A DNA stretch of 64,000 nucleotides, taken from a virus. This document shows, in pieces, positions 1-64,000 of this stretch (positions are counted from its first letter, which is position 1; every line of letters starts with the position of its first letter). Where the stretch lies: IMG/VR virus record IMGVR_UViG_3300020411_000371, positions 1-64,000 of that record; one strand, given 5' to 3'. The position numbers and the translations under genes are program-made. The notes beneath the pieces are model-generated. The model was not told where the DNA came from. It ran no database searches and was given only the letters and a program-made list of their open reading frames with translations.

Positions 1-380
1 TTAGACTTGGTTAACATACGTGTTGTAGGATTGCCTTCTACTAATTTGATGAAATCCTGATAATACATAACTTTTAATTGTTCTTTTTGTGCTAACTTGT
101 TAGCGGTAGCATACATTACTTCTTTATCACGTTTCCCATATAATTTTTTAAAACGACTTGCACTCTTCGCTTTCATACCACGAACAATACGTTCCGCTTC
201 TTGATTGATAGGTCCTCGTTGGTCAGTTCCAAACCCTTTAGGTTTAGTGTTCTTACCACCGTAGTACTTCTTTGCCTCTTTCACTAGAAACCCATCTTCA
301 CGAACTTTATGTCCGTCAGGAATAGGTTTACACTTTTTATCAGTGTTACAATAATAATGACCCTGTTTACAGGTTTCCAT
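1..380 (-). CDS. Hypothetical protein, 3' end outside window
   Basis: The start ATG at 380 overlaps the stop of the upstream 178-aa gene by one base (TAATG), so the two are translationally coupled. The frame is open to the left edge, giving at least 126 residues. It begins METCKQGHYYCN and has a Cys-containing, Lys-rich N-terminus (CNTDKKCKPIPDG) followed by a basic helical segment with the pattern FKKLYGKRDKEVMYATANK. Such basic YGKR...MYATA motifs are common in hypothetical proteins of marine T4-like phages. I do not recognise a function. Its position directly after gp16 and a structural gene suggests late expression. The C-terminus and full length cannot be judged. Confidence 0.7.
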   Translation of the reverse strand, partial: METCKQGHYYCNTDKKCKPIPDGHKVREDGFLVKEAKKYYGGKNTKPKGFGTDQRGPINQEAERIVRGMKAKSASRFKKLYGKRDKEVMYATANKLAQKEQLKVMYYQDFIKLVEGNPTTRMLTKS

Positions 381-916
381 TACCCACCAACTACTTGCAC
401 TTCTTCTACGATAACCGCACTGGTAGCAGCAGCGATTTTTACGCAGCGTTGAACTAGTGCTTTATTGCCTGATGAATATGTATAATCAGCAGACGCACTT
501 GATGAATCAATATCTGTGCTTAACATATTAACATTATTTGCAGCAGTTATTTTTTTACCTGCCGTTCCTGCTGATAAGAAGTTACTGTCTATGGAAGGAC
601 TAGTACCGTTATCTACAACAGCGATAAAATCTCCTACAGAGAATGGATGGTTGGCAGAACTATCTTGTAGATGTTGTCCAACAAAGTAATCTCCAGTAGA
701 ATCTGAGACTGCCTTTATAATTTGTGCTTGACCTGGCTTACCACCTTTTACAAGAATGAACTCATTCTGCACAAGTGTGATTGCAGGACCACTACCAAAG
801 GTTACAGTTGCTGCACCTGCAGTGGAACCAACTCTATAGAATCCAGTCTGGATCACCTGATATTCAGTTGCTCCTGCTGCTATAGTGTTAGTGCTTAATA
901 CATTAAGTACTGTCAT
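380..916 (-). CDS. Putative virion structural protein, 178 aa
   Basis: A 178-residue protein rich in Ala, Gly, Thr, Ser and Val with a beta-rich look (for example FYRVGSTAGAATVTFGSG) and no transmembrane segment or enzymatic motif. It resembles small virion or decoration proteins of marine myoviruses, but I cannot place it in a named family. It lies 8 nt downstream of gp16 and is preceded by a late-promoter-like CATAAATA inside the gp16 3' end, so it may be transcribed separately from the neck genes. Its stop overlaps the start of the next gene. The structural role is inferred from composition and position. Confidence 0.65.
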   Translation of the reverse strand: MTVLNVLSTNTIAAGATEYQVIQTGFYRVGSTAGAATVTFGSGPAITLVQNEFILVKGGKPGQAQIIKAVSDSTGDYFVGQHLQDSSANHPFSVGDFIAVVDNGTSPSIDSNFLSAGTAGKKITAANNVNMLSTDIDSSSASADYTYSSGNKALVQRCVKIAAATSAVIVEEVQVVGG

Positions 917-924
917 TGTCGTGT

Positions 925-1353
925 CTATGTTGTTTCAGTATCTTTATTTATGTTCTTTTGTGCCTTTAACATTTTTTGAAGATCCGATGTGCTACCTACA
1001 AACATGGCATTAGTAACATTCGTAGGTCCTTTCTTCTCCTCTTTATCTAATTCTTTTATTTTTAATTGAAGATCAATTAACTTATCAGCAACATCACCTA
1101 CATTTTTAATAAGTTGACCTGCCACTTCATAAGCTCTAGGATGATCTGACGCTCTTGCCACGTCAAGTATTCCATCGACTGCCTCCTGTCCTTTCATCAC
1201 TAAATTATGTAGTTGAGCACGAGATGCTTCATAGTCTTTTACTATGTCCTCTTGCTCACTTTTCTTTAGTGATGGTTTTACCTTTTCTACATGTTTTTTA
1301 AGTTCGGAAGGTTCAGTTCCGAAAGTCTTATCTAGTCCTTCAAATGGATTCAT
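925..1353 (-). CDS. gp16: Terminase small subunit gp16 (DNA packaging)
   Basis: Homologue of the T4 small terminase, which forms a ring that modulates the gp17 packaging motor and DNA recognition. The core aligns by eye with T4 gp16: a DYEASRAQLHNLV segment matches DYGVVRRNMHFQ, ASDHPRAYEVAG matches NADSPRHMEVFA, and the C-terminal NATMFVG-like motif (NVTNAMFVGSTSDLQKML) matches QNATVFMGSPTELM. It is helical throughout, as expected. I chose ATG 1353 (MNPFEGLDK, 142 aa); an in-frame GTG at 1362 would add three residues. The ORF overlaps the end of gp15 by 14 nt. T4 gp16 is 164 aa, so the size fits. The large subunit gp17 is not in the window and probably lies to the left. Confidence 0.88.
   Translation of the reverse strand: MNPFEGLDKTFGTEPSELKKHVEKVKPSLKKSEQEDIVKDYEASRAQLHNLVMKGQEAVDGILDVARASDHPRAYEVAGQLIKNVGDVADKLIDLQLKIKELDKEEKKGPTNVTNAMFVGSTSDLQKMLKAQKNINKDTETT
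945..952 (-). promoter_or_regulatory. T4-type late promoter motif CATAAATA
   Basis: Reads CATAAATA on the minus strand, one mismatch from the T4 late promoter TATAAATA. It lies 29 nt upstream of the ATG at 916 and inside the 3' end of the gp16 gene. The same octamer recurs upstream of three other genes here. Confidence 0.5.
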
Positions 1354-2371
1354 CTTGACCACTCACAGGGTTGTATTTCTTCATATCTTGGAAGAATGCT
1401 GTAGTTTCATTGAAACCAAAATCATCCTCAGCAGTGACTAATGCGTCATCAGCTGCATCAAGTTTAAATACGTTTGCTCCTCCAACTGCTGTAGCAGCAG
1501 TAGTTCCATTTCGACCTCTTTGTACATGAACAGTATTACCTGTTATACCAGTAACTTTCATCTGCTCACTACCAATATAAAGATCATCCCACTTAGCAAT
1601 ACCTGTTGCACTTGCAACTGGAATGTTAGTAGTTGAAGCAGTAATATTGGCAGACAAGGTAGTTACTACAGTTCCATCCTTATCAGTCCATGCTTCTGGT
1701 GTAGTAGTATAACGAACCTGTCTTGGTGCTGTAGTTGTATTTGTAGATGAATAGTAATCGACCTTTGCCTTTCTGACGATCTTGTGTTCTGTAACAGGAC
1801 CGTATAGATATGTTTTTGCAGTAAACCTTAGTGTATAGATGATTGCTCTACGAGAAGTAAAGTCTGACTCATAATCATCTTCATAGTCTATAGATTGTAG
1901 AACTACAGGAACATCCTTTATCTCTTTCATTGCAGACAATAACTTGACTGGTAGATTATAATGAGGTTGAAATATAGGTAATATCTGTTCTAAAATTTGT
2001 AGACCATCATCTTGGTTCTTAGAAATAATTGCTAGTTCAAAATCTAAATTATATGGAACTGGCATGTAAGTATTATAATTTTCATCTACGTCTTTTGATA
2101 TCTTTATCTTTTGAGTAGGAGATACTTTTCTTGTAGGATCATAATTCATACCTGCAATTTCAAAAGAAATTCTAGGTAATGTTATTTGTACTCTTTTATT
2201 TGTAGGATCAGGGTTTTGATCTAAACGTGCTAAAAATTTTTGTTTAGGACCATATGCAAGAGGAACTTTCATAACCTCATTCTGTCTTCTCAATTCAATA
2301 TTATTGAAGAGAGTTCCAAAACCAACAATGGTCTTTCTGAATATTTCGTGGTAAGCGTATGTTCCTAGCAT
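1340..2371 (-). CDS. gp15: Tail sheath stabiliser/tail completion protein gp15
   Basis: Homologue of T4 gp15, the hexameric tail terminator that caps the tube and sheath and joins the tail to the head neck. Matching segments include LFNNIELRRQ (T4 LFSNIQIKRQ), the ILEQILPIFQPHYN stretch (T4 IVEQILPYFQPHFN) and SRRAIIYTLRFTAKTYLYGPV (T4 SRRRIEWSLTFEVNGWMYPPV). At 343 aa it is longer than T4 gp15 (272 aa). The extra sequence is C-terminal: residues about 238-303 form a module with IGSEQMKVTGITGN and QRGRNGTTAATAVGG that recurs in other structural proteins of this window. Start ATG 2371 overlaps the gp14 stop (TAATG). Confidence 0.92.
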   Translation of the reverse strand: MLGTYAYHEIFRKTIVGFGTLFNNIELRRQNEVMKVPLAYGPKQKFLARLDQNPDPTNKRVQITLPRISFEIAGMNYDPTRKVSPTQKIKISKDVDENYNTYMPVPYNLDFELAIISKNQDDGLQILEQILPIFQPHYNLPVKLLSAMKEIKDVPVVLQSIDYEDDYESDFTSRRAIIYTLRFTAKTYLYGPVTEHKIVRKAKVDYYSSTNTTTAPRQVRYTTTPEAWTDKDGTVVTTLSANITASTTNIPVASATGIAKWDDLYIGSEQMKVTGITGNTVHVQRGRNGTTAATAVGGANVFKLDAADDALVTAEDDFGFNETTAFFQDMKKYNPVSGQDESI

Positions 2372-3297
2372 TAGATTGTCAAGTCAGTAGTGTTTCCAAC
2401 AGTTCCAAATGGATTAGATTCGGTAAAGTCAATAATATCATCATCAGCAGTCTCAAACTCCATGTTTTGATCGTACTCGATGTTCTTATTATCTATAGTA
2501 TTATAAGATGCGGTTGTCCAAGACGCACTAGATGTTCCACCAGTAATGGTTTCGGGAACAGTAAATGTTCCAGAACGATTTATAACAATAAGAGTTCTAG
2601 TAGCAGAATCCCAAGACTTAACTTCAGCAGTTACATTAGATGAACCACCTGTAACAGTCTCACCTGCTGTAAAGTCACCGTTACCACCAGTAGCAAGACC
2701 TACTGTAATAGCATTTGCAAATGCAGTTTCGATAGCATCTAGTTCTGCAATGCCTGTATCAATCGCTTCGTCACTGTACTCGAAGAGTTCACACTGACAT
2801 TCCCATACAAAGTTTCTACCTAACTGATAGAATGGTCTTTCTACTTCTACAAATTGTATTTCAAATAAATGTTTAGTTATAGGAAACCATATTAGATCCC
2901 CTTCGTTTGGTCGTCCTTCGACATTAAGTGTTGTAGAGTCGTCCACTTTTTCTTTAAACTTTTCGCGGGAGAATATAAACGTCGTTTTATCTTCGATACG
3001 TATTCCAAATTTTGTAAGTAACTCACCTTGTCCTTCCCATCCTTCGACATTATTGACGTAGGCTCTGATTGGTTTAGCTGATTCAAACTTTCCGTCAGAA
3101 TCTTCTCCGAAAACTGTGTCGCGGTTGACAATAGTTCTCGGAACATAATATATGTCTTGACCATAGATTTCAATGCTTTCTACTACTAGGTTTTCAATGA
3201 ACTTTTGCTCTTGTGCAGAACCGTTTGCTTTAAAACGTGCACTATGAGAATAGTCAGACTGTACGTAATCTTGTGCAGGTGTGTTTGAGATAGCCAT
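2371..3297 (-). CDS. gp14: Neck protein gp14 (head completion)
   Basis: Homologue of T4 gp14, which with gp13 forms the neck that closes the filled head and receives the tail. The N-terminal two thirds match: LVVESIEIYGQDIYYVPR (T4 LVAESIQMRGVECYYVPR), FGED, EGWEGQGELLTKFGI, EGDLIWFP, and ERPFYQLG (T4 YDPFYQLG). Residues about 198-266 are an added module (FTAGETVTGG ... FTVPETITGGTSS) absent from T4 gp14 and found in other proteins here. The C-terminal SNPFG resembles the T4 tail SSPFD. Length is 308 aa against 256 in T4. Confidence 0.92.
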   Translation of the reverse strand: MAISNTPAQDYVQSDYSHSARFKANGSAQEQKFIENLVVESIEIYGQDIYYVPRTIVNRDTVFGEDSDGKFESAKPIRAYVNNVEGWEGQGELLTKFGIRIEDKTTFIFSREKFKEKVDDSTTLNVEGRPNEGDLIWFPITKHLFEIQFVEVERPFYQLGRNFVWECQCELFEYSDEAIDTGIAELDAIETAFANAITVGLATGGNGDFTAGETVTGGSSNVTAEVKSWDSATRTLIVINRSGTFTVPETITGGTSSASWTTASYNTIDNKNIEYDQNMEFETADDDIIDFTESNPFGTVGNTTDLTI

Positions 3298-3301
3298 TTA
3301 A

Positions 3302-4108
3302 TTACCCCACTATATCCATAGGTGGAATTTCGTAACGATCACGAAGTTCTTCCTCAAGATCTTTTTTAAAGGTTGATCCATCTTCTAGGATCTGTCTACC
3401 ATTTAAGGTAACACCACCTAGCATTTGAATCCCATCATACTTACTTAAGTTCCTACCCCACTGTTGTTGGAATAGTGCTTCAACGTAATCCTTTAACCAG
3501 TTATCATTATACATTCCTGTATATGTTTCTGGATCTTGCCTCATTGTGCAGTCTACTAGTATGTAGTCACCAACTTCAAACTCATTCCAATCCATATCAA
3601 GATATAATCTACCTTGATGTTCGTTCCATTTTACTCTACGATTTGCCTGTGAGTTAGTAATCCAATCAAGAGTTTCAAGATATTGTGAGGTTAAGAAGTA
3701 GTGTAAAATATGTCCATGCGTCATAGCATAGATGTCATTCAAAAATATCTGATATTTAATATTAAAAATATTTCCTGGTACTATACTAGATGCACCAATA
3801 CTTGTATATACATGATTGATACCTAATGTGCCAGGTGCAGTATCAACATAATTATTAATTCCATACCATGCACTAGAACCTTCTTGAGAGTATGCTTGTG
3901 CATTATTTTTTATTGCTTCGGTTACTTCTATTCTAAGAAATGCTTTATAACTTCCGTTATAATGATATTCTTGGTAGTAATCAATAGCTTCTTCTACTAA
4001 GTCATCTAACTGCTCAGTAGCGACGTTTATGTCAATCGTAGGATAACCTAATCTACGAAGGGCATAGTTTTTTAATTCAGTTTTACTTGCGGGTCTAGTA
4101 GCAGACAT
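3302..4108 (-). CDS. gp13: Neck protein gp13 (head completion)
   Basis: Homologue of T4 gp13, the partner of gp14 in the neck. Family traits seen: the N-terminal ELKNYALRRLGYPTIDIN, the acidic helix DDLVEEAIDYYQEYHYNGS, the IFLNDIYAM segment, and a C-terminal WLKDYVEALFQQQWGRNLSKY followed by GGVTLNGRQILEDG. The 268-aa length is somewhat below T4 gp13 (309 aa). It sits directly upstream of gp14 in transcription order with 4 nt between them, as in T4-like phages. Confidence 0.92.
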   Translation of the reverse strand: MSATRPASKTELKNYALRRLGYPTIDINVATEQLDDLVEEAIDYYQEYHYNGSYKAFLRIEVTEAIKNNAQAYSQEGSSAWYGINNYVDTAPGTLGINHVYTSIGASSIVPGNIFNIKYQIFLNDIYAMTHGHILHYFLTSQYLETLDWITNSQANRRVKWNEHQGRLYLDMDWNEFEVGDYILVDCTMRQDPETYTGMYNDNWLKDYVEALFQQQWGRNLSKYDGIQMLGGVTLNGRQILEDGSTFKKDLEEELRDRYEIPPMDIVG

Positions 4109-4114
4109 TTTTTA

Positions 4115-7100
4115 TTATCCGAATGAATTAATAGTCAAGTTAGTAACATCATTAGCACCAACGGTTTCTCCAACTTTGAAGAATCCATCTACATTATCAA
4201 CAGTAACAGAACTGCTATCCATAGCAGTAATAGTTCCAACAGTTCCACTAGTTGCTCCTGTTAGAGTTGCACCGACTTCCATCGCTGTGATGTCAGCGAG
4301 TGAGAATGTTGCATCTGTGAATACAGTAGCAATGTCGATAGAACCATCAACAAATACACTTGCAACATCAAAGGTTGCATCATTACCAAATACAGCAGAT
4401 ATAGGAATTGTACAACCATTACCATGTATTTCTGACACAGTAAATTGAGCAGTTCCACTACCCCCTGCAATAGTTATAACTTCAGATGCTGCATAACCAG
4501 ATCCATCATCATTGATTGTAACAGCAGTTATTGCTCCATTTTCATCAACTGTAGTATCAACTGTTAGACCAGTTCCTGATCCAGCTGAAGTTGTTGCAAC
4601 TCCAGTTCCTGCTGAGTATCCAGTTCCTGCTGTTGTAATAGAACCAAGAGTCTTAGCACCTGATCCATTAGCATTTACAATAGTAACAACGTCAGATGCT
4701 GCATAACCAGATCCATCTGCATTGATTGCAACACCAGTAACTACTCCTGCTGATGTAGTGAGATCAACTGTTAATCCAGTTCCACCTCCTCCAACAACTG
4801 CGATACCAGTTCCATCAGCATATCCTGTTCCTGCAGTAGCAATAGATCCTAGTGTTTGTACTCCACCACCATTAGGGTTGGTTATGGTAATAGTGTCATC
4901 AACAGCATATCCTGTTCCTGCAGCGTTCACTGTAACTCCAGTTACTTGACCACCTGATGTAGTAACATCAACTGTCAAACCGCTTCCCCCACCACCAGTC
5001 GTTGCAAGTCCAGTTCCGTCAATATAACCAGTTCCAACGACAAGAGTATCTGTTGTAGCTACTCCACCTGCATTAGGATTTGTAAGTGTAATTGTTTCAC
5101 CATTTGCATAACCAGTTCCTGCAGCGTTCACTGTAAGGTTTGTGAGTGCTCCAGATGCATCTACTGTAGTATCAAGAGTTAATCCTGTTCCTGATCCACC
5201 AGTTGTTGCAACAGCAGTTGCATTACTGAATCCACCAGTTCCAGTTACCAATGATCCAAGGTTCAATGTAGCAACACCACCTGCATTAGCATTTGTGATT
5301 GTTAAAGTATCTCCAATTAAGTAATCTGTTCCACCTTGGTTTAAGGCAACAGCAGTAATTGCACCATCAACTACAGTTGTATCAACTGTTAATCCAGTTC
5401 CAGTTGCTGATCCAGAAGTTGCAACGTCAGTTCCTGCAGTAAATCCTCCAAGACCACTTGCTGTAATAGATCCAAGAGATACAACAGCACCAGGTGTTGG
5501 ATCTCCTGATAGATTAAGTTTCAATGTAGTTGTAGTAGCAAGATTATTCAACATTGCTTGTAACTGTGCAAACGCATTATCAAGTTTGTTTTGTACTCTT
5601 GTTTCTGTGTAGTATAGATTTGAAGCACCTTCTGATAAACTATCAGTATCATGGTTGTTAAGGTTTGTTGCCTGTGTTGCAGTAGCAGGAGTAATATCAG
5701 CAGTTCCGTCAAAGGTTGTGCCACCAATAGTTCTTGCAGTCTGTAAGGCAGTTGCAGTATCAGCATTACCTGTTAGGTCACCAGTTACGTTAGCACTAAT
5801 AGCATTTGTAACATTGATAGTATCAACATATAGATATGCCCATCTATTTGTGCCAGATCCTAGATTCCAAGTAGAACCTGTGACAGGAATGAATGTTTTT
5901 GCAGTAGATGAATTATTAGTTAAGTTACCACCTAGATCACCAGACAATGTAGTGAATGTTCCTGTAACTCCATTTACTGTATTGATATATCCATATGCCC
6001 ATTTATTTGTGGTAGATCCTAGATTCCAAGTGTTGTCTTGAACAGGAATAAATGTCTTGGCAGTAGATGAGTTATTAGTTAAGTTACCACCTAGATCACC
6101 ATTAATACTATCAATAGTTGCAGACGTACCAACAAAACTATTCGAGTAAGTATATGCCCATCTGTTTGCAGTTGATCCTAGATTCCAAGTAGAATTAGCA
6201 GCAGGAACTATAGTTTTTGCACTAGATGAGGTATTAGTTAAGTTACCACCAAGGTCACCATTTACTTGACCAATATTTGCAGTATCACCAACAAAGGTAT
6301 CTGCATAAGCATATGCGTATCTACTTGCAGTTGATCCTAAATTCCAATTACTATCTTGATCAGGAATTACAGTTTTAGTTGAGGTAGAATTAGCAACTAA
6401 GTTACCACTTAGATCACCATTTACTTGATCAATAGTTGCAGAAGTAGCAACAATGCTATCTCCATAAATGTATGCATATCTGTTTGTGGAAGATCCTATA
6501 TTCCAAGTGCTATCAGCAGCAGGAATTATATTTTTAGTTGAGGAATTTGATGCAACTAAGTTACCACTTAGATTACCATTTACTTGATCAATATTTCCAG
6601 TAGTTCCTGTGAAAGTATCTGCATACACATATGCCCATCTGTTTGCAGTTGATCCTAGATTCCAAGTAGAATTAGCAGCAGGAACTACTGTTTTTGCAGT
6701 ACTAGAAGATGCAACTAAATTACCAGTTAGATCACCATTTACATCTACTTGTGCTGTAGTTCCAATAAAGTTATCTGCATAAACATATGAGTATCTGTTA
6801 GTAGTATGTCCTATAGACCATTGAGAAGCCTGTGAAGGAACTATAGTTTTAGTTGTGGAAGATGATGCAACTAAGTTACCAGTTAAATCACCACTAATAT
6901 TAGTAATAGTTGCATCAGTTGCAGTAATACTATCACCATAAATGTGTAACCATCTAGCAGAGTTAGATCCTAGATTCCAAGCAGAATCAGTAACAGGAAT
7001 TATTGTTTTTGCTGTACTGGAATTAGCAATTAAGTTACCACTTAGATCTGCAGTTATTTCTCCTGCAGAGAAGTTACCAGATCCATCACGTAAGACTAAG

Positions 7101-10100
7101 TTATCAGATGCATTGTTAGGTGTAGAAGCAACGTTAATAGTTGTGTCTCCTTGAACACCATCAGCATTGGTAAGTGTTATACCTGAGTTTCCTGTAACTT
7201 GTAAAGTTCTTTGTGCAAAAGTATTAGCAGCAGTTCTTACAACATAACCAGTACCAGTCATTCCAGATAATCCAGTTATATCAGGATCATCAAATGTTGT
7301 TGTAAGTGTAATATCTGAACCACCATTAATGCTTATACTTCCGTTTACGACACCATTAACTGTTAATGTTCTAGCAGTCTTCCATTCGTCAGCAGTAATT
7401 GCGTTACCTTGAATACCTGCACCTGATCCAGTTCCAGATGCAACAGTGATAATATTAGCAGCAAAGTCACCAGATGAGTCACGATTAACAACTGTAGATC
7501 CAGTGTTTGCACTCGCAGTTGTCATGCTATCTAACAAGTCTGCGTTTAGATTATTAATCTTATCAGTTGTTGGAATAACAAGAGCAGGTCCTGATGATAC
7601 CTGAGATGTAATTTGACCATCTACAGTTAGAGTTCCATCTATGTTTGCATTTGAATCAATGTCAACAGATTGTCCTGCACCTGTAACATGAATAGAACCA
7701 ACTCTTAATGCACCGTCAGTTCCTGTAAATATCTCTGAATTATTAGTAGCGTCTGTTAAGAATGCAAATTCTAAGGATGATCTATCTAATCCGAAGTACC
7801 CAACTTTAGCAGAGCCGTCGTAGTAACGGAACTCAACACCACGATCCTTAGCATCGTTAGAGACTGGTGCTGTGTCACCACCCAAAGTAATAACAGGGTC
7901 ATCGAGAGTTGTGACCGTGCTGTTGACAGTAGTTGTTGCTCCATTGACTATTAAGTTACCTCCAACTGTAAGATCATTATGGAACTCGCCATCTCCTGTT
8001 AAATTAGTAACAGTAAATGCAGCTCTTGTGTTAGTGTTGTCATAAACAACAAGATCACCACCAATGTAAGTGTTCTTAGTAATTCTTGCACCACCATCAT
8101 TAGTAAATGCTACAGAATTATCTGCAAAACTTGTGGCATCCTGAGTATTACTAATATTAAACTTACCAGATACATCAGTATTGTTATCAATATCTACAGT
8201 TCCAGATAATGTGGTATTGCCATATACTCTTGCATCAGATCCTACAGCAAGTCTCTTAGTAATTCCAACACCACCGCTAATTCTTACACCACCATCTGCA
8301 CCATATGTTCCTGTAAGTGTTTGGTCTGCAGCATTTGTTAGACTTGTAACTCCAGTAACACCAAGAGTAGAATTAATTTGTGATGCACTTCCAACAGTTA
8401 TTGTTCCAACAATGTTAGTATTACCATTGTCTGTATCAACTGTAAACTTATTAACACCAGAACCATTCTGAATTAAGAAGTTTTCATTAGAAGCATTGAT
8501 TACAAGTGAATCAATAATACTAGTTTGACCTTGTACTGTTAATGTTCCTTGTATATCTGTATTACCATTATCAGAATCAACTGTAAATTTATCTACAGAA
8601 CTATTAGTCTGTATCTTGAACATTTTATTATTAGCGTTCAAGATAATATTGTCTTGGAAAGTTGCTTGACCATCAACATTTAGAGTTGAATCAAAGTCAA
8701 CGGTTGCATTTACTGTGAGATCATCTGTAAATGTTGCGTCTGCATTAACAGTTAGAACATCGCTACTAGCATTACCAATAGTTGTTTGAGAACCATTAAC
8801 TGTAAAGTTATTTGTGAGAGTTGTGTTACCAACAATATCGACGGTTCCTTGTATAGTTGTATTTCCGTTGTCAGTATCTACTGTAAACTTATCGCTGTTT
8901 GAGTTGTTCTGTATCTTGAACATCTTATTGTCAGCATTGATAGTTACATTGTGTTGGAATGTAGAAGCATTATCAACATTTAAAGTGCTATCTAAATCAA
9001 CAGCTGAGTTTACATTTAACTGACCTGCAATAACTGTATTACCATTATCACTATCTACTGTAAACTTATCAACAGATCCATTTGTCTGGATCTTAAACAT
9101 CTTGTTATCAGCGTTGATAGTTACATTGTCTTGGAATGTAGCACCACCATCTACGTTTAATGTTGTATCAAGATCAACAGCTGAGTTAACATTCAACTCA
9201 CCAGATATAACTGTATTACCATTGTCTGTATCAACTGTAAATTTATCTGCAGCTGCAGCAGTTTGAATCTTGAAGAACTTATTGTCTGCCTTTATAGTAG
9301 TTGCATCACTTACTACTAGAGTACCTGCAATAGCAGTATTACCAGAGGATGCTGTTATATTAAACTTGTCAGTGTTTACATCTACGTTGCCTGTAACAGC
9401 AAGGATGCCTTCCATAGTAATATTACCAGTTGTAGATCCTGCAGTAATTTTTGCAGTTCCACTTCCGTTCTTCATAATGAAGTTCTTAGAAGCACCTTGA
9501 ATAACTACTTCATCATCGAACCTAGATGTACCATGAGTTCTGAAGTTAGTATCAATATCTACTGAACCACCAATATTAACATCATCACCTATACCTACAC
9601 CACCTGCTACTACCAAATCTCCTGTAGTATTAGATGTTGAATTAGTATTAGTTGTAAGTTTTAGATTTCCTGCAATGACCCCTGCATCTGTTCCTCCAAA
9701 TACCTCTCCAGTATTTGTGGCATCATATAGAAAACGGAATCCCCCTGAGTGTCCTCCGAGATCTGCATACGAATCGTCGTAACCGAAGAATCCAAGTCTT
9801 GCTTGAGTATCATAATATCTGAACTCAACTCCCCTATCCTTACCATCATCACTAGCAGGAGCAGTGTCACCGCCAAGAGTAATGATTGGATCATCCAACG
9901 TTGTGACTGTTGAATTAACTGTTGTAGTCGTTCCATCTACCTGTAAGTTTCCTCTAATTGTTACTAGACCACTAACATCTCTGTCGTCATTAGGGTCAAT
10001 TAAAATGTCTCCAACAGCACCAATATGGTCTGCTTGGAATCTCATTGTTTCTATATGTACCTTTCCAGTTGCAGCAGTGGCATCAATATCTACTACATCT

Positions 10101-11629
10101 TCTGCAGATAATGTTAATGTGCTAGTTCCAGAACCTGCGTTAGTAGAAGATACAGTTAGGTTTCTATCTACTGCAGTGTTTTGTGTGAGTTCTATGTTGA
10201 AATCACCATCACCAGTTTTATCAATCTGTTGTGTACCTGCACCATCGAACATGAAATCAGGATCACTGAATACAGTTCTTACATTAATATCAACTTCTCC
10301 GTTTCCACTATCTCCTGTATTGTTTGCACCAAATAATAGACTACCAGAAGTATTGTTTACCTTAACATAATTAAGATAGTTAAATCCTCTATAACCAGTT
10401 GTTGCAGTTAATTCTTGATCTAGTTCAAAATTCTCTACTGTATTACCATCTGCAAAACCTATTCTATTATTTTGCATCTGTGTATTATCTACACCTGCAG
10501 GAGCAATAGTAACATGACCATTTGAATCTACATCAAAATCTTCTTGAGCAAATGATGCTAATCCTTTTTGTTCTACTGCAGCAGCAGCGAGGTATCTCCA
10601 ACCATTAGCATCAGAACTATCTACATGAGTTGGTGCAACTCCTCCAGAACTAATATCTTGAATTGCTTGATATACCTTACCTCCTGTTTCAATTATATTA
10701 TATCTTACATAATTGGTAGCACCATTAAATGCACCATACTTACTACCTTCTGTAGCAGTTGCAATAGGAACGTTTGTAGATGACTGTAATCTACCATCTT
10801 CGTCAACAGTAAACTTAACTGCGTTTACAGTCTCAGTTCCAAATGGTTCGTTATTACTTCCTACAGCACTTACAGATGTCAAAGACTCTGTATTATAATC
10901 GCCAGGTACTACAGTTGTAGTAATTAAATTAATTGTTGGGTTACCGTTTACACCTGCACCATTTTGTATTTGTATCTTTCCTGCAGTTCCAGTAACGGTT
11001 CTGGTTGACATAGCACCACCACTAGTTCTAGCGATAATACCAGTCGTTGTAAGACCTGCAACAGCAACTAGGTCTAAATCATAAGGTTGAGCAGAAGCAC
11101 CCTCTACAGTCCCATCTAGACCGTAATCAGCAAGGGTTCCATTGTTACTTGTAGTAAAGTCTTGTGCAGCAGTAATTCTACCTTTTGCGTCAACAGTTAC
11201 TTTGTTATAAGTTCCAGATGAAGAAGATGTTCCATCATAATGAGGGAGTGTTGAAACTAAAGAAAGTTCTGCAGCAAGGTTTAAGTTTTGTGATCCGTCA
11301 AATGTTCCTGTAGCACTTAGGTCGTCAGATAAAGTTATCTGTCTAGTTGATGAAAGTCTTGCAGCAGTAGAAGAGTTACCAATCAATGTTGCAGTTATAA
11401 CACCTGCAGCAAAATTACCATCAGCATCCCTTTGTACAAGAGTGTTTGCAGTGTTAGATATAGATTCAACAGGTCTTTCATATCGCAAGGTATTCCATGC
11501 TGATACACCATCACCTATCTTAAATCGACCAGTATCTAACTCAATACCCAATTCACCTTGAGCAAGAGTAGGGTTTGCGTTTGCCCATTCCTGAGCACCA
11601 CCCCTTCTTAATTGTATTCTATTTGCCAT
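4115..11629 (-). CDS. Giant tail-fibre-like structural protein, 2504 aa
   Basis: The N-terminus (MANRIQLRRGGAQEWANANP, then LAQGELGIELDTGRFKIGDG) is the short module that begins many phage fibre and receptor-binding proteins. The rest is built from repeats: two copies of a TLDDPIITLGGDTAP ... DRGVEFRYYD unit (around residues 575-640 and 1240-1300), a FKIQ...DKFTVD.DNGNT block (about 780-1070), eight WNLGS..NRWAY.Y units (about 1540-1935) and a Gly/Thr-rich array (about 2050-2400). No enzymatic motif and no C-terminal S74-type chaperone motif are seen. It is preceded by a late-type promoter and a terminator. The fibre or receptor-contact role is inferred from repeat architecture and its place among tail genes; it could instead be a baseplate-linked long protein. 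Confidence 0.75.
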   Translation of the reverse strand: MANRIQLRRGGAQEWANANPTLAQGELGIELDTGRFKIGDGVSAWNTLRYERPVESISNTANTLVQRDADGNFAAGVITATLIGNSSTAARLSSTRQITLSDDLSATGTFDGSQNLNLAAELSLVSTLPHYDGTSSSSGTYNKVTVDAKGRITAAQDFTTSNNGTLADYGLDGTVEGASAQPYDLDLVAVAGLTTTGIIARTSGGAMSTRTVTGTAGKIQIQNGAGVNGNPTINLITTTVVPGDYNTESLTSVSAVGSNNEPFGTETVNAVKFTVDEDGRLQSSTNVPIATATEGSKYGAFNGATNYVRYNIIETGGKVYQAIQDISSGGVAPTHVDSSDANGWRYLAAAAVEQKGLASFAQEDFDVDSNGHVTIAPAGVDNTQMQNNRIGFADGNTVENFELDQELTATTGYRGFNYLNYVKVNNTSGSLLFGANNTGDSGNGEVDINVRTVFSDPDFMFDGAGTQQIDKTGDGDFNIELTQNTAVDRNLTVSSTNAGSGTSTLTLSAEDVVDIDATAATGKVHIETMRFQADHIGAVGDILIDPNDDRDVSGLVTIRGNLQVDGTTTTVNSTVTTLDDPIITLGGDTAPASDDGKDRGVEFRYYDTQARLGFFGYDDSYADLGGHSGGFRFLYDATNTGEVFGGTDAGVIAGNLKLTTNTNSTSNTTGDLVVAGGVGIGDDVNIGGSVDIDTNFRTHGTSRFDDEVVIQGASKNFIMKNGSGTAKITAGSTTGNITMEGILAVTGNVDVNTDKFNITASSGNTAIAGTLVVSDATTIKADNKFFKIQTAAAADKFTVDTDNGNTVISGELNVNSAVDLDTTLNVDGGATFQDNVTINADNKMFKIQTNGSVDKFTVDSDNGNTVIAGQLNVNSAVDLDSTLNVDNASTFQHNVTINADNKMFKIQNNSNSDKFTVDTDNGNTTIQGTVDIVGNTTLTNNFTVNGSQTTIGNASSDVLTVNADATFTDDLTVNATVDFDSTLNVDGQATFQDNIILNANNKMFKIQTNSSVDKFTVDSDNGNTDIQGTLTVQGQTSIIDSLVINASNENFLIQNGSGVNKFTVDTDNGNTNIVGTITVGSASQINSTLGVTGVTSLTNAADQTLTGTYGADGGVRISGGVGITKRLAVGSDARVYGNTTLSGTVDIDNNTDVSGKFNISNTQDATSFADNSVAFTNDGGARITKNTYIGGDLVVYDNTNTRAAFTVTNLTGDGEFHNDLTVGGNLIVNGATTTVNSTVTTLDDPVITLGGDTAPVSNDAKDRGVEFRYYDGSAKVGYFGLDRSSLEFAFLTDATNNSEIFTGTDGALRVGSIHVTGAGQSVDIDSNANIDGTLTVDGQITSQVSSGPALVIPTTDKINNLNADLLDSMTTASANTGSTVVNRDSSGDFAANIITVASGTGSGAGIQGNAITADEWKTARTLTVNGVVNGSISINGGSDITLTTTFDDPDITGLSGMTGTGYVVRTAANTFAQRTLQVTGNSGITLTNADGVQGDTTINVASTPNNASDNLVLRDGSGNFSAGEITADLSGNLIANSSTAKTIIPVTDSAWNLGSNSARWLHIYGDSITATDATITNISGDLTGNLVASSSTTKTIVPSQASQWSIGHTTNRYSYVYADNFIGTTAQVDVNGDLTGNLVASSSTAKTVVPAANSTWNLGSTANRWAYVYADTFTGTTGNIDQVNGNLSGNLVASNSSTKNIIPAADSTWNIGSSTNRYAYIYGDSIVATSATIDQVNGDLSGNLVANSTSTKTVIPDQDSNWNLGSTASRYAYAYADTFVGDTANIGQVNGDLGGNLTNTSSSAKTIVPAANSTWNLGSTANRWAYTYSNSFVGTSATIDSINGDLGGNLTNNSSTAKTFIPVQDNTWNLGSTTNKWAYGYINTVNGVTGTFTTLSGDLGGNLTNNSSTAKTFIPVTGSTWNLGSGTNRWAYLYVDTINVTNAISANVTGDLTGNADTATALQTARTIGGTTFDGTADITPATATQATNLNNHDTDSLSEGASNLYYTETRVQNKLDNAFAQLQAMLNNLATTTTLKLNLSGDPTPGAVVSLGSITASGLGGFTAGTDVATSGSATGTGLTVDTTVVDGAITAVALNQGGTDYLIGDTLTITNANAGGVATLNLGSLVTGTGGFSNATAVATTGGSGTGLTLDTTVDASGALTNLTVNAAGTGYANGETITLTNPNAGGVATTDTLVVGTGYIDGTGLATTGGGGSGLTVDVTTSGGQVTGVTVNAAGTGYAVDDTITITNPNGGGVQTLGSIATAGTGYADGTGIAVVGGGGTGLTVDLTTSAGVVTGVAINADGSGYAASDVVTIVNANGSGAKTLGSITTAGTGYSAGTGVATTSAGSGTGLTVDTTVDENGAITAVTINDDGSGYAASEVITIAGGSGTAQFTVSEIHGNGCTIPISAVFGNDATFDVASVFVDGSIDIATVFTDATFSLADITAMEVGATLTGATSGTVGTITAMDSSSVTVDNVDGFFKVGETVGANDVTNLTINSFG
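4440..5480 (-). repeat. Gly/Thr-rich tandem repeat array in the 2504-aa protein
   Basis: About seven imperfect repeats of roughly 50 residues, with recurring GSGTGLTVDTTV, VTINADGSGYA and ITNPNAGGVATLGS patterns. The DNA repeats visibly as runs such as 'ccagttcctgctgagtatcc'. These are likely tandem beta units and hot spots for copy-number change by recombination. Confidence 0.75.
5790..7000 (-). repeat. Eight WNLGS...RWAY repeats in the 2504-aa protein
   Basis: Eight units of about 48 residues, each with a W-N-L/I-G-S core, N/S-R/K-W/Y-A-Y, a Thr/Ser-rich link and G-D/N-L-x-GNL. Neighbouring units are similar at the DNA level. They probably stack as a fibrous shaft. Confidence 0.8.
8430..9290 (-). 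repeat. FKIQ...KFTVD.DNGNT repeats in the 2504-aa protein
   Basis: Five units share NKMFKIQ (or a close variant), DKFTVD, DNGNT and LNVNSAVDLDSTLNVD patterns with spacing near 55-75 residues. They make a second repeat class in the same protein. Confidence 0.75.
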
Positions 11630-11668
11630 TTTATTTTAGGACAACCTTATGAGAACATGCTTCCAAGT

Positions 11669-11676
11669 TATTTATG
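11669..11676 (-). promoter_or_regulatory. T4-type late promoter motif CATAAATA
   Basis: CATAAATA on the minus strand, 40 nt upstream of the ATG of the 2504-aa gene and just past a terminator hairpin. The placement strongly suggests a new late transcript starting here. Confidence 0.6.
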
Positions 11677-11681
11677 TCACT

Positions 11682-11707
11682 AAAAAAGGGGAACTTGTGT
11701 CCCCCTT
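11682..11707 (-). terminator. Intrinsic terminator
   Basis: On the minus strand AAGGGG - 10-nt loop - CCCCTT is followed by TTTTTT. It lies 10 nt past the stop of the 78-aa gene and just before the late promoter motif, so it separates the transcript of the DUF4815/coiled-coil genes from that of the 2504-aa protein. Confidence 0.75.
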
Positions 11708-11716
11708 AAAAAATCA

Positions 11717-11953
11717 TTAATCAGTTAAACCAGGAGACTCATCAGTTACATCATCCGCAGGTATTTCTGGGGGTGATTCTGGAGTCTCTTCGGGAGGATT
11801 GTAGTACTCCAATGCTTCGATAGCACCTTGAAGCTTCAGTGCTTGCACTTCATTTTGTTTGATTTTTTCAGCGAGTTGCTGATTTTCATTTATCAGACCT
11901 GTATATCTCTCTTTAAATTGAGACAACATTTGGTCTTGACCTATTTTTTCCAT
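11717..11953 (-). CDS. Small coiled-coil protein, 78 aa, Pro/Glu-rich tail
   Basis: The first 50 residues form a predicted amphipathic coiled coil (LSQFKERYTGLINENQQLAE and following heptads). The tail is acidic and proline-rich (PPEETPESPPEIPADD). No known family recognised. It follows the 77-aa coiled-coil gene by 2 nt and ends at a terminator. A role as assembly chaperone or bridging subunit for the adjacent giant tail proteins is possible but unproven. Confidence 0.75.
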   Translation of the reverse strand: MEKIGQDQMLSQFKERYTGLINENQQLAEKIKQNEVQALKLQGAIEALEYYNPPEETPESPPEIPADDVTDESPGLTD

Positions 11954-11955
11954 AA

Positions 11956-12189
11956 TCAGGATTGTTTTGTTAACGTTAACAGAAGAGATTTAATCTCATC
12001 TAACTCTGATTTTAGACCAGAAACATCATTTTGTAAAGTGGCTAAATCAAGTTCTTTCTTTTGTTCTGCTCTATATTGCTTCATGTATTGTTCATACTTC
12101 GCTTTGTCAGAACACTGGATTGCTCCAGTTCTATCATCCTTGTACCATCCTTCTAGTCTTTTCTCTCCGTCTTTAATCGGGATTTTCAT
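11956..12189 (-). CDS. Small coiled-coil protein, 77 aa
   Basis: Short protein with an N-terminal segment KDGEKRLEGWYKDDRTGAIQ and a C-terminal leucine-heptad coiled coil (LQNDVSGLKSELDEIKSLLL). Its ATG overlaps the stop of the 2409-aa protein (TAATG), so it is made from the same message. Function unknown; small coiled-coil proteins next to long tail proteins can be folding or assembly helpers, which is inference here. Confidence 0.75.
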   Translation of the reverse strand: MKIPIKDGEKRLEGWYKDDRTGAIQCSDKAKYEQYMKQYRAEQKKELDLATLQNDVSGLKSELDEIKSLLLTLTKQS

Positions 12190-15100
12190 TATACAGCAAG
12201 GGCGATTGCTCTTAGATCTCTAATGACTGGTGAGTATGCTTGGTTTGGAGATACAAACACTATCTTAATTTGATATTGTGAGAAGTCTAAACCAGTGACT
12301 TCATACTCATAATCGAAAAATTCTACTTCCTCAGTAGTATCTGGAATCTTAGCATCTTGAGTATCAAAATACTGCCATCCTAAACTTTCGATTGGATCAG
12401 TAGATCCAGAGGGTAATACTCTATATAGAGGTTTAATGTGAGTGTTAGATGGACGATAACCCGCAAACATTAATTTAATAGAGGATGATGGATTAGTTAG
12501 ATCAGCAACCTTAGTAATATAAACACCGTTATGTTCATCACCAACTGGTAATGTAGCGGTGGTAGTATCACTAGGAGCATTGATTCTATTACTGATTGTA
12601 GTGATAGACATTCTGTCAGTATCAACAACAGGAGTTACGTTATCCATTTCACTGAACATTGTTAAGTCAAGTCTAAATGACTTGGCACCACTTAATTCAG
12701 CAGACTCATTGATAGCAGAACATATCAACTGTGGAGCAACAAAGTAGTTGTCCTCACCTAGGTTTACATCATAGAACTCACCAGTATTACTGAATGAATT
12801 TTGTGATAATGATTGTCCATCATTGATTGATGTACCTGTAATAGTGTTAACTCTTGCAGTAATCTGTGTCTTAGGTAGAGTCATTCTCTGAATCTGAGGA
12901 GAAATGATCTCATACTGAATATTTTGTGATGCAATAACATGGTTATCACCTGACCTAATACCCAACCTAGCAATAGATGAAGTTGCAAGATCGTAACTAT
13001 CTAAGGTAGGATTCATAATATTATTATGAGTCTTATTAATTTCAATTAGAGGAATACCATCTAAGTTATAGCATTCTACATCTGTTTCATCAGCGTGACT
13101 TACAGCAGTAGTTCCTGCTAATCCTCTTTCATTAATAGTAATAGTTTTACCAGTTCCACTAATTCCTGTGTAAGACATAATCTCATCTTCAATCTTAATA
13201 TAACCTAAGTTTAGAGAACCTACGTTTGCACCATTAATAACAGTGTGGAACGCAGTAGCATCATTAACTTGTATAGTTGTATCTGAATCAGATATAGATG
13301 ATGTCAAGTATGTTGGTGATACTTCAGATTTAACACCCTCAATAACAACATTGTTATCAGTATCATGCATACCATGATGTGAATGTTGTACTGTTACTCT
13401 TCTTTGTGATGTTGTGTATGTTGGTGTGCTACTTGGGAAAGCATCTTGAACAGTTGCAGAAGATACGTTATCACCTGCATAACTGATACTTGCAACAGTA
13501 GCAGTTTTACCAGATGTTCCACCACTAATTTGTTCTGTAGATGCAGTAAAGGTTGTTGACACATACTTAAGTGTTAACGATCCATTTCCTCCACCATTAT
13601 CTGTCCAACTAACAACCTCTGCAGTCGGAGCAGAAGCACTGTTACCTGTAATAGTTTCTCCAACTGTAAAGTCACCAGATGCACTACTTACTGTCATAGT
13701 AGCAGTAGTCTTGGAAGATACTAATCTATTAATAATTGTTCCACCAGTTGATGAACCTGCTTGCCATGTTCCTGATATGTCATTGATTGTTAGAAGAACA
13801 CCTGCATTACTATCTGTAACTTCCTTAATTGTTCCTTGTGCAAGAGTTGTTTTCTGATACACACGAGCACCAACTGTATAAGGTAGAACACTGTTTACAG
13901 CATTCATTACTAGTTGTAACTCTGGTTGGTATGTTTGAATTGGATCAGTTCTTAGTACAATCTTACCACCATTACCTAAGTCTAGAGGAGCATTGTTCAA
14001 CGTTAATTGACTTACAACACTAGTATCGAATACCGCTTTGTAAATAACAAATTTAAGATCTTCATACTGGTCAGCAGTCCAAGTAGATGCGTTTTGTGAT
14101 TTGAATAACACACCTGCATATGGTTGCTCAGATATAGTTCTGTCTCCAGTAATATCCAATTCACCCATTCTAGAAATCCAAACCTGATATTCATTAGAGT
14201 CTGAGAATAGAACAAAGCAATGCTCAATAGACTGTGGAATATAAACAGGTGCTTGGAACGTAAACTTAGTTGCTATAGCACCAGTTTCAGATGTCTGAAT
14301 AGTATCAGGAGTTACTGTAACATCAGAGAAAGGAAGAATAGATGTTGTTGGATAACCATTTGACATTGTTCTAATCTGCATTGAGATAGGAATGTTGCCA
14401 TCTTTAGAGTTAAAGTAAACATCAACAGAAGTTAAGAATACACCACCTTCTTCATCAACCAAGAATGATTGAGCAAGTGGATCCCACCAACCAACCTGAC
14501 GTGTCTCAGTTCTAGTTGTTTGTACTGTTCTATCTTGTGTTACTGTATCTTGAACAATGTCTGCGTTTCTAATAGCAAGAACGTTTTCTTGTAATGTATT
14601 TAAAGTTCCTTTTGCAGCGTATTCTGTTTGTGCAGCAGAAGCAACTGCTCCACCAGTTCTAGCATCTTCTGGATGTGTTGTTAACCTTAATAATCTACTA
14701 CCAGTTTGCCAACGTGGATTTGTACTAATTTGAGGAGGAGGAATGAATAGTGAACCTTTCCATTGTCCTAATCTATCAGTCATTAATCTACGATCACGCA
14801 CAACTGCTCGTGCACCTGATGTTCCAACTAGTACTTCACCTACTTGAATATTACCGTAATATTGTCCAACTGCCTGTGCAGCAAGAGAGTCTGTATCAAC
14901 ATTAATAAAGTTTGTAGTTGAAGAATATGATGAAGGCATATCAGTATCATCATATGGATTCCATGTAAAGAAGTCGTTAGGTGCAGAAACTCTAAATCTA
15001 GCACCACTTGTTAGACCTCTAACTGTTTCACCAATCACAAATGGTGTTGAGTTTGTTCTACTATCTGTAGAAGGATCTTTAATAACTTCAAGAACTTTTG

Positions 15101-18100
15101 GCATCATATAATCACCAATCTTAGTTCCATCAAAGAATGAATAGAATGTAGTTCTTGGTTTCATTCTAGCAACAGTTACATCAATATTTCTAGAACGTAT
15201 CCAAGGAATAGAAGTTGAAGATACAGTTCTATCACCCATAGATTGACGATCAATTCTGGGAACTACTCTACTTCTAATACCTCTTCTAGTCTGGTTAGTT
15301 GTAGTCGTAATGGTTCTTGATCCCATAACACGACGACCTCTACCACGAACAAAGTTAGCAAATGTATGTTCTCTCCATCTACTCCATGCACCTGCAGATT
15401 CTCCACTCCAGTTAGTATTCCATGAACCCCATTGAATAGGAGCAAAACCAGATTGATCTACATTCATCGCTCTGCTAGTTGCTTCAAAATCACCTTCAAC
15501 GTCAATGACATTGACAGGAAGACGATTTGTATCTACCCAGTCATCACTAGCAGGTGTTAGGTCAATACGTCCAATGTATGTAAATACGTTGAATGGGTTA
15601 ACGTTCTCAACACGAGATGCATATGATTGTGTAATTAATGGTATTTCTTCATATGGTAATGTAATCAGAGGTCCTGTTTTTCTATAACCTTGAGATAAAG
15701 ACTCATTTATTAATAAAGCTGTATTTGTAGTATAGTGTGAAGGTTGTGCTGTTCCATCAGAGTAACTTAATGCAGCAGCAAAATCTGGGTTAGTTGTACT
15801 TGACTTAGAATGATCTGTAAAATCATCTACAATAAATCCATTCTTTAAACGATTCTTACCAGATGCATCAGTAATTTCAACGTTGAATGTATCACTCTCT
15901 AACATATTAAGAGATGTATAGTATTCAACTTGATCAAGACGTTTTTCTATCTTACCAATGTCACGCATTGTGTAACGTCTATTATCAGATTTCTGTATAA
16001 CAACATCAGATGCAGGATCAAAACCATATGGTGCGTGTAGCAATGTTGCTAGTAACATACCATCTTGTAGATCGTCTGGAGGAGAAGGTCTTTGTTCTGA
16101 CTTACCTTTAACAACTTGGAACTCTCCAGTAGGTAGTAAGTATAACTTATCAACTCTAGGAAGATACCAATCAAAGTCACATCTGAAATCACTATTGACT
16201 TTAGGTACGTCAAACAATGTAGCAGCAGGACTACCTGCAGTTGGGAATGTTCTATGCTTGAAGTCTAGTGTAGCAGCATTAACATATGCAGGAGATGAAA
16301 CTGTTCCAGTTCCTGTAAATAAGTTTTTAACGCCTGGTCTAAAGTCTAAGAAATCAGGTAGGAATTTTTCTTGATAATAAGGAACTTCTGCATATGGAGT
16401 ATCCAAATATGATTGACCTGCAAAGTAATCTCCAGTTGCAGCGTGAGAATAGTAATCTAAAACAATTTTTAGTTTTCTAATTGGTTTTGCAACACCTTTC
16501 TTTCTTACAAGTTTAGATATACCATAGATAAATCCTGTTTGACCAGTTTCTAATTCATAACGATCTGTAATAACTTTAGATCCTGCAACAATAGATCCTA
16601 CAGAGTCATTAATAATACCTTGAATAGCAATATTACTACTATTAAATCCATCAACTGTTTCACCAGATATGAATTGTCCACTCAAATAAACTATGGATAG
16701 TTTTAAAGTACTTGAGTTAAAGTCAACAACTCTTGCTCTCGCACCAGATGTTTTACCTGTAACAATACTCTTAGTTTCAAAGAATGTTGGTTCAACTAAA
16801 GTAATAGATGGAAGAATAGGATCAGCGTCATCTAGTGACTCATATACAGCATGTATATTAAATACGTCTGTTATACCTAATGATAGATCTACATCTTCAA
16901 TTCTAGTTCCGTATACTCCAGAATATGTAAGACCATAATTTTGCTTATCTAAATTAGAAACAGTTTGATTCACCTTCAATACAAACATGTTATAAGGTGA
17001 TTTTGTTTTCTTAGCAGTAACGTTCTTAGAAACAGATGCTGTAACTTTAACAGATGTAATTGCACCTGCATCACCTGTTACATCTAAGTTTGTTATCTGA
17101 ATTGTAGTTCTATCAGCAGATGTAAATGTTGTATAACCAATAGCACCAGTATTTACAGTATCAATAGGAATTTGTGCACCTACAGGATATGCAGATGATG
17201 TACTACCCATAACTGTGAATGAATATGCAGAGTTTGTAATTGCTTGGAACTGTTCATTCTCAGGTAGAGTAATTGATATAGCGTTTGCAGCAACAGTTTG
17301 GTTATCAAAAGTTCTTCTAACAACCATAGATTCATCAGAGATGCTCTTAACATATGGTTTAGGCATTTGCTTAAGAAGTGTTGCCTTCTCTGTTTCCCAA
17401 AGTTTTGCTCTGTAACGTAGGATTGTATTATAAGTTCCTCCAGTAGGACCTGCAGCACCTGCACCAGGTGTAACGTTTACTACTTGAGTAGAGTAATTAA
17501 AGATTGTTGAATTATTAGATGATGATAAGTTTGTAGGATCAACAAAATCTACATCAACATATTTTGTTTCAGAGAAATATAATCTATCGCCAGGTCTTAA
17601 ATCAGCAGCAAAGTTTGAATTTAAACCAGTAATTTTTTCATTACTACTTGTAGCATCATAAGTGAATGTAGCACCTTGAACAAACTTAAGATCTTCTAGT
17701 ATAATATCTGCAGTAAATTCAACAGCATTTGTATTTTCATCTCTAGCAAGAACCTGTCTAGTATCTGAATACACATATTGGTGCATGTTAGTGATAGTAT
17801 CTAAGTTCAAACCATCTACAGTTACCATCTCACCTTTCTGGAAGTTTCCTTCAACTTGATAAAGATTTAAGTGAGTAGCAGAAGCAACGTTATCAATTAG
17901 ATATCCTCTTGCACCTGATGATTTACCAACAACTAAAGTTCCTCTTTGATCAGCAGCACCAGTACTAATTGTTTGTGCACTTGCCAAATGTAATACAGTA
18001 AACATTTGAACATCAAACAAATGCATATTATATGTGTCATTAGCATCACCAAAATTACTATCAGGATCTTGTAAAAATTCTAGAGATGCTACACGTGCAT

Positions 18101-19418
18101 ATCCAATTAAATTACCAACAGCATCACCTGGTGTTGCTGTAAATCTATCATGTAATTCTACTGTCTGATATGCATTACCAATAGTAGAACCTGCTGTATT
18201 AACAAATCCATATAGATTTTGAATCTTAGAGTAGTTACCTAATGTAAATGGTATAATTGTGTTCTGAGCAGCTTCTGTATCTCTTGGTTTATCTAAGTCA
18301 ACATATGTTGGAGATAAAGTTTTAAGTCTATATCCTCTAACATATGCAGTACCAGGACCAAACTCAATAGCATACATGCTTTCTGCAGCACTATTACCTT
18401 GAGCAGTTGTATCACCTGATTCATAAACACCATTATTGAACCCATCATTTAGGTTCTCTCTCATATTAATTTGGAAATCACTAACAACATAGTCACCAGA
18501 TTCTTCGTAAGTTCTAGTTGCAAGAGATTTTTCTAGTTCATCATATGCACTACGATCAACTAATTTCTCAATTTTATTACCATTGATACGTAGTAATTCA
18601 ATAAAGTCTTTATCTGCCTCGTCTGTAAGTAATTTCTTGACAAGGTTAGTTGTTATTCTGAACCTGTGAGAACCAGGAGCAGCATAATTAGATGTTCCTG
18701 CAGCGTTATCATTGAGTGATAAGTCATCTTCTGGGGTGATGATTGATTCAAGGATCTCAAGTCCGATTCTGTATTTGGGGTTACTTCCATATTGATCAAG
18801 GAGAATGTACTGATAAGGAACGTCTACAAAGAAACCTCTAATAAAGTAAACACCTTCCTGCACATATGCTACAGATCCAACTTGTGTTGCTGCTGTAGGT
18901 AGTAATTGTGCAAATGGTGATCCTACTTCAATAAGAGTGGTTCCAAAAGTTATTTCTGTATCTGTAATTAACTGTTCATTATTAGTAAATGTAGTTTGAT
19001 TATTATCTTCTCCACCTGATTCAATGTACTTAATATACAGTGTAATATATCCTTTGTCTGACTGAGCAGATGAAATACTATAAAGCACTTTTGCTTTAAC
19101 ACCTGATGTCAAACCTGTAATAATTTTTCCTGTAATCTGATTTCTATAACTCTCTACGTCTGCACCTAAGAAAGACTCTTGAACCATTATGGCATCTACA
19201 TTCAAGTCATAACCAACTTGACCAGGTATAACCATAGAACCATCTTTAAATAGATGGGTTCCCATATTCTCAATCTGATTTTGTAGAATTGATTGAGACT
19301 GTGTTAGTTCTCTTGCCTGTATTGGAAAACCAGGACGAAACAATACTCGATAAAAATTCTTTGCTTTATCAAAGTCGTCGTAATACGGTGTTACGTTTAG
19401 ATTAGTATTTTGTGCCAT
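12189..19418 (-). CDS. DUF4815-like giant baseplate/tail structural protein, 2409 aa
   Basis: The N-terminus (NVTPYYDDFDKAKNFYRVLF, then RPGFPIQARELTQSQSILQN) is the DUF4815-type start found in large structural proteins of marine myoviruses. Further visible modules: SGARARV-type 'GE/TSGA' repeats (around residues 900 and 1500), an Arg-rich stretch near residues 1350-1400, the IRSRNIDVTVARMKPRTTFY / FFDG motif seen in many phage tail proteins (about 1415-1440), a 'Ytgi...RG.AGTTA' module (around 2070) and a C-terminal beta domain. It lies between gp8 and the fibre-like gene, where T4 has gp9-gp12, so a baseplate-to-fibre connector role is inferred. Start and stop overlap the neighbours by one base. 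Confidence 0.8.
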   Translation of the reverse strand: MAQNTNLNVTPYYDDFDKAKNFYRVLFRPGFPIQARELTQSQSILQNQIENMGTHLFKDGSMVIPGQVGYDLNVDAIMVQESFLGADVESYRNQITGKIITGLTSGVKAKVLYSISSAQSDKGYITLYIKYIESGGEDNNQTTFTNNEQLITDTEITFGTTLIEVGSPFAQLLPTAATQVGSVAYVQEGVYFIRGFFVDVPYQYILLDQYGSNPKYRIGLEILESIITPEDDLSLNDNAAGTSNYAAPGSHRFRITTNLVKKLLTDEADKDFIELLRINGNKIEKLVDRSAYDELEKSLATRTYEESGDYVVSDFQINMRENLNDGFNNGVYESGDTTAQGNSAAESMYAIEFGPGTAYVRGYRLKTLSPTYVDLDKPRDTEAAQNTIIPFTLGNYSKIQNLYGFVNTAGSTIGNAYQTVELHDRFTATPGDAVGNLIGYARVASLEFLQDPDSNFGDANDTYNMHLFDVQMFTVLHLASAQTISTGAADQRGTLVVGKSSGARGYLIDNVASATHLNLYQVEGNFQKGEMVTVDGLNLDTITNMHQYVYSDTRQVLARDENTNAVEFTADIILEDLKFVQGATFTYDATSSNEKITGLNSNFAADLRPGDRLYFSETKYVDVDFVDPTNLSSSNNSTIFNYSTQVVNVTPGAGAAGPTGGTYNTILRYRAKLWETEKATLLKQMPKPYVKSISDESMVVRRTFDNQTVAANAISITLPENEQFQAITNSAYSFTVMGSTSSAYPVGAQIPIDTVNTGAIGYTTFTSADRTTIQITNLDVTGDAGAITSVKVTASVSKNVTAKKTKSPYNMFVLKVNQTVSNLDKQNYGLTYSGVYGTRIEDVDLSLGITDVFNIHAVYESLDDADPILPSITLVEPTFFETKSIVTGKTSGARARVVDFNSSTLKLSIVYLSGQFISGETVDGFNSSNIAIQGIINDSVGSIVAGSKVITDRYELETGQTGFIYGISKLVRKKGVAKPIRKLKIVLDYYSHAATGDYFAGQSYLDTPYAEVPYYQEKFLPDFLDFRPGVKNLFTGTGTVSSPAYVNAATLDFKHRTFPTAGSPAATLFDVPKVNSDFRCDFDWYLPRVDKLYLLPTGEFQVVKGKSEQRPSPPDDLQDGMLLATLLHAPYGFDPASDVVIQKSDNRRYTMRDIGKIEKRLDQVEYYTSLNMLESDTFNVEITDASGKNRLKNGFIVDDFTDHSKSSTTNPDFAAALSYSDGTAQPSHYTTNTALLINESLSQGYRKTGPLITLPYEEIPLITQSYASRVENVNPFNVFTYIGRIDLTPASDDWVDTNRLPVNVIDVEGDFEATSRAMNVDQSGFAPIQWGSWNTNWSGESAGAWSRWREHTFANFVRGRGRRVMGSRTITTTTNQTRRGIRSRVVPRIDRQSMGDRTVSSTSIPWIRSRNIDVTVARMKPRTTFYSFFDGTKIGDYMMPKVLEVIKDPSTDSRTNSTPFVIGETVRGLTSGARFRVSAPNDFFTWNPYDDTDMPSSYSSTTNFINVDTDSLAAQAVGQYYGNIQVGEVLVGTSGARAVVRDRRLMTDRLGQWKGSLFIPPPQISTNPRWQTGSRLLRLTTHPEDARTGGAVASAAQTEYAAKGTLNTLQENVLAIRNADIVQDTVTQDRTVQTTRTETRQVGWWDPLAQSFLVDEEGGVFLTSVDVYFNSKDGNIPISMQIRTMSNGYPTTSILPFSDVTVTPDTIQTSETGAIATKFTFQAPVYIPQSIEHCFVLFSDSNEYQVWISRMGELDITGDRTISEQPYAGVLFKSQNASTWTADQYEDLKFVIYKAVFDTSVVSQLTLNNAPLDLGNGGKIVLRTDPIQTYQPELQLVMNAVNSVLPYTVGARVYQKTTLAQGTIKEVTDSNAGVLLTINDISGTWQAGSSTGGTIINRLVSSKTTATMTVSSASGDFTVGETITGNSASAPTAEVVSWTDNGGGNGSLTLKYVSTTFTASTEQISGGTSGKTATVASISYAGDNVSSATVQDAFPSSTPTYTTSQRRVTVQHSHHGMHDTDNNVVIEGVKSEVSPTYLTSSISDSDTTIQVNDATAFHTVINGANVGSLNLGYIKIEDEIMSYTGISGTGKTITINERGLAGTTAVSHADETDVECYNLDGIPLIEINKTHNNIMNPTLDSYDLATSSIARLGIRSGDNHVIASQNIQYEIISPQIQRMTLPKTQITARVNTITGTSINDGQSLSQNSFSNTGEFYDVNLGEDNYFVAPQLICSAINESAELSGAKSFRLDLTMFSEMDNVTPVVDTDRMSITTISNRINAPSDTTTATLPVGDEHNGVYITKVADLTNPSSSIKLMFAGYRPSNTHIKPLYRVLPSGSTDPIESLGWQYFDTQDAKIPDTTEEVEFFDYEYEVTGLDFSQYQIKIVFVSPNQAYSPVIRDLRAIALAV

Positions 19419-20950
19419 TAGAACTCGATTACGATTTTAATATCTTCTACTTGGTCGTTTGCACGACTGATGGATCTCCTATTATCTATGTAAACAACGT
19501 CACCGCTACTTGAGGAAACTTCGGGTTTAGCATAACCATTGTTAAACTTCATACCTAAGTCATACTCAGTATTGTTAATTGTTCTAGAAGAAGAGTTTGG
19601 GATGGCGGGGAAGTTAACATCGGGTTGCCCTGCAGCACCAGATGTAGCACCATTAATCACGTTTGAACCATCAAATTCATTCTGTGTTCCTGTAACTTCT
19701 GGGAAGATACCATCTACAGCGTTCTGATAGTACTTTAATAGTTTTGTAGTTGCATTCCATGAAATAACACGAGCACGAGCAGTAACGTTAGATCCTCCAA
19801 CAACTCTTGTTTGTGTAATAATTTCATCAGGAACGTAGTTACCTTGGAATGTAGGTGAGAATATAACTGCCTTAGTAGCAGATACAGTCAAGTCTGAAAT
19901 TAATTCCTCGGTTCCAAATTTTAAAGGGTTTGTTATTAAACCAATACGACGATAGTCGTTGTCAACTGGGAAGTCACCTGCACCTTCATCATATGAAAGT
20001 TTAGCGTTAATCATAACTCGGAACGCACCAAGTTCTACAACAGAATCAGCACCGTGACCGCCTGGTGGTGGAATTATGACATCCACTTGAGCACCAGTTC
20101 CTGTTCCAATACCAGTAACGTTATCAACAGAGATTTTACCAAAGGTATATCCTGTTCCTCCAGATGTAACAGTAGCAGAAATAATTTTACCACCATCTAC
20201 AACTAGTGAAACACGACCACCAGTTCCATCACCATTAATAGCAACGTTATCATAAGTTCCATTGTTATAACCAGAACCTGCAGCATTGATAACAACAGTA
20301 TCAATTTCACCTGCAACTGCGTTTGTTTTTACAGCAGCATTTGTGAATACAGGCATATAATCGTTCGAGAAGAACTTAAGAACCGATGCTACTGGGATGG
20401 TATACATGTATTTCCAACGATAAGAATCACCAGTAGTGATAATTGAAGTAGAAGTACCTGTAGGTTCCACTGTAGAAGGTTTTCCATTTGGATCTGAGGG
20501 TGAAGTTCCATTATAGATGCACTTATATACTTGATACTGAGAGTTTACAACGTAAAAATCAGAATCATATAATTTAGTAGCACCAGAGGCAGCAGTTTTA
20601 CTTGGAGAATAGTCGTGACGATACATGTCATAGGTAAAACCTAATCCACCAGTAGTTTGTTCTGGGGAAACCCAGTCAATTCTACGAACAACCTGCACAG
20701 TATCGGAAGCCAGCACACGCTTCATTGAAACCATATCATCATATGCACCAGAAAATTCGGCAAATGAATCCACTGCCTGTGGTGGTGAGTTTTCATTATC
20801 CCAACTTTGTGGTCTACCTATGAAAAGATATAACCTGTCCCTCGTAGCCCCTGCATCATCATCACTTTGAGTTGCAACGGGACCTTCAAGAGCCTTAATA
20901 AATTTTTGTGCTGAAAAAATTCTAAATTGATCAGTTAATAGAGCTGCCAT
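19418..20950 (-). CDS. gp8: Baseplate wedge protein gp8
   Basis: Homologue of T4 gp8, a dimeric wedge subunit that binds gp6, gp7 and gp10. Conserved features: N-terminal LYLFIGRPQSW (T4 TIFITFGRSEPW), MVSMKRV, RRIDW, GDSYRWKYMYTIP (T4 GDGYVWEYLFEIP), RRIGLITNPL (T4 RQISIITNPL) and the C-terminal VVYIDNRRSISRANDQVEDI / IVIEF (T4 MIYMENRPPIIMAMDQTEEI / NILFTF). At 510 aa it is much longer than T4 gp8 (334 aa). The extra sequence is a GSGY-type repeat insert (about 225-290) and a 'TARARVISWN' module (about 375-450). Confidence 0.92.
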   Translation of the reverse strand: MAALLTDQFRIFSAQKFIKALEGPVATQSDDDAGATRDRLYLFIGRPQSWDNENSPPQAVDSFAEFSGAYDDMVSMKRVLASDTVQVVRRIDWVSPEQTTGGLGFTYDMYRHDYSPSKTAASGATKLYDSDFYVVNSQYQVYKCIYNGTSPSDPNGKPSTVEPTGTSTSIITTGDSYRWKYMYTIPVASVLKFFSNDYMPVFTNAAVKTNAVAGEIDTVVINAAGSGYNNGTYDNVAINGDGTGGRVSLVVDGGKIISATVTSGGTGYTFGKISVDNVTGIGTGTGAQVDVIIPPPGGHGADSVVELGAFRVMINAKLSYDEGAGDFPVDNDYRRIGLITNPLKFGTEELISDLTVSATKAVIFSPTFQGNYVPDEIITQTRVVGGSNVTARARVISWNATTKLLKYYQNAVDGIFPEVTGTQNEFDGSNVINGATSGAAGQPDVNFPAIPNSSSRTINNTEYDLGMKFNNGYAKPEVSSSSGDVVYIDNRRSISRANDQVEDIKIVIEF

Positions 20951-20975
20951 TTTCTAAGACTATTGTCCTCCTGTT

Positions 20976-20983
20976 TATTTATG
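20976..20983 (-). promoter_or_regulatory. T4-type late promoter motif CATAAATA
   Basis: CATAAATA 26 nt upstream of the gp8 ATG and 10 nt past the stop of the preceding gene. A strong CAGGAGGA lies between it and the ATG, although about 14 nt from the start, which is long for a ribosome binding site. Confidence 0.55.
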
Positions 20984-20993
20984 CGGATTCCGA

Positions 20994-23900
20994 CTACTCC
21001 TTAGACTGGAGTTGTGCTTGATATTCAATTCTCTTGATCCTATAACTCGCACCAGTATTACCTGCAATGCGTTCTCCACCAAGAACTGCTTGAGCAACAG
21101 CACCAGATCCTGTGCTATCACTAGCATTATTAGTAAATGTAACTGTCGGATGTGTTACAAAACTTTCATCAATATTTTGTGCAATACCATAACCACCATT
21201 TGTGATTGTTAGTGAAGCAACTTGGTCACCTGCAGCAGTCATGTTAACAGTTGCTGTTGCTTGTATATCACCAATGTTCTCTACTGTTACCGAAGGAGGT
21301 GCAGTATAGTTAGTACCTGGATTTTGAACAATGAAATCAATCACTGTTTCTCTAGCAGAGAACTCATAGAAGTAACCTGCAATACCTATATTGATATTAC
21401 CAGTATTGAATGGAGTTACATTACCAACTTCTAGTAATCCAGTAGTAGGATCCCATCCAAGAACAGTTCCTCTTACACCAGATATATCACCTGTCACTAG
21501 ATCATTGACAACATAATTTTGTCCATTACCTTGATTTAGATCTACATATACATTTAATCTTGCAGAATGATCTACACCATCAGTTAGTGTTCCTGCAGTT
21601 TCTACAGTTGCATACTTAAATGGTATAGAACCATCTTTGACCTGATCAGCAACCGCAAATAGAGTAGTATTAGTTCCACCTTGAGTTTCTTCAATACCAT
21701 ATAATGAATTGTAAATACCACCATCTAGTGATATCTGGTTTTCATAATCAGTACCTGTATTAAATAAATCTGGAATACCGTCACCAGCTCCTGCATTTTC
21801 TGCAACATCAACAAATTTAGTATCTAAAATTCTACCTATAGGATCAGTCAAAGTTATAATATCTTCATTTGCAGCAAAAGTAATTTGATGAGGATCAAAA
21901 GCATTACTTGCACTAGCAGCAACACCTGCATCAAACTGTACAATAGCATCTAAAGTTGATGGGATACCACCATCAATAAATGCCAATTCATCAACTTCAA
22001 ATGTTACTAATAGTTCTCTAGTTTGAGGATTCCAGTCATATACCTTTGCAACTTTATTATTTGCATTATCAATTCTACGAATAACTCTATCACCAACATT
22101 AAACTTGTATGTTGATATATCCTGTTGGTTGTTCTGAGTTGCATCTAATATAATTCTCTGGTCATAGTTAAAGTTTACACCTCTTGTCAAACCAAAGAAC
22201 TTACCAGTTGATTTACCAGTATAAGTAATCGTTTCAGTGTTTACAATCAGTTCTCCAGAACCAGGAAAACCTGTAGTAGTATCAACAAATATTTCTGTAT
22301 CTGATGCAGCTAAATCTTTTACGAGACCAGTTAAGTAAATTGCTTGAGAGTTATAAGACTGTCTTGCTCTTGTCTTACGTTTTAAATTAACAAGTTTAGT
22401 AAATACAATATTTGGTGGATTGATATATCCAGAACCAGAATCTGTAACATCAATTCCTACAATTACACCCTGATCAATTCTAGCAACCGCTTTAGCACCA
22501 ATACCTCCACCACCTGTAATTAACACATAAGGAGGTTCCTGATAGAACTCACCTTCATCAACAATATTAATAGAAGTAACTTTACCGAAGGTATCAATTT
22601 CAGCAGCACCTTCAGCACCAACACCACCTCCACCTCCTTCAAATATAAGTGTTGGAGGTGTAGCATACTCTCTACCAGAATTTAATAATGATAAACCAGT
22701 AACTGTTTGTACAATAGGACTTGCCAATGCACCAGTTCCTTCTCCACCTAATATTTTTGCTTGTGCAGGACCGAAATAATTATCACCAAACTTTGTCATT
22801 CTAATGTATGCTATTTGTCCACTAGCGTTTAGAACAACATCACCTGCAGCACCTGCAGGGAATGTATCTACTTGTGCAGGAACATCATCACCTTCAAATA
22901 ATGGAGTTCCATAAAATCTATTACCTATAGCGTAAGGATACGTAGGAACAGAAGAACTATCTTCTGTCATATAATATGCATAGGTTCCGTTAGGATATTC
23001 TGGAGTAGGACCGAACTTACCATTATAAGCATCAAGAGTTCCAACACTTGAATCATGTATATAATCTTCAGTTAAATCACCAAGTACATAACCCTCAATA
23101 ACACATCTTATTCCTGTATCTGCTACAGAGTATCCAAACAAATATAATGCTATAGGTGCATCAACAGGAACATGGAATCTAGTTTCTCTTGTTGTTGCAG
23201 TATTAAAAGCAGAGATGTAAGTATTGTAAGTAGTTTGAGCACCATCAATCCAGTAAGTTACATGAGTGCCTGGTAAAAGATATGATGTATCTCCAATAAT
23301 AGGAGGTGAACCTACATGCCATCCATCATCGGATGTACCGACAAATATATGATTACTATCGTTTGATGCATCATTTTGATTAAAGATATATGTCTTACCT
23401 CTTTCTAATGTTAAAAATGAAGGTCTACTTCCATCAAATTGAAATTTTCCGTTTGATACAGTTACAGCATATGTTACAGTAGAAACTGTATTAACATCAG
23501 GACGATTACCTGGTAACTCAGCAGTTGTTTTTAATCTATATCCTGAGACTTCTCTAGCAGTAGCTCCAGTTGAATTATAACCCCAAGGACCATAGATGGG
23601 ATATCCATCAAAAGACATACCCAATATTTTAGAGTGTCCATCAGGATGTCTACTATAATCAATGGTATTAGGATCATTTGCATTACTTTGATAATACTCT
23701 TTAAAATAATAAGTATTAACCATTGGGTCAGGATCTACATCTGATGCAAGTTCCATGTAACCTTCATCACCAAGATATCCAGACATATAACGATGAAATG
23801 CACAATGATAATAAATTTTATTATTCTCATCAGCATTCATTAAGAATAATGCTTTATATTCATCCTCGTAATCAGCAGCAGGTGCTTGTGTAACACCAGT

Positions 23901-25166
23901 GCTGTTGTAATATAAAGTTCCACCATTAAGAGTTCCATCAGCAGTTGTACTGAATCTCATTGGGTGTGGCATTCCACCTTGTCCACCGTTAGATGGATGA
24001 CTTTGATCCCAAATAATTAAATAATTTCTTTGAACTTTGATTCCTTCTGGAGCAAAATAAAATGTGCCAGGTGAGAAAGGACCAAATTCATGTGCTTCTT
24101 CTCCAAACTCAATATAGAATATACCAGTCTCAAATGTTCTAGGAATACCTGATACTCTAAACTGAAATCCATTAGCACCTAAACATACATCATTTTCTTG
24201 GAAAGGAACACCAGTAAGATTTCTTAAATATATTTTTGTAGGATTACCTAAATTATCTTTAACAATTTTTGCTACTTCACCTTTTGCAGTAGAAGTAATA
24301 CAATCAACAACTCTACCTACTTCAACTGAACCTATAGTCTGATCTAAACTCGCTAAGTCTATTAAAACATTATCATGTTCTGTTTTAACTTGCCAAACAA
24401 ACTGTCTTATTCTACCCCAATCAAATACACCATTATCTAAATTCCATTCGTTTATAAGTCTATTTGTTTTATAGTAATAAACTTGATTATCTAGTACAGC
24501 ATCATAAGCGTTATTATTTTTTATGTAAGGATATTTTACAGCATCAATAGTAAATCCTGGTGGTGGATTTCCATCTTGTCCCCACTCAGGTGTATGAAGT
24601 AAAACACCATTTGCCATGATACCCATGGCTTTATCACCTTGATATTGTCTATTAGCAGCGTCTGGATGAGGAACATCTTTACCACCTCTATAGATAAAAG
24701 TCTGATCAAAAGATCTATCAACTATTGTATCAGAACCACCTGGTTCTCTTTCAGTCAAGAAATGTTGAGATGGTTTAGGATGATTATCAGATACTATTCT
24801 GAGTCTATCATCTGTAAATGCTGCTGTAGTAGGACTATTAGGATGTGATTGAAATATTCTTTTTATATCAAATGACGTTACAACATTAGGAGTTTCTTGT
24901 TCTGGAATGATCTGTAATCTTAATGGATCATATCCTCTACCTCTACTAAGAACTCTAACGTGTATAATTCTTCCTGACTCATCATCAATAATTGGATACA
25001 ACAATGCTTCTACATCTGGAGTTCCACAACCAGTTATAGTAAGACGAGGGGGATCGGATGTTGTGTATCCACTACCACCATCTAAAACTTCTACCGCACG
25101 AACTCCAAAAATCTCATCAAATATTGGTTCAATGACGGCACCAGAACCAGGAACTGTTCTTGTCAT
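20994..25166 (-). CDS. Virion structural protein with YHYH and two cupredoxin-like domains, 1390 aa
   Basis: Lies between gp8 and the cupredoxin-ended protein in the baseplate cluster. In order: GSGY beta repeats (residues about 24-62), a cupredoxin-like domain (about 365-465) with HPMRFS and YYHCAFHRYMSG, where H, C, H and M could form a type-1 copper site, then a YHYH-type domain starting at LGMSFDGYPIYGPWGY (about 510). A second cupredoxin-like fold (about 564-692) lacking the Cys/His/Met set appears inserted in the YHYH domain, which resumes at LDAYNGKFGPTPEYPNG. The C-terminal half carries further GSGY repeats and a 'YTGKSTG...LTRG' module. No catalytic role is established; virion location is inferred from the neighbours. 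Confidence 0.75.
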   Translation of the reverse strand: MTRTVPGSGAVIEPIFDEIFGVRAVEVLDGGSGYTTSDPPRLTITGCGTPDVEALLYPIIDDESGRIIHVRVLSRGRGYDPLRLQIIPEQETPNVVTSFDIKRIFQSHPNSPTTAAFTDDRLRIVSDNHPKPSQHFLTEREPGGSDTIVDRSFDQTFIYRGGKDVPHPDAANRQYQGDKAMGIMANGVLLHTPEWGQDGNPPPGFTIDAVKYPYIKNNNAYDAVLDNQVYYYKTNRLINEWNLDNGVFDWGRIRQFVWQVKTEHDNVLIDLASLDQTIGSVEVGRVVDCITSTAKGEVAKIVKDNLGNPTKIYLRNLTGVPFQENDVCLGANGFQFRVSGIPRTFETGIFYIEFGEEAHEFGPFSPGTFYFAPEGIKVQRNYLIIWDQSHPSNGGQGGMPHPMRFSTTADGTLNGGTLYYNSTGVTQAPAADYEDEYKALFLMNADENNKIYYHCAFHRYMSGYLGDEGYMELASDVDPDPMVNTYYFKEYYQSNANDPNTIDYSRHPDGHSKILGMSFDGYPIYGPWGYNSTGATAREVSGYRLKTTAELPGNRPDVNTVSTVTYAVTVSNGKFQFDGSRPSFLTLERGKTYIFNQNDASNDSNHIFVGTSDDGWHVGSPPIIGDTSYLLPGTHVTYWIDGAQTTYNTYISAFNTATTRETRFHVPVDAPIALYLFGYSVADTGIRCVIEGYVLGDLTEDYIHDSSVGTLDAYNGKFGPTPEYPNGTYAYYMTEDSSSVPTYPYAIGNRFYGTPLFEGDDVPAQVDTFPAGAAGDVVLNASGQIAYIRMTKFGDNYFGPAQAKILGGEGTGALASPIVQTVTGLSLLNSGREYATPPTLIFEGGGGGVGAEGAAEIDTFGKVTSINIVDEGEFYQEPPYVLITGGGGIGAKAVARIDQGVIVGIDVTDSGSGYINPPNIVFTKLVNLKRKTRARQSYNSQAIYLTGLVKDLAASDTEIFVDTTTGFPGSGELIVNTETITYTGKSTGKFFGLTRGVNFNYDQRIILDATQNNQQDISTYKFNVGDRVIRRIDNANNKVAKVYDWNPQTRELLVTFEVDELAFIDGGIPSTLDAIVQFDAGVAASASNAFDPHQITFAANEDIITLTDPIGRILDTKFVDVAENAGAGDGIPDLFNTGTDYENQISLDGGIYNSLYGIEETQGGTNTTLFAVADQVKDGSIPFKYATVETAGTLTDGVDHSARLNVYVDLNQGNGQNYVVNDLVTGDISGVRGTVLGWDPTTGLLEVGNVTPFNTGNINIGIAGYFYEFSARETVIDFIVQNPGTNYTAPPSVTVENIGDIQATATVNMTAAGDQVASLTITNGGYGIAQNIDESFVTHPTVTFTNNASDSTGSGAVAQAVLGGERIAGNTGASYRIKRIEYQAQLQSKE

Positions 25167-25169
25167 TTA

Positions 25170-26396
25170 CTATACCGCTACGTTAATTGTGCCTTGCATG
25201 GCAGAATGAAGTGTACACTGATAATATAAAACCGCAGGAGCATCCAACGGAACTGTCCAATATAAAATATTAGATCCACTACCTGACTGACCTGCAGTAT
25301 ATGGAGTTCCAGTTAAACCCTGTGTGCTTTGAATCCTAAATGGATGAGCACCACCTTGAACTGAGTTATCAAAGATATATGTAAACCCTCTATAAACATA
25401 AAGAGTTGGGTCATTTACAGCACCAGTAAAACCAGGACCAGAGAAAGTATAATCAGATCCACCAACAGAGTTTAAGTTCCACCAAATAACAGGACTTCTA
25501 GCTACAACCCAATCAGTATTATTCCAATAAACTGAGTCACCCTTTACTATTCCAGAAAGGTCTGTATCAGTCAATGCAGCAAATGAAGTTACAGGAGTTC
25601 CAGTATAATTGATAGTTACTGTATCACCAGTTATGCTAGTTCCTATATCAGTTCCACCTGCTATTGTTAATGAATCAGTTGCAGAATCAGCAGTTGCTGT
25701 TCCTGTATCGGCAACAATAGATTCCCATAAATTCTGAGATCCTGCACCAGCTAGATCATCAGCAGGTGCCCATTTACCATCTGATGTATTCCACTTTAAT
25801 AATTGTCCATTAGTAGGAGCATTTGTTGTTGTATCTACATCTCCAACTTGTCCAAGACTAGAGTATTCTGTTAAAATTTTTGCTCTTGTATCTCCAACAC
25901 CACCTGCAGTAATATTGATATTTACATATGGATTATCATCACCATCAACTGTAAAGAAATAACCTGTATATGATGAGGCAGAAGGTGCTGATCCTATTGC
26001 TGTATACTCATTCTTATATGCAATAGAAGTTGGGAAATCAACATTACCAGTAGTTCCGTTAAAAGTATTAGTTACACCACCTGCAGCAATGGTAACATTA
26101 CCAGTTCCATTTGGAGCAATAGGGATATTACCGTTTGATGTAGAAATTATTGTATTACCATTTACATCTAATGAAGAAGTCAGAGTACTATAATCTGAAG
26201 GAGTGAAAGTAGATCCATTATAACGTAACACCTGATTAACGCCAGGATTGGCAAGAGTTATCGTTAGGTCTGTTCCATTACCTAAAGCAGTATAAACTTC
26301 ACTGAAATTGTCGTTAACCTTATCACCACCTGCACGAAGAGTATCACCTGTGTTATCATTAGCAGCAGATCCAAGACCGATTACTTGTTTAGCCAT
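25170..26396 (-). CDS. Virion structural protein with C-terminal cupredoxin-like domain, 408 aa
   Basis: The N-terminus (GSAANDNTGDTLRAGGDKVN, then DNFSEVYTALG) is a short motif that starts many marine phage structural proteins. The middle is beta-rich and low in motifs. The last 100 residues look like a cupredoxin: GFTYIFDNSVQGGAHPFRI, then VPLDAPAVLYYQCTLHSAMQ. H351, C394, H397 and M400 are in the order and spacing of a type-1 copper centre (C-x2-H-x2-M here; C-x2-H-x4-M in plastocyanin). Whether copper is bound is unknown; the fold alone may be used as a tip or adhesion domain. The gene is 3 nt from the YHYH gene and has its own late-type promoter. Confidence 0.75.
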   Translation of the reverse strand: MAKQVIGLGSAANDNTGDTLRAGGDKVNDNFSEVYTALGNGTDLTITLANPGVNQVLRYNGSTFTPSDYSTLTSSLDVNGNTIISTSNGNIPIAPNGTGNVTIAAGGVTNTFNGTTGNVDFPTSIAYKNEYTAIGSAPSASSYTGYFFTVDGDDNPYVNINITAGGVGDTRAKILTEYSSLGQVGDVDTTTNAPTNGQLLKWNTSDGKWAPADDLAGAGSQNLWESIVADTGTATADSATDSLTIAGGTDIGTSITGDTVTINYTGTPVTSFAALTDTDLSGIVKGDSVYWNNTDWVVARSPVIWWNLNSVGGSDYTFSGPGFTGAVNDPTLYVYRGFTYIFDNSVQGGAHPFRIQSTQGLTGTPYTAGQSGSGSNILYWTVPLDAPAVLYYQCTLHSAMQGTINVAV

Positions 26397-26415
26397 TGTT
26401 CGCTATTTTTTTAGT

Positions 26416-26423
26416 TATTTATG
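26416..26423 (-). promoter_or_regulatory. T4-type late promoter motif CATAAATA
   Basis: CATAAATA overlapping the TAA stop of the 8034-aa gene, 20 nt upstream of the next ATG. It would start a transcript for the cupredoxin and YHYH genes independent of the 24-kb giant gene. Confidence 0.5.
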
Positions 26424-29400
26424 GGGTTTCGGGGTCAACTGGTTCTTCTCCGTATAGACTTAAGTCAGGAGCAGTCCAGTCATCGGGGACTACAGTTTCA
26501 ACAGAAACTACAGGGTTTTGATATCCAGAACCAACGTTACTGACTTCAACACCTGCAACCCCGACGAGTGCACGAATGCTTCCATCAAATCCAGATATAG
26601 AGTCAACCCTTACATTTGGTCTAGTTGTGTAACCAGATCCACCTGCTGTAACTTGAACCCTATCAATAGTTCCAGATGTTAGTGTGGCAGATGCTTTTGC
26701 ATTCTGTCCAAATACAGATCCAAGATAGTCGAATGTAATCAAGGAGTTAGAAGATTCAATAACAGCAACCTGTCTATCTTCAGTCTCACCTTGTATATCA
26801 ATAAAGTCACCAACTTCGATTGGAGGTACAACCTCAGCAGCGTCTACGTCCGCTTCAGAACCAACGTAGGAGAAGGCAACGAAGGTTGATCCAACACGAG
26901 GAATTTCAGAGAATATAATTCTAGAACCAACCAATTCAAAACCAACGCCTGGTTCCTGTATAACACCATTGAGTGAAACAATGATATTATTTTCTGGTAA
27001 GATTGTAGAAGATTGAACACCATCAGTCAGTGTCAATGAGTAGAACACATCGTCACGTTTCAAGTTGAATGACTGACGTAATGAATCAAACTCAAATGAT
27101 ATATCATCTAATTGTCTTAGTTTACCAACATAGAATCCTGTAAATGATGCTCCAAGATCAGGTGCTTCAGTAAACTGGATGTTATCTGAGAATGCTGTAT
27201 AAGCATTTGCTGAACCTGGTGGTTGTAGAACACCATTGATAAAGATCAACATATGTCCTGCAGGATCAGGGAAGTACTTAGTTCCATTCTCAATAGTTAA
27301 CTTAAAGTTAGTTTGAACTCCATCGAATCCTCTAAATGCACGTTCTACACGTCCCTTAAGATCAGTCTTAGTTATGATCGCTGCCTTGTAACCATCTTTA
27401 CTGAAGATTCCATCTCTACCACTAAATGTTCCACGAACATCTGTTAGATAGAATCTCTTATTAACACCAACATCTTTAATGTCTTGAATCAATGCAGTAG
27501 CAGCACCTGCAACATCTAACTTAGTATTAATTACTGCGTGTCCTAATGGATTGAGTGGATCTGGTGCAGGTCCAAAGTCACCAACTTGATCACCATTAGT
27601 AATATTACCTGCTGCAAGAATGTAGTATATGACGTTATTGTCAAGATCAAGTTCTGTAATAATACCATAGTTATTAGGATCAATAACACCATTAGTAATC
27701 TTATTAAGTCTATTACCAACTGTAAATACGTTCTTGTTATTTTGAATTGAAATACCAATTCTTGTATGTCCTGCAGATGATATTCTGTAACCTATTAAGG
27801 TATCTAATCCATCATATCTGGCAACATCAAGGAATAATTTAGATTGTTCTGGGAATATTGTAGCAGTGGTTTCAAATGTACCTATGAGTGTTTCAGTGTC
27901 AACAGTTAATTTACCACCACTATTATCTGTAACAGCAGCTTGTGCTTTTAAGAATCCAGTTGGGATTGCAGTTTCACCTGTGTCATATCCTTTGAATGGA
28001 ATATTATCTGTAAATTCTCCTAGAAGATCAGTAATCTGTATTCTATCTTCAATAGCATTGATCTGAGCAGTTGTTGCGTTAGTTGCACCAACAACATAAT
28101 CTAATACTGAGAATGTTCCACCAGTTACAGCAACATCAAGATACTTAAAGTTATCATCTTCAAAGAATCCATATACAACACCAGTAACTGTGTTATCACC
28201 TTGTTTCTCAACTACTTCATTCATGAAGAAAGGACCATCAACAATATTACCATCAATACGGAATCTCTGATAAATCTGAACAATTTCACCTTCATTCATG
28301 GTTACTTTCTCTAGTTCAGCGTATGAACCAGATGCTAGACCATATAAGTAATCAGCGTTGTTTAGACCACCTGCTAATCCAACAGGAATATCAAATGTTC
28401 CATAATCTTTAGTTGGACTTACTATACCATTTTGAACAATAATATCAGTGTAGTAAGTGCTATTCAATAATTGATTACGGATAATATCTAAACTATATCT
28501 TACTAATCTATGAACTGAATCTGGATGATAATTTGCTGCATCAGCATCACTAAAGTAAGGTACGAATCCTGACTCAGGAGAAGGATTAATTAACTGATCC
28601 TTCAATGCATCATATATCCATCCTTCTAATTTATTGATAGTATATGTCTTAATGTTGTATTCTGTATCAGCATAGAATACTTCACCAGATGTAGCAGCAT
28701 AAGGATCAATTAATCCCTTAGTTAATTTCTGTCCCCATGCAAATAAACCATCAGTTCCATTACCACCAAAACTAGTTTGACCAGTAGCATTTTTAATTTG
28801 AACCATTTGACGGAGTTGTTGGAAACCGAATGAACATGTAACTGTAATAAATGCTCTATACCATCCTCCACCATAAGGTATAACACCAGATGCATCTATC
28901 TGTAAACCACCTTGAGGTTGGAATATACTACCTGTAGTTCCATTTGTTAAATCAATATCATAGAATGCTTGCTGTCTCTGAGGAGTATCTTCATCTAGAG
29001 ATACTTGGAAACGTGCCTTAGTATATTCACCTTGCTTCAAGAATATGGAGTATGTAAACTGCTGACTTTCTGCTGTACCTACTTGTCCAGTATCAAATGT
29101 TTCTCCAGTAGTATCAAAGGTGACGTTACCAGAGTCAAATGTTTCAAACGCATTCAAACTGTAATTGTTATGTAATGTATGAGTACCTACAGTTGATGTT
29201 GCTACAATCTTATCAGCAGTAACTGCATTATCAGGAGCAGCAGTTACGTCTGTTGATATTGTTACATTAGTAAGAACATTACCGCCTCCAGTCAAATCTT
29301 CTGGGAAATTATATCCAACGTTTTGACCTATTAATTGATCTTGAACACTAGAACTAATTAACCTTGCATTTCTAAGAATCTCAACGTTTGCAGGATGTGT

Positions 29401-32400
29401 ATACCAATCAAATTTCTTGCTAACACCACCAGTAATAATGGTTGCTGCACCTGCTGTTTGACCTGTAATTGTTTCACCACCAGAGATTGTACCTTCTAAG
29501 AATGATCCAATATAAAGATGTCTATCTTTACTATCCCATTCAAGAATCTTAGCATATCCACCACCTGATGCTGTAACAACCTCATCAACCTTAAACTCAC
29601 CACTCACATTGTCAACAGTAAGTCTGTAAGCATCTATAACATGATCTACGTCAGTTGTAATAGAGTCTTGGATCATATTTCCAAGTAACTGATCAACAAA
29701 ATCATTGTATACCCATGATCCAGTTCCAAACTGAGTATTAACAAGATTGTTTAATTCATTCTTATAGTAGTTTGCATTATAAAGAATTTGCTTCATACCA
29801 CTTCTAGCAATCTTCTTGCCAGGTGAGAAGAACTCAATTACATGATCAAGAAGATTATTCCAGTCTCCAATAACTTGATCAATATCAACTGTTTCTTCAC
29901 CATCTCTATAAGCAGCTTTACCTGATGGTGTTGAATATGCACCAAATGGTTGACTCTCAAATGAGTTATATACATTATTTCTAATTACTTCACGACCAAC
30001 TTCCTTAAGTACTTCCATACCATAGACAGTTGCCATAACCATATCTTCAATTCTATGAAGTGTTCCATCTGCGTTGAGATATGTTTCTTCAAGTGCTCTG
30101 ATAGAACTACTATTACCACCAGTCTGTAAATCGGATATTAATGACTTAACAAGGAACTCTACATCAGCTTGGAACTCGGTTGCTTCTAAATTAGATCCTC
30201 CGAATTGGAATGCAAAGTATGTTGTAGGACCTGCTTGATATGTAAATCCAGTTAACATATTAGATGTTACATCTTCTGCAATAAGTTCTCTGTTAAAGTA
30301 AAGTCTATTACCTGCAACATCATAATCCTTTCCAGTAGGTGCAATAATATCATTAACAGTTTCTATTAATGATTCAATGTTAGTCTTAACATCTGCACAA
30401 TCACCAACAGTAAAGACTGCATCTGTAGCAGTACCACCTGCCCATACATGAGTATAATCTCCACCTGCTATTACAGATTCAGTATCTGCTGAATGGAATG
30501 TATGAACATAATCTCCACCAGATCTTACAGCACCAGAATTAGCAGAAACAAATGTATGTGCTGATGTATCAGAAATAGCACCTTGTCCACCATTTACATT
30601 GATAGTAATAGTTCCTGCATTTTGATCTACAGAATCAATATTGATTGCAGTATCATATGCATAGTCAGCACCTGTTCCTGTGTTAGCAGTTGTAGCACGA
30701 GGATAAGATTTCTGAACTGTATTACCATCTAATGTGCAAGTAAAGACTAATGATTCAGTAGCAAGTTTAATGCTAGTATTAGCAGTTAATCCGTGGTTTA
30801 TACCGATTGTTAATACCATTACACCTGTATTAGGATCGTAAGTAGCATTAGAAACATTGTGCATTACAAGAGGACTTTGACCAACGTTTAACTGAATAGT
30901 ATCTGCTGTAGTTGCAGTAATTTCAATAGGTTTGTCATAGAATGGATCTGTAGTTCTTGGATATGATTTAATAGATTCATTTTGATCCATTGAGCATGTA
31001 AACTTCAATGCACCTCCACTAATCTTAATTGGTTGACCAACTTGTAAGTTATGGTTACCAATAGTAAGAACCATTACACCAGTTGAGGCAGTGTATGTTG
31101 CCATTGTTGGTGTGTACCTAACTAACGGACTAGGTCCTACATTTACAGTTACAGTTGTTGCAGTTCTAGAATTAATTGTAAGTGCCTTACCATATGCAGG
31201 ATCAGTTGCACGAGGATATGTTTTATTAGAAACATTTCCATCCATTGAACATGTAAATGTTAATGCTTCGTTATTGATCTGTAAACTATCACCTACACCA
31301 AATCCATGACCAACAGTAACTGCATTTGTAGCAGATGGAGTAACAACAAAGTTATGAGTTGTTGTATCTGTAATTGCACCTTGACCACCATTGACGTTAA
31401 CAGTGATTGTTCCACCAGATTGATTTACTGCTGTGATATCAAGGAACTGATTATATGCATAGTCAGCACCATTTGTAGTGTTAGCACCAAATGATCTAGG
31501 ATATCTCTTTTGAGTTTGATTACCATTTCCATTGTAATCACAAGTAAAGACTAATGACTCCTCAGCAATTCCAACTTTATCATTAGTTGTTAATGTATGA
31601 GTTCCGATTGTAAGTGTTAAATCACCTGATGTTGGATTATAAACAGCACCACTAACACTATAAGATCCAGTATTTGAAGCAAGAGTTAATGTTAGATCAC
31701 CAGTTGAAGGAGTATATGCAGCATCATATACATCGTACGATGTTGTATAGTCATTATTTGTAATACCCCAGTCTCCAACAATGAGATTTTCTGTATTATC
31801 AGTTGTTAGAGTTCCATCTATTGCTTGCTTTAAGTAGTATATTAAACGTTCGTGAACGTAGATAGATTGTGGTAATTGTAATCTAATATGTTGTATTTCA
31901 TTATTAGCACCGATATAGAATCCTGCAGCAGTAACAACGTTTTTATTACCACCATTTTCTACATCATTAGCAAGACCATCAACAACTAATCCTAAGTCAG
32001 TCTTACAACGTTCAGTTCCATCTGTGGATGCACCATTCTGGTTTCTAGGCATATCCTGATTAAGATCTGGATAACGCTGCAACATATCAAATGATGCTTT
32101 ATCTACAATAGCACCACGATTCTGACGAATTAATTCAGCAGCATCACGGAATCTGTAACGACTGAATACATCAATTCTATCTGTGTATATTAATTCACTA
32201 GCATCATCTTCATAAGTGATCTTAAATGGAACTTCAAGATATGAATGAACTCTACCACCAATAAATTCTTGTACTGGATTTAGATCAGTAACAGTTGCAA
32301 GATGATCTACAGGAGATGCTAAAGCAGCCTGTTCTATTGTATCTGTTAGTATAGAAATTAAGTTGTTTGTAGTTGTATAAACATCAGAACAATTTGTAAC

Positions 32401-35400
32401 GAGGTACTTAGACTTAGTAATAGAATTAGCATCTCCACTAACAAATAAGTGATCATAACGTTTGTCTTGTGGTGACTTACCAACGTTAATAACAAATCTA
32501 TCATTATCTACAGTCTTAACTTCCATCACCTGATGACTTGCAGGATCAGTTGATCTTGGATAATCATGTTGTGTTAGATGATTATCTTGAGAACAAGTAA
32601 ATCTTAGTGAGTTATCATCAATGTATACACAGTCACCTGCAACATGAATACCGTTTGTAGTTGCAGAAACAAATGTATGAGTGTAATCTCCACCTGTTCT
32701 AACACCATTTGTAAGACCAGATACAAACTTATGTTTGTAATTACCACCAGTTGAAACTATTGCTCTTGTAATTGCATTATTTGTAGCAGAAACAAATGTA
32801 TGTGTTGTAGTATTTGTTGAAGGAACTTCGTCAAGTACTTGAACATCAAATGTTGTGTTAGTGACGTTCATAACGTCTAACCATCTACCACTAGCAGGGT
32901 CAGTTGCACGAGGATAAGGATGATTTGTAGCATTGCTATCATGAGTGCAAGTGAATGTTATTCCACCATCAGCAATCTTAATTTTTTCACCATTTTGTAT
33001 ACCATGACCTACACTAATCGCACCTGCTGTAGCAGAAACAAACTGATGACTTGTTGTATCAGTAATTGATCCTCCACCACCATTTACGTTAACAGTGATC
33101 GAAGTTGCTGTTGTATCGGTAATTTGTAAATGATTGTTGTATGCAAAGTCAGCACCGCTAGGAGTTGCAGCACCTGATGCTCTAGGATAAGTTTTGTTTG
33201 TAGTGTTTCCATCTCCATTGTAATCACAAGTAAATGTTAGTGAATTAGGTGCAATTAATATCTCTTGTCCTATTGATAGACTATGAGAACCTATAGTCAT
33301 TTGCATCTCACCAGTAATTGCATTATAAGCAATCATTGATGGTTGGAATAGAGTAGTTGCTACTGTAATTGTCATTACACCAGTTTCACCGTTGTATACA
33401 GCATTAGTTGGTGTAAATTGATTTGTAGATATACTGTCTAATGTATGGTTTGGTGTAAATGAAGGTGTATATCCATCTAAAGCATTGATAGTAATAGTAT
33501 TACTTGTAACTGAATCAATAGGAATTGCTTGGGCAACAAGTGGATCTCCTTGAATAATACCTAAATCATCAGAACCTGCATAGGTATGAGTTGTAGTATT
33601 TGTAGGAGTTGTTCCTTGTAGAACGTTAACTTCAAAACTACTATCATCTACATTACTGATAAACAACCACTTATCACTTGCAGGATCACTAGGTCTTGGA
33701 TATGGATGTAGAGTTTCATAATTATCAAATCCACATCTAAACTTAATTGAATTATCTTTAATCTTGATTGGTGTACCTGCAACCATACCATGTCCAAGAG
33801 TAATACCATCTGTAGTTGCAGAAACGAATGTATGTGCTGATGTATCTGAGATAGCACCTTGACCACCATTCAAGTTAATAGTAATTGTATTTTCACCAAC
33901 TGCCATAACTCTGAGCCACTTATCGTAAGCATAGTCAGCACCACTAGAAGTATTAGCACCTGATGCTCTAGGATAAGATTTCTGTGCAGTGTTACCATCT
34001 AATGTGCAAGTAAATGTTAGTGAGTTAGGAGCAAGTTTAACTTTGTTGCCAGGTACGATACCGTGACCAACTTGAACTGCACCATCAAGTGCACCAACAA
34101 ATGTATGGTTACTAATATCAGTAATAGCACCCTGTCCACCGTTAACATTAACAGTGATAGTGTTAGGACTTACAGCAGTAATATCTAACCATGTATCATA
34201 TGCATAGTCTGCTTTTGAATTTGTTGAATTATAAGCACCTGATGCTCTAGGATAAGCATGAATTGTTTCATTATTATCGTTGTTGTAATCACAAGTAAAC
34301 TTAAGTGATTCTGGAGTAATCTTAATTCTATCGCTAGTTGTTAAACTATGAGTTCCGATTGTAAGAACTAGAACACCAGTTGTAGGTGCATAAGTTGCAC
34401 CAGTAACATTATAAGATCCTGCATTCTGAGATATTGTTAATACACAATCACCTGTTGTTACATTATAGTTTGCAGCACTTGCAGTAAATGATTCAGTTGG
34501 AATAGAAACTTTAAGTACACCTGATACTGGATTGTAAGTAGTTCCTGTGCTTGCAGTATGTTGAGCAACATTAGATCTAGGATATAGATGCTTAGTAGCA
34601 TTACTATCCATATCACAAGTCATTACTAATGAATCAGGAGCAAGTTTAACAGTGTAATTTGCTTTCTTAACACAGTTATTAACTGCACTTACAAAGGTAT
34701 GTGTATCAACGTTAGTTGATGGAACCTTATCTAATACTTGAACATCAAAAGTATCTGTAGTTACGTTGAATATTGGAATCCATTTGTTGCTAACTGGATC
34801 AGTTGGACGTGGATAAGTTTTCTGTGCAGCAGATCCAGTCGCACCACCATAAGGACAACTTAATGTAATACCATTATCATCAATCTTAATTTTCTCACCA
34901 TTAGAGAAGTTATGACCTGCAATAGTCAAAGTCATTACACCACTAACAGGATTATATGCTACATCTGTTGGTGTATGTTGTGTTGGAGCAGGATAACTAT
35001 GATTTCCAATATTTAATTCTAAAGCACCAGTACCAGCATTATAAGTTGCAGCTGATGGAGTATACGCCTTAGTTGGAGTTGCACCAACGTTTATGGTAAC
35101 AGTGTTATCACGTTTTACAATACCATCCTTGATAGCTCGTACAAATGTATGAGCATATTGACCTGTAGGACTTGCAGCACCAACAAATAATGTAAATGTA
35201 TGATCTGTAACTGCCTTAATTCTTAACCATCTAGCAGCAAATGGATCTTTAGGTCTAGGATAAGAATGCTCAGTCTTATTACCATCCTTAGAACATGTAA
35301 AGACTAATGAGTTATTCTCTAATCTTAGTTCAGTTCCAACTGTTAAACCATGATTTAATATAGTAATAATTAATAATCCTTCTGCAGTGTTATAAGTTGC

Positions 35401-38400
35401 ACTTTGAGCAGTCATTCTAGTGCTACCATTACTCCAAATTGGAATAGCAGTATTATAAACACTATCATCAACTCTAGGATAAGAATGAATAGTAGCATCA
35501 TTATCTTGTGAGCATGTAAATGATAATGCATCTTTAGCAAGTTTTAGTGTCTCACCAGATCTTGTTAAACCATTAACTTTAGAACGAACAAATGTATGAG
35601 CAGTTTGGTTAGTAGAAGGTGTAGAACTTAGTACTTGAACATCAAATGATGTATGAGTTACATTAGAAATAGGTAACCACTTATTATAGTAAGGATCTGT
35701 AATTCTTGGATATGTGTGCTCAGTAGCATTATTATCTTCGAGACATGTAAATGTTAGTGAGTCTCTATCAAACATGACTCTATCACCAACATATAATCCA
35801 TGCTCAACTGTAATAGCATTGTCAAGTGCAGATCTGAACTTATGCTTATAATTACCACCAGTAATTACAGCACCTGCTTTAGAAGTTGAATATGTATGAG
35901 TTGTTGTATTACTTGAAATACCAACATTAATAGTAATAGTTGTTGGAGTTGTTCCAGTTATTTCAATAGACTGTTCAAATGACTTATCACGTTTCTGTTG
36001 AATTACACCTGCAAAACTTACAAAAGTATGAGTAGATGTATTTGTAGATGGAGCAGTATCTAATACTTGAACATCAAATGATGTTGTTTGAACATTACTT
36101 ATTTCAATCCATCTATCACTAACAGGATCATAAGGTCTAGGATATCTGTGAGTAGTTACATTATTATCTTTATCACATGTAAATGAAAGTGCATAATCAG
36201 GGATTTTAACCTTATCACCATTCTTCATTCCATGTCCTTGAGCAACAGTAAATGTTACTACACCTGTTGTTGGATTATATGCTGCATCGCTAGGAACATG
36301 CTCATCAATTAGAGGTCTTGGATAGTAATGAACACCTGCACCATATGTGCATGTAAATCCAATACTTTGAGTTGCTATTCTAATAGAAGTACCTTGTGCC
36401 AAAGTATGACTTCCAATAGTCAACTCCATATCACCATTGTTGGGATTGAATGTTGCATTAGAAACATCGTAAGTAACGATAGGAGACTTACCAACGTTTA
36501 CAGTAAATGATGTATCAGTTACATGAGTAACTTCTAATGCTGTATCACGTGCAGGATCGGTTGCTCTTGGATATGCATGATCTGTTGCATAGTCATCTTG
36601 AGAACATCTAAATGTAATACCATCATTAGCAATCTTAACTCTTTGTCCAGTCTTTAAGTTATGTGTTCCAGTATAGATTTCTAAATCACCACTTGTAGGA
36701 CTATAATCAGCATCATGAACATCATATTGATCATTACCAACACTGACTGTCATTACACCAGTAGTAGGATTATATGCAGCGTTAGAAACAGTATACTTAC
36801 TACCTGGTCTTAGATCATTGTCACCAATGTCCATAGTTAAGAAACCAGTATTAGAATCATAATCTGCAGATGTTGCAGTATAATTTACTGTAGGAGATGT
36901 TCCAACATTTACACTGAAGTTATCATTATCAATCTTCGCTACTTCTAACCAGCCTTGGTTTGCTGGATCGTCTGTTCGAGGATAACTCTGTGATACTGTA
37001 TTACCATCACAAGTACAAGTCATGGTAATAGAATTAGGCTCAAACTTAATTCTGTCTCCAGTTTCTAAGTTGTGCCCAACAGATTCAATCGTCAAAACAC
37101 CAGTGGTAGCAGTGTATCCTGAGTCTGTTGCTGTAATAGTTCTAGGGGCCGCGAGTCCATGACTTGCAGCTGTTATCTCCATGTCACCCATTGATGGATG
37201 ATAGTCGATTGCAGTTGGAGTAAACTTAGTTAATGTCTGAGATGTATAACCATCAAATGTAATAGAAGTATCATATTTCTGAATTAAACCATGATCACCT
37301 TGAGTACTCCAAGGAACATTATTAACAATATACTTAGCAAGTTTATCTAAAATCTTATAAACAAAGACTGTCATAGAGACATCATCTTCTACGTTTACAA
37401 TTTGAATTGGATTTACTTCTCTATTGACATAGTATGAAGATGCTTTCCACATATGATGGTTACTACCATTACGTAAGTCATCTACAAGAGAATCAATAAC
37501 ATCTCTTACATCATCTTCACAGTCAACTTCGCTTCCCTTAACGCTATGAGCAGGGAATACTTCTTTCATAATATAAACTGTTTCTTGAGCAAGGTATTCC
37601 TTGTTCATTAACATTAAATCTGCAGCGTTAAGATATCTGTGACTCTTAGTAGTAAATCCTGCAGGTGCAGCGTTAGATGATTGATGTGTCTTTAAGATAG
37701 CATCATTATTAATGTATTCAGTCTTAGTAAATGATTCACCACCAGACCAATCTTCAGTAGAAGTTTGACCATCAGCACCATCAAAGTGACATAGTACCTT
37801 TGTATCAGCATCACCTTGGAATATTCCACTAGGAGCATTGAATGGTGCTGTAGCATAACGTGAAACAACAGAATATCTAAACTCGTCAATATGACCAGTC
37901 ATACTGTTAAGACCAGACAAATCAGATCCAATTCTTATAGGTCTGTCTAGTGTATAGTTACTACTATCAGTTCCAGTTCCTATCTCAACTCCATTAGAGT
38001 AAATCTTAAGAGAAGTTCCAGTTCTCTGAATTACAAGATGATACCAAACATCATTGTTTAAAGCATTTCCACCAGATGTTGCTATATCTGATCCATTAAC
38101 ATTAACTCTAACTTGTGCTGCCTGTAAGTAAATTCTAAGTGCAACTTCAGTAGCACTTGTTCTCATATCAAGTAGAGTTTTAGTATCTACTAATGATGTT
38201 GCATCTAAACGAACTTGGAACTCAATAGTATAATCACCTGTACCACGAGTAAATTCAGATGATGCAGGAATTTGAATATAGTCATTTGTTGCAGCATCAA
38301 GTAGTAATGATGAAGTTCCAAATTTCTTCTGTGCAGTATCTAATTGAGCACTATTAGAGAAGTTAAACTGATGATAATCAGCACCACCTCTTAGTGATCT

Positions 38401-41400
38401 ACCAATTTTACCAAGATATATTGTATTACCTGCAAAGTCAAATCCAATAACTTCTGCCTTAGTATCTCTAGTTCTAACTGTTTGACCTACAGAGAATAAA
38501 CCAGTTCCTTGCTTCTCTTTAAATGTTAGTTTTCTAGACTTACCATCCTCACCTGCAGTAAATGTACCTACATTATTACCATAATCTAGTTTGTAGTTTC
38601 TAATCATCTCACCTACAGATAATGCACCTGATGCGTTATCATAAGGAATTACAATTTGACTAATAAATTCGTTAGCAGGGAATTGAGAGTCAATATCAGT
38701 AGTAAATGTTTCAAAATCAACGACACTAATTGTTGATATTGAAATGTCATCTAAAACAATATTTGGATATGTGATAGATGTAACTCTGTTGAATAATAGA
38801 CCAAAGAATGAAGATCCCTCTGAAATATTAACCTGTCCAATAAACTCTTGAGTAGCAGGATCTTGATATGTAGATGTAGCAGTCAATCTTGCAACTACAT
38901 TAGACTGAGCACCAATAATAACATCATTAAGTTCAAGGTCAAATAAACCAGGTGTAGACTGGTAAGTTCCAGTAGTCTTACTTAAAGTTAATTTGTCATT
39001 AACATTAACTACAGTTGAATATACAGGACCATCTTCTGCCTGTGTTGCTGCAGTAGTACCTAATTGTCCTCTAGTTACCTCTAATATAGTAGAATCATTA
39101 TTCTCAGTAATTTGAGTGACATTTACAATTTCAGAACCAACTTGATAATTACCACCAACAACAAATGTTCCACTAGGAGGTGGAGTATCAGGATCAGTAG
39201 ATAGTGCTTTATCTGCAACTACTTCAATAGCAGCAGTTGAAGGTCCTACACCATAACGAAGTTGACCAAGTGGATCTTCTGCACCACCTGCCAAGTTGAT
39301 TGCTTCAACTTTAGCAGTTTGTCCAGTAAGGTTAGTTACTTGCTCACCAAATACAAATAATCCAAGATTAGAAATAGATGATACAGCATCATAATTAGCA
39401 ATAAATCCAGTAGCAGAGTTACTTACCAATTCACCTGCAATAAATGCTGTTCCTTCTGTAAAGAATCCTCTAATAGCATTACCAACAACACTTGTGACAG
39501 TAAATCTAGTTCCAGATGTCTGTCCACCCATTGAGTTACCTATAAGTGGGAAGATACCACTAATATTAGTAAATGTTAGTTCAAATATATCAATCTCATC
39601 AATAGTAACGTTTACATACTTAACACTAGCAGGTGGTTGTGGTGGTTGACTGAATACAATAGAATCACCTAGAATTGAGAATGATGTCTCAGGAGTTTGA
39701 GCAACACCATTTAAGATGATCATTAACTGATTAGCATTAGCAACTACGTTTTCACCATTAACTGATAATGGGAACTGAGTCTTAACACCATCAAATAAAT
39801 TGGATATATCATCAAGTCTTTGTACAACAGATGTTAAAATGTTTTCTGAAGATGTTAATCTTTTCTGTCTGAATAATACTTCTGAATTATTGAACTGTGA
39901 GTATACTGGTTCAACTAGAGAGAAACTTTGAATATTAGGTACAATCGCTTCTCTTGCTAATTCAACAGACTTAGTAATCTGGAAATCAGTTTCCTTGTTA
40001 GGAATTTGACCATAATCAGATAGATTTAACTCACCAAATACTTTAAATGATGCAGGGTGAACGTTCTTAAGTAATATCTCTTTCCACTCTCCGATAGAAA
40101 CAGCAGACTTAACAGCATATGAGAAGTCTTGATAATAGTAACTATCTTGAATCTTCTGAATAATTTCAGATGGTTTACCAATATCATCAATAAATTGACC
40201 TGTTGTTTTAGTGATAGAACCAATTTCAAGAACACCACGAGCAATCTTAAGATCACTAATGATACCAGATGATTTAGAAATAACACCTGTTATTCTTTCG
40301 TTAGCATTAAATTCACCAGTATAATCAACAATCTTAATAACTCTAGGTCCTACCTGCCAACCTTGGTTAGTAGAAACATAACCTTGTGCAGTTGCAGTTT
40401 CTAATGTATCACCTTGATATACAAGTTCACCTTCTAAGAATGTAGAAGTAATAACGTTTGCTTCAGCAGCACCACCAAATGATTCAGTTAATATTGTTTG
40501 ACGACCAGTTCCTGCGTTAACAAACTGAATAGAGTCACCTAATGCAGCGTTAGCAGCAGTAATAGCAATCTTTAACTGGTTTTCTTCTAGAGAATTAGCA
40601 GTACCTGCAATAGCATAATATGTGTTAGTAGAGTTCAAACGACCAATAGCACCTGCTGCTAATGGGAAGTCAGCACCATCTCCAGTATCAGTAACAGTTA
40701 GAGAAACTTCAGCACCATTTTGAATACCATGTGGGAAAGCAAACTGTAGTAATCCTAAGTCAAGGTTAACAACATAGTTAAAGGATGATCTTAAAGATAC
40801 AGTAGGAGCAGATGAATAACCTGAGCCAGGATCTTTAACAATAACATCATCTAAACGACCATTTTTAATAGATGCTTCAGCAGTCGCATTTGCTCCACCA
40901 CCACCTGTAATAACAACAGCAGGTGCTTGTGAATATCCAGAACCTGGATCTGTAACTGTAATACTATCAAGTATACTTGTGGATGTTAACTGTGCGTTAA
41001 TTGGGAATGAAATCTCAGGACGTAAAGTATAGTCATGAGGATAATCATATCCAAAGTTATTGTTCTGTAATTTCTTAATCTTACCAACTTTAGTTCCTTT
41101 AGTAAAGATAGAAGCACCAGTTCCTGCAGGAGGTATGACAACATTCAGATCAACACCAGAACCTGTTAAACCTGGTCCAAGAATACCTGATATAGATTCA
41201 ACATCAATACTTGCGGTAGTATATCCTTTACCTGGTGATGTAACTACAACTTCTTGTATTTGACCAGGAATTGTTACACCCTCATCATCAGTTCCATCAG
41301 CAACAGTAATAGAAACAAATCCACCTTCTCCATCACCTGCAATAGGAACACTATTATAAACACCTACAGCATATTCAGTACCTGGTGCATCAATTTGAAC

Positions 41401-44400
41401 TCTCTCAATCTGTCTAGATGATTGAATTGTTGTGACAACAGGTAATCTAGTATAGAAACCACCAGGATTAACAATACGTATATCACTGATAGAACCAACT
41501 GCCTTTAATGAACTTGTGCTATAAGATGTATTGATAACGTCAGCATTTCCTTCTGGTTCATTAGCAAGTGGGAATTTGAATGTATCAGCACCACGAGTAA
41601 TAGTTGCACCAGATATAGAACTAATAGTAAAGTTTCCTACGTAAGGAGAATTGACAACATCTAAGTAACTAGATTTGATAACAGGAGAATCATCACCTGT
41701 TCTAGATGGGTCAAAGTAGTAAGAAATGTTAGTAACAATATCAGTATCAACTTTTAACTTAACAGTAGGATTAGGAACACCTTGACCAGTAATACCAGGT
41801 GTACCTACTCTTTCAATAGAGTTGAATGAGTATTCTAGTTTGTAGAGATTATCTTTAGAGAATGATAAGTTACCACCTGCCATTGAAGAATGACTGACAT
41901 CAAACAGATATTGATGTCCATAATACATCTTAAGAACAGGAGATTTAACGTAAATATTAACTTGACCTGAGTTTGTAGCTGGTGATGTTAGAGCAGCATT
42001 AGGTAATTTGTAAGTAAATTCAACAGGACTTACAACAGTATGAACTGGGAAAGCACCATCATATTCATCATATACAAGACTATTGTAAGTTTGTGATGGG
42101 TTACCATCAATATTAACCATCTCACCCTCAGTGAGGTAGTGACTGCTTCCAGTAACAATATAAACTTCATCACTATTAGCAACTGCAGTTGCTTGTATAA
42201 TTCTTCTAAGAGTTGCTATTAGAGTAATCTTAAGAACACCAGTTAGATTTTGAATTTGTGCAGTTGTATATTCAGCATTGTAACTAATATCACCAGAGTC
42301 AATATTAATAACAGATCCGACAATATAAGGTGAACCACCAGAAACTTCATCAATTCTAATAGAGTAATCATCATCAGTATATGGTTTGAATCTAGTCAAT
42401 TCATCCATATTGTTTGTACCGCCCTCTGGATGATTGAAATTGTTAAGATCAATATCAAATACACCTGGTGTAGTATTGTTTAATTGTGCAAATGTAAATG
42501 TAAGTTCATTAATATCATTAGGTATAGGTCCTACAATTCCATAAGTGCTTTGCTCATTAAACTGTTCTGTAACAATATAACCTGCATTGAGATTATCAGA
42601 CCAAGCATTATTATTAACTGCAAGATATATCTTTCTATTAGTAACATCTTGTCTAATAATATATCCACTATTTTGGAATACTCCTGCATCATTGTTAAGT
42701 CTTAATTTTGTTCCTGTGGTAAATCTAAACTCTTGGTTAAGAGTAAGTTCTTGAATATTATCAATCTTGACTGTAGGTGTAACCTTAAAGTAGTATCTGT
42801 CCTTAACATTAGCAGTAACTCTTAATTTCTGAGAACCTGGTGAAGGAACAGTAGCAGTTCTAGAACTCCAAACATCTTGAAGATATGTCAATGTGCTAGA
42901 ATCCTGAGACATTGATGTATCAGCATCATCAAAGTCTAAGTTCTGGAATCCTGCCTCTGCTAAAGCAAATCCTGTATTATTAACAGTTAGTTCTCCTCCC
43001 TCCACAACTGCTATGGCAGTTCTAGTGAATCCAATCTGTGTATTAGTTTGTGCTGTTTGTGTACCTAATCTTGCTGCATCAGCATTTTTATCAATCTTAA
43101 GACCCCAACCGACATAATCAATGTAATCATACTTGTTTGTGTAAGTAGAGAACCATGATGTATCTTGCCAGTTAAATCCTTCGTTAAATTCACCTGCAAT
43201 AGGATAGTTAGTTACATCATTAGGAACTGTAGGAGTAACTGCTCTGTTTCTAATACGAAGATTATCTACATGATATTGACCTTGCTCATTAGAACGGAAT
43301 TGACCTGTTGTTCCACTTCTACCAGGAATATTACCAATGTATAGGTTTTGATTCTGGAATGCAGTATTATCAATAGTTCCTTGAAGAACTTGTATACCAT
43401 TGACGTATGCAGTGTATTGACCTGCAGATTTAGTCAGTGAAATGAATTGCCAAGTATTATCGGCAAACATTGTAGTAACTGCAGATTGAAGAGCACCAGA
43501 TGCAGAGTTAAGTGCTGTTCCATTTGCAGTAACAACTAATTGTAATTCTCCACTAGAAATATCATAATACAACCATAGACCACCTGTACTCAAGGTAGCA
43601 TCACCGATTGCTATTAATGTTTGTTGTGTTTGACTATGTGTATTGTTATTACCAACAGCATCTTTATACAACATGAACTCAATAGTCCAGTTGTTAGTCA
43701 GTTTAGTTCCTAAATCAGAACCATTAACTTGTATTGCTGAATTTACCCATGTAGTAGGAGTAACAGTATCTTTTCCTAGTATCTGTGCATATCCATTAGT
43801 ACTATCAAATTTTAATGAATTACCCTCACCTATGAATGTTGGAGTGTAATGACCTGTAGTATCTGTAGTTTCACCACTTGTAAATGGTAGTAATAACTCA
43901 TTTCTATTCCAAGAAGTTTGACCATATACATGAACATCACCAGAACTGTCAGGGAATAATGTATGTGCAGTCAATCCTTCAATATTATTAACATCAAACT
44001 TATTATTAGTATGACTCTTAATAATACCATTGTATCCAAGTTTAACTACGTCAACAGTTAATTCACCGTCTGTATTCTGATACTTGTTAATTGCAATGTT
44101 AAGATCACCAAATATATCAATATGACTTCTCTTAGCAACATTAATACTGTATCCACCAAGAACTCCATAACGATAATTCCAAAGAGTATCACCATTAACA
44201 TTGAATTTACCAACCCAGAATCCATCTTTAGTTGTATTATCTGCCTTAAGTCTAGTTGTAGCAGTAATATAAAGTTCACTAAACTCATCTATTGTAAGAC
44301 TTGTATCCATAAAGGAATACAAGGTATTAGTTAATTGCTTATTCCATAGAAGACTAATTGCACTAGTACCTACATTTGCTTTACCAATACCTGTATCAAC

Positions 44401-47400
44401 TGATGATGCATTAGGACTTGTAGCAATTTCAAATGTATAGTATATGTCAGTTCCATTTACAAGTAAATCTGTAATTTTTTCAGAAACATTTACAGAAGTA
44501 ATCTTTCTCTTAACAGCAAAGTTACCAAGTGTATCTACAACAGCAATATAAGCATCAAATGGATTACCAGAGTTTGTATTAGTATGTCCACCAATAACAA
44601 ATCTAGTATCTGAATATTTTGCAATAGCACTAACATTATCAGAACGAGTAGAACCAGATATACCTGCATATGCTTTCTGATACTGTAAACTAGCACTTAA
44701 TCCGTTATCTGCCTGTGTATACTTGCAAAGAACAACATCAGGGTTATATGCTTCTAGAATGTTTGAGTTAGGTCTATTATGACCAACACAATAAACATCC
44801 ATACCGTCTACTAATATTCTCTCAAATTCTACTTCTTGTTGACCATCAGTACTCTTGATTGTCTTTTCCCAGTCTTTAACACCAGTAGCAGATAGTTTTG
44901 ATACAAATGCTATAGTATATCCAAAAGAATCTTTTGTTTTACCACAAATGAATATTTCCTTAGCATCATTTACAAATACATCATTAACCTTAACATAATC
45001 ATTACTTTCAATCTTAGAAATATAATAATCTGCTTTTTTGTATATTTGTGGGTGTGATAGTATAACTCTTGGGTTTGTAGTATAATTTTCACCAGAATTA
45101 GTGATATTAACTGAAGAAATAGATCCTACAGAAGATACAACCGCTTCTAATGCAGCACCAGTTCCATCTCCATCAAGAATTATTGTAGGAGGTAATTCGC
45201 TATTATATCCAGAACCTTGCTGATCAATAACAATCTCTTCAACACCTTTAATCTGTTTAACAACAAAAGTTTTGTTAGTGTTGTTCATTATAGGTGTGTA
45301 GTCAACTACAACATTATCTCCTACTGTCAAATTGTGTGGATTTTGAGTTTTTAAAACACCATAGTTGAGACCACCAATACTCTCAAAACCATATGTAGAT
45401 ACTGGTTCACCTTGAATATGTGAAACACGTGCAGAAACACCTGTACCATCAGTATCTGTGTTATCAAATACTAAACGGTCATTAACCTGATAAGATGCAC
45501 CAGGATTCTCTACTGTAAATCCAGTTACAGAAGCATCCTCAAACTTAGTAATTGTCTCAACTTCAATATCAACCTTAGAGTCAAACTTAACTTTAGGGAA
45601 GTAATCAAATAACTGTAGAGGAGATTCTTCAAAAATTTGATCTGGATCATCTAATTCATCCTGAGAGATCACAGCGTCCCTATTCTCGTCTTCTACCTCA
45701 AATAGGAGTAATTCACCGTCTTCAGTAGTTAGAGCGTTTGTAGAGGCATTTGGTGCCCTCTCAACGTCAATATCAACGTTCTCATATGGATCACGATATC
45801 TAACAACACCTGTAGGAATATTCTGTTGTGTTGCACCATCACTTAAGTTCCAAGTATCAACAACTGAGTTGAAACTAGGACCTAAAACATAAGGGAATAC
45901 TGGATTACCTTGTTCAGTAGTGTCAATAGTAACGAAGTAACAATATCTACCACCAGGAAACTCAGGTGTCTTACAGAAACGACCATTGTACTGATCAAGA
46001 TCACCTAAACCAAACACATACTCATAATCTTCTACAAAGTTACCTGCTGCCTCATCATTAAGTAGAGGACCTGCAATTCTAGCAGGATAAGGATTAGTAA
46101 CTGGATCATATACGAGTTCTGTTTTAAGACGATATGAAGTGTTTAATCTATTGATAGCAGATGCCTGATCTGTAGGATCAGCATAACCGTAAGGACCGTA
46201 TATTGGGTTACCATCAAATGCCCATCCAACAATAGGAGAGTGATTTAACTGTTCTGCCTGTTCAACTACGTTTCCTACAGTTGGTTCTTGTAAATTATCA
46301 CCAAGAACATATCTTAGTCTCTGTGGGTTTGATAAGTGAGCATATTCACCACCATACTGATTATTATATCCTTCAAATACTCCACCCTTTGCAGTATCTA
46401 ATGAACTAGTTGCTTGTAAGTTATATGTCCACTGGAATACATTTGCTGTAAATAATGCACCTTGACCAACAGAAGTCAAGTTAATAAGTGTAGTTCCTTG
46501 AATATATCCAATACCTCTGTTGAGAATCTCAACACTTGTTACTCTACCTGCGTTTTCTCCATCAATATCAATACCTGCTCTTGCAACAGCACCAAAACCA
46601 TCACCTTGAATACTTACTATAGGAGCAGTTGTATAACCAGATCCTGCAGAAATGATAGCGATTGATATAATACGACCATTCTGTACAATTGCTTGAGCAA
46701 CAGCACCTGATCCAGAACTCAATGTCACATCAGGATTTGATGTATATGAAGCACCACCACTTGTTACAGCAATAGATTGAATAGGACCTCTGACGTTTGC
46801 AGTTGCAGTTGCACCAGTTCCACCACCTCCAACAATAGTAATTGAAGGTTGTGAAGTATATCCTGTTCCTCCAGAATTGATTAGAATACGTGAAACAACA
46901 CCTTTAGTGATAATAGCAGTTGCAGCAGCACCAGAACCACCTCCACCAACTATAGAGACCAATGGTGAGGATGTATAACCAGATCCACCTGTAAGAACTT
47001 CTACTTCACTAAGAGAACCGTTAACAACAACAGAACCTGTTGCACCTGATCCTCCACCACCTGCAATAGTAATATTAGGAGGAGATGCAGCGTCATAGTC
47101 TTGACCAACGTTAGTAATAGAAATATCAGTTACAGCACCAAATGTTTTGAAGAAAGCTGACTTGTATGACCATATAGAAACACCATTAACCCAAGTTCCA
47201 ACAGGACCAGGATTAATTAAGTTCTTTGTAGATATAGTTTGAGCAGTTCTTGGGAATCTGTTTAATTTTCTTTGGTTGCCAGGTAATAACGCAGAACCAG
47301 GAAAAGGACCTATCTCATAGTTAGGAATACCTGTAGAAGCAACGTAAACGTAATTATCATTGAAGAATGTATTCTGAACGTTAGTGGTGTACGAACCAAT

Positions 47401-50400
47401 AGCAGTTAGAATCTGTTCACTTGCTGATTTACCTTTATTAAGGTCAATAGAAACAAGAATATTACCTTGAGGTATAACTCCACCTGGTTGAGGAAGTTGA
47501 TATTGGAATACAGTAGGTGAATCTCTTGATGTAACTAAGAATGTTCCATTATAGATGATTGGGTTAGCACCATAGATGGTAACCTGATCTCCAACTAGTA
47601 GACCGTGTGGGTTTGCACAGGTTACAGTAGCAGCTTGATCATTAATACCACCAAATGTAATTCCAGTAACTGAAATTAACTTTTTAACGTTATACAACCA
47701 AGTTGTAAGTTCTGAACTGACATCAGTTCCACCTAACTTAGAAATTGCTAGTTTATCACCAGGTAAGTAGTAAGAACCAGTGTCAGTAAGAGTAGTTTGT
47801 TGAGCATCAACGATACCAACAACGTTCATGACTACTTCTTGAGCAGTTCCTTTGTTAACATAGACTTTAAAGTTAGATTTTACTTCAGTAGCAGAATCCC
47901 AGTCCTCAACTACACCATTTACTGATCTAGTACACTCAATGAACTGGTTTAGTGATTTTTCCTTGTATTGAATTAGTTCTGCAACATCAGATGAACTACC
48001 AATTAAAAACTCACCGTTTCTTTCTGGCCAACCGATTGTAGAGTCAACAGTTATAATACCTTCTGTTTGATCAAGAGGTTCTGCTAGTTTTGTCTTATAA
48101 GGAACAACAAAAGTTCCATCAATAGTTTCTTCTGACAGAATTAATTCATATATCTCAACTTCTGATGTTTTAATTGAAATAAAGTTTTCTACGAGTGCAC
48201 TTGCTTGTCTGATGTTTTCATCAGCAATATCAGCATCTTGAGTTAAAAGACCATCTCTAATATTAGCAGGATCACCACTTACTATAGTTGCACGGAGAAT
48301 TGTATCAATAGACCATGTTGCAGCAGATGGTTTAATGATTTGATCTTTAGGATATGATATATTGACTTGCTCACCGTAAAGAAGTTTGAAAAGGTATGCA
48401 ATACTATAAGAAGTTCCTTTACAACTGTAAAAGTCTTTAATAGTCTTGATTGCAGTCCTTACGTCGATTGTATTGTAGTCTAATGCGGGAACATCTGGTA
48501 AGAACTGTTCCGTGTACTTGTCAAGTAATCTTTTAACAAATAGAGCGTCAAGACACTTAACAGGAGCATCTATACTATGTGCACTAGCAGTAGTGTCATT
48601 AGTGAATACAGCATTACCACTCTGAGTGTATGCAGTAATAGCACTTGCAGCTCTAGCACATCCAACAAACTGTGCTTTTGTGTATCCTGTTCCACTTTGG
48701 TTAATATTAAAACCAGTAACCTCGTTAACACCTATAGTTGCAGATGCTTCCGCTTCGGGAGGTGCTTGAATTACAACAACAGGAGGAGTAGTCTGACTAT
48801 ATCCTCTTCCAAACTCAGTAACGTTAATATCAGTGATTCTACCATTGAAAATAGATGCTACCGCTTTAGCACCAGTTCCACCAATGAATGTTCCTCTATC
48901 ATCTATTCTATTGTCAACAATATAAACGGAAGGTATATCTTCATAACCGCCACCACCGTCTAAAAGTTCAATAGAAGTAACTCTTCCGTCAGTATCAACA
49001 ACAGTTTCTAAAACTTGTGCACCAACAGGATCAACAATCGCTATTCTAGGTGTAGTAGTGTATCCTTGTCCCGCATTTAAGATTTCTAGTTGTGATACAG
49101 CACCGTCAACTAAATGTGCTTTAATATTTGCTCTAATAGGTGATTCACCTGTAGGTTCATCAACATAAACATGAGGAGCAGTTGTATATCCAAAACCACC
49201 ATAGGTAATTGGAGGAACCATACTGATAGATCCATTTAAGATCTGTCCTGTGCCTAGTGTACAACCTCCTGGCTGTCTGAAAGTGATTCTAGGGGTAAAT
49301 GTATACCCTGACCCAGAATTGACCACCTCAAGACCAGATACAGCACCATTAGTAACAGTTGCCTTTAAAGTTGCTTGCTGAGAACCATCTAATGTTGGAG
49401 ATTCAACTTGAACTACTGGAGGGTTAGTTTCACTATATCCAAAACCACCATTCAATAGAGAAAGAGTTTTAACACCATTTACAAGAGCAGTTGCAGATGC
49501 ACCTGTTCCAGTTTCAGAATTAATAGAAACTTGAGGAGGATATTGGAATCTATATTGAGTACCTGAATTATTAACACTAATTCCAGTAAGAGTACCCGCA
49601 TCACTAATTTGAGCATATCCAACAGCATCCTTACCAAATGAAGGTATAGGTGCTTCAATAGCGTAGAAATTAAGTATTCTTCCGTTTAATGGAGCTTCTT
49701 TGAATATAAACTGATCACCATCAATGAAAAAGTCAATTTTAGGAATCATCAACTTGTTATCATAGATTGCAATAACATATTCATCTACAGTAGGTTCATA
49801 TCTTACTCCGTTCCGTGTAATAGTAAACTGTCTCTTATTCTCACCAAATGCACCAGAGATATTGTCCATAGCAACAATATCGTTCTCAGTAAAACCATTT
49901 AAGTAAGTAATGTAAGTATATGCTGCGTCATCTGCTACAACTCTCGCTCTTGGAGGATTAGTGAATACAATATGATCACCATCAACAGTATAATCAACAT
50001 TAGGAAGTAACCAATCACCATACACCCTTACAATCATGTGTTGTGCAGATGGAGGTCCTACAGGATTAGATTGTGATAGTAATGGGAATCTTGATGTAGT
50101 ACCATCAAAACTAGTTAAAGGACTTGCTAGTTCAGACCACTTTAATTTTACCTGATCATAGTTAATACCAGGTGTTAGTGCAATGTTAGGAGCAGGTGTG
50201 GTGGTCTCATAGAATATTACTTCATTATCTACTAATATTGTTCCATTCTTCTCTAGGAAACTATCTACACTCTCTACAACAATCTTATCACTAGTAGCAG
50301 TAATTCCTTCTCTAACTTTCGTAGAACCATCTAAAATACTGATGTCTAGTTTATCAATGTCAAGATATCCTAGAAAATTGTTTAAAATATTCTGACCAAG

Positions 50401-50523
50401 ACCTGTTTTTTCCTGAGAAGCATAATAGTACTCAAGAAATCGGTTGAAGAGGGGATAATCTGACTCTACGAAATCTGGTGTCTGTGAGACAACCGCTTGT
50501 GATACCTTGTTAATATTCGTCAT
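26419..50523 (-). CDS. 8034-aa giant baseplate-associated structural protein in the gp7 position
   Basis: One uninterrupted 24.1-kb frame between gp6 and the cupredoxin/YHYH/gp8 genes, the place of T4 gp7 (1032 aa). The N-terminal 750 residues look like the conserved core of this marine-myovirus family: VESDYPLFNRFLEYYYASQE, FYSCKGTSYSIAYLFKLLYG and ISYPKDQIIKPSAATW. Then come GSGY beta repeats (several blocks, residues about 300-620 and 1140-1330), a YHYH-like domain (about 1425-1550; WAFDGNPIYGPYGY, LDQYNGRF), a propeller-like segment (about 1830-2200), LamG/concanavalin-like domains (about 2210-2420 and 4050-4250) and 19 copies of a FTC..D.N...YPR repeat (about 4440-6050 and 6260-6720). 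A baseplate wedge or tip protein with glycan-binding appendages is the best inference. No catalytic motif is recognised. Confidence 0.85.
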   Translation of the reverse strand: MTNINKVSQAVVSQTPDFVESDYPLFNRFLEYYYASQEKTGLGQNILNNFLGYLDIDKLDISILDGSTKVREGITATSDKIVVESVDSFLEKNGTILVDNEVIFYETTTPAPNIALTPGINYDQVKLKWSELASPLTSFDGTTSRFPLLSQSNPVGPPSAQHMIVRVYGDWLLPNVDYTVDGDHIVFTNPPRARVVADDAAYTYITYLNGFTENDIVAMDNISGAFGENKRQFTITRNGVRYEPTVDEYVIAIYDNKLMIPKIDFFIDGDQFIFKEAPLNGRILNFYAIEAPIPSFGKDAVGYAQISDAGTLTGISVNNSGTQYRFQYPPQVSINSETGTGASATALVNGVKTLSLLNGGFGYSETNPPVVQVESPTLDGSQQATLKATVTNGAVSGLEVVNSGSGYTFTPRITFRQPGGCTLGTGQILNGSISMVPPITYGGFGYTTAPHVYVDEPTGESPIRANIKAHLVDGAVSQLEILNAGQGYTTTPRIAIVDPVGAQVLETVVDTDGRVTSIELLDGGGGYEDIPSVYIVDNRIDDRGTFIGGTGAKAVASIFNGRITDINVTEFGRGYSQTTPPVVVIQAPPEAEASATIGVNEVTGFNINQSGTGYTKAQFVGCARAASAITAYTQSGNAVFTNDTTASAHSIDAPVKCLDALFVKRLLDKYTEQFLPDVPALDYNTIDVRTAIKTIKDFYSCKGTSYSIAYLFKLLYGEQVNISYPKDQIIKPSAATWSIDTILRATIVSGDPANIRDGLLTQDADIADENIRQASALVENFISIKTSEVEIYELILSEETIDGTFVVPYKTKLAEPLDQTEGIITVDSTIGWPERNGEFLIGSSSDVAELIQYKEKSLNQFIECTRSVNGVVEDWDSATEVKSNFKVYVNKGTAQEVVMNVVGIVDAQQTTLTDTGSYYLPGDKLAISKLGGTDVSSELTTWLYNVKKLISVTGITFGGINDQAATVTCANPHGLLVGDQVTIYGANPIIYNGTFLVTSRDSPTVFQYQLPQPGGVIPQGNILVSIDLNKGKSASEQILTAIGSYTTNVQNTFFNDNYVYVASTGIPNYEIGPFPGSALLPGNQRKLNRFPRTAQTISTKNLINPGPVGTWVNGVSIWSYKSAFFKTFGAVTDISITNVGQDYDAASPPNITIAGGGGSGATGSVVVNGSLSEVEVLTGGSGYTSSPLVSIVGGGGSGAAATAIITKGVVSRILINSGGTGYTSQPSITIVGGGGTGATATANVRGPIQSIAVTSGGASYTSNPDVTLSSGSGAVAQAIVQNGRIISIAIISAGSGYTTAPIVSIQGDGFGAVARAGIDIDGENAGRVTSVEILNRGIGYIQGTTLINLTSVGQGALFTANVFQWTYNLQATSSLDTAKGGVFEGYNNQYGGEYAHLSNPQRLRYVLGDNLQEPTVGNVVEQAEQLNHSPIVGWAFDGNPIYGPYGYADPTDQASAINRLNTSYRLKTELVYDPVTNPYPARIAGPLLNDEAAGNFVEDYEYVFGLGDLDQYNGRFCKTPEFPGGRYCYFVTIDTTEQGNPVFPYVLGPSFNSVVDTWNLSDGATQQNIPTGVVRYRDPYENVDIDVERAPNASTNALTTEDGELLLFEVEDENRDAVISQDELDDPDQIFEESPLQLFDYFPKVKFDSKVDIEVETITKFEDASVTGFTVENPGASYQVNDRLVFDNTDTDGTGVSARVSHIQGEPVSTYGFESIGGLNYGVLKTQNPHNLTVGDNVVVDYTPIMNNTNKTFVVKQIKGVEEIVIDQQGSGYNSELPPTIILDGDGTGAALEAVVSSVGSISSVNITNSGENYTTNPRVILSHPQIYKKADYYISKIESNDYVKVNDVFVNDAKEIFICGKTKDSFGYTIAFVSKLSATGVKDWEKTIKSTDGQQEVEFERILVDGMDVYCVGHNRPNSNILEAYNPDVVLCKYTQADNGLSASLQYQKAYAGISGSTRSDNVSAIAKYSDTRFVIGGHTNTNSGNPFDAYIAVVDTLGNFAVKRKITSVNVSEKITDLLVNGTDIYYTFEIATSPNASSVDTGIGKANVGTSAISLLWNKQLTNTLYSFMDTSLTIDEFSELYITATTRLKADNTTKDGFWVGKFNVNGDTLWNYRYGVLGGYSINVAKRSHIDIFGDLNIAINKYQNTDGELTVDVVKLGYNGIIKSHTNNKFDVNNIEGLTAHTLFPDSSGDVHVYGQTSWNRNELLLPFTSGETTDTTGHYTPTFIGEGNSLKFDSTNGYAQILGKDTVTPTTWVNSAIQVNGSDLGTKLTNNWTIEFMLYKDAVGNNNTHSQTQQTLIAIGDATLSTGGLWLYYDISSGELQLVVTANGTALNSASGALQSAVTTMFADNTWQFISLTKSAGQYTAYVNGIQVLQGTIDNTAFQNQNLYIGNIPGRSGTTGQFRSNEQGQYHVDNLRIRNRAVTPTVPNDVTNYPIAGEFNEGFNWQDTSWFSTYTNKYDYIDYVGWGLKIDKNADAARLGTQTAQTNTQIGFTRTAIAVVEGGELTVNNTGFALAEAGFQNLDFDDADTSMSQDSSTLTYLQDVWSSRTATVPSPGSQKLRVTANVKDRYYFKVTPTVKIDNIQELTLNQEFRFTTGTKLRLNNDAGVFQNSGYIIRQDVTNRKIYLAVNNNAWSDNLNAGYIVTEQFNEQSTYGIVGPIPNDINELTFTFAQLNNTTPGVFDIDLNNFNHPEGGTNNMDELTRFKPYTDDDYSIRIDEVSGGSPYIVGSVINIDSGDISYNAEYTTAQIQNLTGVLKITLIATLRRIIQATAVANSDEVYIVTGSSHYLTEGEMVNIDGNPSQTYNSLVYDEYDGAFPVHTVVSPVEFTYKLPNAALTSPATNSGQVNIYVKSPVLKMYYGHQYLFDVSHSSMAGGNLSFSKDNLYKLEYSFNSIERVGTPGITGQGVPNPTVKLKVDTDIVTNISYYFDPSRTGDDSPVIKSSYLDVVNSPYVGNFTISSISGATITRGADTFKFPLANEPEGNADVINTSYSTSSLKAVGSISDIRIVNPGGFYTRLPVVTTIQSSRQIERVQIDAPGTEYAVGVYNSVPIAGDGEGGFVSITVADGTDDEGVTIPGQIQEVVVTSPGKGYTTASIDVESISGILGPGLTGSGVDLNVVIPPAGTGASIFTKGTKVGKIKKLQNNNFGYDYPHDYTLRPEISFPINAQLTSTSILDSITVTDPGSGYSQAPAVVITGGGGANATAEASIKNGRLDDVIVKDPGSGYSSAPTVSLRSSFNYVVNLDLGLLQFAFPHGIQNGAEVSLTVTDTGDGADFPLAAGAIGRLNSTNTYYAIAGTANSLEENQLKIAITAANAALGDSIQFVNAGTGRQTILTESFGGAAEANVITSTFLEGELVYQGDTLETATAQGYVSTNQGWQVGPRVIKIVDYTGEFNANERITGVISKSSGIISDLKIARGVLEIGSITKTTGQFIDDIGKPSEIIQKIQDSYYYQDFSYAVKSAVSIGEWKEILLKNVHPASFKVFGELNLSDYGQIPNKETDFQITKSVELAREAIVPNIQSFSLVEPVYSQFNNSEVLFRQKRLTSSENILTSVVQRLDDISNLFDGVKTQFPLSVNGENVVANANQLMIILNGVAQTPETSFSILGDSIVFSQPPQPPASVKYVNVTIDEIDIFELTFTNISGIFPLIGNSMGGQTSGTRFTVTSVVGNAIRGFFTEGTAFIAGELVSNSATGFIANYDAVSSISNLGLFVFGEQVTNLTGQTAKVEAINLAGGAEDPLGQLRYGVGPSTAAIEVVADKALSTDPDTPPPSGTFVVGGNYQVGSEIVNVTQITENNDSTILEVTRGQLGTTAATQAEDGPVYSTVVNVNDKLTLSKTTGTYQSTPGLFDLELNDVIIGAQSNVVARLTATSTYQDPATQEFIGQVNISEGSSFFGLLFNRVTSITYPNIVLDDISISTISVVDFETFTTDIDSQFPANEFISQIVIPYDNASGALSVGEMIRNYKLDYGNNVGTFTAGEDGKSRKLTFKEKQGTGLFSVGQTVRTRDTKAEVIGFDFAGNTIYLGKIGRSLRGGADYHQFNFSNSAQLDTAQKKFGTSSLLLDAATNDYIQIPASSEFTRGTGDYTIEFQVRLDATSLVDTKTLLDMRTSATEVALRIYLQAAQVRVNVNGSDIATSGGNALNNDVWYHLVIQRTGTSLKIYSNGVEIGTGTDSSNYTLDRPIRIGSDLSGLNSMTGHIDEFRYSVVSRYATAPFNAPSGIFQGDADTKVLCHFDGADGQTSTEDWSGGESFTKTEYINNDAILKTHQSSNAAPAGFTTKSHRYLNAADLMLMNKEYLAQETVYIMKEVFPAHSVKGSEVDCEDDVRDVIDSLVDDLRNGSNHHMWKASSYYVNREVNPIQIVNVEDDVSMTVFVYKILDKLAKYIVNNVPWSTQGDHGLIQKYDTSITFDGYTSQTLTKFTPTAIDYHPSMGDMEITAASHGLAAPRTITATDSGYTATTGVLTIESVGHNLETGDRIKFEPNSITMTCTCDGNTVSQSYPRTDDPANQGWLEVAKIDNDNFSVNVGTSPTVNYTATSADYDSNTGFLTMDIGDNDLRPGSKYTVSNAAYNPTTGVMTVSVGNDQYDVHDADYSPTSGDLEIYTGTHNLKTGQRVKIANDGITFRCSQDDYATDHAYPRATDPARDTALEVTHVTDTSFTVNVGKSPIVTYDVSNATFNPNNGDMELTIGSHTLAQGTSIRIATQSIGFTCTYGAGVHYYPRPLIDEHVPSDAAYNPTTGVVTFTVAQGHGMKNGDKVKIPDYALSFTCDKDNNVTTHRYPRPYDPVSDRWIEISNVQTTSFDVQVLDTAPSTNTSTHTFVSFAGVIQQKRDKSFEQSIEITGTTPTTITINVGISSNTTTHTYSTSKAGAVITGGNYKHKFRSALDNAITVEHGLYVGDRVMFDRDSLTFTCLEDNNATEHTYPRITDPYYNKWLPISNVTHTSFDVQVLSSTPSTNQTAHTFVRSKVNGLTRSGETLKLAKDALSFTCSQDNDATIHSYPRVDDSVYNTAIPIWSNGSTRMTAQSATYNTAEGLLIITILNHGLTVGTELRLENNSLVFTCSKDGNKTEHSYPRPKDPFAARWLRIKAVTDHTFTLFVGAASPTGQYAHTFVRAIKDGIVKRDNTVTINVGATPTKAYTPSAATYNAGTGALELNIGNHSYPAPTQHTPTDVAYNPVSGVMTLTIAGHNFSNGEKIKIDDNGITLSCPYGGATGSAAQKTYPRPTDPVSNKWIPIFNVTTDTFDVQVLDKVPSTNVDTHTFVSAVNNCVKKANYTVKLAPDSLVMTCDMDSNATKHLYPRSNVAQHTASTGTTYNPVSGVLKVSIPTESFTASAANYNVTTGDCVLTISQNAGSYNVTGATYAPTTGVLVLTIGTHSLTTSDRIKITPESLKFTCDYNNDNNETIHAYPRASGAYNSTNSKADYAYDTWLDITAVSPNTITVNVNGGQGAITDISNHTFVGALDGAVQVGHGIVPGNKVKLAPNSLTFTCTLDGNTAQKSYPRASGANTSSGADYAYDKWLRVMAVGENTITINLNGGQGAISDTSAHTFVSATTDGITLGHGMVAGTPIKIKDNSIKFRCGFDNYETLHPYPRPSDPASDKWLFISNVDDSSFEVNVLQGTTPTNTTTHTYAGSDDLGIIQGDPLVAQAIPIDSVTSNTITINALDGYTPSFTPNHTLDSISTNQFTPTNAVYNGETGVMTITVATTLFQPSMIAYNAITGEMQMTIGSHSLSIGQEILIAPNSLTFTCDYNGDGNTTNKTYPRASGAATPSGADFAYNNHLQITDTTATSITVNVNGGGGSITDTTSHQFVSATAGAISVGHGIQNGEKIKIADGGITFTCTHDSNATNHPYPRATDPASGRWLDVMNVTNTTFDVQVLDEVPSTNTTTHTFVSATNNAITRAIVSTGGNYKHKFVSGLTNGVRTGGDYTHTFVSATTNGIHVAGDCVYIDDNSLRFTCSQDNHLTQHDYPRSTDPASHQVMEVKTVDNDRFVINVGKSPQDKRYDHLFVSGDANSITKSKYLVTNCSDVYTTTNNLISILTDTIEQAALASPVDHLATVTDLNPVQEFIGGRVHSYLEVPFKITYEDDASELIYTDRIDVFSRYRFRDAAELIRQNRGAIVDKASFDMLQRYPDLNQDMPRNQNGASTDGTERCKTDLGLVVDGLANDVENGGNKNVVTAAGFYIGANNEIQHIRLQLPQSIYVHERLIYYLKQAIDGTLTTDNTENLIVGDWGITNNDYTTSYDVYDAAYTPSTGDLTLTLASNTGSYSVSGAVYNPTSGDLTLTIGTHTLTTNDKVGIAEESLVFTCDYNGNGNQTQKRYPRSFGANTTNGADYAYNQFLDITAVNQSGGTITVNVNGGQGAITDTTTHNFVVTPSATNAVTVGHGFGVGDSLQINNEALTFTCSMDGNVSNKTYPRATDPAYGKALTINSRTATTVTVNVGPSPLVRYTPTMATYTASTGVMVLTIGNHNLQVGQPIKISGGALKFTCSMDQNESIKSYPRTTDPFYDKPIEITATTADTIQLNVGQSPLVMHNVSNATYDPNTGVMVLTIGINHGLTANTSIKLATESLVFTCTLDGNTVQKSYPRATTANTGTGADYAYDTAINIDSVDQNAGTITINVNGGQGAISDTSAHTFVSANSGAVRSGGDYVHTFHSADTESVIAGGDYTHVWAGGTATDAVFTVGDCADVKTNIESLIETVNDIIAPTGKDYDVAGNRLYFNRELIAEDVTSNMLTGFTYQAGPTTYFAFQFGGSNLEATEFQADVEFLVKSLISDLQTGGNSSSIRALEETYLNADGTLHRIEDMVMATVYGMEVLKEVGREVIRNNVYNSFESQPFGAYSTPSGKAAYRDGEETVDIDQVIGDWNNLLDHVIEFFSPGKKIARSGMKQILYNANYYKNELNNLVNTQFGTGSWVYNDFVDQLLGNMIQDSITTDVDHVIDAYRLTVDNVSGEFKVDEVVTASGGGYAKILEWDSKDRHLYIGSFLEGTISGGETITGQTAGAATIITGGVSKKFDWYTHPANVEILRNARLISSSVQDQLIGQNVGYNFPEDLTGGGNVLTNVTISTDVTAAPDNAVTADKIVATSTVGTHTLHNNYSLNAFETFDSGNVTFDTTGETFDTGQVGTAESQQFTYSIFLKQGEYTKARFQVSLDEDTPQRQQAFYDIDLTNGTTGSIFQPQGGLQIDASGVIPYGGGWYRAFITVTCSFGFQQLRQMVQIKNATGQTSFGGNGTDGLFAWGQKLTKGLIDPYAATSGEVFYADTEYNIKTYTINKLEGWIYDALKDQLINPSPESGFVPYFSDADAANYHPDSVHRLVRYSLDIIRNQLLNSTYYTDIIVQNGIVSPTKDYGTFDIPVGLAGGLNNADYLYGLASGSYAELEKVTMNEGEIVQIYQRFRIDGNIVDGPFFMNEVVEKQGDNTVTGVVYGFFEDDNFKYLDVAVTGGTFSVLDYVVGATNATTAQINAIEDRIQITDLLGEFTDNIPFKGYDTGETAIPTGFLKAQAAVTDNSGGKLTVDTETLIGTFETTATIFPEQSKLFLDVARYDGLDTLIGYRISSAGHTRIGISIQNNKNVFTVGNRLNKITNGVIDPNNYGIITELDLDNNVIYYILAAGNITNGDQVGDFGPAPDPLNPLGHAVINTKLDVAGAATALIQDIKDVGVNKRFYLTDVRGTFSGRDGIFSKDGYKAAIITKTDLKGRVERAFRGFDGVQTNFKLTIENGTKYFPDPAGHMLIFINGVLQPPGSANAYTAFSDNIQFTEAPDLGASFTGFYVGKLRQLDDISFEFDSLRQSFNLKRDDVFYSLTLTDGVQSSTILPENNIIVSLNGVIQEPGVGFELVGSRIIFSEIPRVGSTFVAFSYVGSEADVDAAEVVPPIEVGDFIDIQGETEDRQVAVIESSNSLITFDYLGSVFGQNAKASATLTSGTIDRVQVTAGGSGYTTRPNVRVDSISGFDGSIRALVGVAGVEVSNVGSGYQNPVVSVETVVPDDWTAPDLSLYGEEPVDPETP
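30390..31770 (-). repeat. Second FTC...YPR repeat block of the giant protein
   Basis: Four further copies of the YPR repeat, separated from the main block by about 220 non-repeat residues that include RFRDAAELIRQNRGAIVDKA. Same internal order as the main block: YNPTTGVMTLTIG, HNL..G..IKI, FTC..D.N, YPR, TVNV.GGQGA or NVG.SP, HTFV.A. Confidence 0.8.
32400..37240 (-). repeat. Main FTC...YPR repeat array of the giant protein
   Basis: Fifteen YPR-containing copies over about 1600 residues. A typical unit runs ATYNP.TGVMTLTIG, HNLT.GD.IKI, SLTFTC..DGN, .K.YPR.TDPA..KWL.I, V..TFTVNVG, HTFVSA..., with a length near 75-110 residues. One Cys per unit precedes the acidic D.N motif. Units are mosaics: some have the 'DPA..KW' linker, others an 'SGA...ADYAYD' linker. 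The repeat family is not one I can name. Confidence 0.85.
46580..47110 (-). repeat. GSGY beta-repeat block of the giant protein
   Basis: Five adjacent units of about 30-35 residues with the pattern V..GG.GYTS.P.VTI.GGGGSGA.A.A.V..G.V..I. The same unit occurs elsewhere in this protein and in gp8, the YHYH protein and the 2504-aa protein. Confidence 0.8.
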
Positions 50524-50528
50524 CTACT

Positions 50529-52550
50529 CTAGTAAGAGGCGGTGGTTAGGTTGGTTGTACTTGTTGTTGATACCTGTATAGTTGATGGTGTTTGGTCAAA
50601 AACTCTTGGTGTCAAACTATTTAGTGGGATAGTTGGAGGTGGTGCTGTTCCTACAGGTGCTACAGTTATTTCTGGCAACACAATGTTAATAATTGTGCCT
50701 GGAGTAGAAGCAGGAATACTATTTGAGTTAGCAGGAATGAATTGAACTGGAATTTGTAAATCTACTGGAAGTAGAGTAGAATCAGTTACAGAACCCGCAC
50801 CTGTTGTATTATTAGTAACATTTATACCTGCTGTTGCAATATTTGCACCCGCACCAATAATTGATACAGGACCAAAAGCGATTTCACCTGTATCATAGTT
50901 ACATGTACCTGCAGCATTGTTAGTATAAATTTTTCTTGTTCCTGTATTGTAGTAGGTTCTTAGATTTCCGTATCCGTCATCTTCAAATTGTTGATCAACA
51001 CCAGGTCTATCTGCTGTTCTAAAAGATCCAGAGAGTAGAATAGGTTCTTTAGGATTACTTCCGTCACCGCCATCTTTAGATGGAGCACTATTATAGAGTG
51101 CAGAACCAGTTGAGATTGTGTAAGTATTAGTTTGATTGGTAGTAGGTCGTATGTATCGTAGTATTGTAGTTTGTAGTGATACGTCACTAACACACTTGTC
51201 TGCTAGAGTAATTGCCTTCTCAAATTGAGATGATCTAAATGTAGAGTTGAAGTTATTAATCTCAGTCTGTGTTGCCCAGTCTTCTATTGCTTGAGATACA
51301 TTTGTTTTGATAGTTGATGTATCACTTCCGCAACCTGTGTCATACTGAACGAATACTTTCGGATAAATGTATACATTTTCGGGATCAATGACCACAGGAT
51401 CAATAGATGCCATCGCATAACCGCGTAAATCCGCAGCAATACTCTTTTTAGTCTGATCATTGAGCAAAGATCCTGTCTTTGTCTTAATAGCAATGTAAAC
51501 TTTACCGTAAATTGGGGGATTTAGTGAATCTCCACCATATGCAACTACGGAATGTGCGTTATCATACACTTTTTTAGTGATGATTGCATAATCTTGTGCA
51601 GTAACTGCTCTATATTGAGAGGAATAGTACCTCGGAGCGTTATATTTGATAGATTCTATAGATTCAGCACTCTCACCATAACCAGACTTCTCATCTAAAG
51701 TCATAGTTACATGTGATCCAGTATAAGTTCTACCTAGACTATCTTCTAATCTACCAATAAAATTGAATATATTAACATCATTAGCAACTTCACCGTCAGT
51801 AACAAGGTATTCTAGAGTAACAACCTCACCATCACTTAATGCTCTACCAATACTATCATCTCCAAACTTTATCTCATAACGCATATCCTCACCTTCATGG
51901 ATGAAGAATACACGAGATGTAGCAGAAAGATTACTTATAGTGTCTACTCTATTATATAAGTCAGAAGTTGTGGATGTCTCTGATGCTCTTACTTGCACTG
52001 ATAAAGTAGAAATATCACAGTTCTCTGAAGGAATCTTGTAAATTTGAGAAGCAAAGGTATTAACAGTATATGAAAAGTTAAGAATAGTTCCTTGTTTGAC
52101 AACTATGTTACTAAATGTTGCAACTCCAGTAGTAGGATCGACAGATTGTGTAGTATCTGCCATGATATTCCACATATATGATCCACCCTGTAATATAGAA
52201 CCTTTCTTCAAGGTAACTGTACTAGGAAATGCATCACTTGTTTGTTGACACTGAATAGTGAACGATACAGTCGCTCTAGAAGCAACTATAGAGGTAGGAA
52301 CATAGTTTAGTAGTTTTGCTATATTAACAACGTTATCTCTTACTGTAGCAGACGGTAGGAATGCCTCATTCATTGCCATATTAGCGTTGAATGATGTATA
52401 ATAGGTATTATATGCTAAAGTGTCTATAAGATATGACAGAGCAGCACCTTCAAAGTCATAATCGGTAAACTCAGGTCTAGTTCTTAGATATGATTTGATT
52501 GAGGCTTTGATATCACCAAAATCTAATGCTGTTAAATTATTTGGTTGCAT
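50529..52550 (-). CDS. gp6: Baseplate wedge protein gp6
   Basis: Homologue of T4 gp6, which forms the ring that joins neighbouring wedges of the baseplate. Features: the N-terminal FGDIKASIKSYLRTRPEFTD, the YLIDTLAYNTYYTSFNANMA helix with NEAFLPSATVRDNVV (highly conserved in gp6/gpJ-type wedge proteins), the EIKFGDDSIGRAL beta segment, and SSQYRAVTAQDYAIITKKVY. Length 673 aa matches T4 gp6 (660 aa). The C-terminal 150 residues are Thr/Ser/Pro-rich. Start ATG overlaps the gp25 stop (TAATG). Like gp25, it is one of the most conserved baseplate parts, which supports the assignment. Confidence 0.95.
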   Translation of the reverse strand: MQPNNLTALDFGDIKASIKSYLRTRPEFTDYDFEGAALSYLIDTLAYNTYYTSFNANMAMNEAFLPSATVRDNVVNIAKLLNYVPTSIVASRATVSFTIQCQQTSDAFPSTVTLKKGSILQGGSYMWNIMADTTQSVDPTTGVATFSNIVVKQGTILNFSYTVNTFASQIYKIPSENCDISTLSVQVRASETSTTSDLYNRVDTISNLSATSRVFFIHEGEDMRYEIKFGDDSIGRALSDGEVVTLEYLVTDGEVANDVNIFNFIGRLEDSLGRTYTGSHVTMTLDEKSGYGESAESIESIKYNAPRYYSSQYRAVTAQDYAIITKKVYDNAHSVVAYGGDSLNPPIYGKVYIAIKTKTGSLLNDQTKKSIAADLRGYAMASIDPVVIDPENVYIYPKVFVQYDTGCGSDTSTIKTNVSQAIEDWATQTEINNFNSTFRSSQFEKAITLADKCVSDVSLQTTILRYIRPTTNQTNTYTISTGSALYNSAPSKDGGDGSNPKEPILLSGSFRTADRPGVDQQFEDDGYGNLRTYYNTGTRKIYTNNAAGTCNYDTGEIAFGPVSIIGAGANIATAGINVTNNTTGAGSVTDSTLLPVDLQIPVQFIPANSNSIPASTPGTIINIVLPEITVAPVGTAPPPTIPLNSLTPRVFDQTPSTIQVSTTSTTNLTTASY

Positions 52551-52969
52551 TACTCAGGTCTCTGCAAGATGAAATTGACTGTTTCCACAATAGGTTGACC
52601 TACAATTCTATACTCAACCGTTACATCAAATTGATTAGTTTCTTCGTTAGGCATAACCCTAACACCTTGAATGGTAATTCTAGGTTCATACTGTCCTAGA
52701 GTATTTATTATCTCATCCCTAATAGAATCTGCTGTAAACGGATCCATTGGTTCAAAGAGCAATTCATACACACCAGAACCTATCTCAGGTTGGAACAACT
52801 TTTCCCCCTTCTGTGTAAGTACTAAATTTTTGATTGATTGTTTAATGGCATTCTCATTTTTTACCACAGCAGCATCCTTAGTGAAGGCATTTAATAGAAA
52901 ACCTACACCTATGTCTTTGAAACCACGAGAGAGGTTGTCTTTTGTACCTCTTACCTCTTTAATTGCCAT
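52550..52969 (-). CDS. gp25: Baseplate wedge protein gp25 (GPW/gp25 family)
   Basis: Homologue of T4 gp25, the small lysozyme-like wedge subunit that nucleates sheath attachment. The family core is clear: FLLNAFTKDAAVVKNENAIK, QSIKNLVLTQKGEKLFQPEI, then GSGVYELLFEPMDPFTADSI and RDEIINTLGQYEPRI. Length 139 aa against 132 in T4. Upstream it overlaps the stop of the SET-domain gene by one base; downstream it is coupled to gp6. The overlaps suggest the SET gene, gp25 and gp6 share a transcript. Confidence 0.95.
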   Translation of the reverse strand: MAIKEVRGTKDNLSRGFKDIGVGFLLNAFTKDAAVVKNENAIKQSIKNLVLTQKGEKLFQPEIGSGVYELLFEPMDPFTADSIRDEIINTLGQYEPRITIQGVRVMPNEETNQFDVTVEYRIVGQPIVETVNFILQRPE

Positions 52970-53298
52970 TATACCTTATAGAAAGTGTAACTCAAGAATA
53001 ATTCTTCACCTTCAGCAATAGGTTTTATTACCTTTACATAATATTTCTTTATTGATTTATAGTGCGTTTTAGTCAAATTATACATTTTTTCGACTCTTGG
53101 ACATAATTTCTCGCAATTTGGAGTATCACTATGGTTAATAAACCCTCCTAAAGGGGTTCTAATGATCTCATCTGCGATAATTATGTGACTCATACCTAAT
53201 TCTGTGCCAACTGGAAGAGATTTACTAGTAAATACTCCTTGACCTGCCACAGGTGAGGTCGAAATGTACAATCCGTCAGGAAGTGCTCTATAAGTCAC
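52969..53298 (-). CDS. Minimal SET-domain protein (putative lysine methyltransferase)
   Basis: A 109-residue protein that is essentially a bare SET domain. Visible motifs in order: GVFTSKSLPVGTEL (residues 21-34, SET-I start), GGFINHSDTPNCE (51-63; the NHS..PNC motif that builds the AdoMet pocket) and GEELFLSYTFY (97-107), with Tyr104 in the catalytic Tyr position. Size is close to the chlorella-virus vSET enzyme, also a stand-alone SET. No post-SET Cys cluster is present. The only in-frame start near the 5' end is GTG 298; a late-promoter-like GATAAATA lies 22 nt upstream. Substrate unknown. The gene is joined to gp25, so late expression and a virion or host-protein target are inferred. Confidence 0.8.
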   Translation of the reverse strand: MTYRALPDGLYISTSPVAGQGVFTSKSLPVGTELGMSHIIIADEIIRTPLGGFINHSDTPNCEKLCPRVEKMYNLTKTHYKSIKKYYVKVIKPIAEGEELFLSYTFYKV

Positions 53299-53320
53299 GA
53301 TTCATAATCTAACTAATTAT

Positions 53321-53328
53321 TATTTATC
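53321..53328 (-). promoter_or_regulatory. Late-promoter-like GATAAATA
   Basis: GATAAATAA on the minus strand, 22 nt upstream of the GTG start of the SET gene. It differs from the CATAAATA copies in this window by one base. Confidence 0.45.
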
Positions 53329-53515
53329 GAGGTTGTATACCTTTTATTGCACTCATTCTATTATATAATGCATTACATAATGTATCAGACTTCCTACGAA
53401 TCCATAATGACTCCACCATTTTGTCAAATTCTTCATCAGTCAACCATAAAGGCATTGGATATTTCTTCGGTTTGTTGAGTCTAGATTCACTCCAAGACTC
53501 TTCAACTTCATCCAT
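53324..53515 (-). CDS. Hypothetical protein, 63 aa
   Basis: Small charged protein (MDEVEESWSESRLNKPKKYP start, then LWLTDEEFDKMVESLWIRRK). Start ATG 53515 overlaps the TGA of the 34-aa basic gene (TGATG), which favours it over the GTG one codon upstream. Helical and Trp-rich; no family recognised. Its stop region overlaps the late-like promoter of the SET gene. Confidence 0.65.
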   Translation of the reverse strand: MDEVEESWSESRLNKPKKYPMPLWLTDEEFDKMVESLWIRRKSDTLCNALYNRMSAIKGIQPR

Positions 53516-53619
53516 CACTTACCTTGACCACGATATTTCTTCCTTTTACCATTCCGTGAAGATGCAGCGTATTTTGTGCAAATACTGCTTCCTTGACGTG
53601 TTTTTTTAGGTTTTTTCAT
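53515..53619 (-). CDS. Very basic 34-aa peptide
   Basis: ATG 53619 to TGA 53515. Composition is dominated by Lys, Arg, Ser and Gly (MKKPKKTRQGSS start, RNGKRKKYRGQGK end). It is coupled to the next gene by a one-base stop/start overlap, which argues for real translation. The charge suggests nucleic-acid or membrane-surface binding, but nothing in the sequence fixes a role. Confidence 0.55.
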   Translation of the reverse strand: MKKPKKTRQGSSICTKYAASSRNGKRKKYRGQGK

Positions 53620-53629
53620 AAAAATAGTG

Positions 53630-53896
53630 TTAAATTTTACCAAAAGTGCGTTTTTTGCCCTCTAAATCGTCTAAACGCTTAAAAATAGCGTCTAAAGTGT
53701 CATATAATGACAAATAATCGTCATAACCATACGGTTTATAGAAAGTTTTGTCACTTGTAGGCTGTTCTGAGACCTTTTTCTCTAATTCTGTGAGTCTATT
53801 TACTATCTGCTCCAAAGCTTTGTTAACAGTCTGGTTGAACTTCCATTGTTCCATCCAGTGTTCATCATATGCTCCTTCGAGTTCGTACTTAGGCAT
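53630..53896 (-). CDS. Hypothetical protein, 88 aa, coiled coil
   Basis: Begins MPKYELEGAYDEHWMEQWKF, followed by a heptad-rich helix (VNKALEQIVNRLTELEKKVS), a Tyr-rich link (YKPYGYDDYLSLYD) and a second helix (LDAIFKRLDDLEGKKRT). It overlaps the upstream gene by 8 nt. No family recognised; oligomerisation through the helices is likely. Confidence 0.7.
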   Translation of the reverse strand: MPKYELEGAYDEHWMEQWKFNQTVNKALEQIVNRLTELEKKVSEQPTSDKTFYKPYGYDDYLSLYDTLDAIFKRLDDLEGKKRTFGKI

Positions 53897-54104
53897 TTAA
53901 GAAGTAGTGATTGATAATGTCAATCTTCTCATGGTTTTGAGCAATCGAATTGATCTCTTGATCAATCGCTCCCATGACATCAGGATGCTCACCTATACCT
54001 ACAGGTTGATTGAGGTAGATTTCTACATTCTGCTGATGTTTACAGATCAAACCCTGATAGTAATTGATTTGTGCTCTCAGAATTTTCTCTCGTAAGTTGA
54101 CCAT
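53889..54104 (-). CDS. Hypothetical protein, 71 aa, helical
   Basis: Mostly alpha-helical (LREKILRAQINYYQGLICKH and AIDQEINSIAQNHEKIDIIN). Small, with no metal-binding or membrane motif. It lies between the Cys-rich gene (10-nt gap) and the 88-aa gene (8-nt overlap) and is part of the same minus-strand operon. Unrecognised. Confidence 0.65.
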   Translation of the reverse strand: MVNLREKILRAQINYYQGLICKHQQNVEIYLNQPVGIGEHPDVMGAIDQEINSIAQNHEKIDIINHYFLNA

Positions 54105-54114
54105 AGTTTTTATT

Positions 54115-54330
54115 TTATATATCCCAATAGTCTAGCATAATATTTCTATGTTGCCAAGTCATGCCACTTGTGGATCCTTTGCATGGATTAATACAAATAC
54201 CCTCCTCTTTAAGGTCAGGAAGGTTACAAACGAGTCCTGCAAGGTCATGCGGACATCCCATCTTGCCATCAGCCCAGTATAATTGCCCATCTAACCAACG
54301 AGCACTACACTTAGAGCATTCTTTAATCAT
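54115..54330 (-). CDS. Cys-rich small protein, possible zinc or Fe-S binder
   Basis: 71 residues with six or more cysteines: CSKC (5-8), GCPHDLAGLVC (about 25-35), CINPC (46-50). The WLDGQLYWADGKMG and DLAGLVCN stretches resemble a small family found in marine phages, whose function I do not know. The CxxC plus later Cys pair could hold one zinc or an Fe-S cluster. ATGA overlap with the oxygenase gene upstream suggests co-expression with it. Confidence 0.65.
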   Translation of the reverse strand: MIKECSKCSARWLDGQLYWADGKMGCPHDLAGLVCNLPDLKEEGICINPCKGSTSGMTWQHRNIMLDYWDI

Positions 54331-54935
54331 AGTTCTATACCATTACCACCATTATAACCTGTTTTACCAGAAATGAAAACATCGAACGCTATACAATATC
54401 GTAAACTGTCACTTTCGCTACGTAATACACGGTGTTGAAGCTGAGAAGGGAAGATTAATAGAGTGCCATCTACAGGAGTAAACGAAAATGCATCCTGATT
54501 TAGATGATTTTGGAAGTGATCTGGTTGTAATGTACTAGTAAAGCAATTATTATAGTTCCAACCTTTCTCAAATACTACAGAACCACTCCTATCATCACAC
54601 TTAAGGTAATATATTCCACTCCATATCGAGTTTATATGAGCATGTAGACCCGCCCAGTCACCTTTCTTATGCTTTACACACCATGAACGACTAATATAGA
54701 CATCATTATGCTCCATGACACCCAAGTACTCGTGAGCATATACCTTACAAGCGTTTGTAATCTCTTCTTTTAAGTCAGGCAGTAGATCTAATACGTTTTT
54801 ATCACACGAAATCGAGTTCGGATCTTCGGGACTTCGCCCATAGGGTTCATCGACAGCGAAACGCACCCACTCTTCCCTCGGAGTAATCCCGCTTTCAAAT
54901 AGGGGAGTAGGAAATAATTCAAATATTCTCGGCAT
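54327..54935 (-). CDS. 2OG-Fe(II) oxygenase family protein, 202 aa
   Basis: Resembles the small 2-oxoglutarate/Fe(II)-dependent dioxygenases common in cyanophages (2OG-FeII_Oxy_5 type). Family marks: N-terminal FELFPTPLFES, the metal-site region HAHINSIWSGIYYLKCDD with H98 and H100, then LLIFPSQLQHRVLRSESDSL with H168 and an Arg at 179 (LRYCIAFDVF), which would contact 2-oxoglutarate. The usual second ligand Asp/Glu is replaced by His in an HxH pattern. Substrate unknown; roles proposed for cyanophage members include nucleic acid or protein hydroxylation, without proof. A possible start region is free of strong promoter motifs. Confidence 0.82.
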   Translation of the reverse strand: MPRIFELFPTPLFESGITPREEWVRFAVDEPYGRSPEDPNSISCDKNVLDLLPDLKEEITNACKVYAHEYLGVMEHNDVYISRSWCVKHKKGDWAGLHAHINSIWSGIYYLKCDDRSGSVVFEKGWNYNNCFTSTLQPDHFQNHLNQDAFSFTPVDGTLLIFPSQLQHRVLRSESDSLRYCIAFDVFISGKTGYNGGNGIEL

Positions 54936-54960
54936 AATGTGGATCGCGAGGGGTGGAGGG

Positions 54961-55215
54961 TTACGATTCCTCTTTCAGTTTCTTATAAGGATCATTATTA
55001 CCTTTCTCTGCTGCATATAATGCAAAGGACTTTGTAGCAACTAAAGACAAGATATGTTTGATGTTATTGCTATCATTCTCATCAAGAGGACCAGCAAGAC
55101 CAATAAGAGCACCACCAACAAAGGTTAATTCTGCAAGCACTACAATGAAGATCAACTTCAATGCCCACTTACCTGTAGTGAAGAATCTTTTTACTTGTTC
55201 TTTAAAAAATATCAT
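54961..55215 (-). CDS. Small membrane protein, 84 aa
   Basis: A basic N-terminus (KEQVKRFFTTGKWALK) precedes a hydrophobic segment of about 26 residues (LIFIVVLAELTFVGGALIGL) and an acidic linker LDENDSNN, then a helix. One or two membrane passes are likely, N-terminus inside by the positive-inside rule. Function unknown; no holin motif is evident, though size and topology would allow one. A late-like CTAAATA lies 26 nt upstream. Confidence 0.7.
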   Translation of the reverse strand: MIFFKEQVKRFFTTGKWALKLIFIVVLAELTFVGGALIGLAGPLDENDSNNIKHILSLVATKSFALYAAEKGNNDPYKKLKEES

Positions 55216-55240
55216 AGTAAGTTCAGAAATGCCTCACGGC

Positions 55241-55247
55241 TATTTAG
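55241..55247 (-). promoter_or_regulatory. Late-promoter-like CTAAATA
   Basis: CTAAATA on the minus strand overlapping the stop of the AbrB-like gene, 26 nt upstream of the membrane-protein ATG. Weak by itself; the position matches the other late-type motifs in this window. Confidence 0.35.
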
Positions 55248-55405
55248 TCATCTAATTTTTTCAGTGTAAATTTACCATCTACTGCATCATACACTAGTTC
55301 AGAGTCAGTATTCCATCCAAGTTCTTCACATACTTCATACGGTATTGTAAGTATAAGGTCACCGTAATCGTCTTCGTCTAACCTGGTTGTGAATCTTGTG
55401 CTCAT
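55244..55405 (-). CDS. AbrB/MazE-like small protein, 53 aa
   Basis: The sequence LILTIPYEVCEELGWNTDSE followed by LVYDAVDGKFTLKKL has the strand-turn-helix-strand pattern of the AbrB/SpoVT swapped-hairpin fold (IPKEV...LGW..GDE...V..G...L.K). Family members bind DNA, often as antitoxins or transition regulators. The phage protein lacks the Gly of the classic GDE turn (TDSE instead). No toxin partner is recognised next to it; the downstream gene in transcription is a membrane protein, the upstream one a 67-aa unknown with which it shares an ATGA overlap. A DNA-binding regulator is therefore a plausible inference only. Confidence 0.65.
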   Translation of the reverse strand: MSTRFTTRLDEDDYGDLILTIPYEVCEELGWNTDSELVYDAVDGKFTLKKLDD

Positions 55406-55605
55406 AGTTTATTTCTCTGATTGTAGGGATTATTGTCTGGATGTGTACTCTTCCATAACTCCCATGATGTATATAGTTCTTCCTTAGTCTCAGGTCTACC
55501 AGATATAGCACATTGTTGTGCACATTCATACATTCGATTGTCTAGGAAACCTTCTTTCCTTATAAGTTGCTCTATGCACCATACACGATCATCTTGTGAA
55601 GTCAT
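55402..55605 (-). CDS. Hypothetical protein, 67 aa
   Basis: Helical, with Cys and Trp (RVWCIEQLIRKEGFLDNRMY, ELYTSWELWKSTHPDNNPYN). AGAGGTAAAAA just before the ATG is a reasonable ribosome binding site. Coupled by ATGA to the AbrB-like gene, so a functional pair is possible. It shows no recognised toxin motif. Confidence 0.65.
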   Translation of the reverse strand: MTSQDDRVWCIEQLIRKEGFLDNRMYECAQQCAISGRPETKEELYTSWELWKSTHPDNNPYNQRNKL

Positions 55606-55653
55606 TTTTTACCTCTGGGAAATTTTTTGTACTGGGGATTTTTTTATTTTCGA

Positions 55654-55755
55654 TTAATATTTAACATGCGTTTGGGAACCTTTGTAGGTTAGGGTCTCTA
55701 TCTTTTTTAATATATCGGCCACCCACCATCCAAAGATAACCCCCATAACTGCCAT
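55654..55755 (-). CDS. Putative 33-aa membrane-anchored peptide
   Basis: ATG 55755 to TAA 55654. A hydrophobic start (MAVMGVIFGWWVADIL) is followed by a polar tail (KKIETLTYKGSQTHVKY), a typical small single-pass layout. No clear Shine-Dalgarno sequence is seen. The hydrophobic/polar division and the space otherwise empty of genes support it, but it could be chance. A Fur-like palindrome lies 12 nt upstream. Confidence 0.4.
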   Translation of the reverse strand: MAVMGVIFGWWVADILKKIETLTYKGSQTHVKY

Positions 55756-55766
55756 AAGGGCTAAAT

Positions 55767-55785
55767 GAAAATGATTATCATTTTA
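55767..55785. promoter_or_regulatory. Fur-box-like palindrome
   Basis: GAAAATGATTATCATTTTA contains a perfect 17-nt palindrome (AAAATGAT-T-ATCATTTT). It matches the classical 19-bp Fur consensus GATAATGATAATCATTATC at 15 positions. It lies between the terminator at 55811-55843 and the 33-aa gene, overlapping a possible -10 (TATAAA on the minus strand). The host repressor Fur could therefore act here; this is inference. Confidence 0.45.
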
Positions 55786-55810
55786 TAATAACTGTCAAAT
55801 ATTAAAGCAT

Positions 55811-55843
55811 AAAAAAATAGGGTTAGTGTGAGTTAACCCTATT
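55811..55843 (-). terminator. Strong intrinsic terminator
   Basis: Perfect 10-bp stem AATAGGGTTA / TAACCCTATT (55816-55825 with 55834-55843), 8-nt loop, then a T run on the minus strand (positions 55817 to 55811). It lies 27 nt past the stop of the 72-aa gene and closes the small-gene region. Confidence 0.85.
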
Positions 55844-55869
55844 ATAATCGTTTTTTACCTGTGTGTCAA

Positions 55870-56088
55870 TTAGACTAGGTTGTCTAAGTAAGATTGGGGA
55901 ACCTCTTCGCCACCCTTAGCACCCCACTTGTTTATGTGTCTGCTAGTAGTTACTGACCAAAATTGATCTGTTTTGATCCATCCTCTACCAAATTCATAAG
56001 CAGCAACTGGTGTTCTATAACTGAAAAGAATACGGTGTGTTTTTGTCTCTACCTCAGTCATGTTAGATGCGATTGGTGTAAGATTCAT
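55870..56088 (-). CDS. Conserved phage protein of unknown function, 72 aa
   Basis: Contains MTEVETKTHRILFSYRTPVA and WSVTTSRHINKWGAKGG, a pattern I associate with a small family present in many marine phages; no activity is known to me. It is the first gene after cassette A, has a strong AAAGGAGCATTTAAAAATG leader, and is followed by the intrinsic terminator, so it forms a single-gene transcript that probably starts at its own TATAAT. Confidence 0.75.
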   Translation of the reverse strand: MNLTPIASNMTEVETKTHRILFSYRTPVAAYEFGRGWIKTDQFWSVTTSRHINKWGAKGGEEVPQSYLDNLV

Positions 56089-56097
56089 TTTTAAATG

Positions 56098-56177
56098 CTC
56101 CTTTGTTTGGTATACATCTATTATAGTATATGGTTACCTGTGTGCATCCTCTAATGTGCCACTTATGTGATTGGCAC
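56098..56177 (-). promoter_or_regulatory. Regulatory cassette A (dyad, TATAAT, SD leader)
   Basis: Minus strand: dyad GTGCCA-N10-TGGCAC (56177-56156) spans the stop codon of the 56163 gene; then a GGTAACC palindrome, -10 TATAAT (56125-56120) and AAAGGAG before the ATG at 56088. No convincing -35 is seen. Confidence 0.7.
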
Positions 56178-56492
56178 GTGGTACAAAAATCCCTCCTCTA
56201 ATAGTCTGGTTACTGTCTGTTTATATCTCTCCGTGACCTGTTCCGTATCCAGTAAAAACTGACATAATTCTATAGTCTGCTCATTACTGATAAGGGGAAA
56301 TTTCTCGGCAAGTGTTTTATACTTTCCTGGAACTATCATAGGCAACTGGGCATACTGTTGGCAATGCCTTATTATCCCATAAATCTCTGTGCCTGTCAAG
56401 TTTGTGACGATTCTGTGATATTCCTTGCAAGTCGGTAGTCTGTATGCTAAGACCGTATTAAGATCGCATATTAATAACGATAAGATAAACAC
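56163..56492 (-). CDS. Putative exported protein, 109 aa
   Basis: The N-terminus FILSLLICDLNTVLAYR looks like a signal peptide with a cleavage site after VLA. The frame is open upstream to a TGA (KINLLVFILSLL...), which would give a more typical charged start, but only a GTG at 56492 is a standard start codon. The mature part has three Cys and helical segments (GTEIYGIIRHCQQYAQLP). Export of a phage early protein would be unusual; alternatively the segment is a membrane anchor. No family recognised. Confidence 0.6.
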   Translation of the reverse strand: MFILSLLICDLNTVLAYRLPTCKEYHRIVTNLTGTEIYGIIRHCQQYAQLPMIVPGKYKTLAEKFPLISNEQTIELCQFLLDTEQVTERYKQTVTRLLEEGFLYHVPIT

Positions 56493-56528
56493 TAATAGAT
56501 TTATTTTGATATTTATTATTATCAGTAA

Positions 56529-56534
56529 ATTATA
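56529..56534 (-). promoter_or_regulatory. Possible -10 box TATAAT
   Basis: TATAAT on the minus strand 37 nt upstream of the GTG at 56492, just past the stop of the 51-aa gene. No -35 or dyad found. Confidence 0.35.
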
Positions 56535-56545
56535 CGGATAATTGT

Positions 56546-56701
56546 TTATTTCTCTATATCCCTCCTATAATATTTCTTATTTCTGACTATCTCCCATAAC
56601 CCTATAATGATCTCTTTACATACTATAAAACAGTATGTTATCATACCTGCGGATGTCCTTTTTAGGATTAGTTTATTTTCTTTATTACTGTCCTTAGTCA
56701 T
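56546..56701 (-). CDS. Hypothetical protein, 51 aa, possible membrane segment
   Basis: ATG 56701 overlaps the end of the upstream gene by 8 nt. Basic N-terminus (KENKLILKRTSAG), a hydrophobic stretch (MITYCFIVCKEIIIGLWEIV) and a basic C-terminus (RNKKYYRRDIEK). Small single-pass membrane protein is possible. Support is coupling to the operon and uninterrupted frame. Confidence 0.5.
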   Translation of the reverse strand: MTKDSNKENKLILKRTSAGMITYCFIVCKEIIIGLWEIVRNKKYYRRDIEK

Positions 56702-56933
56702 GGGTAACCCTTATTAATTCCTCCCTAGTAATAAATTTTATTTCTTTCCAATATGCCTTACTTACTACTACGTTAGTTTGTTTGTATCCACTTTTGAAAT
56801 TTTGATTATCTTCGTGCTTTGTTGTTATGGTAATGTACTCATCACTTATAAAGTTAATCCTCCCTATATCTCCCTTAACCTCCACTAACTCACCTTTAAG
56901 GAAATTGTATTTTTTTAAAAGATCATCACTCAT
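56694..56933 (-). CDS. Hypothetical protein, 79 aa, SH3-like beta pattern
   Basis: Start MSDDLLKKYNFLKGELVEVK, then GDIGRINFISDEYITITTKH, suggests a small beta barrel of the KOW/SH3 sort. ATG 56933 sits 2 nt after the upstream stop; a longer in-frame start would run back through the preceding gene and is rejected. Function unknown. Confidence 0.65.
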   Translation of the reverse strand: MSDDLLKKYNFLKGELVEVKGDIGRINFISDEYITITTKHEDNQNFKSGYKQTNVVVSKAYWKEIKFITREELIRVTHD

Positions 56934-56935
56934 AA

Positions 56936-57175
56936 TTAAATACCTATGTAAACCTGTCCAGTTTTGATGATTAAATGCGAATCTGCTTTTATTGAATCTT
57001 CGCAATCCTTATCATATATGACTACCTCCATATTAAGTTGCTCTTCATTAAGTTTGTTTAACTCTTCGATTAGTTGCTTATATGTCATGGTAGGTTTTGT
57101 TAACTCTTCATGCCTTATTACTTCAATAGCGTGGACTACTTCGCACCAAGGAATTAATTGAAAATGGGTTGACAT
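56936..57175 (-). CDS. Hypothetical protein, up to 79 aa
   Basis: The C-terminal 50 residues (MTYKQLIEELNKLNEEQLNM, VVIYDKDCEDSIKADSHLII) form a pattern familiar from small phage proteins that begin MTYKEL. The true start may therefore be ATG 57088, giving 50 aa. The longer form from ATG 57175 begins only 9 nt after a TATAAT box, which would make it nearly leaderless. Confidence 0.6.
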   Translation of the reverse strand: MSTHFQLIPWCEVVHAIEVIRHEELTKPTMTYKQLIEELNKLNEEQLNMEVVIYDKDCEDSIKADSHLIIKTGQVYIGI

Positions 57176-57184
57176 TTTTCGGAA

Positions 57185-57190
57185 ATTATA
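57185..57190 (-). promoter_or_regulatory. -10 box TATAAT
   Basis: TATAAT in the 28-nt gap between the stop at 57204 and the ATG at 57175. If used, the transcript would start a few bases before 57175. It favours either a leaderless start or the internal ATG at 57088. Confidence 0.4.
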
Positions 57191-57203
57191 CTAGAATGGG
57201 GGA

Positions 57204-57431
57204 TTAGACCATTATATTATCTATACCAAAAAATCGGGCGGGCATATCCACAAGACTATCATTTTCTTGTATAATATCCCATACTATGATATAATTTCTT
57301 AACCACTCTCGTTGAGATACTGAAAGAGTCGCTTTATATGTGTGAAGTATATCGGATGCTGACATAAACGGTAATTGCTCATTATAGCAATAATCGCTTA
57401 ATACTTCGGTTAGAAATTCAAGTTGAGTCAT
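57204..57431 (-). CDS. Hypothetical protein, 75 aa
   Basis: Start taken at MTQLEFLTEVLSDYCYNEQL, one base after the upstream stop (TAA-A-ATG). Helical, with a DILHTYKATLSVSQREWLRN stretch. The layout resembles a small group of phage proteins with no known role. Last gene of the operon that begins at cassette B. Confidence 0.65.
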   Translation of the reverse strand: MTQLEFLTEVLSDYCYNEQLPFMSASDILHTYKATLSVSQREWLRNYIIVWDIIQENDSLVDMPARFFGIDNIMV

Positions 57432-57432
57432 T

Positions 57433-57651
57433 TTAAAATTTAGCAATGATTTTAGTTTTTTTCCAGTTAATTGGAAGCATATAGTGTTTATCGTTAGTTA
57501 GATAAACTTGTTCGGTATCATCAAAACGTAGTATGATTTGACCATACTCCTTATAATACCTTACATAGTCCCCGATTTCGATTTCCTGGAACTTTTTGTA
57601 AAAACGCTCTTTTTGTTTGGTAGAGTCATACCATACTGGTTTATAGGTCAT
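57433..57651 (-). CDS. Hypothetical protein, 72 aa, beta-rich
   Basis: EIEIGDYVRYYKEYGQIILR and TEQVYLTNDKHYMLPI suggest a small beta barrel. Charged N-terminus with several Lys. Overlaps the end of the 56-aa gene by 11 nt. Unrecognised. Confidence 0.65.
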   Translation of the reverse strand: MTYKPVWYDSTKQKERFYKKFQEIEIGDYVRYYKEYGQIILRFDDTEQVYLTNDKHYMLPINWKKTKIIAKF

Positions 57652-57811
57652 TTTGAGTCAAATTATCAAAACTAGGATAGAAAAGTTTATCAAGTATCTG
57701 CTCGCTCATGACCTCTTGCTCATCAGTCATTAAGCATCTAAAATGTCTAAATGCTGAATAGATTAAATCGTATTCTGTACGATTTGGTGTGAATCCTTCT
57801 ATTTTGTTCAT
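57641..57811 (-). CDS. Hypothetical protein, 56 aa
   Basis: ATG 57811 to TAA 57641, too short for many gene callers. Helical (TEYDLIYSAFRHFRCLMTDE, EVMSEQILDKLFYPSFD). ATGA overlap with the 42-aa gene upstream and an 11-nt overlap with the gene downstream make real translation likely. Confidence 0.6.
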   Translation of the reverse strand: MNKIEGFTPNRTEYDLIYSAFRHFRCLMTDEQEVMSEQILDKLFYPSFDNLTQNDL

Positions 57812-57936
57812 TGAATTAAGTCCTCGAATAGTTCGTAAGTTTTTTTAATTTGCTCATCCTCGGATAAGTCTGGAAATTCGGTTTGAACCTCCTCGAATAG
57901 ATTTTCGAGGATGATTTCATTCTGTAGGCAACTCAT
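57808..57936 (-). CDS. Hypothetical acidic protein, 42 aa
   Basis: ATG 57936 to TGA 57808. Very acidic and helical (IILENLFEEVQTEFPDLSED). ATGA overlaps at both ends place it firmly in the operon. Function unknown. Confidence 0.6.
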   Translation of the reverse strand: MSCLQNEIILENLFEEVQTEFPDLSEDEQIKKTYELFEDLIQ

Positions 57937-58193
57937 TTTCTTTTAATACCTCTAATTGCTTTGTCTGGATATGTTTTAAGAGCGTGTAATAGTAATGTGT
58001 CATAAATGTCATCACACACTTCTGTTAACTCTTGACATGATGCACCCATACTAGGGTCATATCCTTCAAAGTCAGATAATGCATCACCGCCTTCTGTAGT
58101 CTCTCTCATGATGACTTCAAAGGGAATAAAAGAGTTAATCATTGCTTGAGTATGGATAGTCCCGAACTCTTTTGTTTCATGTGTGAATAACAT
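57933..58193 (-). CDS. Hypothetical protein, 86 aa
   Basis: First gene after cassette B, with leader AAAAGGAGCATTTCAAAATG. Sequence features: THETKEFGTIHTQAMINSFI, an acidic loop with Cys (GASCQELTEVCDDIYDTLLL) and a basic end (AIRGIKRK). No family recognised. Confidence 0.7.
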   Translation of the reverse strand: MLFTHETKEFGTIHTQAMINSFIPFEVIMRETTEGGDALSDFEGYDPSMGASCQELTEVCDDIYDTLLLHALKTYPDKAIRGIKRK

Positions 58194-58200
58194 TTTGAAA

Positions 58201-58279
58201 TGCTCCTTTTGTTTTGTTATCTTAATTATAGTGTATTTTACAGTCGATTAGTGGGTTAATGTGCCACTAATCGTACTGT
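58201..58279 (-). promoter_or_regulatory. Regulatory cassette B (15-bp hairpin, TATAAT, SD leader)
   Basis: The 58240-58279 hairpin pairs CGATTAGTGG with CCACTAATCG and, after one bulged base, ACAGT with ACTGT. It is followed by -10 TATAAT (58230-58225) and AAAAGGAG. The stem has no T run, so it may be an RNA processing or operator site rather than a simple terminator. Confidence 0.75.
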
Positions 58280-58289
58280 CATACTGTTA

Positions 58290-58688
58290 CTAGTATCTGA
58301 TAGCGTTATTTGCTACTTGTATAACTGTGTAAAATTTACTGAGCATATTTCTGTATCTAACGATTTGATGAGAGTCTCTAAACTGGTCAACATCATTTAC
58401 AAATGCGATATAACTAACCTGAGCGAATTTTGTTTTATCAATATGAATTGCTGTATAGTCATCCATAGAAAGATCATCATGGGCAACATCATATACAACT
58501 TTAGCAACAACTTGAGAACCGATTAAAATATTGCTGAACATACTCTGATCGTGCTTATGGTGAATTGACATATTATTTTTCCAGTCTCCACTCCCATAGG
58601 TATCAATAGCATTAAGTAGCAATTTCTGATATGTGTCAATTTTAACTGTCTTGTAGTTCTTTTTTGAAACAACTGCTGTTAATGGCAT
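58290..58688 (-). CDS. Hypothetical protein, 132 aa
   Basis: Start ATG 58688 (MPLTAVVSKKNYKTVKIDTY) follows a strong AAAAGGAGTATTTC leader; the frame is open 54 nt further upstream, but that would read through the promoter, so the longer form is rejected. Mixed alpha/beta with NMSIHHKHDQSMFSNILIGS and KTKFAQVSYIAFVNDVDQFR. One of the larger proteins of this region; no family recognised. Confidence 0.75.
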   Translation of the reverse strand: MPLTAVVSKKNYKTVKIDTYQKLLLNAIDTYGSGDWKNNMSIHHKHDQSMFSNILIGSQVVAKVVYDVAHDDLSMDDYTAIHIDKTKFAQVSYIAFVNDVDQFRDSHQIVRYRNMLSKFYTVIQVANNAIRY

Positions 58689-58689
58689 T

Positions 58690-58775
58690 TTGAAATACTC
58701 CTTTTGTTTGATTACTCTTATTATAGTCGATACTGGTAACAAATACCAGTACTATGTGACACTAATTAGACTGTC
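58690..58775 (-). promoter_or_regulatory. Regulatory cassette C (two dyads, TATAAT, SD leader)
   Basis: Dyad 1 GACAGTCTAATTAGTGTC (58775-58758) overlaps the stop of the 55-aa gene. Dyad 2 is the perfect ACTGGTA-TTTGT-TACCAGT (58750-58732). Then -10 TATAAT (58725-58720) and AAAAGGAG. Confidence 0.75.
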
Positions 58776-58929
58776 CTAGCACCCCTTCCAAATCAAATTC
58801 TAATAGGTAATAATCTAAGGTTAGTCCCTCTAGTTTTAAATGTTTGATAACTTTGTTGTAGTCTGTCTTACTTGCAAAGTTAACTGTGAAGTATTCAGTT
58901 GTTTTTTTAAATGGTTTTTTAGTTGTCAT
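58762..58929 (-). CDS. Hypothetical protein, 55 aa
   Basis: ATG 58929 to TAG 58762, one base after the previous stop. Basic start (MTTKKPFKKTTEYFTVNFAS) and a helix-strand end (YNKVIKHLKLEGLTLDYYLL). The last codons (GQSN, stop) overlap dyad 1 of cassette C. Unrecognised. Confidence 0.65.
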   Translation of the reverse strand: MTTKKPFKKTTEYFTVNFASKTDYNKVIKHLKLEGLTLDYYLLEFDLEGVLGQSN

Positions 58930-58930
58930 T

Positions 58931-59128
58931 TTATTTGAATGATGTTAAAATGTGCGGTTTGTTCTTTTCATATACTACTCTTTTGAGAGTATAAGGTAAA
59001 ACGTATTTTCTTACATCTTCCCCAATTTGATGCTCTTTAGATGACCATAGACCGAGACCATTATCAATTTTAAACTGAATGTCCTCGTCAAGTTTTTCGT
59101 AAACTTCGATTTTAGTAACTATAAACAT
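58931..59128 (-). CDS. Hypothetical protein, 65 aa
   Basis: Small alpha/beta protein (MFIVTKIEVYEKLDEDIQFK, VRKYVLPYTLKRVVYEKNKP) behind a CCAGGAATTTATT leader. Second gene of the cassette-D operon. No family recognised. Confidence 0.65.
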   Translation of the reverse strand: MFIVTKIEVYEKLDEDIQFKIDNGLGLWSSKEHQIGEDVRKYVLPYTLKRVVYEKNKPHILTSFK

Positions 59129-59149
59129 AATAAATTCCTGGAATTTTGG

Positions 59150-59626
59150 TTACCTTAAGTATAGGTAACCACCTGCCCAGTCAGTAAAATCTGGGTTATG
59201 TAAAAGTTCTCTGTGTCTTATAATTCTCATGTCAAATCTTGCTCCCTTAACTGGGGACTTCCAACTTGCTGCTTTATGCACTTCACCAGTAAACTTATTA
59301 ACAAAGCAATTTACTGAACTGTCTGACCACTCTCCGTATCTAAATTCCTGATTTACAACTTTAAAGTACTTTTTACCTTCGATTATTCTAAACTTCATTA
59401 AACTACCTTCTACATTATCATTAATCTCTTTTAATTGCTGAATAGCATAGTCAGATAAGTCTTGTCTCTTGCCTAGGATAGCATCACCCTTGGAATATCT
59501 GATTGAATTGCTAGTTAGCATCCTGACTTTATAATTTCTGTAATTATCCTCTAGACTTCTGCAAAGTTGCTCTGTCCATTCTCTAACCCTTAGTGAAGTG
59601 TTAATGTTTGGAAGTGTAGTAGTCAT
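59150..59626 (-). CDS. Conserved cyanophage-type hypothetical protein, 158 aa
   Basis: Largest protein of the small-gene region. It starts with REWTEQLCRSLEDNYRNYKV, has a KYFKVVNQEFRYGEWSDSSV beta segment and FVNKFTGEVHKAASWKSPVK, and ends DFTDWAGGYLYLR. The FVNK.TGEV.KAASWK stretch resembles a family seen repeatedly in cyanophages, function unknown to me. Leader CAAAGGAGCATTTTTAAATG, promoter in cassette D. Confidence 0.75.
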   Translation of the reverse strand: MTTTLPNINTSLRVREWTEQLCRSLEDNYRNYKVRMLTSNSIRYSKGDAILGKRQDLSDYAIQQLKEINDNVEGSLMKFRIIEGKKYFKVVNQEFRYGEWSDSSVNCFVNKFTGEVHKAASWKSPVKGARFDMRIIRHRELLHNPDFTDWAGGYLYLR

Positions 59627-59629
59627 TTA

Positions 59630-59714
59630 AAAATGCTCCTTTGATTTGTATATACTAAGTATAGTGTAATTTTGGACTATTGTGTAGAATAGTATGACAG
59701 TAATTAAACTGTCA
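59630..59714 (-). promoter_or_regulatory. Regulatory cassette D (two dyads, TATACT, SD leader)
   Basis: Dyad 1 TGACAGT-TTAATT-ACTGTCA (59714-59695) is perfect and covers the last codons and stop (SVTV, TAA) of the upstream gene. Dyad 2 ACTATT-CTACAC-AATAGT (59693-59676). -10 is TATACT (59663-59658). AAAGGAG leader as in A-C. Confidence 0.75.
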
Positions 59715-60000
59715 CACTTCTATAGTATTTGCTCTCGCCATATCCAAATCTATCTGTTAGAATATCTCTCACTCTCTCTCTGTCTAGTGAATCACCATCA
59801 CCCCAAGTGCAATTTTCAAAATCATCATTATTACATCTATCCAAATATACGATAGTAGCGTGACGTATGTGTTCTTTAGTTAATGCTACTCCATTTAAGT
59901 ATAATGGGTATAATGGGTCATTAGTTCCATAAAATGAATCTACATAATCAACAAATTCATTGATCTGTCTTAAAGTGTTTACAATTTGAAGTGAGGTCAT
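59704..60000 (-). CDS. Hypothetical protein, 98 aa
   Basis: Helical start (LQIVNTLRQINEFVDYVDSF), then a mixed region with YLDRCNNDDFENCTWGDGDS and ERVRDILTDRFGYGESKYYR. The last codons (SVTV) are part of dyad 1 of cassette D. Its leader lacks a clear Shine-Dalgarno sequence, unlike the neighbouring cassette genes. Confidence 0.7.
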   Translation of the reverse strand: MTSLQIVNTLRQINEFVDYVDSFYGTNDPLYPLYLNGVALTKEHIRHATIVYLDRCNNDDFENCTWGDGDSLDRERVRDILTDRFGYGESKYYRSVTV

Positions 60001-60021
60001 TTTGTTTGTTTAATTACTATT

Positions 60022-60081
60022 ATTATAAAGGTAATAATACCAGTATGGTAAAATTGTGTGACAGTACTATTACCGTCACAC
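60022..60081 (-). promoter_or_regulatory. Regulatory cassette E (26-nt dyad, TACCA dyad, TATAAT)
   Basis: Dyad 1 spans 60081-60056: arms GTGTGACGGTA and TACTGTCACAC, followed by AATTTT, so it could terminate transcription. Dyad 2 TACCA-TAC-TGGTA (60050-60038). -10 TATAAT (60027-60022). Confidence 0.75.
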
Positions 60082-60095
60082 TACTGGTTGACTTT

Positions 60096-60266
60096 TTAAT
60101 CTTTGTCTGTATATACTCCCTGTATCATCCTAGTGCCATTATTGGCATACCATACTAATTCTGCATGACCATACTGCTGTGCCATATCATATAATATATC
60201 ATAACAAAAACCGCTTACTGGTTCTCTAATTGGTGTGTTTGGGATTTCTATAAAGTATTGCATCAT
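60096..60266 (-). CDS. Hypothetical protein, 56 aa
   Basis: ATG-ATG start (60266 or 60263) behind AGGAG. Sequence MMQYFIEIPNTPIREPVSGF then CYDILYDMAQQYGHAELVWY and ending MIQGVYTDKD. A compact alpha/beta protein, unrecognised. Stop lies 14 nt before dyad 1 of cassette E. Confidence 0.65.
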   Translation of the reverse strand: MMQYFIEIPNTPIREPVSGFCYDILYDMAQQYGHAELVWYANNGTRMIQGVYTDKD

Positions 60267-60278
60267 AATAAAAGACTC

Positions 60279-60431
60279 CTATTTAATAAGTTTAAAGTTG
60301 GAATCGAACCACTCTGAACGATTCTGTAAATTGTAGATTTCATCAACTGACTTTCCTGCTTTTCTTGCCTGTTGTCTAGCGATCATTGCTTCCCATCTAA
60401 GGAATGATTCGTAACGTTTTTGGTTAGTCAT
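60279..60431 (-). CDS. Hypothetical basic helical protein, 50 aa
   Basis: ATG 60431 to TAG 60279. MTNQKRYESFLRWEAMIARQ, then QARKAGKSVDEIYNLQNRSE. Arg/Lys/Gln-rich helices could bind nucleic acid or a protein partner. First gene after cassette F. Confidence 0.6.
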   Translation of the reverse strand: MTNQKRYESFLRWEAMIARQQARKAGKSVDEIYNLQNRSEWFDSNFKLIK

Positions 60432-60469
60432 AAACTTGATTAATTAACTATGAACTAATAATAATCGAA

Positions 60470-60518
60470 ATTATAGAAAAACACAATAGGTATTGTGCCA
60501 CTTTGTTGAACTGGTACA
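60470..60518 (-). promoter_or_regulatory. Regulatory cassette F (terminator hairpin plus TATAAT)
   Basis: After the 60519 stop comes the AGTGGCAC element, then a perfect hairpin CACAATA-CC-TATTGTG (60497-60482) with TTTTT, an intrinsic terminator. TATAAT (60475-60470) follows at once. A 20-nt block (60494-60513) is identical to one in cassette I. Confidence 0.75.
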
Positions 60519-60686
60519 TCACTTGTTGTAATTCTCTTGTATAGTGTTTAAAATGCTATCTAATTGTTTATCATTACAAATTTCTACTATATGGTCAAGT
60601 ATGTCATAAAACATCATATTTTCGCTATCTTCATATAGTCGAGATAGGTTAACAAAAACACTTGTTTTCTTATCGTATGTTTTCAT
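60519..60686 (-). CDS. Hypothetical protein, 55 aa
   Basis: ATG 60686 to TGA 60519, ATGA-coupled to the upstream gene. Helical: SVFVNLSRLYEDSENMMFYD, ILDHIVEICNDKQLDSILNT. Last gene before the cassette F terminator. Similar in composition to the 48-aa protein of the same operon. Confidence 0.65.
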   Translation of the reverse strand: MKTYDKKTSVFVNLSRLYEDSENMMFYDILDHIVEICNDKQLDSILNTIQENYNK

Positions 60687-60865
60687 TTTGATACTCCATC
60701 TAAAATTGATCTAAGTGTAAATACTATTTCATTATCATCAATTATTTCATTACTCAAATCTGAATCTGCCCACTCTAGCGATCTATCCATAATATTTTCG
60801 CAAGTGTCAACAATATAGGTGTGAAGTTCCTGGAATTGTTTATCAGTTAATTTAATAGTTTTCAT
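60683..60865 (-). CDS. Mini-protein of the 'LTdkqf' group, 60 aa
   Basis: Start taken at MKTIKLTDKQFQELHTYIVD (ATG 60865); the longer frame begins in the neighbour. A short strand (TIKLT) is followed by an amphipathic helix, a layout shared with at least five other small proteins nearby. Acidic C-terminal half (DSDLSNEIIDDNEIVF). Function unknown. Confidence 0.65.
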   Translation of the reverse strand: MKTIKLTDKQFQELHTYIVDTCENIMDRSLEWADSDLSNEIIDDNEIVFTLRSILDGVSK

Positions 60866-60998
60866 TAATAATAATGTCCTGTAATTGAGCAAGTTGGTTA
60901 ACATCTAATAAGTTGAACATTATATCAACTATATCATGTGATGTTCCATTATCGCCTTCTTCGATAATGTCATGTATCTCTTCTAATAATGTTTTCAT
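60852..60998 (-). CDS. Hypothetical acidic protein, 48 aa
   Basis: ATG 60998 to TAA 60852; overlaps the next gene by 14 nt and the previous one by ATGA. MKTLLEEIHDIIEEGDNGTS and IVDIMFNLLDVNQLAQLQDI are helical and acidic. Unrecognised. Confidence 0.6.
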   Translation of the reverse strand: MKTLLEEIHDIIEEGDNGTSHDIVDIMFNLLDVNQLAQLQDIIINENY

Positions 60999-61165
60999 TT
61001 TAAATAATCTGTTAGTTTAGGGAAAAATAAATCTAGCATTAAGTTATATGTTCCATAATCGAATACTGTCCCATTAACCTCTACATCATGAGGTAAAAAA
61101 CCAAAATGTCTATAATGGTCTAAAACGTATTCTTTAACTAAATCTGCGGATGTTTTGTTGCTCAT
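60995..61165 (-). CDS. Hypothetical protein, 56 aa
   Basis: ATG 61165 to TGA 60995. MSNKTSADLVKEYVLDHYRH, then VNGTVFDYGTYNLMLDLFFP. The start lies 3 nt after the preceding stop, the stop is ATGA-coupled to the next gene. Unrecognised. Confidence 0.65.
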   Translation of the reverse strand: MSNKTSADLVKEYVLDHYRHFGFLPHDVEVNGTVFDYGTYNLMLDLFFPKLTDYLK

Positions 61166-61168
61166 GAC

Positions 61169-61363
61169 CTACACTCCTCTAACTGAGTTAGATAGGTAGG
61201 TCACTTTAGCATTGCATACGTTATCAATAAGATTATCGAATGTTTGAACATCCCATCCTTTTTGCTCTGCTACATCATTTGAGTATGCTTCCATTAAGAC
61301 TTCATATAAGAAATCATACTGACTGTTGGAAACTTCGATTGATAATCCTTTTCTTGAGTCCAT
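61169..61363 (-). CDS. Mini-protein of the 'LTdkqf' group, 64 aa
   Basis: Start ATG 61363 (MDSRKGLSIEVSNSQYDFLY); the frame stays open upstream through the promoter, which is rejected. Strand SIEVS plus helix QYDFLYEVLMEAY fits the mini-protein pattern of this region. First gene of the cassette-G operon. Confidence 0.65.
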   Translation of the reverse strand: MDSRKGLSIEVSNSQYDFLYEVLMEAYSNDVAEQKGWDVQTFDNLIDNVCNAKVTYLSNSVRGV

Positions 61364-61390
61364 TTTGTTTAATGATGTTTGAATACTCTT

Positions 61391-61446
61391 ATTATAAGGT
61401 ATTTTGTAACCTATGCGTGGTACATTGTGACACATAATTAACTGTC
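61391..61446 (-). promoter_or_regulatory. Regulatory cassette G (dyad over stop codon, TATAAT)
   Basis: Dyad 1 GACAGTTAATTATGTGTC (61446-61429) includes the TAA of the 51-aa gene. Dyad 2 AGGT-N8-ACCT (61412-61397) abuts -10 TATAAT (61396-61391). No AAAGGAG leader. Confidence 0.7.
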
Positions 61447-61593
61447 CTCTAACTCATCCAATAGTCCCATTAATATGTTAGTTCTATTGATGAGAGCATT
61501 TCTACAGTCAACTAACTCATAATCAGTTAATTCTCTTAGACTTGTATTTAATTCTTCGATTTGATCGAATAGTTCCTCTTTAATAGTCATCAT
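61438..61593 (-). CDS. Hypothetical helical protein, 51 aa
   Basis: ATG 61593 (or 61590) to TAA 61438. Heptad-like Leu spacing through MTIKEELFDQIEELNTSLRE and INRTNILMGLLDELEDS suggests a short coiled coil. The stop lies in dyad 1 of cassette G. One base separates it from no other gene: it abuts the preceding stop. Confidence 0.65.
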   Translation of the reverse strand: MMTIKEELFDQIEELNTSLRELTDYELVDCRNALINRTNILMGLLDELEDS

Positions 61594-61824
61594 TTAATCC
61601 CACTCTGGTTTTGGTTTTGATGCTGTAAGTTTAGCAATTTTATCATAAAACTTATCAACTGTTCCCTCTAACTCTTCAATAATAGCATCAATTTCACCTG
61701 GTAAATCTGGGTCACCTGATGTATCTCCTTTTAACATATAGTCCTCTAATATGTAAAGAATTATAGAGGATTGACCTTCAGTTAGTGTAAACTTATGTTT
61801 TCTGTTTAAATCTTCCTTAATCAT
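61594..61824 (-). CDS. Mini-protein of the 'LTdkqf' group, 76 aa
   Basis: HKFTLTEGQSSIILYILEDY repeats the strand-LT-helix layout of its neighbours, followed by an acidic helix (GEIDAIIEELEGTVDKFYDK) and a SKPKPEWD tail. Overlaps the 75-aa gene by 8 nt. Confidence 0.68.
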   Translation of the reverse strand: MIKEDLNRKHKFTLTEGQSSIILYILEDYMLKGDTSGDPDLPGEIDAIIEELEGTVDKFYDKIAKLTASKPKPEWD

Positions 61825-62044
61825 TAATACACTCCCTTACTTCTTCAATAGTGTCAGTAAAATACTCATCCCAGTATTCTTGAAATTCAACTATTGCTTC
61901 ATTATATGTTAATGAATCCACCCATTTTGTTAGGTCATCACTTACATATTGTACTAAATCTTTTGTTGACATATTATCAACTAATCGCTCAACATAAAAC
62001 TCTTTTAGTATGTTAAACTCTTTATCTGTTAGTTTTAAATCCAT
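61817..62044 (-). CDS. Mini-protein of the 'LTdkqf' group, 75 aa
   Basis: MDLKLTDKEFNILKEFYVER is very close in pattern to MKTIKLTDKQFQELHTYIVD at 60865. The rest is acidic and helical with Trp/Tyr (EYWDEYFTDTIEEVRE). ATG abuts the stop of the 55-aa gene (TAAATG). Confidence 0.7.
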   Translation of the reverse strand: MDLKLTDKEFNILKEFYVERLVDNMSTKDLVQYVSDDLTKWVDSLTYNEAIVEFQEYWDEYFTDTIEEVRECIND

Positions 62045-62212
62045 TTAAAAATCCTCTACTGTTAAATTGTTTACTGCATCATATACTTTATCTTCCATTG
62101 AATCAAAAGTATCTGTATCTAATAAGTCACTCCTATATTTCATTGCTTTAGGATGACTTAGAAATCGAGTGAGTGATTGATGCTCTTCGATTGTTAACTT
62201 AATAATTGGCAT
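62045..62212 (-). CDS. Mini-protein of the 'LTdkqf' group, 55 aa
   Basis: ATG 62212 to TAA 62045. MPIIKLTIEEHQSLTRFLSH again shows strand, LT, then helix. The start overlaps the upstream stop (TAATG). Acidic C-terminus (MEDKVYDAVNNLTVEDF). Confidence 0.65.
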   Translation of the reverse strand: MPIIKLTIEEHQSLTRFLSHPKAMKYRSDLLDTDTFDSMEDKVYDAVNNLTVEDF

Positions 62213-62439
62213 TAGAATACTCCTTCAAGTGATAATTGTGTGTCAGCAAATAGTTCTTCTTCAACATCTTCGATTTGTTCATTGAACTCTCCGAAATCTT
62301 CAGAATAATCTGACCAACCATAATCGCCATCTTTGTAGATTTCGATAGCGTGTTCCTTACTTCTTGCTTCAATAGTGTAAGTTCCATATTTTTCAAATTT
62401 TACATTGATGTAAAATCTTTTTAATGTTGATGTTTTCAT
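62212..62439 (-). CDS. Acidic beta-alpha protein, 75 aa
   Basis: RFYINVKFEKYGTYTIEARS, then KEHAIEIYKDGDYG and a strongly acidic tail (FNEQIEDVEEELFADTQ). The 'xIEArSxexAIE' strand-helix motif is shared with the 88-aa protein at 62932. GGAG lies just upstream within the previous stop region. Confidence 0.68.
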   Translation of the reverse strand: MKTSTLKRFYINVKFEKYGTYTIEARSKEHAIEIYKDGDYGWSDYSEDFGEFNEQIEDVEEELFADTQLSLEGVF

Positions 62440-62441
62440 TA

Positions 62442-62582
62442 TTATTCTCCCTGATCTTGAAAGTTATCCCACAATGCGATAAATCCTTTTTCATATTTTG
62501 GATTGATCTTGATTTCATAGAAATACTTAAGCATTGCTCCAAGTGTTTCATTCTGCTTTTCATCAAGTTTTAAAGTTCTCAT
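62442..62582 (-). CDS. Mini-protein of the 'LTdkqf' group, 46 aa
   Basis: ATG 62582 to TAA 62442. MRTLKLDEKQNETLGAMLKY FYE is strand plus helix, a short variant of the group. First gene after cassette H. Confidence 0.6.
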   Translation of the reverse strand: MRTLKLDEKQNETLGAMLKYFYEIKINPKYEKGFIALWDNFQDQGE

Positions 62583-62606
62583 GATCTTTAATTGAATTTG
62601 TATATT

Positions 62607-62665
62607 ATTATAATACTGTGAATAATACCATAATGGTAAAACAATGTGCCACTAGTAGTACTGTC
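62607..62665 (-). promoter_or_regulatory. Regulatory cassette H (TACCATTATGGTA operator, TATAAT)
   Basis: GGACAGT-N6-AGTGGCACA (62665-62646) starts right after the upstream TAG. Then palindrome TACCATTATGGTA (62638-62626), CAGTATTATAATAATAT with -10 TATAAT (62612-62607). Nearly identical to cassette I. Confidence 0.78.
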
Positions 62666-62932
62666 CTATGCTTGATCTTTTAACTCACCTTCTGAGTTAT
62701 AATCAGCATCCGTAACTGACTCTAGTCCAACTGGGTCGGGTTGATTATACCACTCTTCTTGCTCTAGTATAATCTCGTCAATATCCCAGTCGGTTGTTGA
62801 CTCTGCAATAACTTCATGTGAGTTAATGTCCTCTAGTGCTAGGTCTCTTGCTTCCTCTTCGGACTCTGCTTCGATTGATACAGTAAACTCTACTGTCTCT
62901 GAGCATTTAACGTGATAAACTTTTTTAGTCAT
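62666..62932 (-). CDS. Acidic beta-alpha protein, 88 aa
   Basis: VYHVKCSETVEFTVSIEAES, then EEEARDLALEDINSHEV, a strand-helix unit like that of the 75-aa protein at 62439, with an acidic tail rich in Asp/Glu. Similar short 'VeAeseeeA' domains occur widely in phage and bacterial small proteins of unknown role. Last gene before cassette H. Confidence 0.7.
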   Translation of the reverse strand: MTKKVYHVKCSETVEFTVSIEAESEEEARDLALEDINSHEVIAESTTDWDIDEIILEQEEWYNQPDPVGLESVTDADYNSEGELKDQA

Positions 62933-63143
62933 TGAAATAAATGTGAACTGGGCGAATTGGTTTATTTAAGTATTGGATATTGCGTATGTTCTCATTTCTG
63001 ATACATCCTAGCAAGTGATTAATTGCTCTCTCTTCTGAACAACTGTTACCATTAAGGTCAACTTCTTCAGTAAAGAAATTAAGATTATCCTTAAATAATT
63101 CAATTTCTTCTTCTGATATTTCAAATGTTACTGTTGCTCTCAT
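62925..63143 (-). CDS. Mini-protein of the 'LTdkqf' group, 72 aa
   Basis: MRATVTFEISEEEIELFKDN is strand followed by an acidic helix, then NGNSCSEERAINHLLGCIRN and a basic end. Overlaps the 88-aa gene by 8 nt and is ATGA-coupled to the membrane peptide upstream. Confidence 0.66.
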   Translation of the reverse strand: MRATVTFEISEEEIELFKDNLNFFTEEVDLNGNSCSEERAINHLLGCIRNENIRNIQYLNKPIRPVHIYFND

Positions 63144-63277
63144 TTTTTATCAGCATTGAATGGACTATCAAAGTATGATCTATTAGCAACAAATAGTACT
63201 GTAAGTGCTGTTAATATACCAAAGAATCCAATAATTAATATTGGTGAATGGGGAAAATCGTAAGTTGGAATGTTCAT
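63140..63277 (-). CDS. Small single-pass membrane protein, 45 aa
   Basis: Start ATG 63277 (MNIPTYDFPHSP), one base after the previous stop; longer in-frame starts lie inside the upstream gene. Transmembrane segment ILIIGFFGILTALTVLFVA, then RSYFDSPFNADKK. Function unknown. Confidence 0.6.
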   Translation of the reverse strand: MNIPTYDFPHSPILIIGFFGILTALTVLFVANRSYFDSPFNADKK

Positions 63278-63278
63278 T

Positions 63279-63488
63279 TTAAATCTCGTAATCGAATTGA
63301 GTAGGAATAAAGTTATCGTAATCAAATTTGTATCCAACTACTCTAACATCCTCGAATGTATCAGTAGTTTCATTTACTGAACATACATGAGCATTGAGAT
63401 ATGCCTGTATCTCTTCTGCTAAGTGAAACGGATTGATTTCTGCTTCGGGTGTTGCTTCAAGTCTTACTTGAAATACTGCTGTTTTCAT
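63279..63488 (-). CDS. Hypothetical protein, 69 aa
   Basis: MKTAVFQVRLEATPEAEINP, then FHLAEEIQAYLNAHV and FEDVRVVGYKFDYDNFIPTQ. A two-strand, one-helix pattern similar in spirit to the 75- and 88-aa acidic proteins. TAATG overlap with the 47-aa gene. Confidence 0.66.
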   Translation of the reverse strand: MKTAVFQVRLEATPEAEINPFHLAEEIQAYLNAHVCSVNETTDTFEDVRVVGYKFDYDNFIPTQFDYEI

Positions 63489-63631
63489 TAGTTGTTTCCT
63501 AATAAGATTTTTTCAAATACACTATGCTGTTTACTAGTGAGTGGAAAATCCATATCTCTTAGTATATCATAGAGTTTGTCAAATTGATACTTTTCATCAA
63601 ATGTGACATTAATTTGAATGTCTTGATTCAT
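63488..63631 (-). CDS. Mini-protein of the 'LTdkqf' group, 47 aa
   Basis: ATG 63631 to TAA 63488. MNQDIQINVTFDEKYQFDKL, then YDILRDMDFPLTSKQHSVFE, strand plus helix. ATGA overlap upstream and TAATG overlap downstream. Confidence 0.62.
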   Translation of the reverse strand: MNQDIQINVTFDEKYQFDKLYDILRDMDFPLTSKQHSVFEKILLGNN

Positions 63632-63852
63632 TTTTGATCTCCTAGTGATGCGATAATCAAGTCTTTATGAATGTCTAGTAATCTCTCAAGATTTAAACCT
63701 TCGAGATCAGTCCACTCACTAACATAATCAGATTGATCTTCAGTTCCAAATGTGCCATCTAAAACTGTGCCATCCTTCAACCAAGGTGCTGACATGAGTT
63801 CATTATCAAGGTTTAACCAGAATACTCTGCCAAAGTGAAGTGAATGAATCAT
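63628..63852 (-). CDS. Hypothetical protein, 74 aa
   Basis: Start ATG 63852 (MIHSLHFGRVFWLNLDNELM) chosen because the longer frame runs into the promoter. FGTEDQSDYVSEWTDLEGLN is acidic; the C-terminus is a helix (LERLLDIHKDLIIASL). First gene after cassette I. Confidence 0.66.
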   Translation of the reverse strand: MIHSLHFGRVFWLNLDNELMSAPWLKDGTVLDGTFGTEDQSDYVSEWTDLEGLNLERLLDIHKDLIIASLGDQK

Positions 63853-63873
63853 GTTGCTTTTGCTGTTGATATT

Positions 63874-63934
63874 ATTATAATACTGCATTTGATACCATAA
63901 TGGTAGTACTGTGTGCCACTTTGTTGAACTGTCC
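63874..63934 (-). promoter_or_regulatory. Regulatory cassette I (TACCATTATGGTA operator, TATAAT)
   Basis: GGACAGT...AGTGGCACA (63934-63913) begins at the stop of the edge gene, TACCATTATGGTA (63905-63893) follows, then GCAGTATTATAATAATAT with -10 TATAAT (63879-63874). Confidence 0.78.
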
Positions 63935-64000
63935 TATGATGCCCACGCTATTGGTGGATTTCCCTCTACAAATATTTGATTGACTACATTATTGAGTCTA
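63934..64000 (-). CDS. 3' end of a gene running off the right edge
   Basis: The frame is open from 64000 to TAG at 63936-63934, ending NQIFVEGNPPIAWAS. Only 21 residues are seen, so nothing can be said about function. The stop directly abuts cassette I, as in the other cassettes. Confidence 0.55.
   Translation of the reverse strand, partial: RLNNVVNQIFVEGNPPIAWAS

Follow-up and report, generated by a model that had tools for sequence, protein, structure and literature searches.

The tiny-gene region and its repeated cassettes

The DNA analysed here, hereafter the window, comprises bases 1-64,000 of a record of 109,593 bases (109.6 kb) representing a fragment of a T4-like cyanophage, a placement indicated for the window by its gp6 and gp25 genes and by blastn matches. 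Between 53 and 64 kb, tiny minus-strand genes follow one another in series and run into gp25 and gp6, and the annotations of P-RSM4 and P-TIM40 display the same arrangement. An earlier note on this DNA had proposed that nine minus-strand junctions of this region, here A to I, repeat a single cassette, and this was found to hold in nine of nine: a dyad is followed at 29 nt (30 nt in F) by a -10 hexamer (Table 1). At most sites the dyad overlaps or adjoins the stop codon of the upstream gene, as had been claimed, and the next start codon follows the -10 at a median distance of 25 nt.

A separate element is located at 55,816-55,869, in which the only perfect (12/12) sigma70 promoter of the region (55,841-55,869), outside the nine cassettes, is joined to an intrinsic terminator. 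The +1 of this promoter would lie within the 5' half of the hairpin, and consequently readthrough RNA could terminate at this position while the element's own transcript could escape.

Table 1. Positions of the cassette components; unless stated otherwise, coordinates are those of the window
Cassette	Component	Positions	Strand	Sequence or remark
A	dyad	56155..56178	-	CGTGCCAATCACATAAGTGGCACA
A	-10	56120..56125	-	TATAAT, gap 29
B	dyad	58260..58283	-	TATGACAGTACGATTAGTGGCACA
B	-10	58225..58230	-	TATAAT, gap 29
C	dyad	58755..58778	-	TAGGACAGTCTAATTAGTGTCACA
C	spacer hairpin	58730..58752	-	ACTGGTA-TACCAGT, -11.6 kcal/mol, without U tract
C	-10	58720..58725	-	TATAAT, gap 29
D	dyad	59693..59716	-	TGTGACAGTTTAATTACTGTCATA
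D	-10	59658..59663	-	TATACT, gap 29
E	dyad	60057..60080	-	TGTGACGGTAATAGTACTGTCACA
E	-10	60022..60027	-	TATAAT, gap 29
F	dyad, N7 form	60494..60518	-	TGTACCAGT-N7-AGTGGCACA
F	-10	60458..60463	-	TATTAT, gap 30; TATACT at the same place in relatives
G	dyad	61426..61449	-	GAGGACAGTTAATTATGTGTCACA
G	-10	61391..61396	-	TATAAT, gap 29
H	dyad	62645..62668	-	TAGGACAGTACTACTAGTGGCACA
H	-10	62610..62615	-	TATTAT, gap 29
I	dyad, N7 form	63912..63936	-	20 nt common with F
I	-10	63877..63882	-	TATTAT, gap 29
Tenth copy	cassette	65,603-65,626 of the record		beyond the end of the window; match of the matrix trained on other phages only

Architecture of the cassette

In its general form the cassette consists of a 24-bp dyad, TGTGnCAsT-N6-AsTGnCACA, followed after 29-30 nt by a -10 (TATAAT, TATTAT or TATACT). 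The dyad foreseen at all nine junctions is indeed present at each, its form being corrected from GACAGT-N6-ACTGTC / AGTGKCAC to a single 24-bp palindrome, TGTGnCAGT-N6-AGTGnCACA, with N7 in F and I. Likewise, the TATAAT assigned to every junction is in register in A, B, C, E and G only, its place being taken by TATACT in D and by TATTAT in F, H and I; the TATAAT originally read in H and I is 3 nt out of register. In the aligned copies of relatives the -10 has the consensus TATnnT, and another TAT-like stretch follows some 11 nt later.

Over about 100 oriented sites the dyad reaches up to 2.3 bits per position, against at most 0.4 bit in the 29-nt spacer, and the offsets of TATAAT downstream of the dyad display a sharp peak at 29-30. 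Across the complete 109.6-kb record there are six exact occurrences of AGTGKCACA, always on the minus strand and always at a cassette junction, and none of its reversed pattern; the combination AGTGKCACA-N25-40-TATAAT was observed five times, with 0.03 expected. At the local frequency, a hexamer with at most one mismatch to TATAAT has a chance of 0.031 of occupying one of two set offsets, and an in-register -10 in all nine cassettes would therefore arise by chance with a probability of about 3e-14.

All nine window cassettes combine this -10 with a poor -35, in accordance with the previous observation that no -35 stands out at these junctions. Among the genomes searched, a -35 with at least 4 matches accompanies 31 of 76 sites, compared with 14% at random, and because part of the sites thereby exceed chance some of the promoters may not need an activator. 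If the -10 is taken as -12 to -7, the dyad is placed at about -65 to -42, with its centre at about -53.5. The distance between dyad and -10 is kept and the sequence between them is not, as would be required of a protein touching the polymerase, and this constant spacing across an unconserved spacer favours the reading of the dyad as a DNA operator.

Distribution across phages

Whole records were searched for the dyad with at most two mismatches, and 12 of the 13 named cyanomyoviruses among the 25 records were positive (P-RSM4, P-TIM40, S-PM2, Syn9, P-SSM4, P-SSM2, P-HM1, S-CRM01, P-SSM3, S-RIM14, ACG-2014f and MED4-213); the reversed pattern gave no match in any of the 25. S-CAM8, which harbors degenerate copies, gave no match in this search. 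A matrix comprising dyad, gap and -10, trained on other phages only with the window excluded, was then applied to 12 cyanomyovirus genomes besides that of the window, P-SSM3 being left out. Each of them yielded 6-31 sites (ACG-2014f 31, P-SSM2 26, S-CRM01 25, S-PM2 20, P-RSM4 18, and fewer in the others), mostly clustered in the tiny-gene region near gp25, against 0-1 in the reversed-sequence control. In the window the seven best minus-strand matches of this matrix are A, B, C, D, E, G and H; cassette I scores low because its arms lie one base further apart, and F was recognised through its identity to I and through relatives.

S-TIM5, a myovirus whose assigned genus does not belong to Kyanoviridae, contains five copies of a variant, in which the proximal end reads GGCCCA, GGCCCT or GGCACA and the -10 follows at exactly 30 nt. 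The cassette is absent from RB49, HTVC008M and Ma-LMM01, and it is also absent from four podo- and siphoviruses (P-SSP7, Syn5, PSS2 and S-CBS2). An exact-dyad scan of IMG/VR returned up to six copies in a single contig among the matches listed. In addition, a Cyanobium genome contains a 16-kb mobile defence island that has the same operator-promoter at both ends.

The likeness of the junctions could in principle reflect chance similarity of AT-rich DNA or the mere duplication of one junction. Some copies are in fact recent duplicates, as seen in the near-identical AAAGGAG leader of A-D (shared-sequence families D1 and D5) and in the 20-nt block common to F and I (D16), both of which had been pointed out before and are confirmed here. 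Such an explanation is, however, refuted by controls that are zero or nearly so and by conservation across genera with unconserved spacers, and we assign it a negligible likelihood.

A probable DNA operator, RNA structure and module exchange

The possibility had also been raised that the dyads are RNA processing sites. The variable fifth positions of the two arms occur as A-G 36, C-G 27, A-T 19 and C-T 14, a distribution that fits independence, and the independence of the arms was repeated in the IMG/VR set. This lack of covariation disfavours an RNA hairpin, and the dyad was rejected both as a hairpin and as a terminator; moreover, a transcript from the cassette's own promoter would start downstream of the dyad, and the proposal of a processing site is accordingly not supported. 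Divergent promoters departing from one dyad were likewise rejected, a -10-like hexamer being present on both sides at about 12 of 94 sites, which is estimated to be close to background.

Compared with shuffles, the spacers show slightly more structure on average (p = 7e-4). True terminators, complete with a U tract, occupy a few of the spacers in ACG-2014f, P-SSM2 and S-CRM01, for example at ACG-2014f 27,211 and P-SSM2 53,915. In the window, the second inverted repeat described as usual is present in C, D, E, H and I and missing in A, B, F and G, and only that of C forms a stable RNA hairpin. No terminators were found within cassettes A-I, and most spacers elsewhere are not terminators either. 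Of the end-and-restart function attributed to the junctions, the restart is therefore retained on the basis of the fixed -10 distance and the conservation across phages, whereas the end applies to some sites in relatives and to the extra site at 55.84 kb, and not to A-I in general.

The window was compared with five related contigs, and the edges of the similarity blocks were counted: 24 fall inside cassettes, where 10 are expected, and 19 in other gene-start junctions, where 35 are expected. An example is provided by L017 and L018, which have cassette F and the preceding sequence in common and diverge directly after the -10 of F. The cassettes thus behave as seams of gene-module exchange between related phages, a conclusion that the counts support rather than prove, because conserved cassette sequence can itself attract block edges. 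Together with the position of the dyads at stop codons and the true terminators in spacers of some relatives, this clustering of edges would also fit cassettes that are mainly terminator-promoter seams of the PeSL type, their sequence being kept for recombination and the dyad being an RNA stem-loop that ends the upstream message. Nevertheless, covariation between the arms is lacking, the dyad is not followed by a U tract, the majority of the spacers do not qualify as terminators and a terminator would not need a fixed distance to the -10, and for this reason we regard such an origin as improbable.

A predicted factor-dependent promoter

We hypothesize, with a probability of roughly 0.6, that each cassette is a regulated promoter served by a dimeric factor together with the host RNA polymerase-sigma70. 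A dimeric DNA-binding protein would occupy the 24-bp dyad and, from its fixed distance, help the polymerase to initiate at a -10 for which a good -35 is mostly missing. Transcription would then restart at each cassette and serve the tiny gene or few tiny genes that follow, the array forming one regulon over 8-10 kb, and the cassettes would double as the seams where related phages swap gene modules. The constant distance from dyad to -10 and the conservation across phages thus argue for the regulator binding site suggested in the earlier note, and the genes concerned, together with their location, make an early regulon plausible. Judging from the sequence, the factor is probably an activator and the array probably a switch for a battery of small genes; we infer that a protein binds, that it activates rather than represses, and that the timing is early or middle.

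Since a centre at -53.5 is not the classic position of an activator, repression or another role would also be conceivable. The same anatomy would fit an operator at which a phage or host repressor silences the tiny-gene promoters, e.g. at a late stage of infection, either through looping or by touching the polymerase, and palindromes near sigma70-like promoters are often repressor sites, while an acceptable -35 is found at some of the sites. Yet the dyad is placed upstream of the -35 region and not over the promoter, and its constant distance to -10 boxes mostly without a -35 fits an activator better; repression is consequently considered rather unlikely.

Regarding the identity of the factor, the MotA box TTGCTT is found in none of the nine window cassettes and in none of the 76 sites of the searched genomes. 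The same 76 sites contain no NtcA site (GTA-N8-TAC near -41.5), no CRP-type site (TGTGA-N6-TCACA) and no T4-type late promoter (TATAAATA), and the Pho motif CTTA-N7-CTTA is absent from all cassettes tested. A comparison of gene content, in search of families that cyanomyoviruses have and outgroups lack, revealed no clear DNA-binding protein. Beside gp25 (window 55,244-55,405) lies a conserved gene for a small AbrB/MazE-like protein, the fold of which was confirmed. With a net charge of -9 this protein is strongly acidic, and it was not found in S-CRM01 or S-TIM5, the matches in P-HM1 and MED4-213 being only marginal; missing from some site-rich phages, it is not proposed as the factor.

A host transcription factor borrowed by the phage, which would concern the identity of the binder and overlaps with the promoter model preferred above, has a precedent in the binding of PhoB to S-PM2d promoters (PMC10976474). 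The absence of the dyad from the related HTVC008M, a phage of a different host, and the variant in the unrelated cyanophage S-TIM5 point the same way. On the other hand, the chromosomes of hosts (eight genomes) display no excess of the dyad over the control, and matches in picocyanobacterial genomes (21 of 400, none in WH7803) do not exceed the reversed-pattern control, so that a host regulon was rejected. AT-rich copies of the dyad in four related genomes (G024, G105, G147 and G163) have no in-register -10, two weak TAGAAT at 31 nt excepted, and resemble dispersed repeats. Because host chromosomes show no such excess, and because cyanopodoviruses and cyanosiphoviruses that infect the same host groups do not carry the site, we lean somewhat towards a factor encoded by the phage, and a host factor is viewed as possible but doubtful.

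Comparison with known systems

According to a review, the control of early and middle transcription in T4-like cyanophages, which lack motA, asiA, alt and mod, is unclear (PMC2984593). These phages are among the commonest viruses of the ocean, and a defined operator at a defined distance offers a concrete target for the study of this control. It supplies DNA for pull-down experiments (TGTGACAGTTTGATTAGTGGCACA), sites to be mapped in the infection transcriptomes of P-SSM2, P-HM2, P-TIM40 and Syn9, and a means of annotating promoters in thousands of environmental genomes. Tentatively, the cassettes might represent an undescribed class of factor-dependent promoters, present in most T4-like cyanophages, that replaces the missing MotA/AsiA middle system and depends on a regulator family not yet linked to it, and the Cyanobium island may sense infection by means of the same operator-promoter. 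In the literature searched we found no published early-promoter logo resembling the dyad, although a prior description is possible.

The MotA-dependent middle promoters of T4 resemble the cassettes in having a -10 without a good -35 and a protein site upstream at a constant distance; in the cassettes, however, there is no MotA box, the site is a long palindrome located much further upstream, and cyanomyoviruses are devoid of motA and asiA (PMC2984593). Cyanobacterial promoters activated by NtcA or PhoB likewise combine a -10 with an upstream activator site, but their GTA-N8-TAC and CTTA-N7-CTTA motifs are those absent from the cassettes. NtcA and PhoB sites have been reported or predicted for some cyanophage genes.

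A close likeness in arrangement is to the PeSL (promoter-early stem-loop) of T4-like phages, reportedly described by Arbiol in 2010 and Comeau in 2014 (both cited in PMC4503421) as a strong sigma70 promoter with a -35 and a terminator stem-loop. Like PeSLs, the cassettes are short composite elements found between small genes of a hyperplastic region, and module exchange has its boundaries at them; each would supply the following gene with a promoter, and at some sites in relatives a terminator is included. What sets them apart from PeSLs is the conserved 24-bp dyad at a fixed distance, together with a -35 that is usually poor and a terminator that is confined to some of the sites. Few PeSLs were reported in the region of S-PM2 that was studied (PMC4503421), compared with the 20 cassettes counted by the matrix over S-PM2 as a whole. 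So far as the literature searched shows, the conserved operator at a fixed distance is what is new in the cassettes with respect to the PeSL.

Neighboring features and picocyanobacterial repeats

Features of the window and of Cyanobium sp. CH-040 (sequences L532 and L533)
Feature	Position	Strand	Remarks
Basic peptide, ~45 aa	window 53515-53646	-	KKTRQG..HTKY.A.SRN..KKRYRGQGK
AbrB/MazE-fold protein, 53 aa, phrog_661	window 55244-55405	-	Foldseek
Terminator-promoter	window 55816-55869	-	TTGACA-17-TATAAT sigma70 promoter, overlapping intrinsic terminator
Low-GC island, ~16 kb	L532:7553 to L533:about 5000

Between gp25 and the cassette array lies the gene for a strongly acidic phrog_661 protein, whose best structural matches are MazE and AbrB and which occurs in 322 phage records, all from cyanophages. 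The very highly conserved basic peptide is found in 447 phage records, nearly all of cyanophages and including S-TIM5. The terminator, AATAGGGTTA..TAACCCTATT-TTTTT (core, -8.3 kcal/mol), overlaps a sigma70 promoter that is perfect, the only such one in the region, and this compact arrangement may block readthrough while sparing its own transcript.

In Cyanobium sp. CH-040, a phage-like dyad with an in-register but weak -10 box is present at each end of an island of 40-50% GC, against 70% in the chromosome. The island adjoins a tRNA-Ser and carries genes for a phage-type integrase and Type ISP restriction-modification, as well as a weak SSAP match. It could be a mobile island that senses infection; possibly, its dyads arose by chance. 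Dispersed TGTGnCAGTTTGATTAGTGGCACA-like repeats lacking a good -10 box are found in related picocyanobacterial genomes (L522, L525, L528, L529, L530), one of them between convergent genes and several close to AAA-ATPase and PIN-like genes, and perhaps represent a small mobile repeat.
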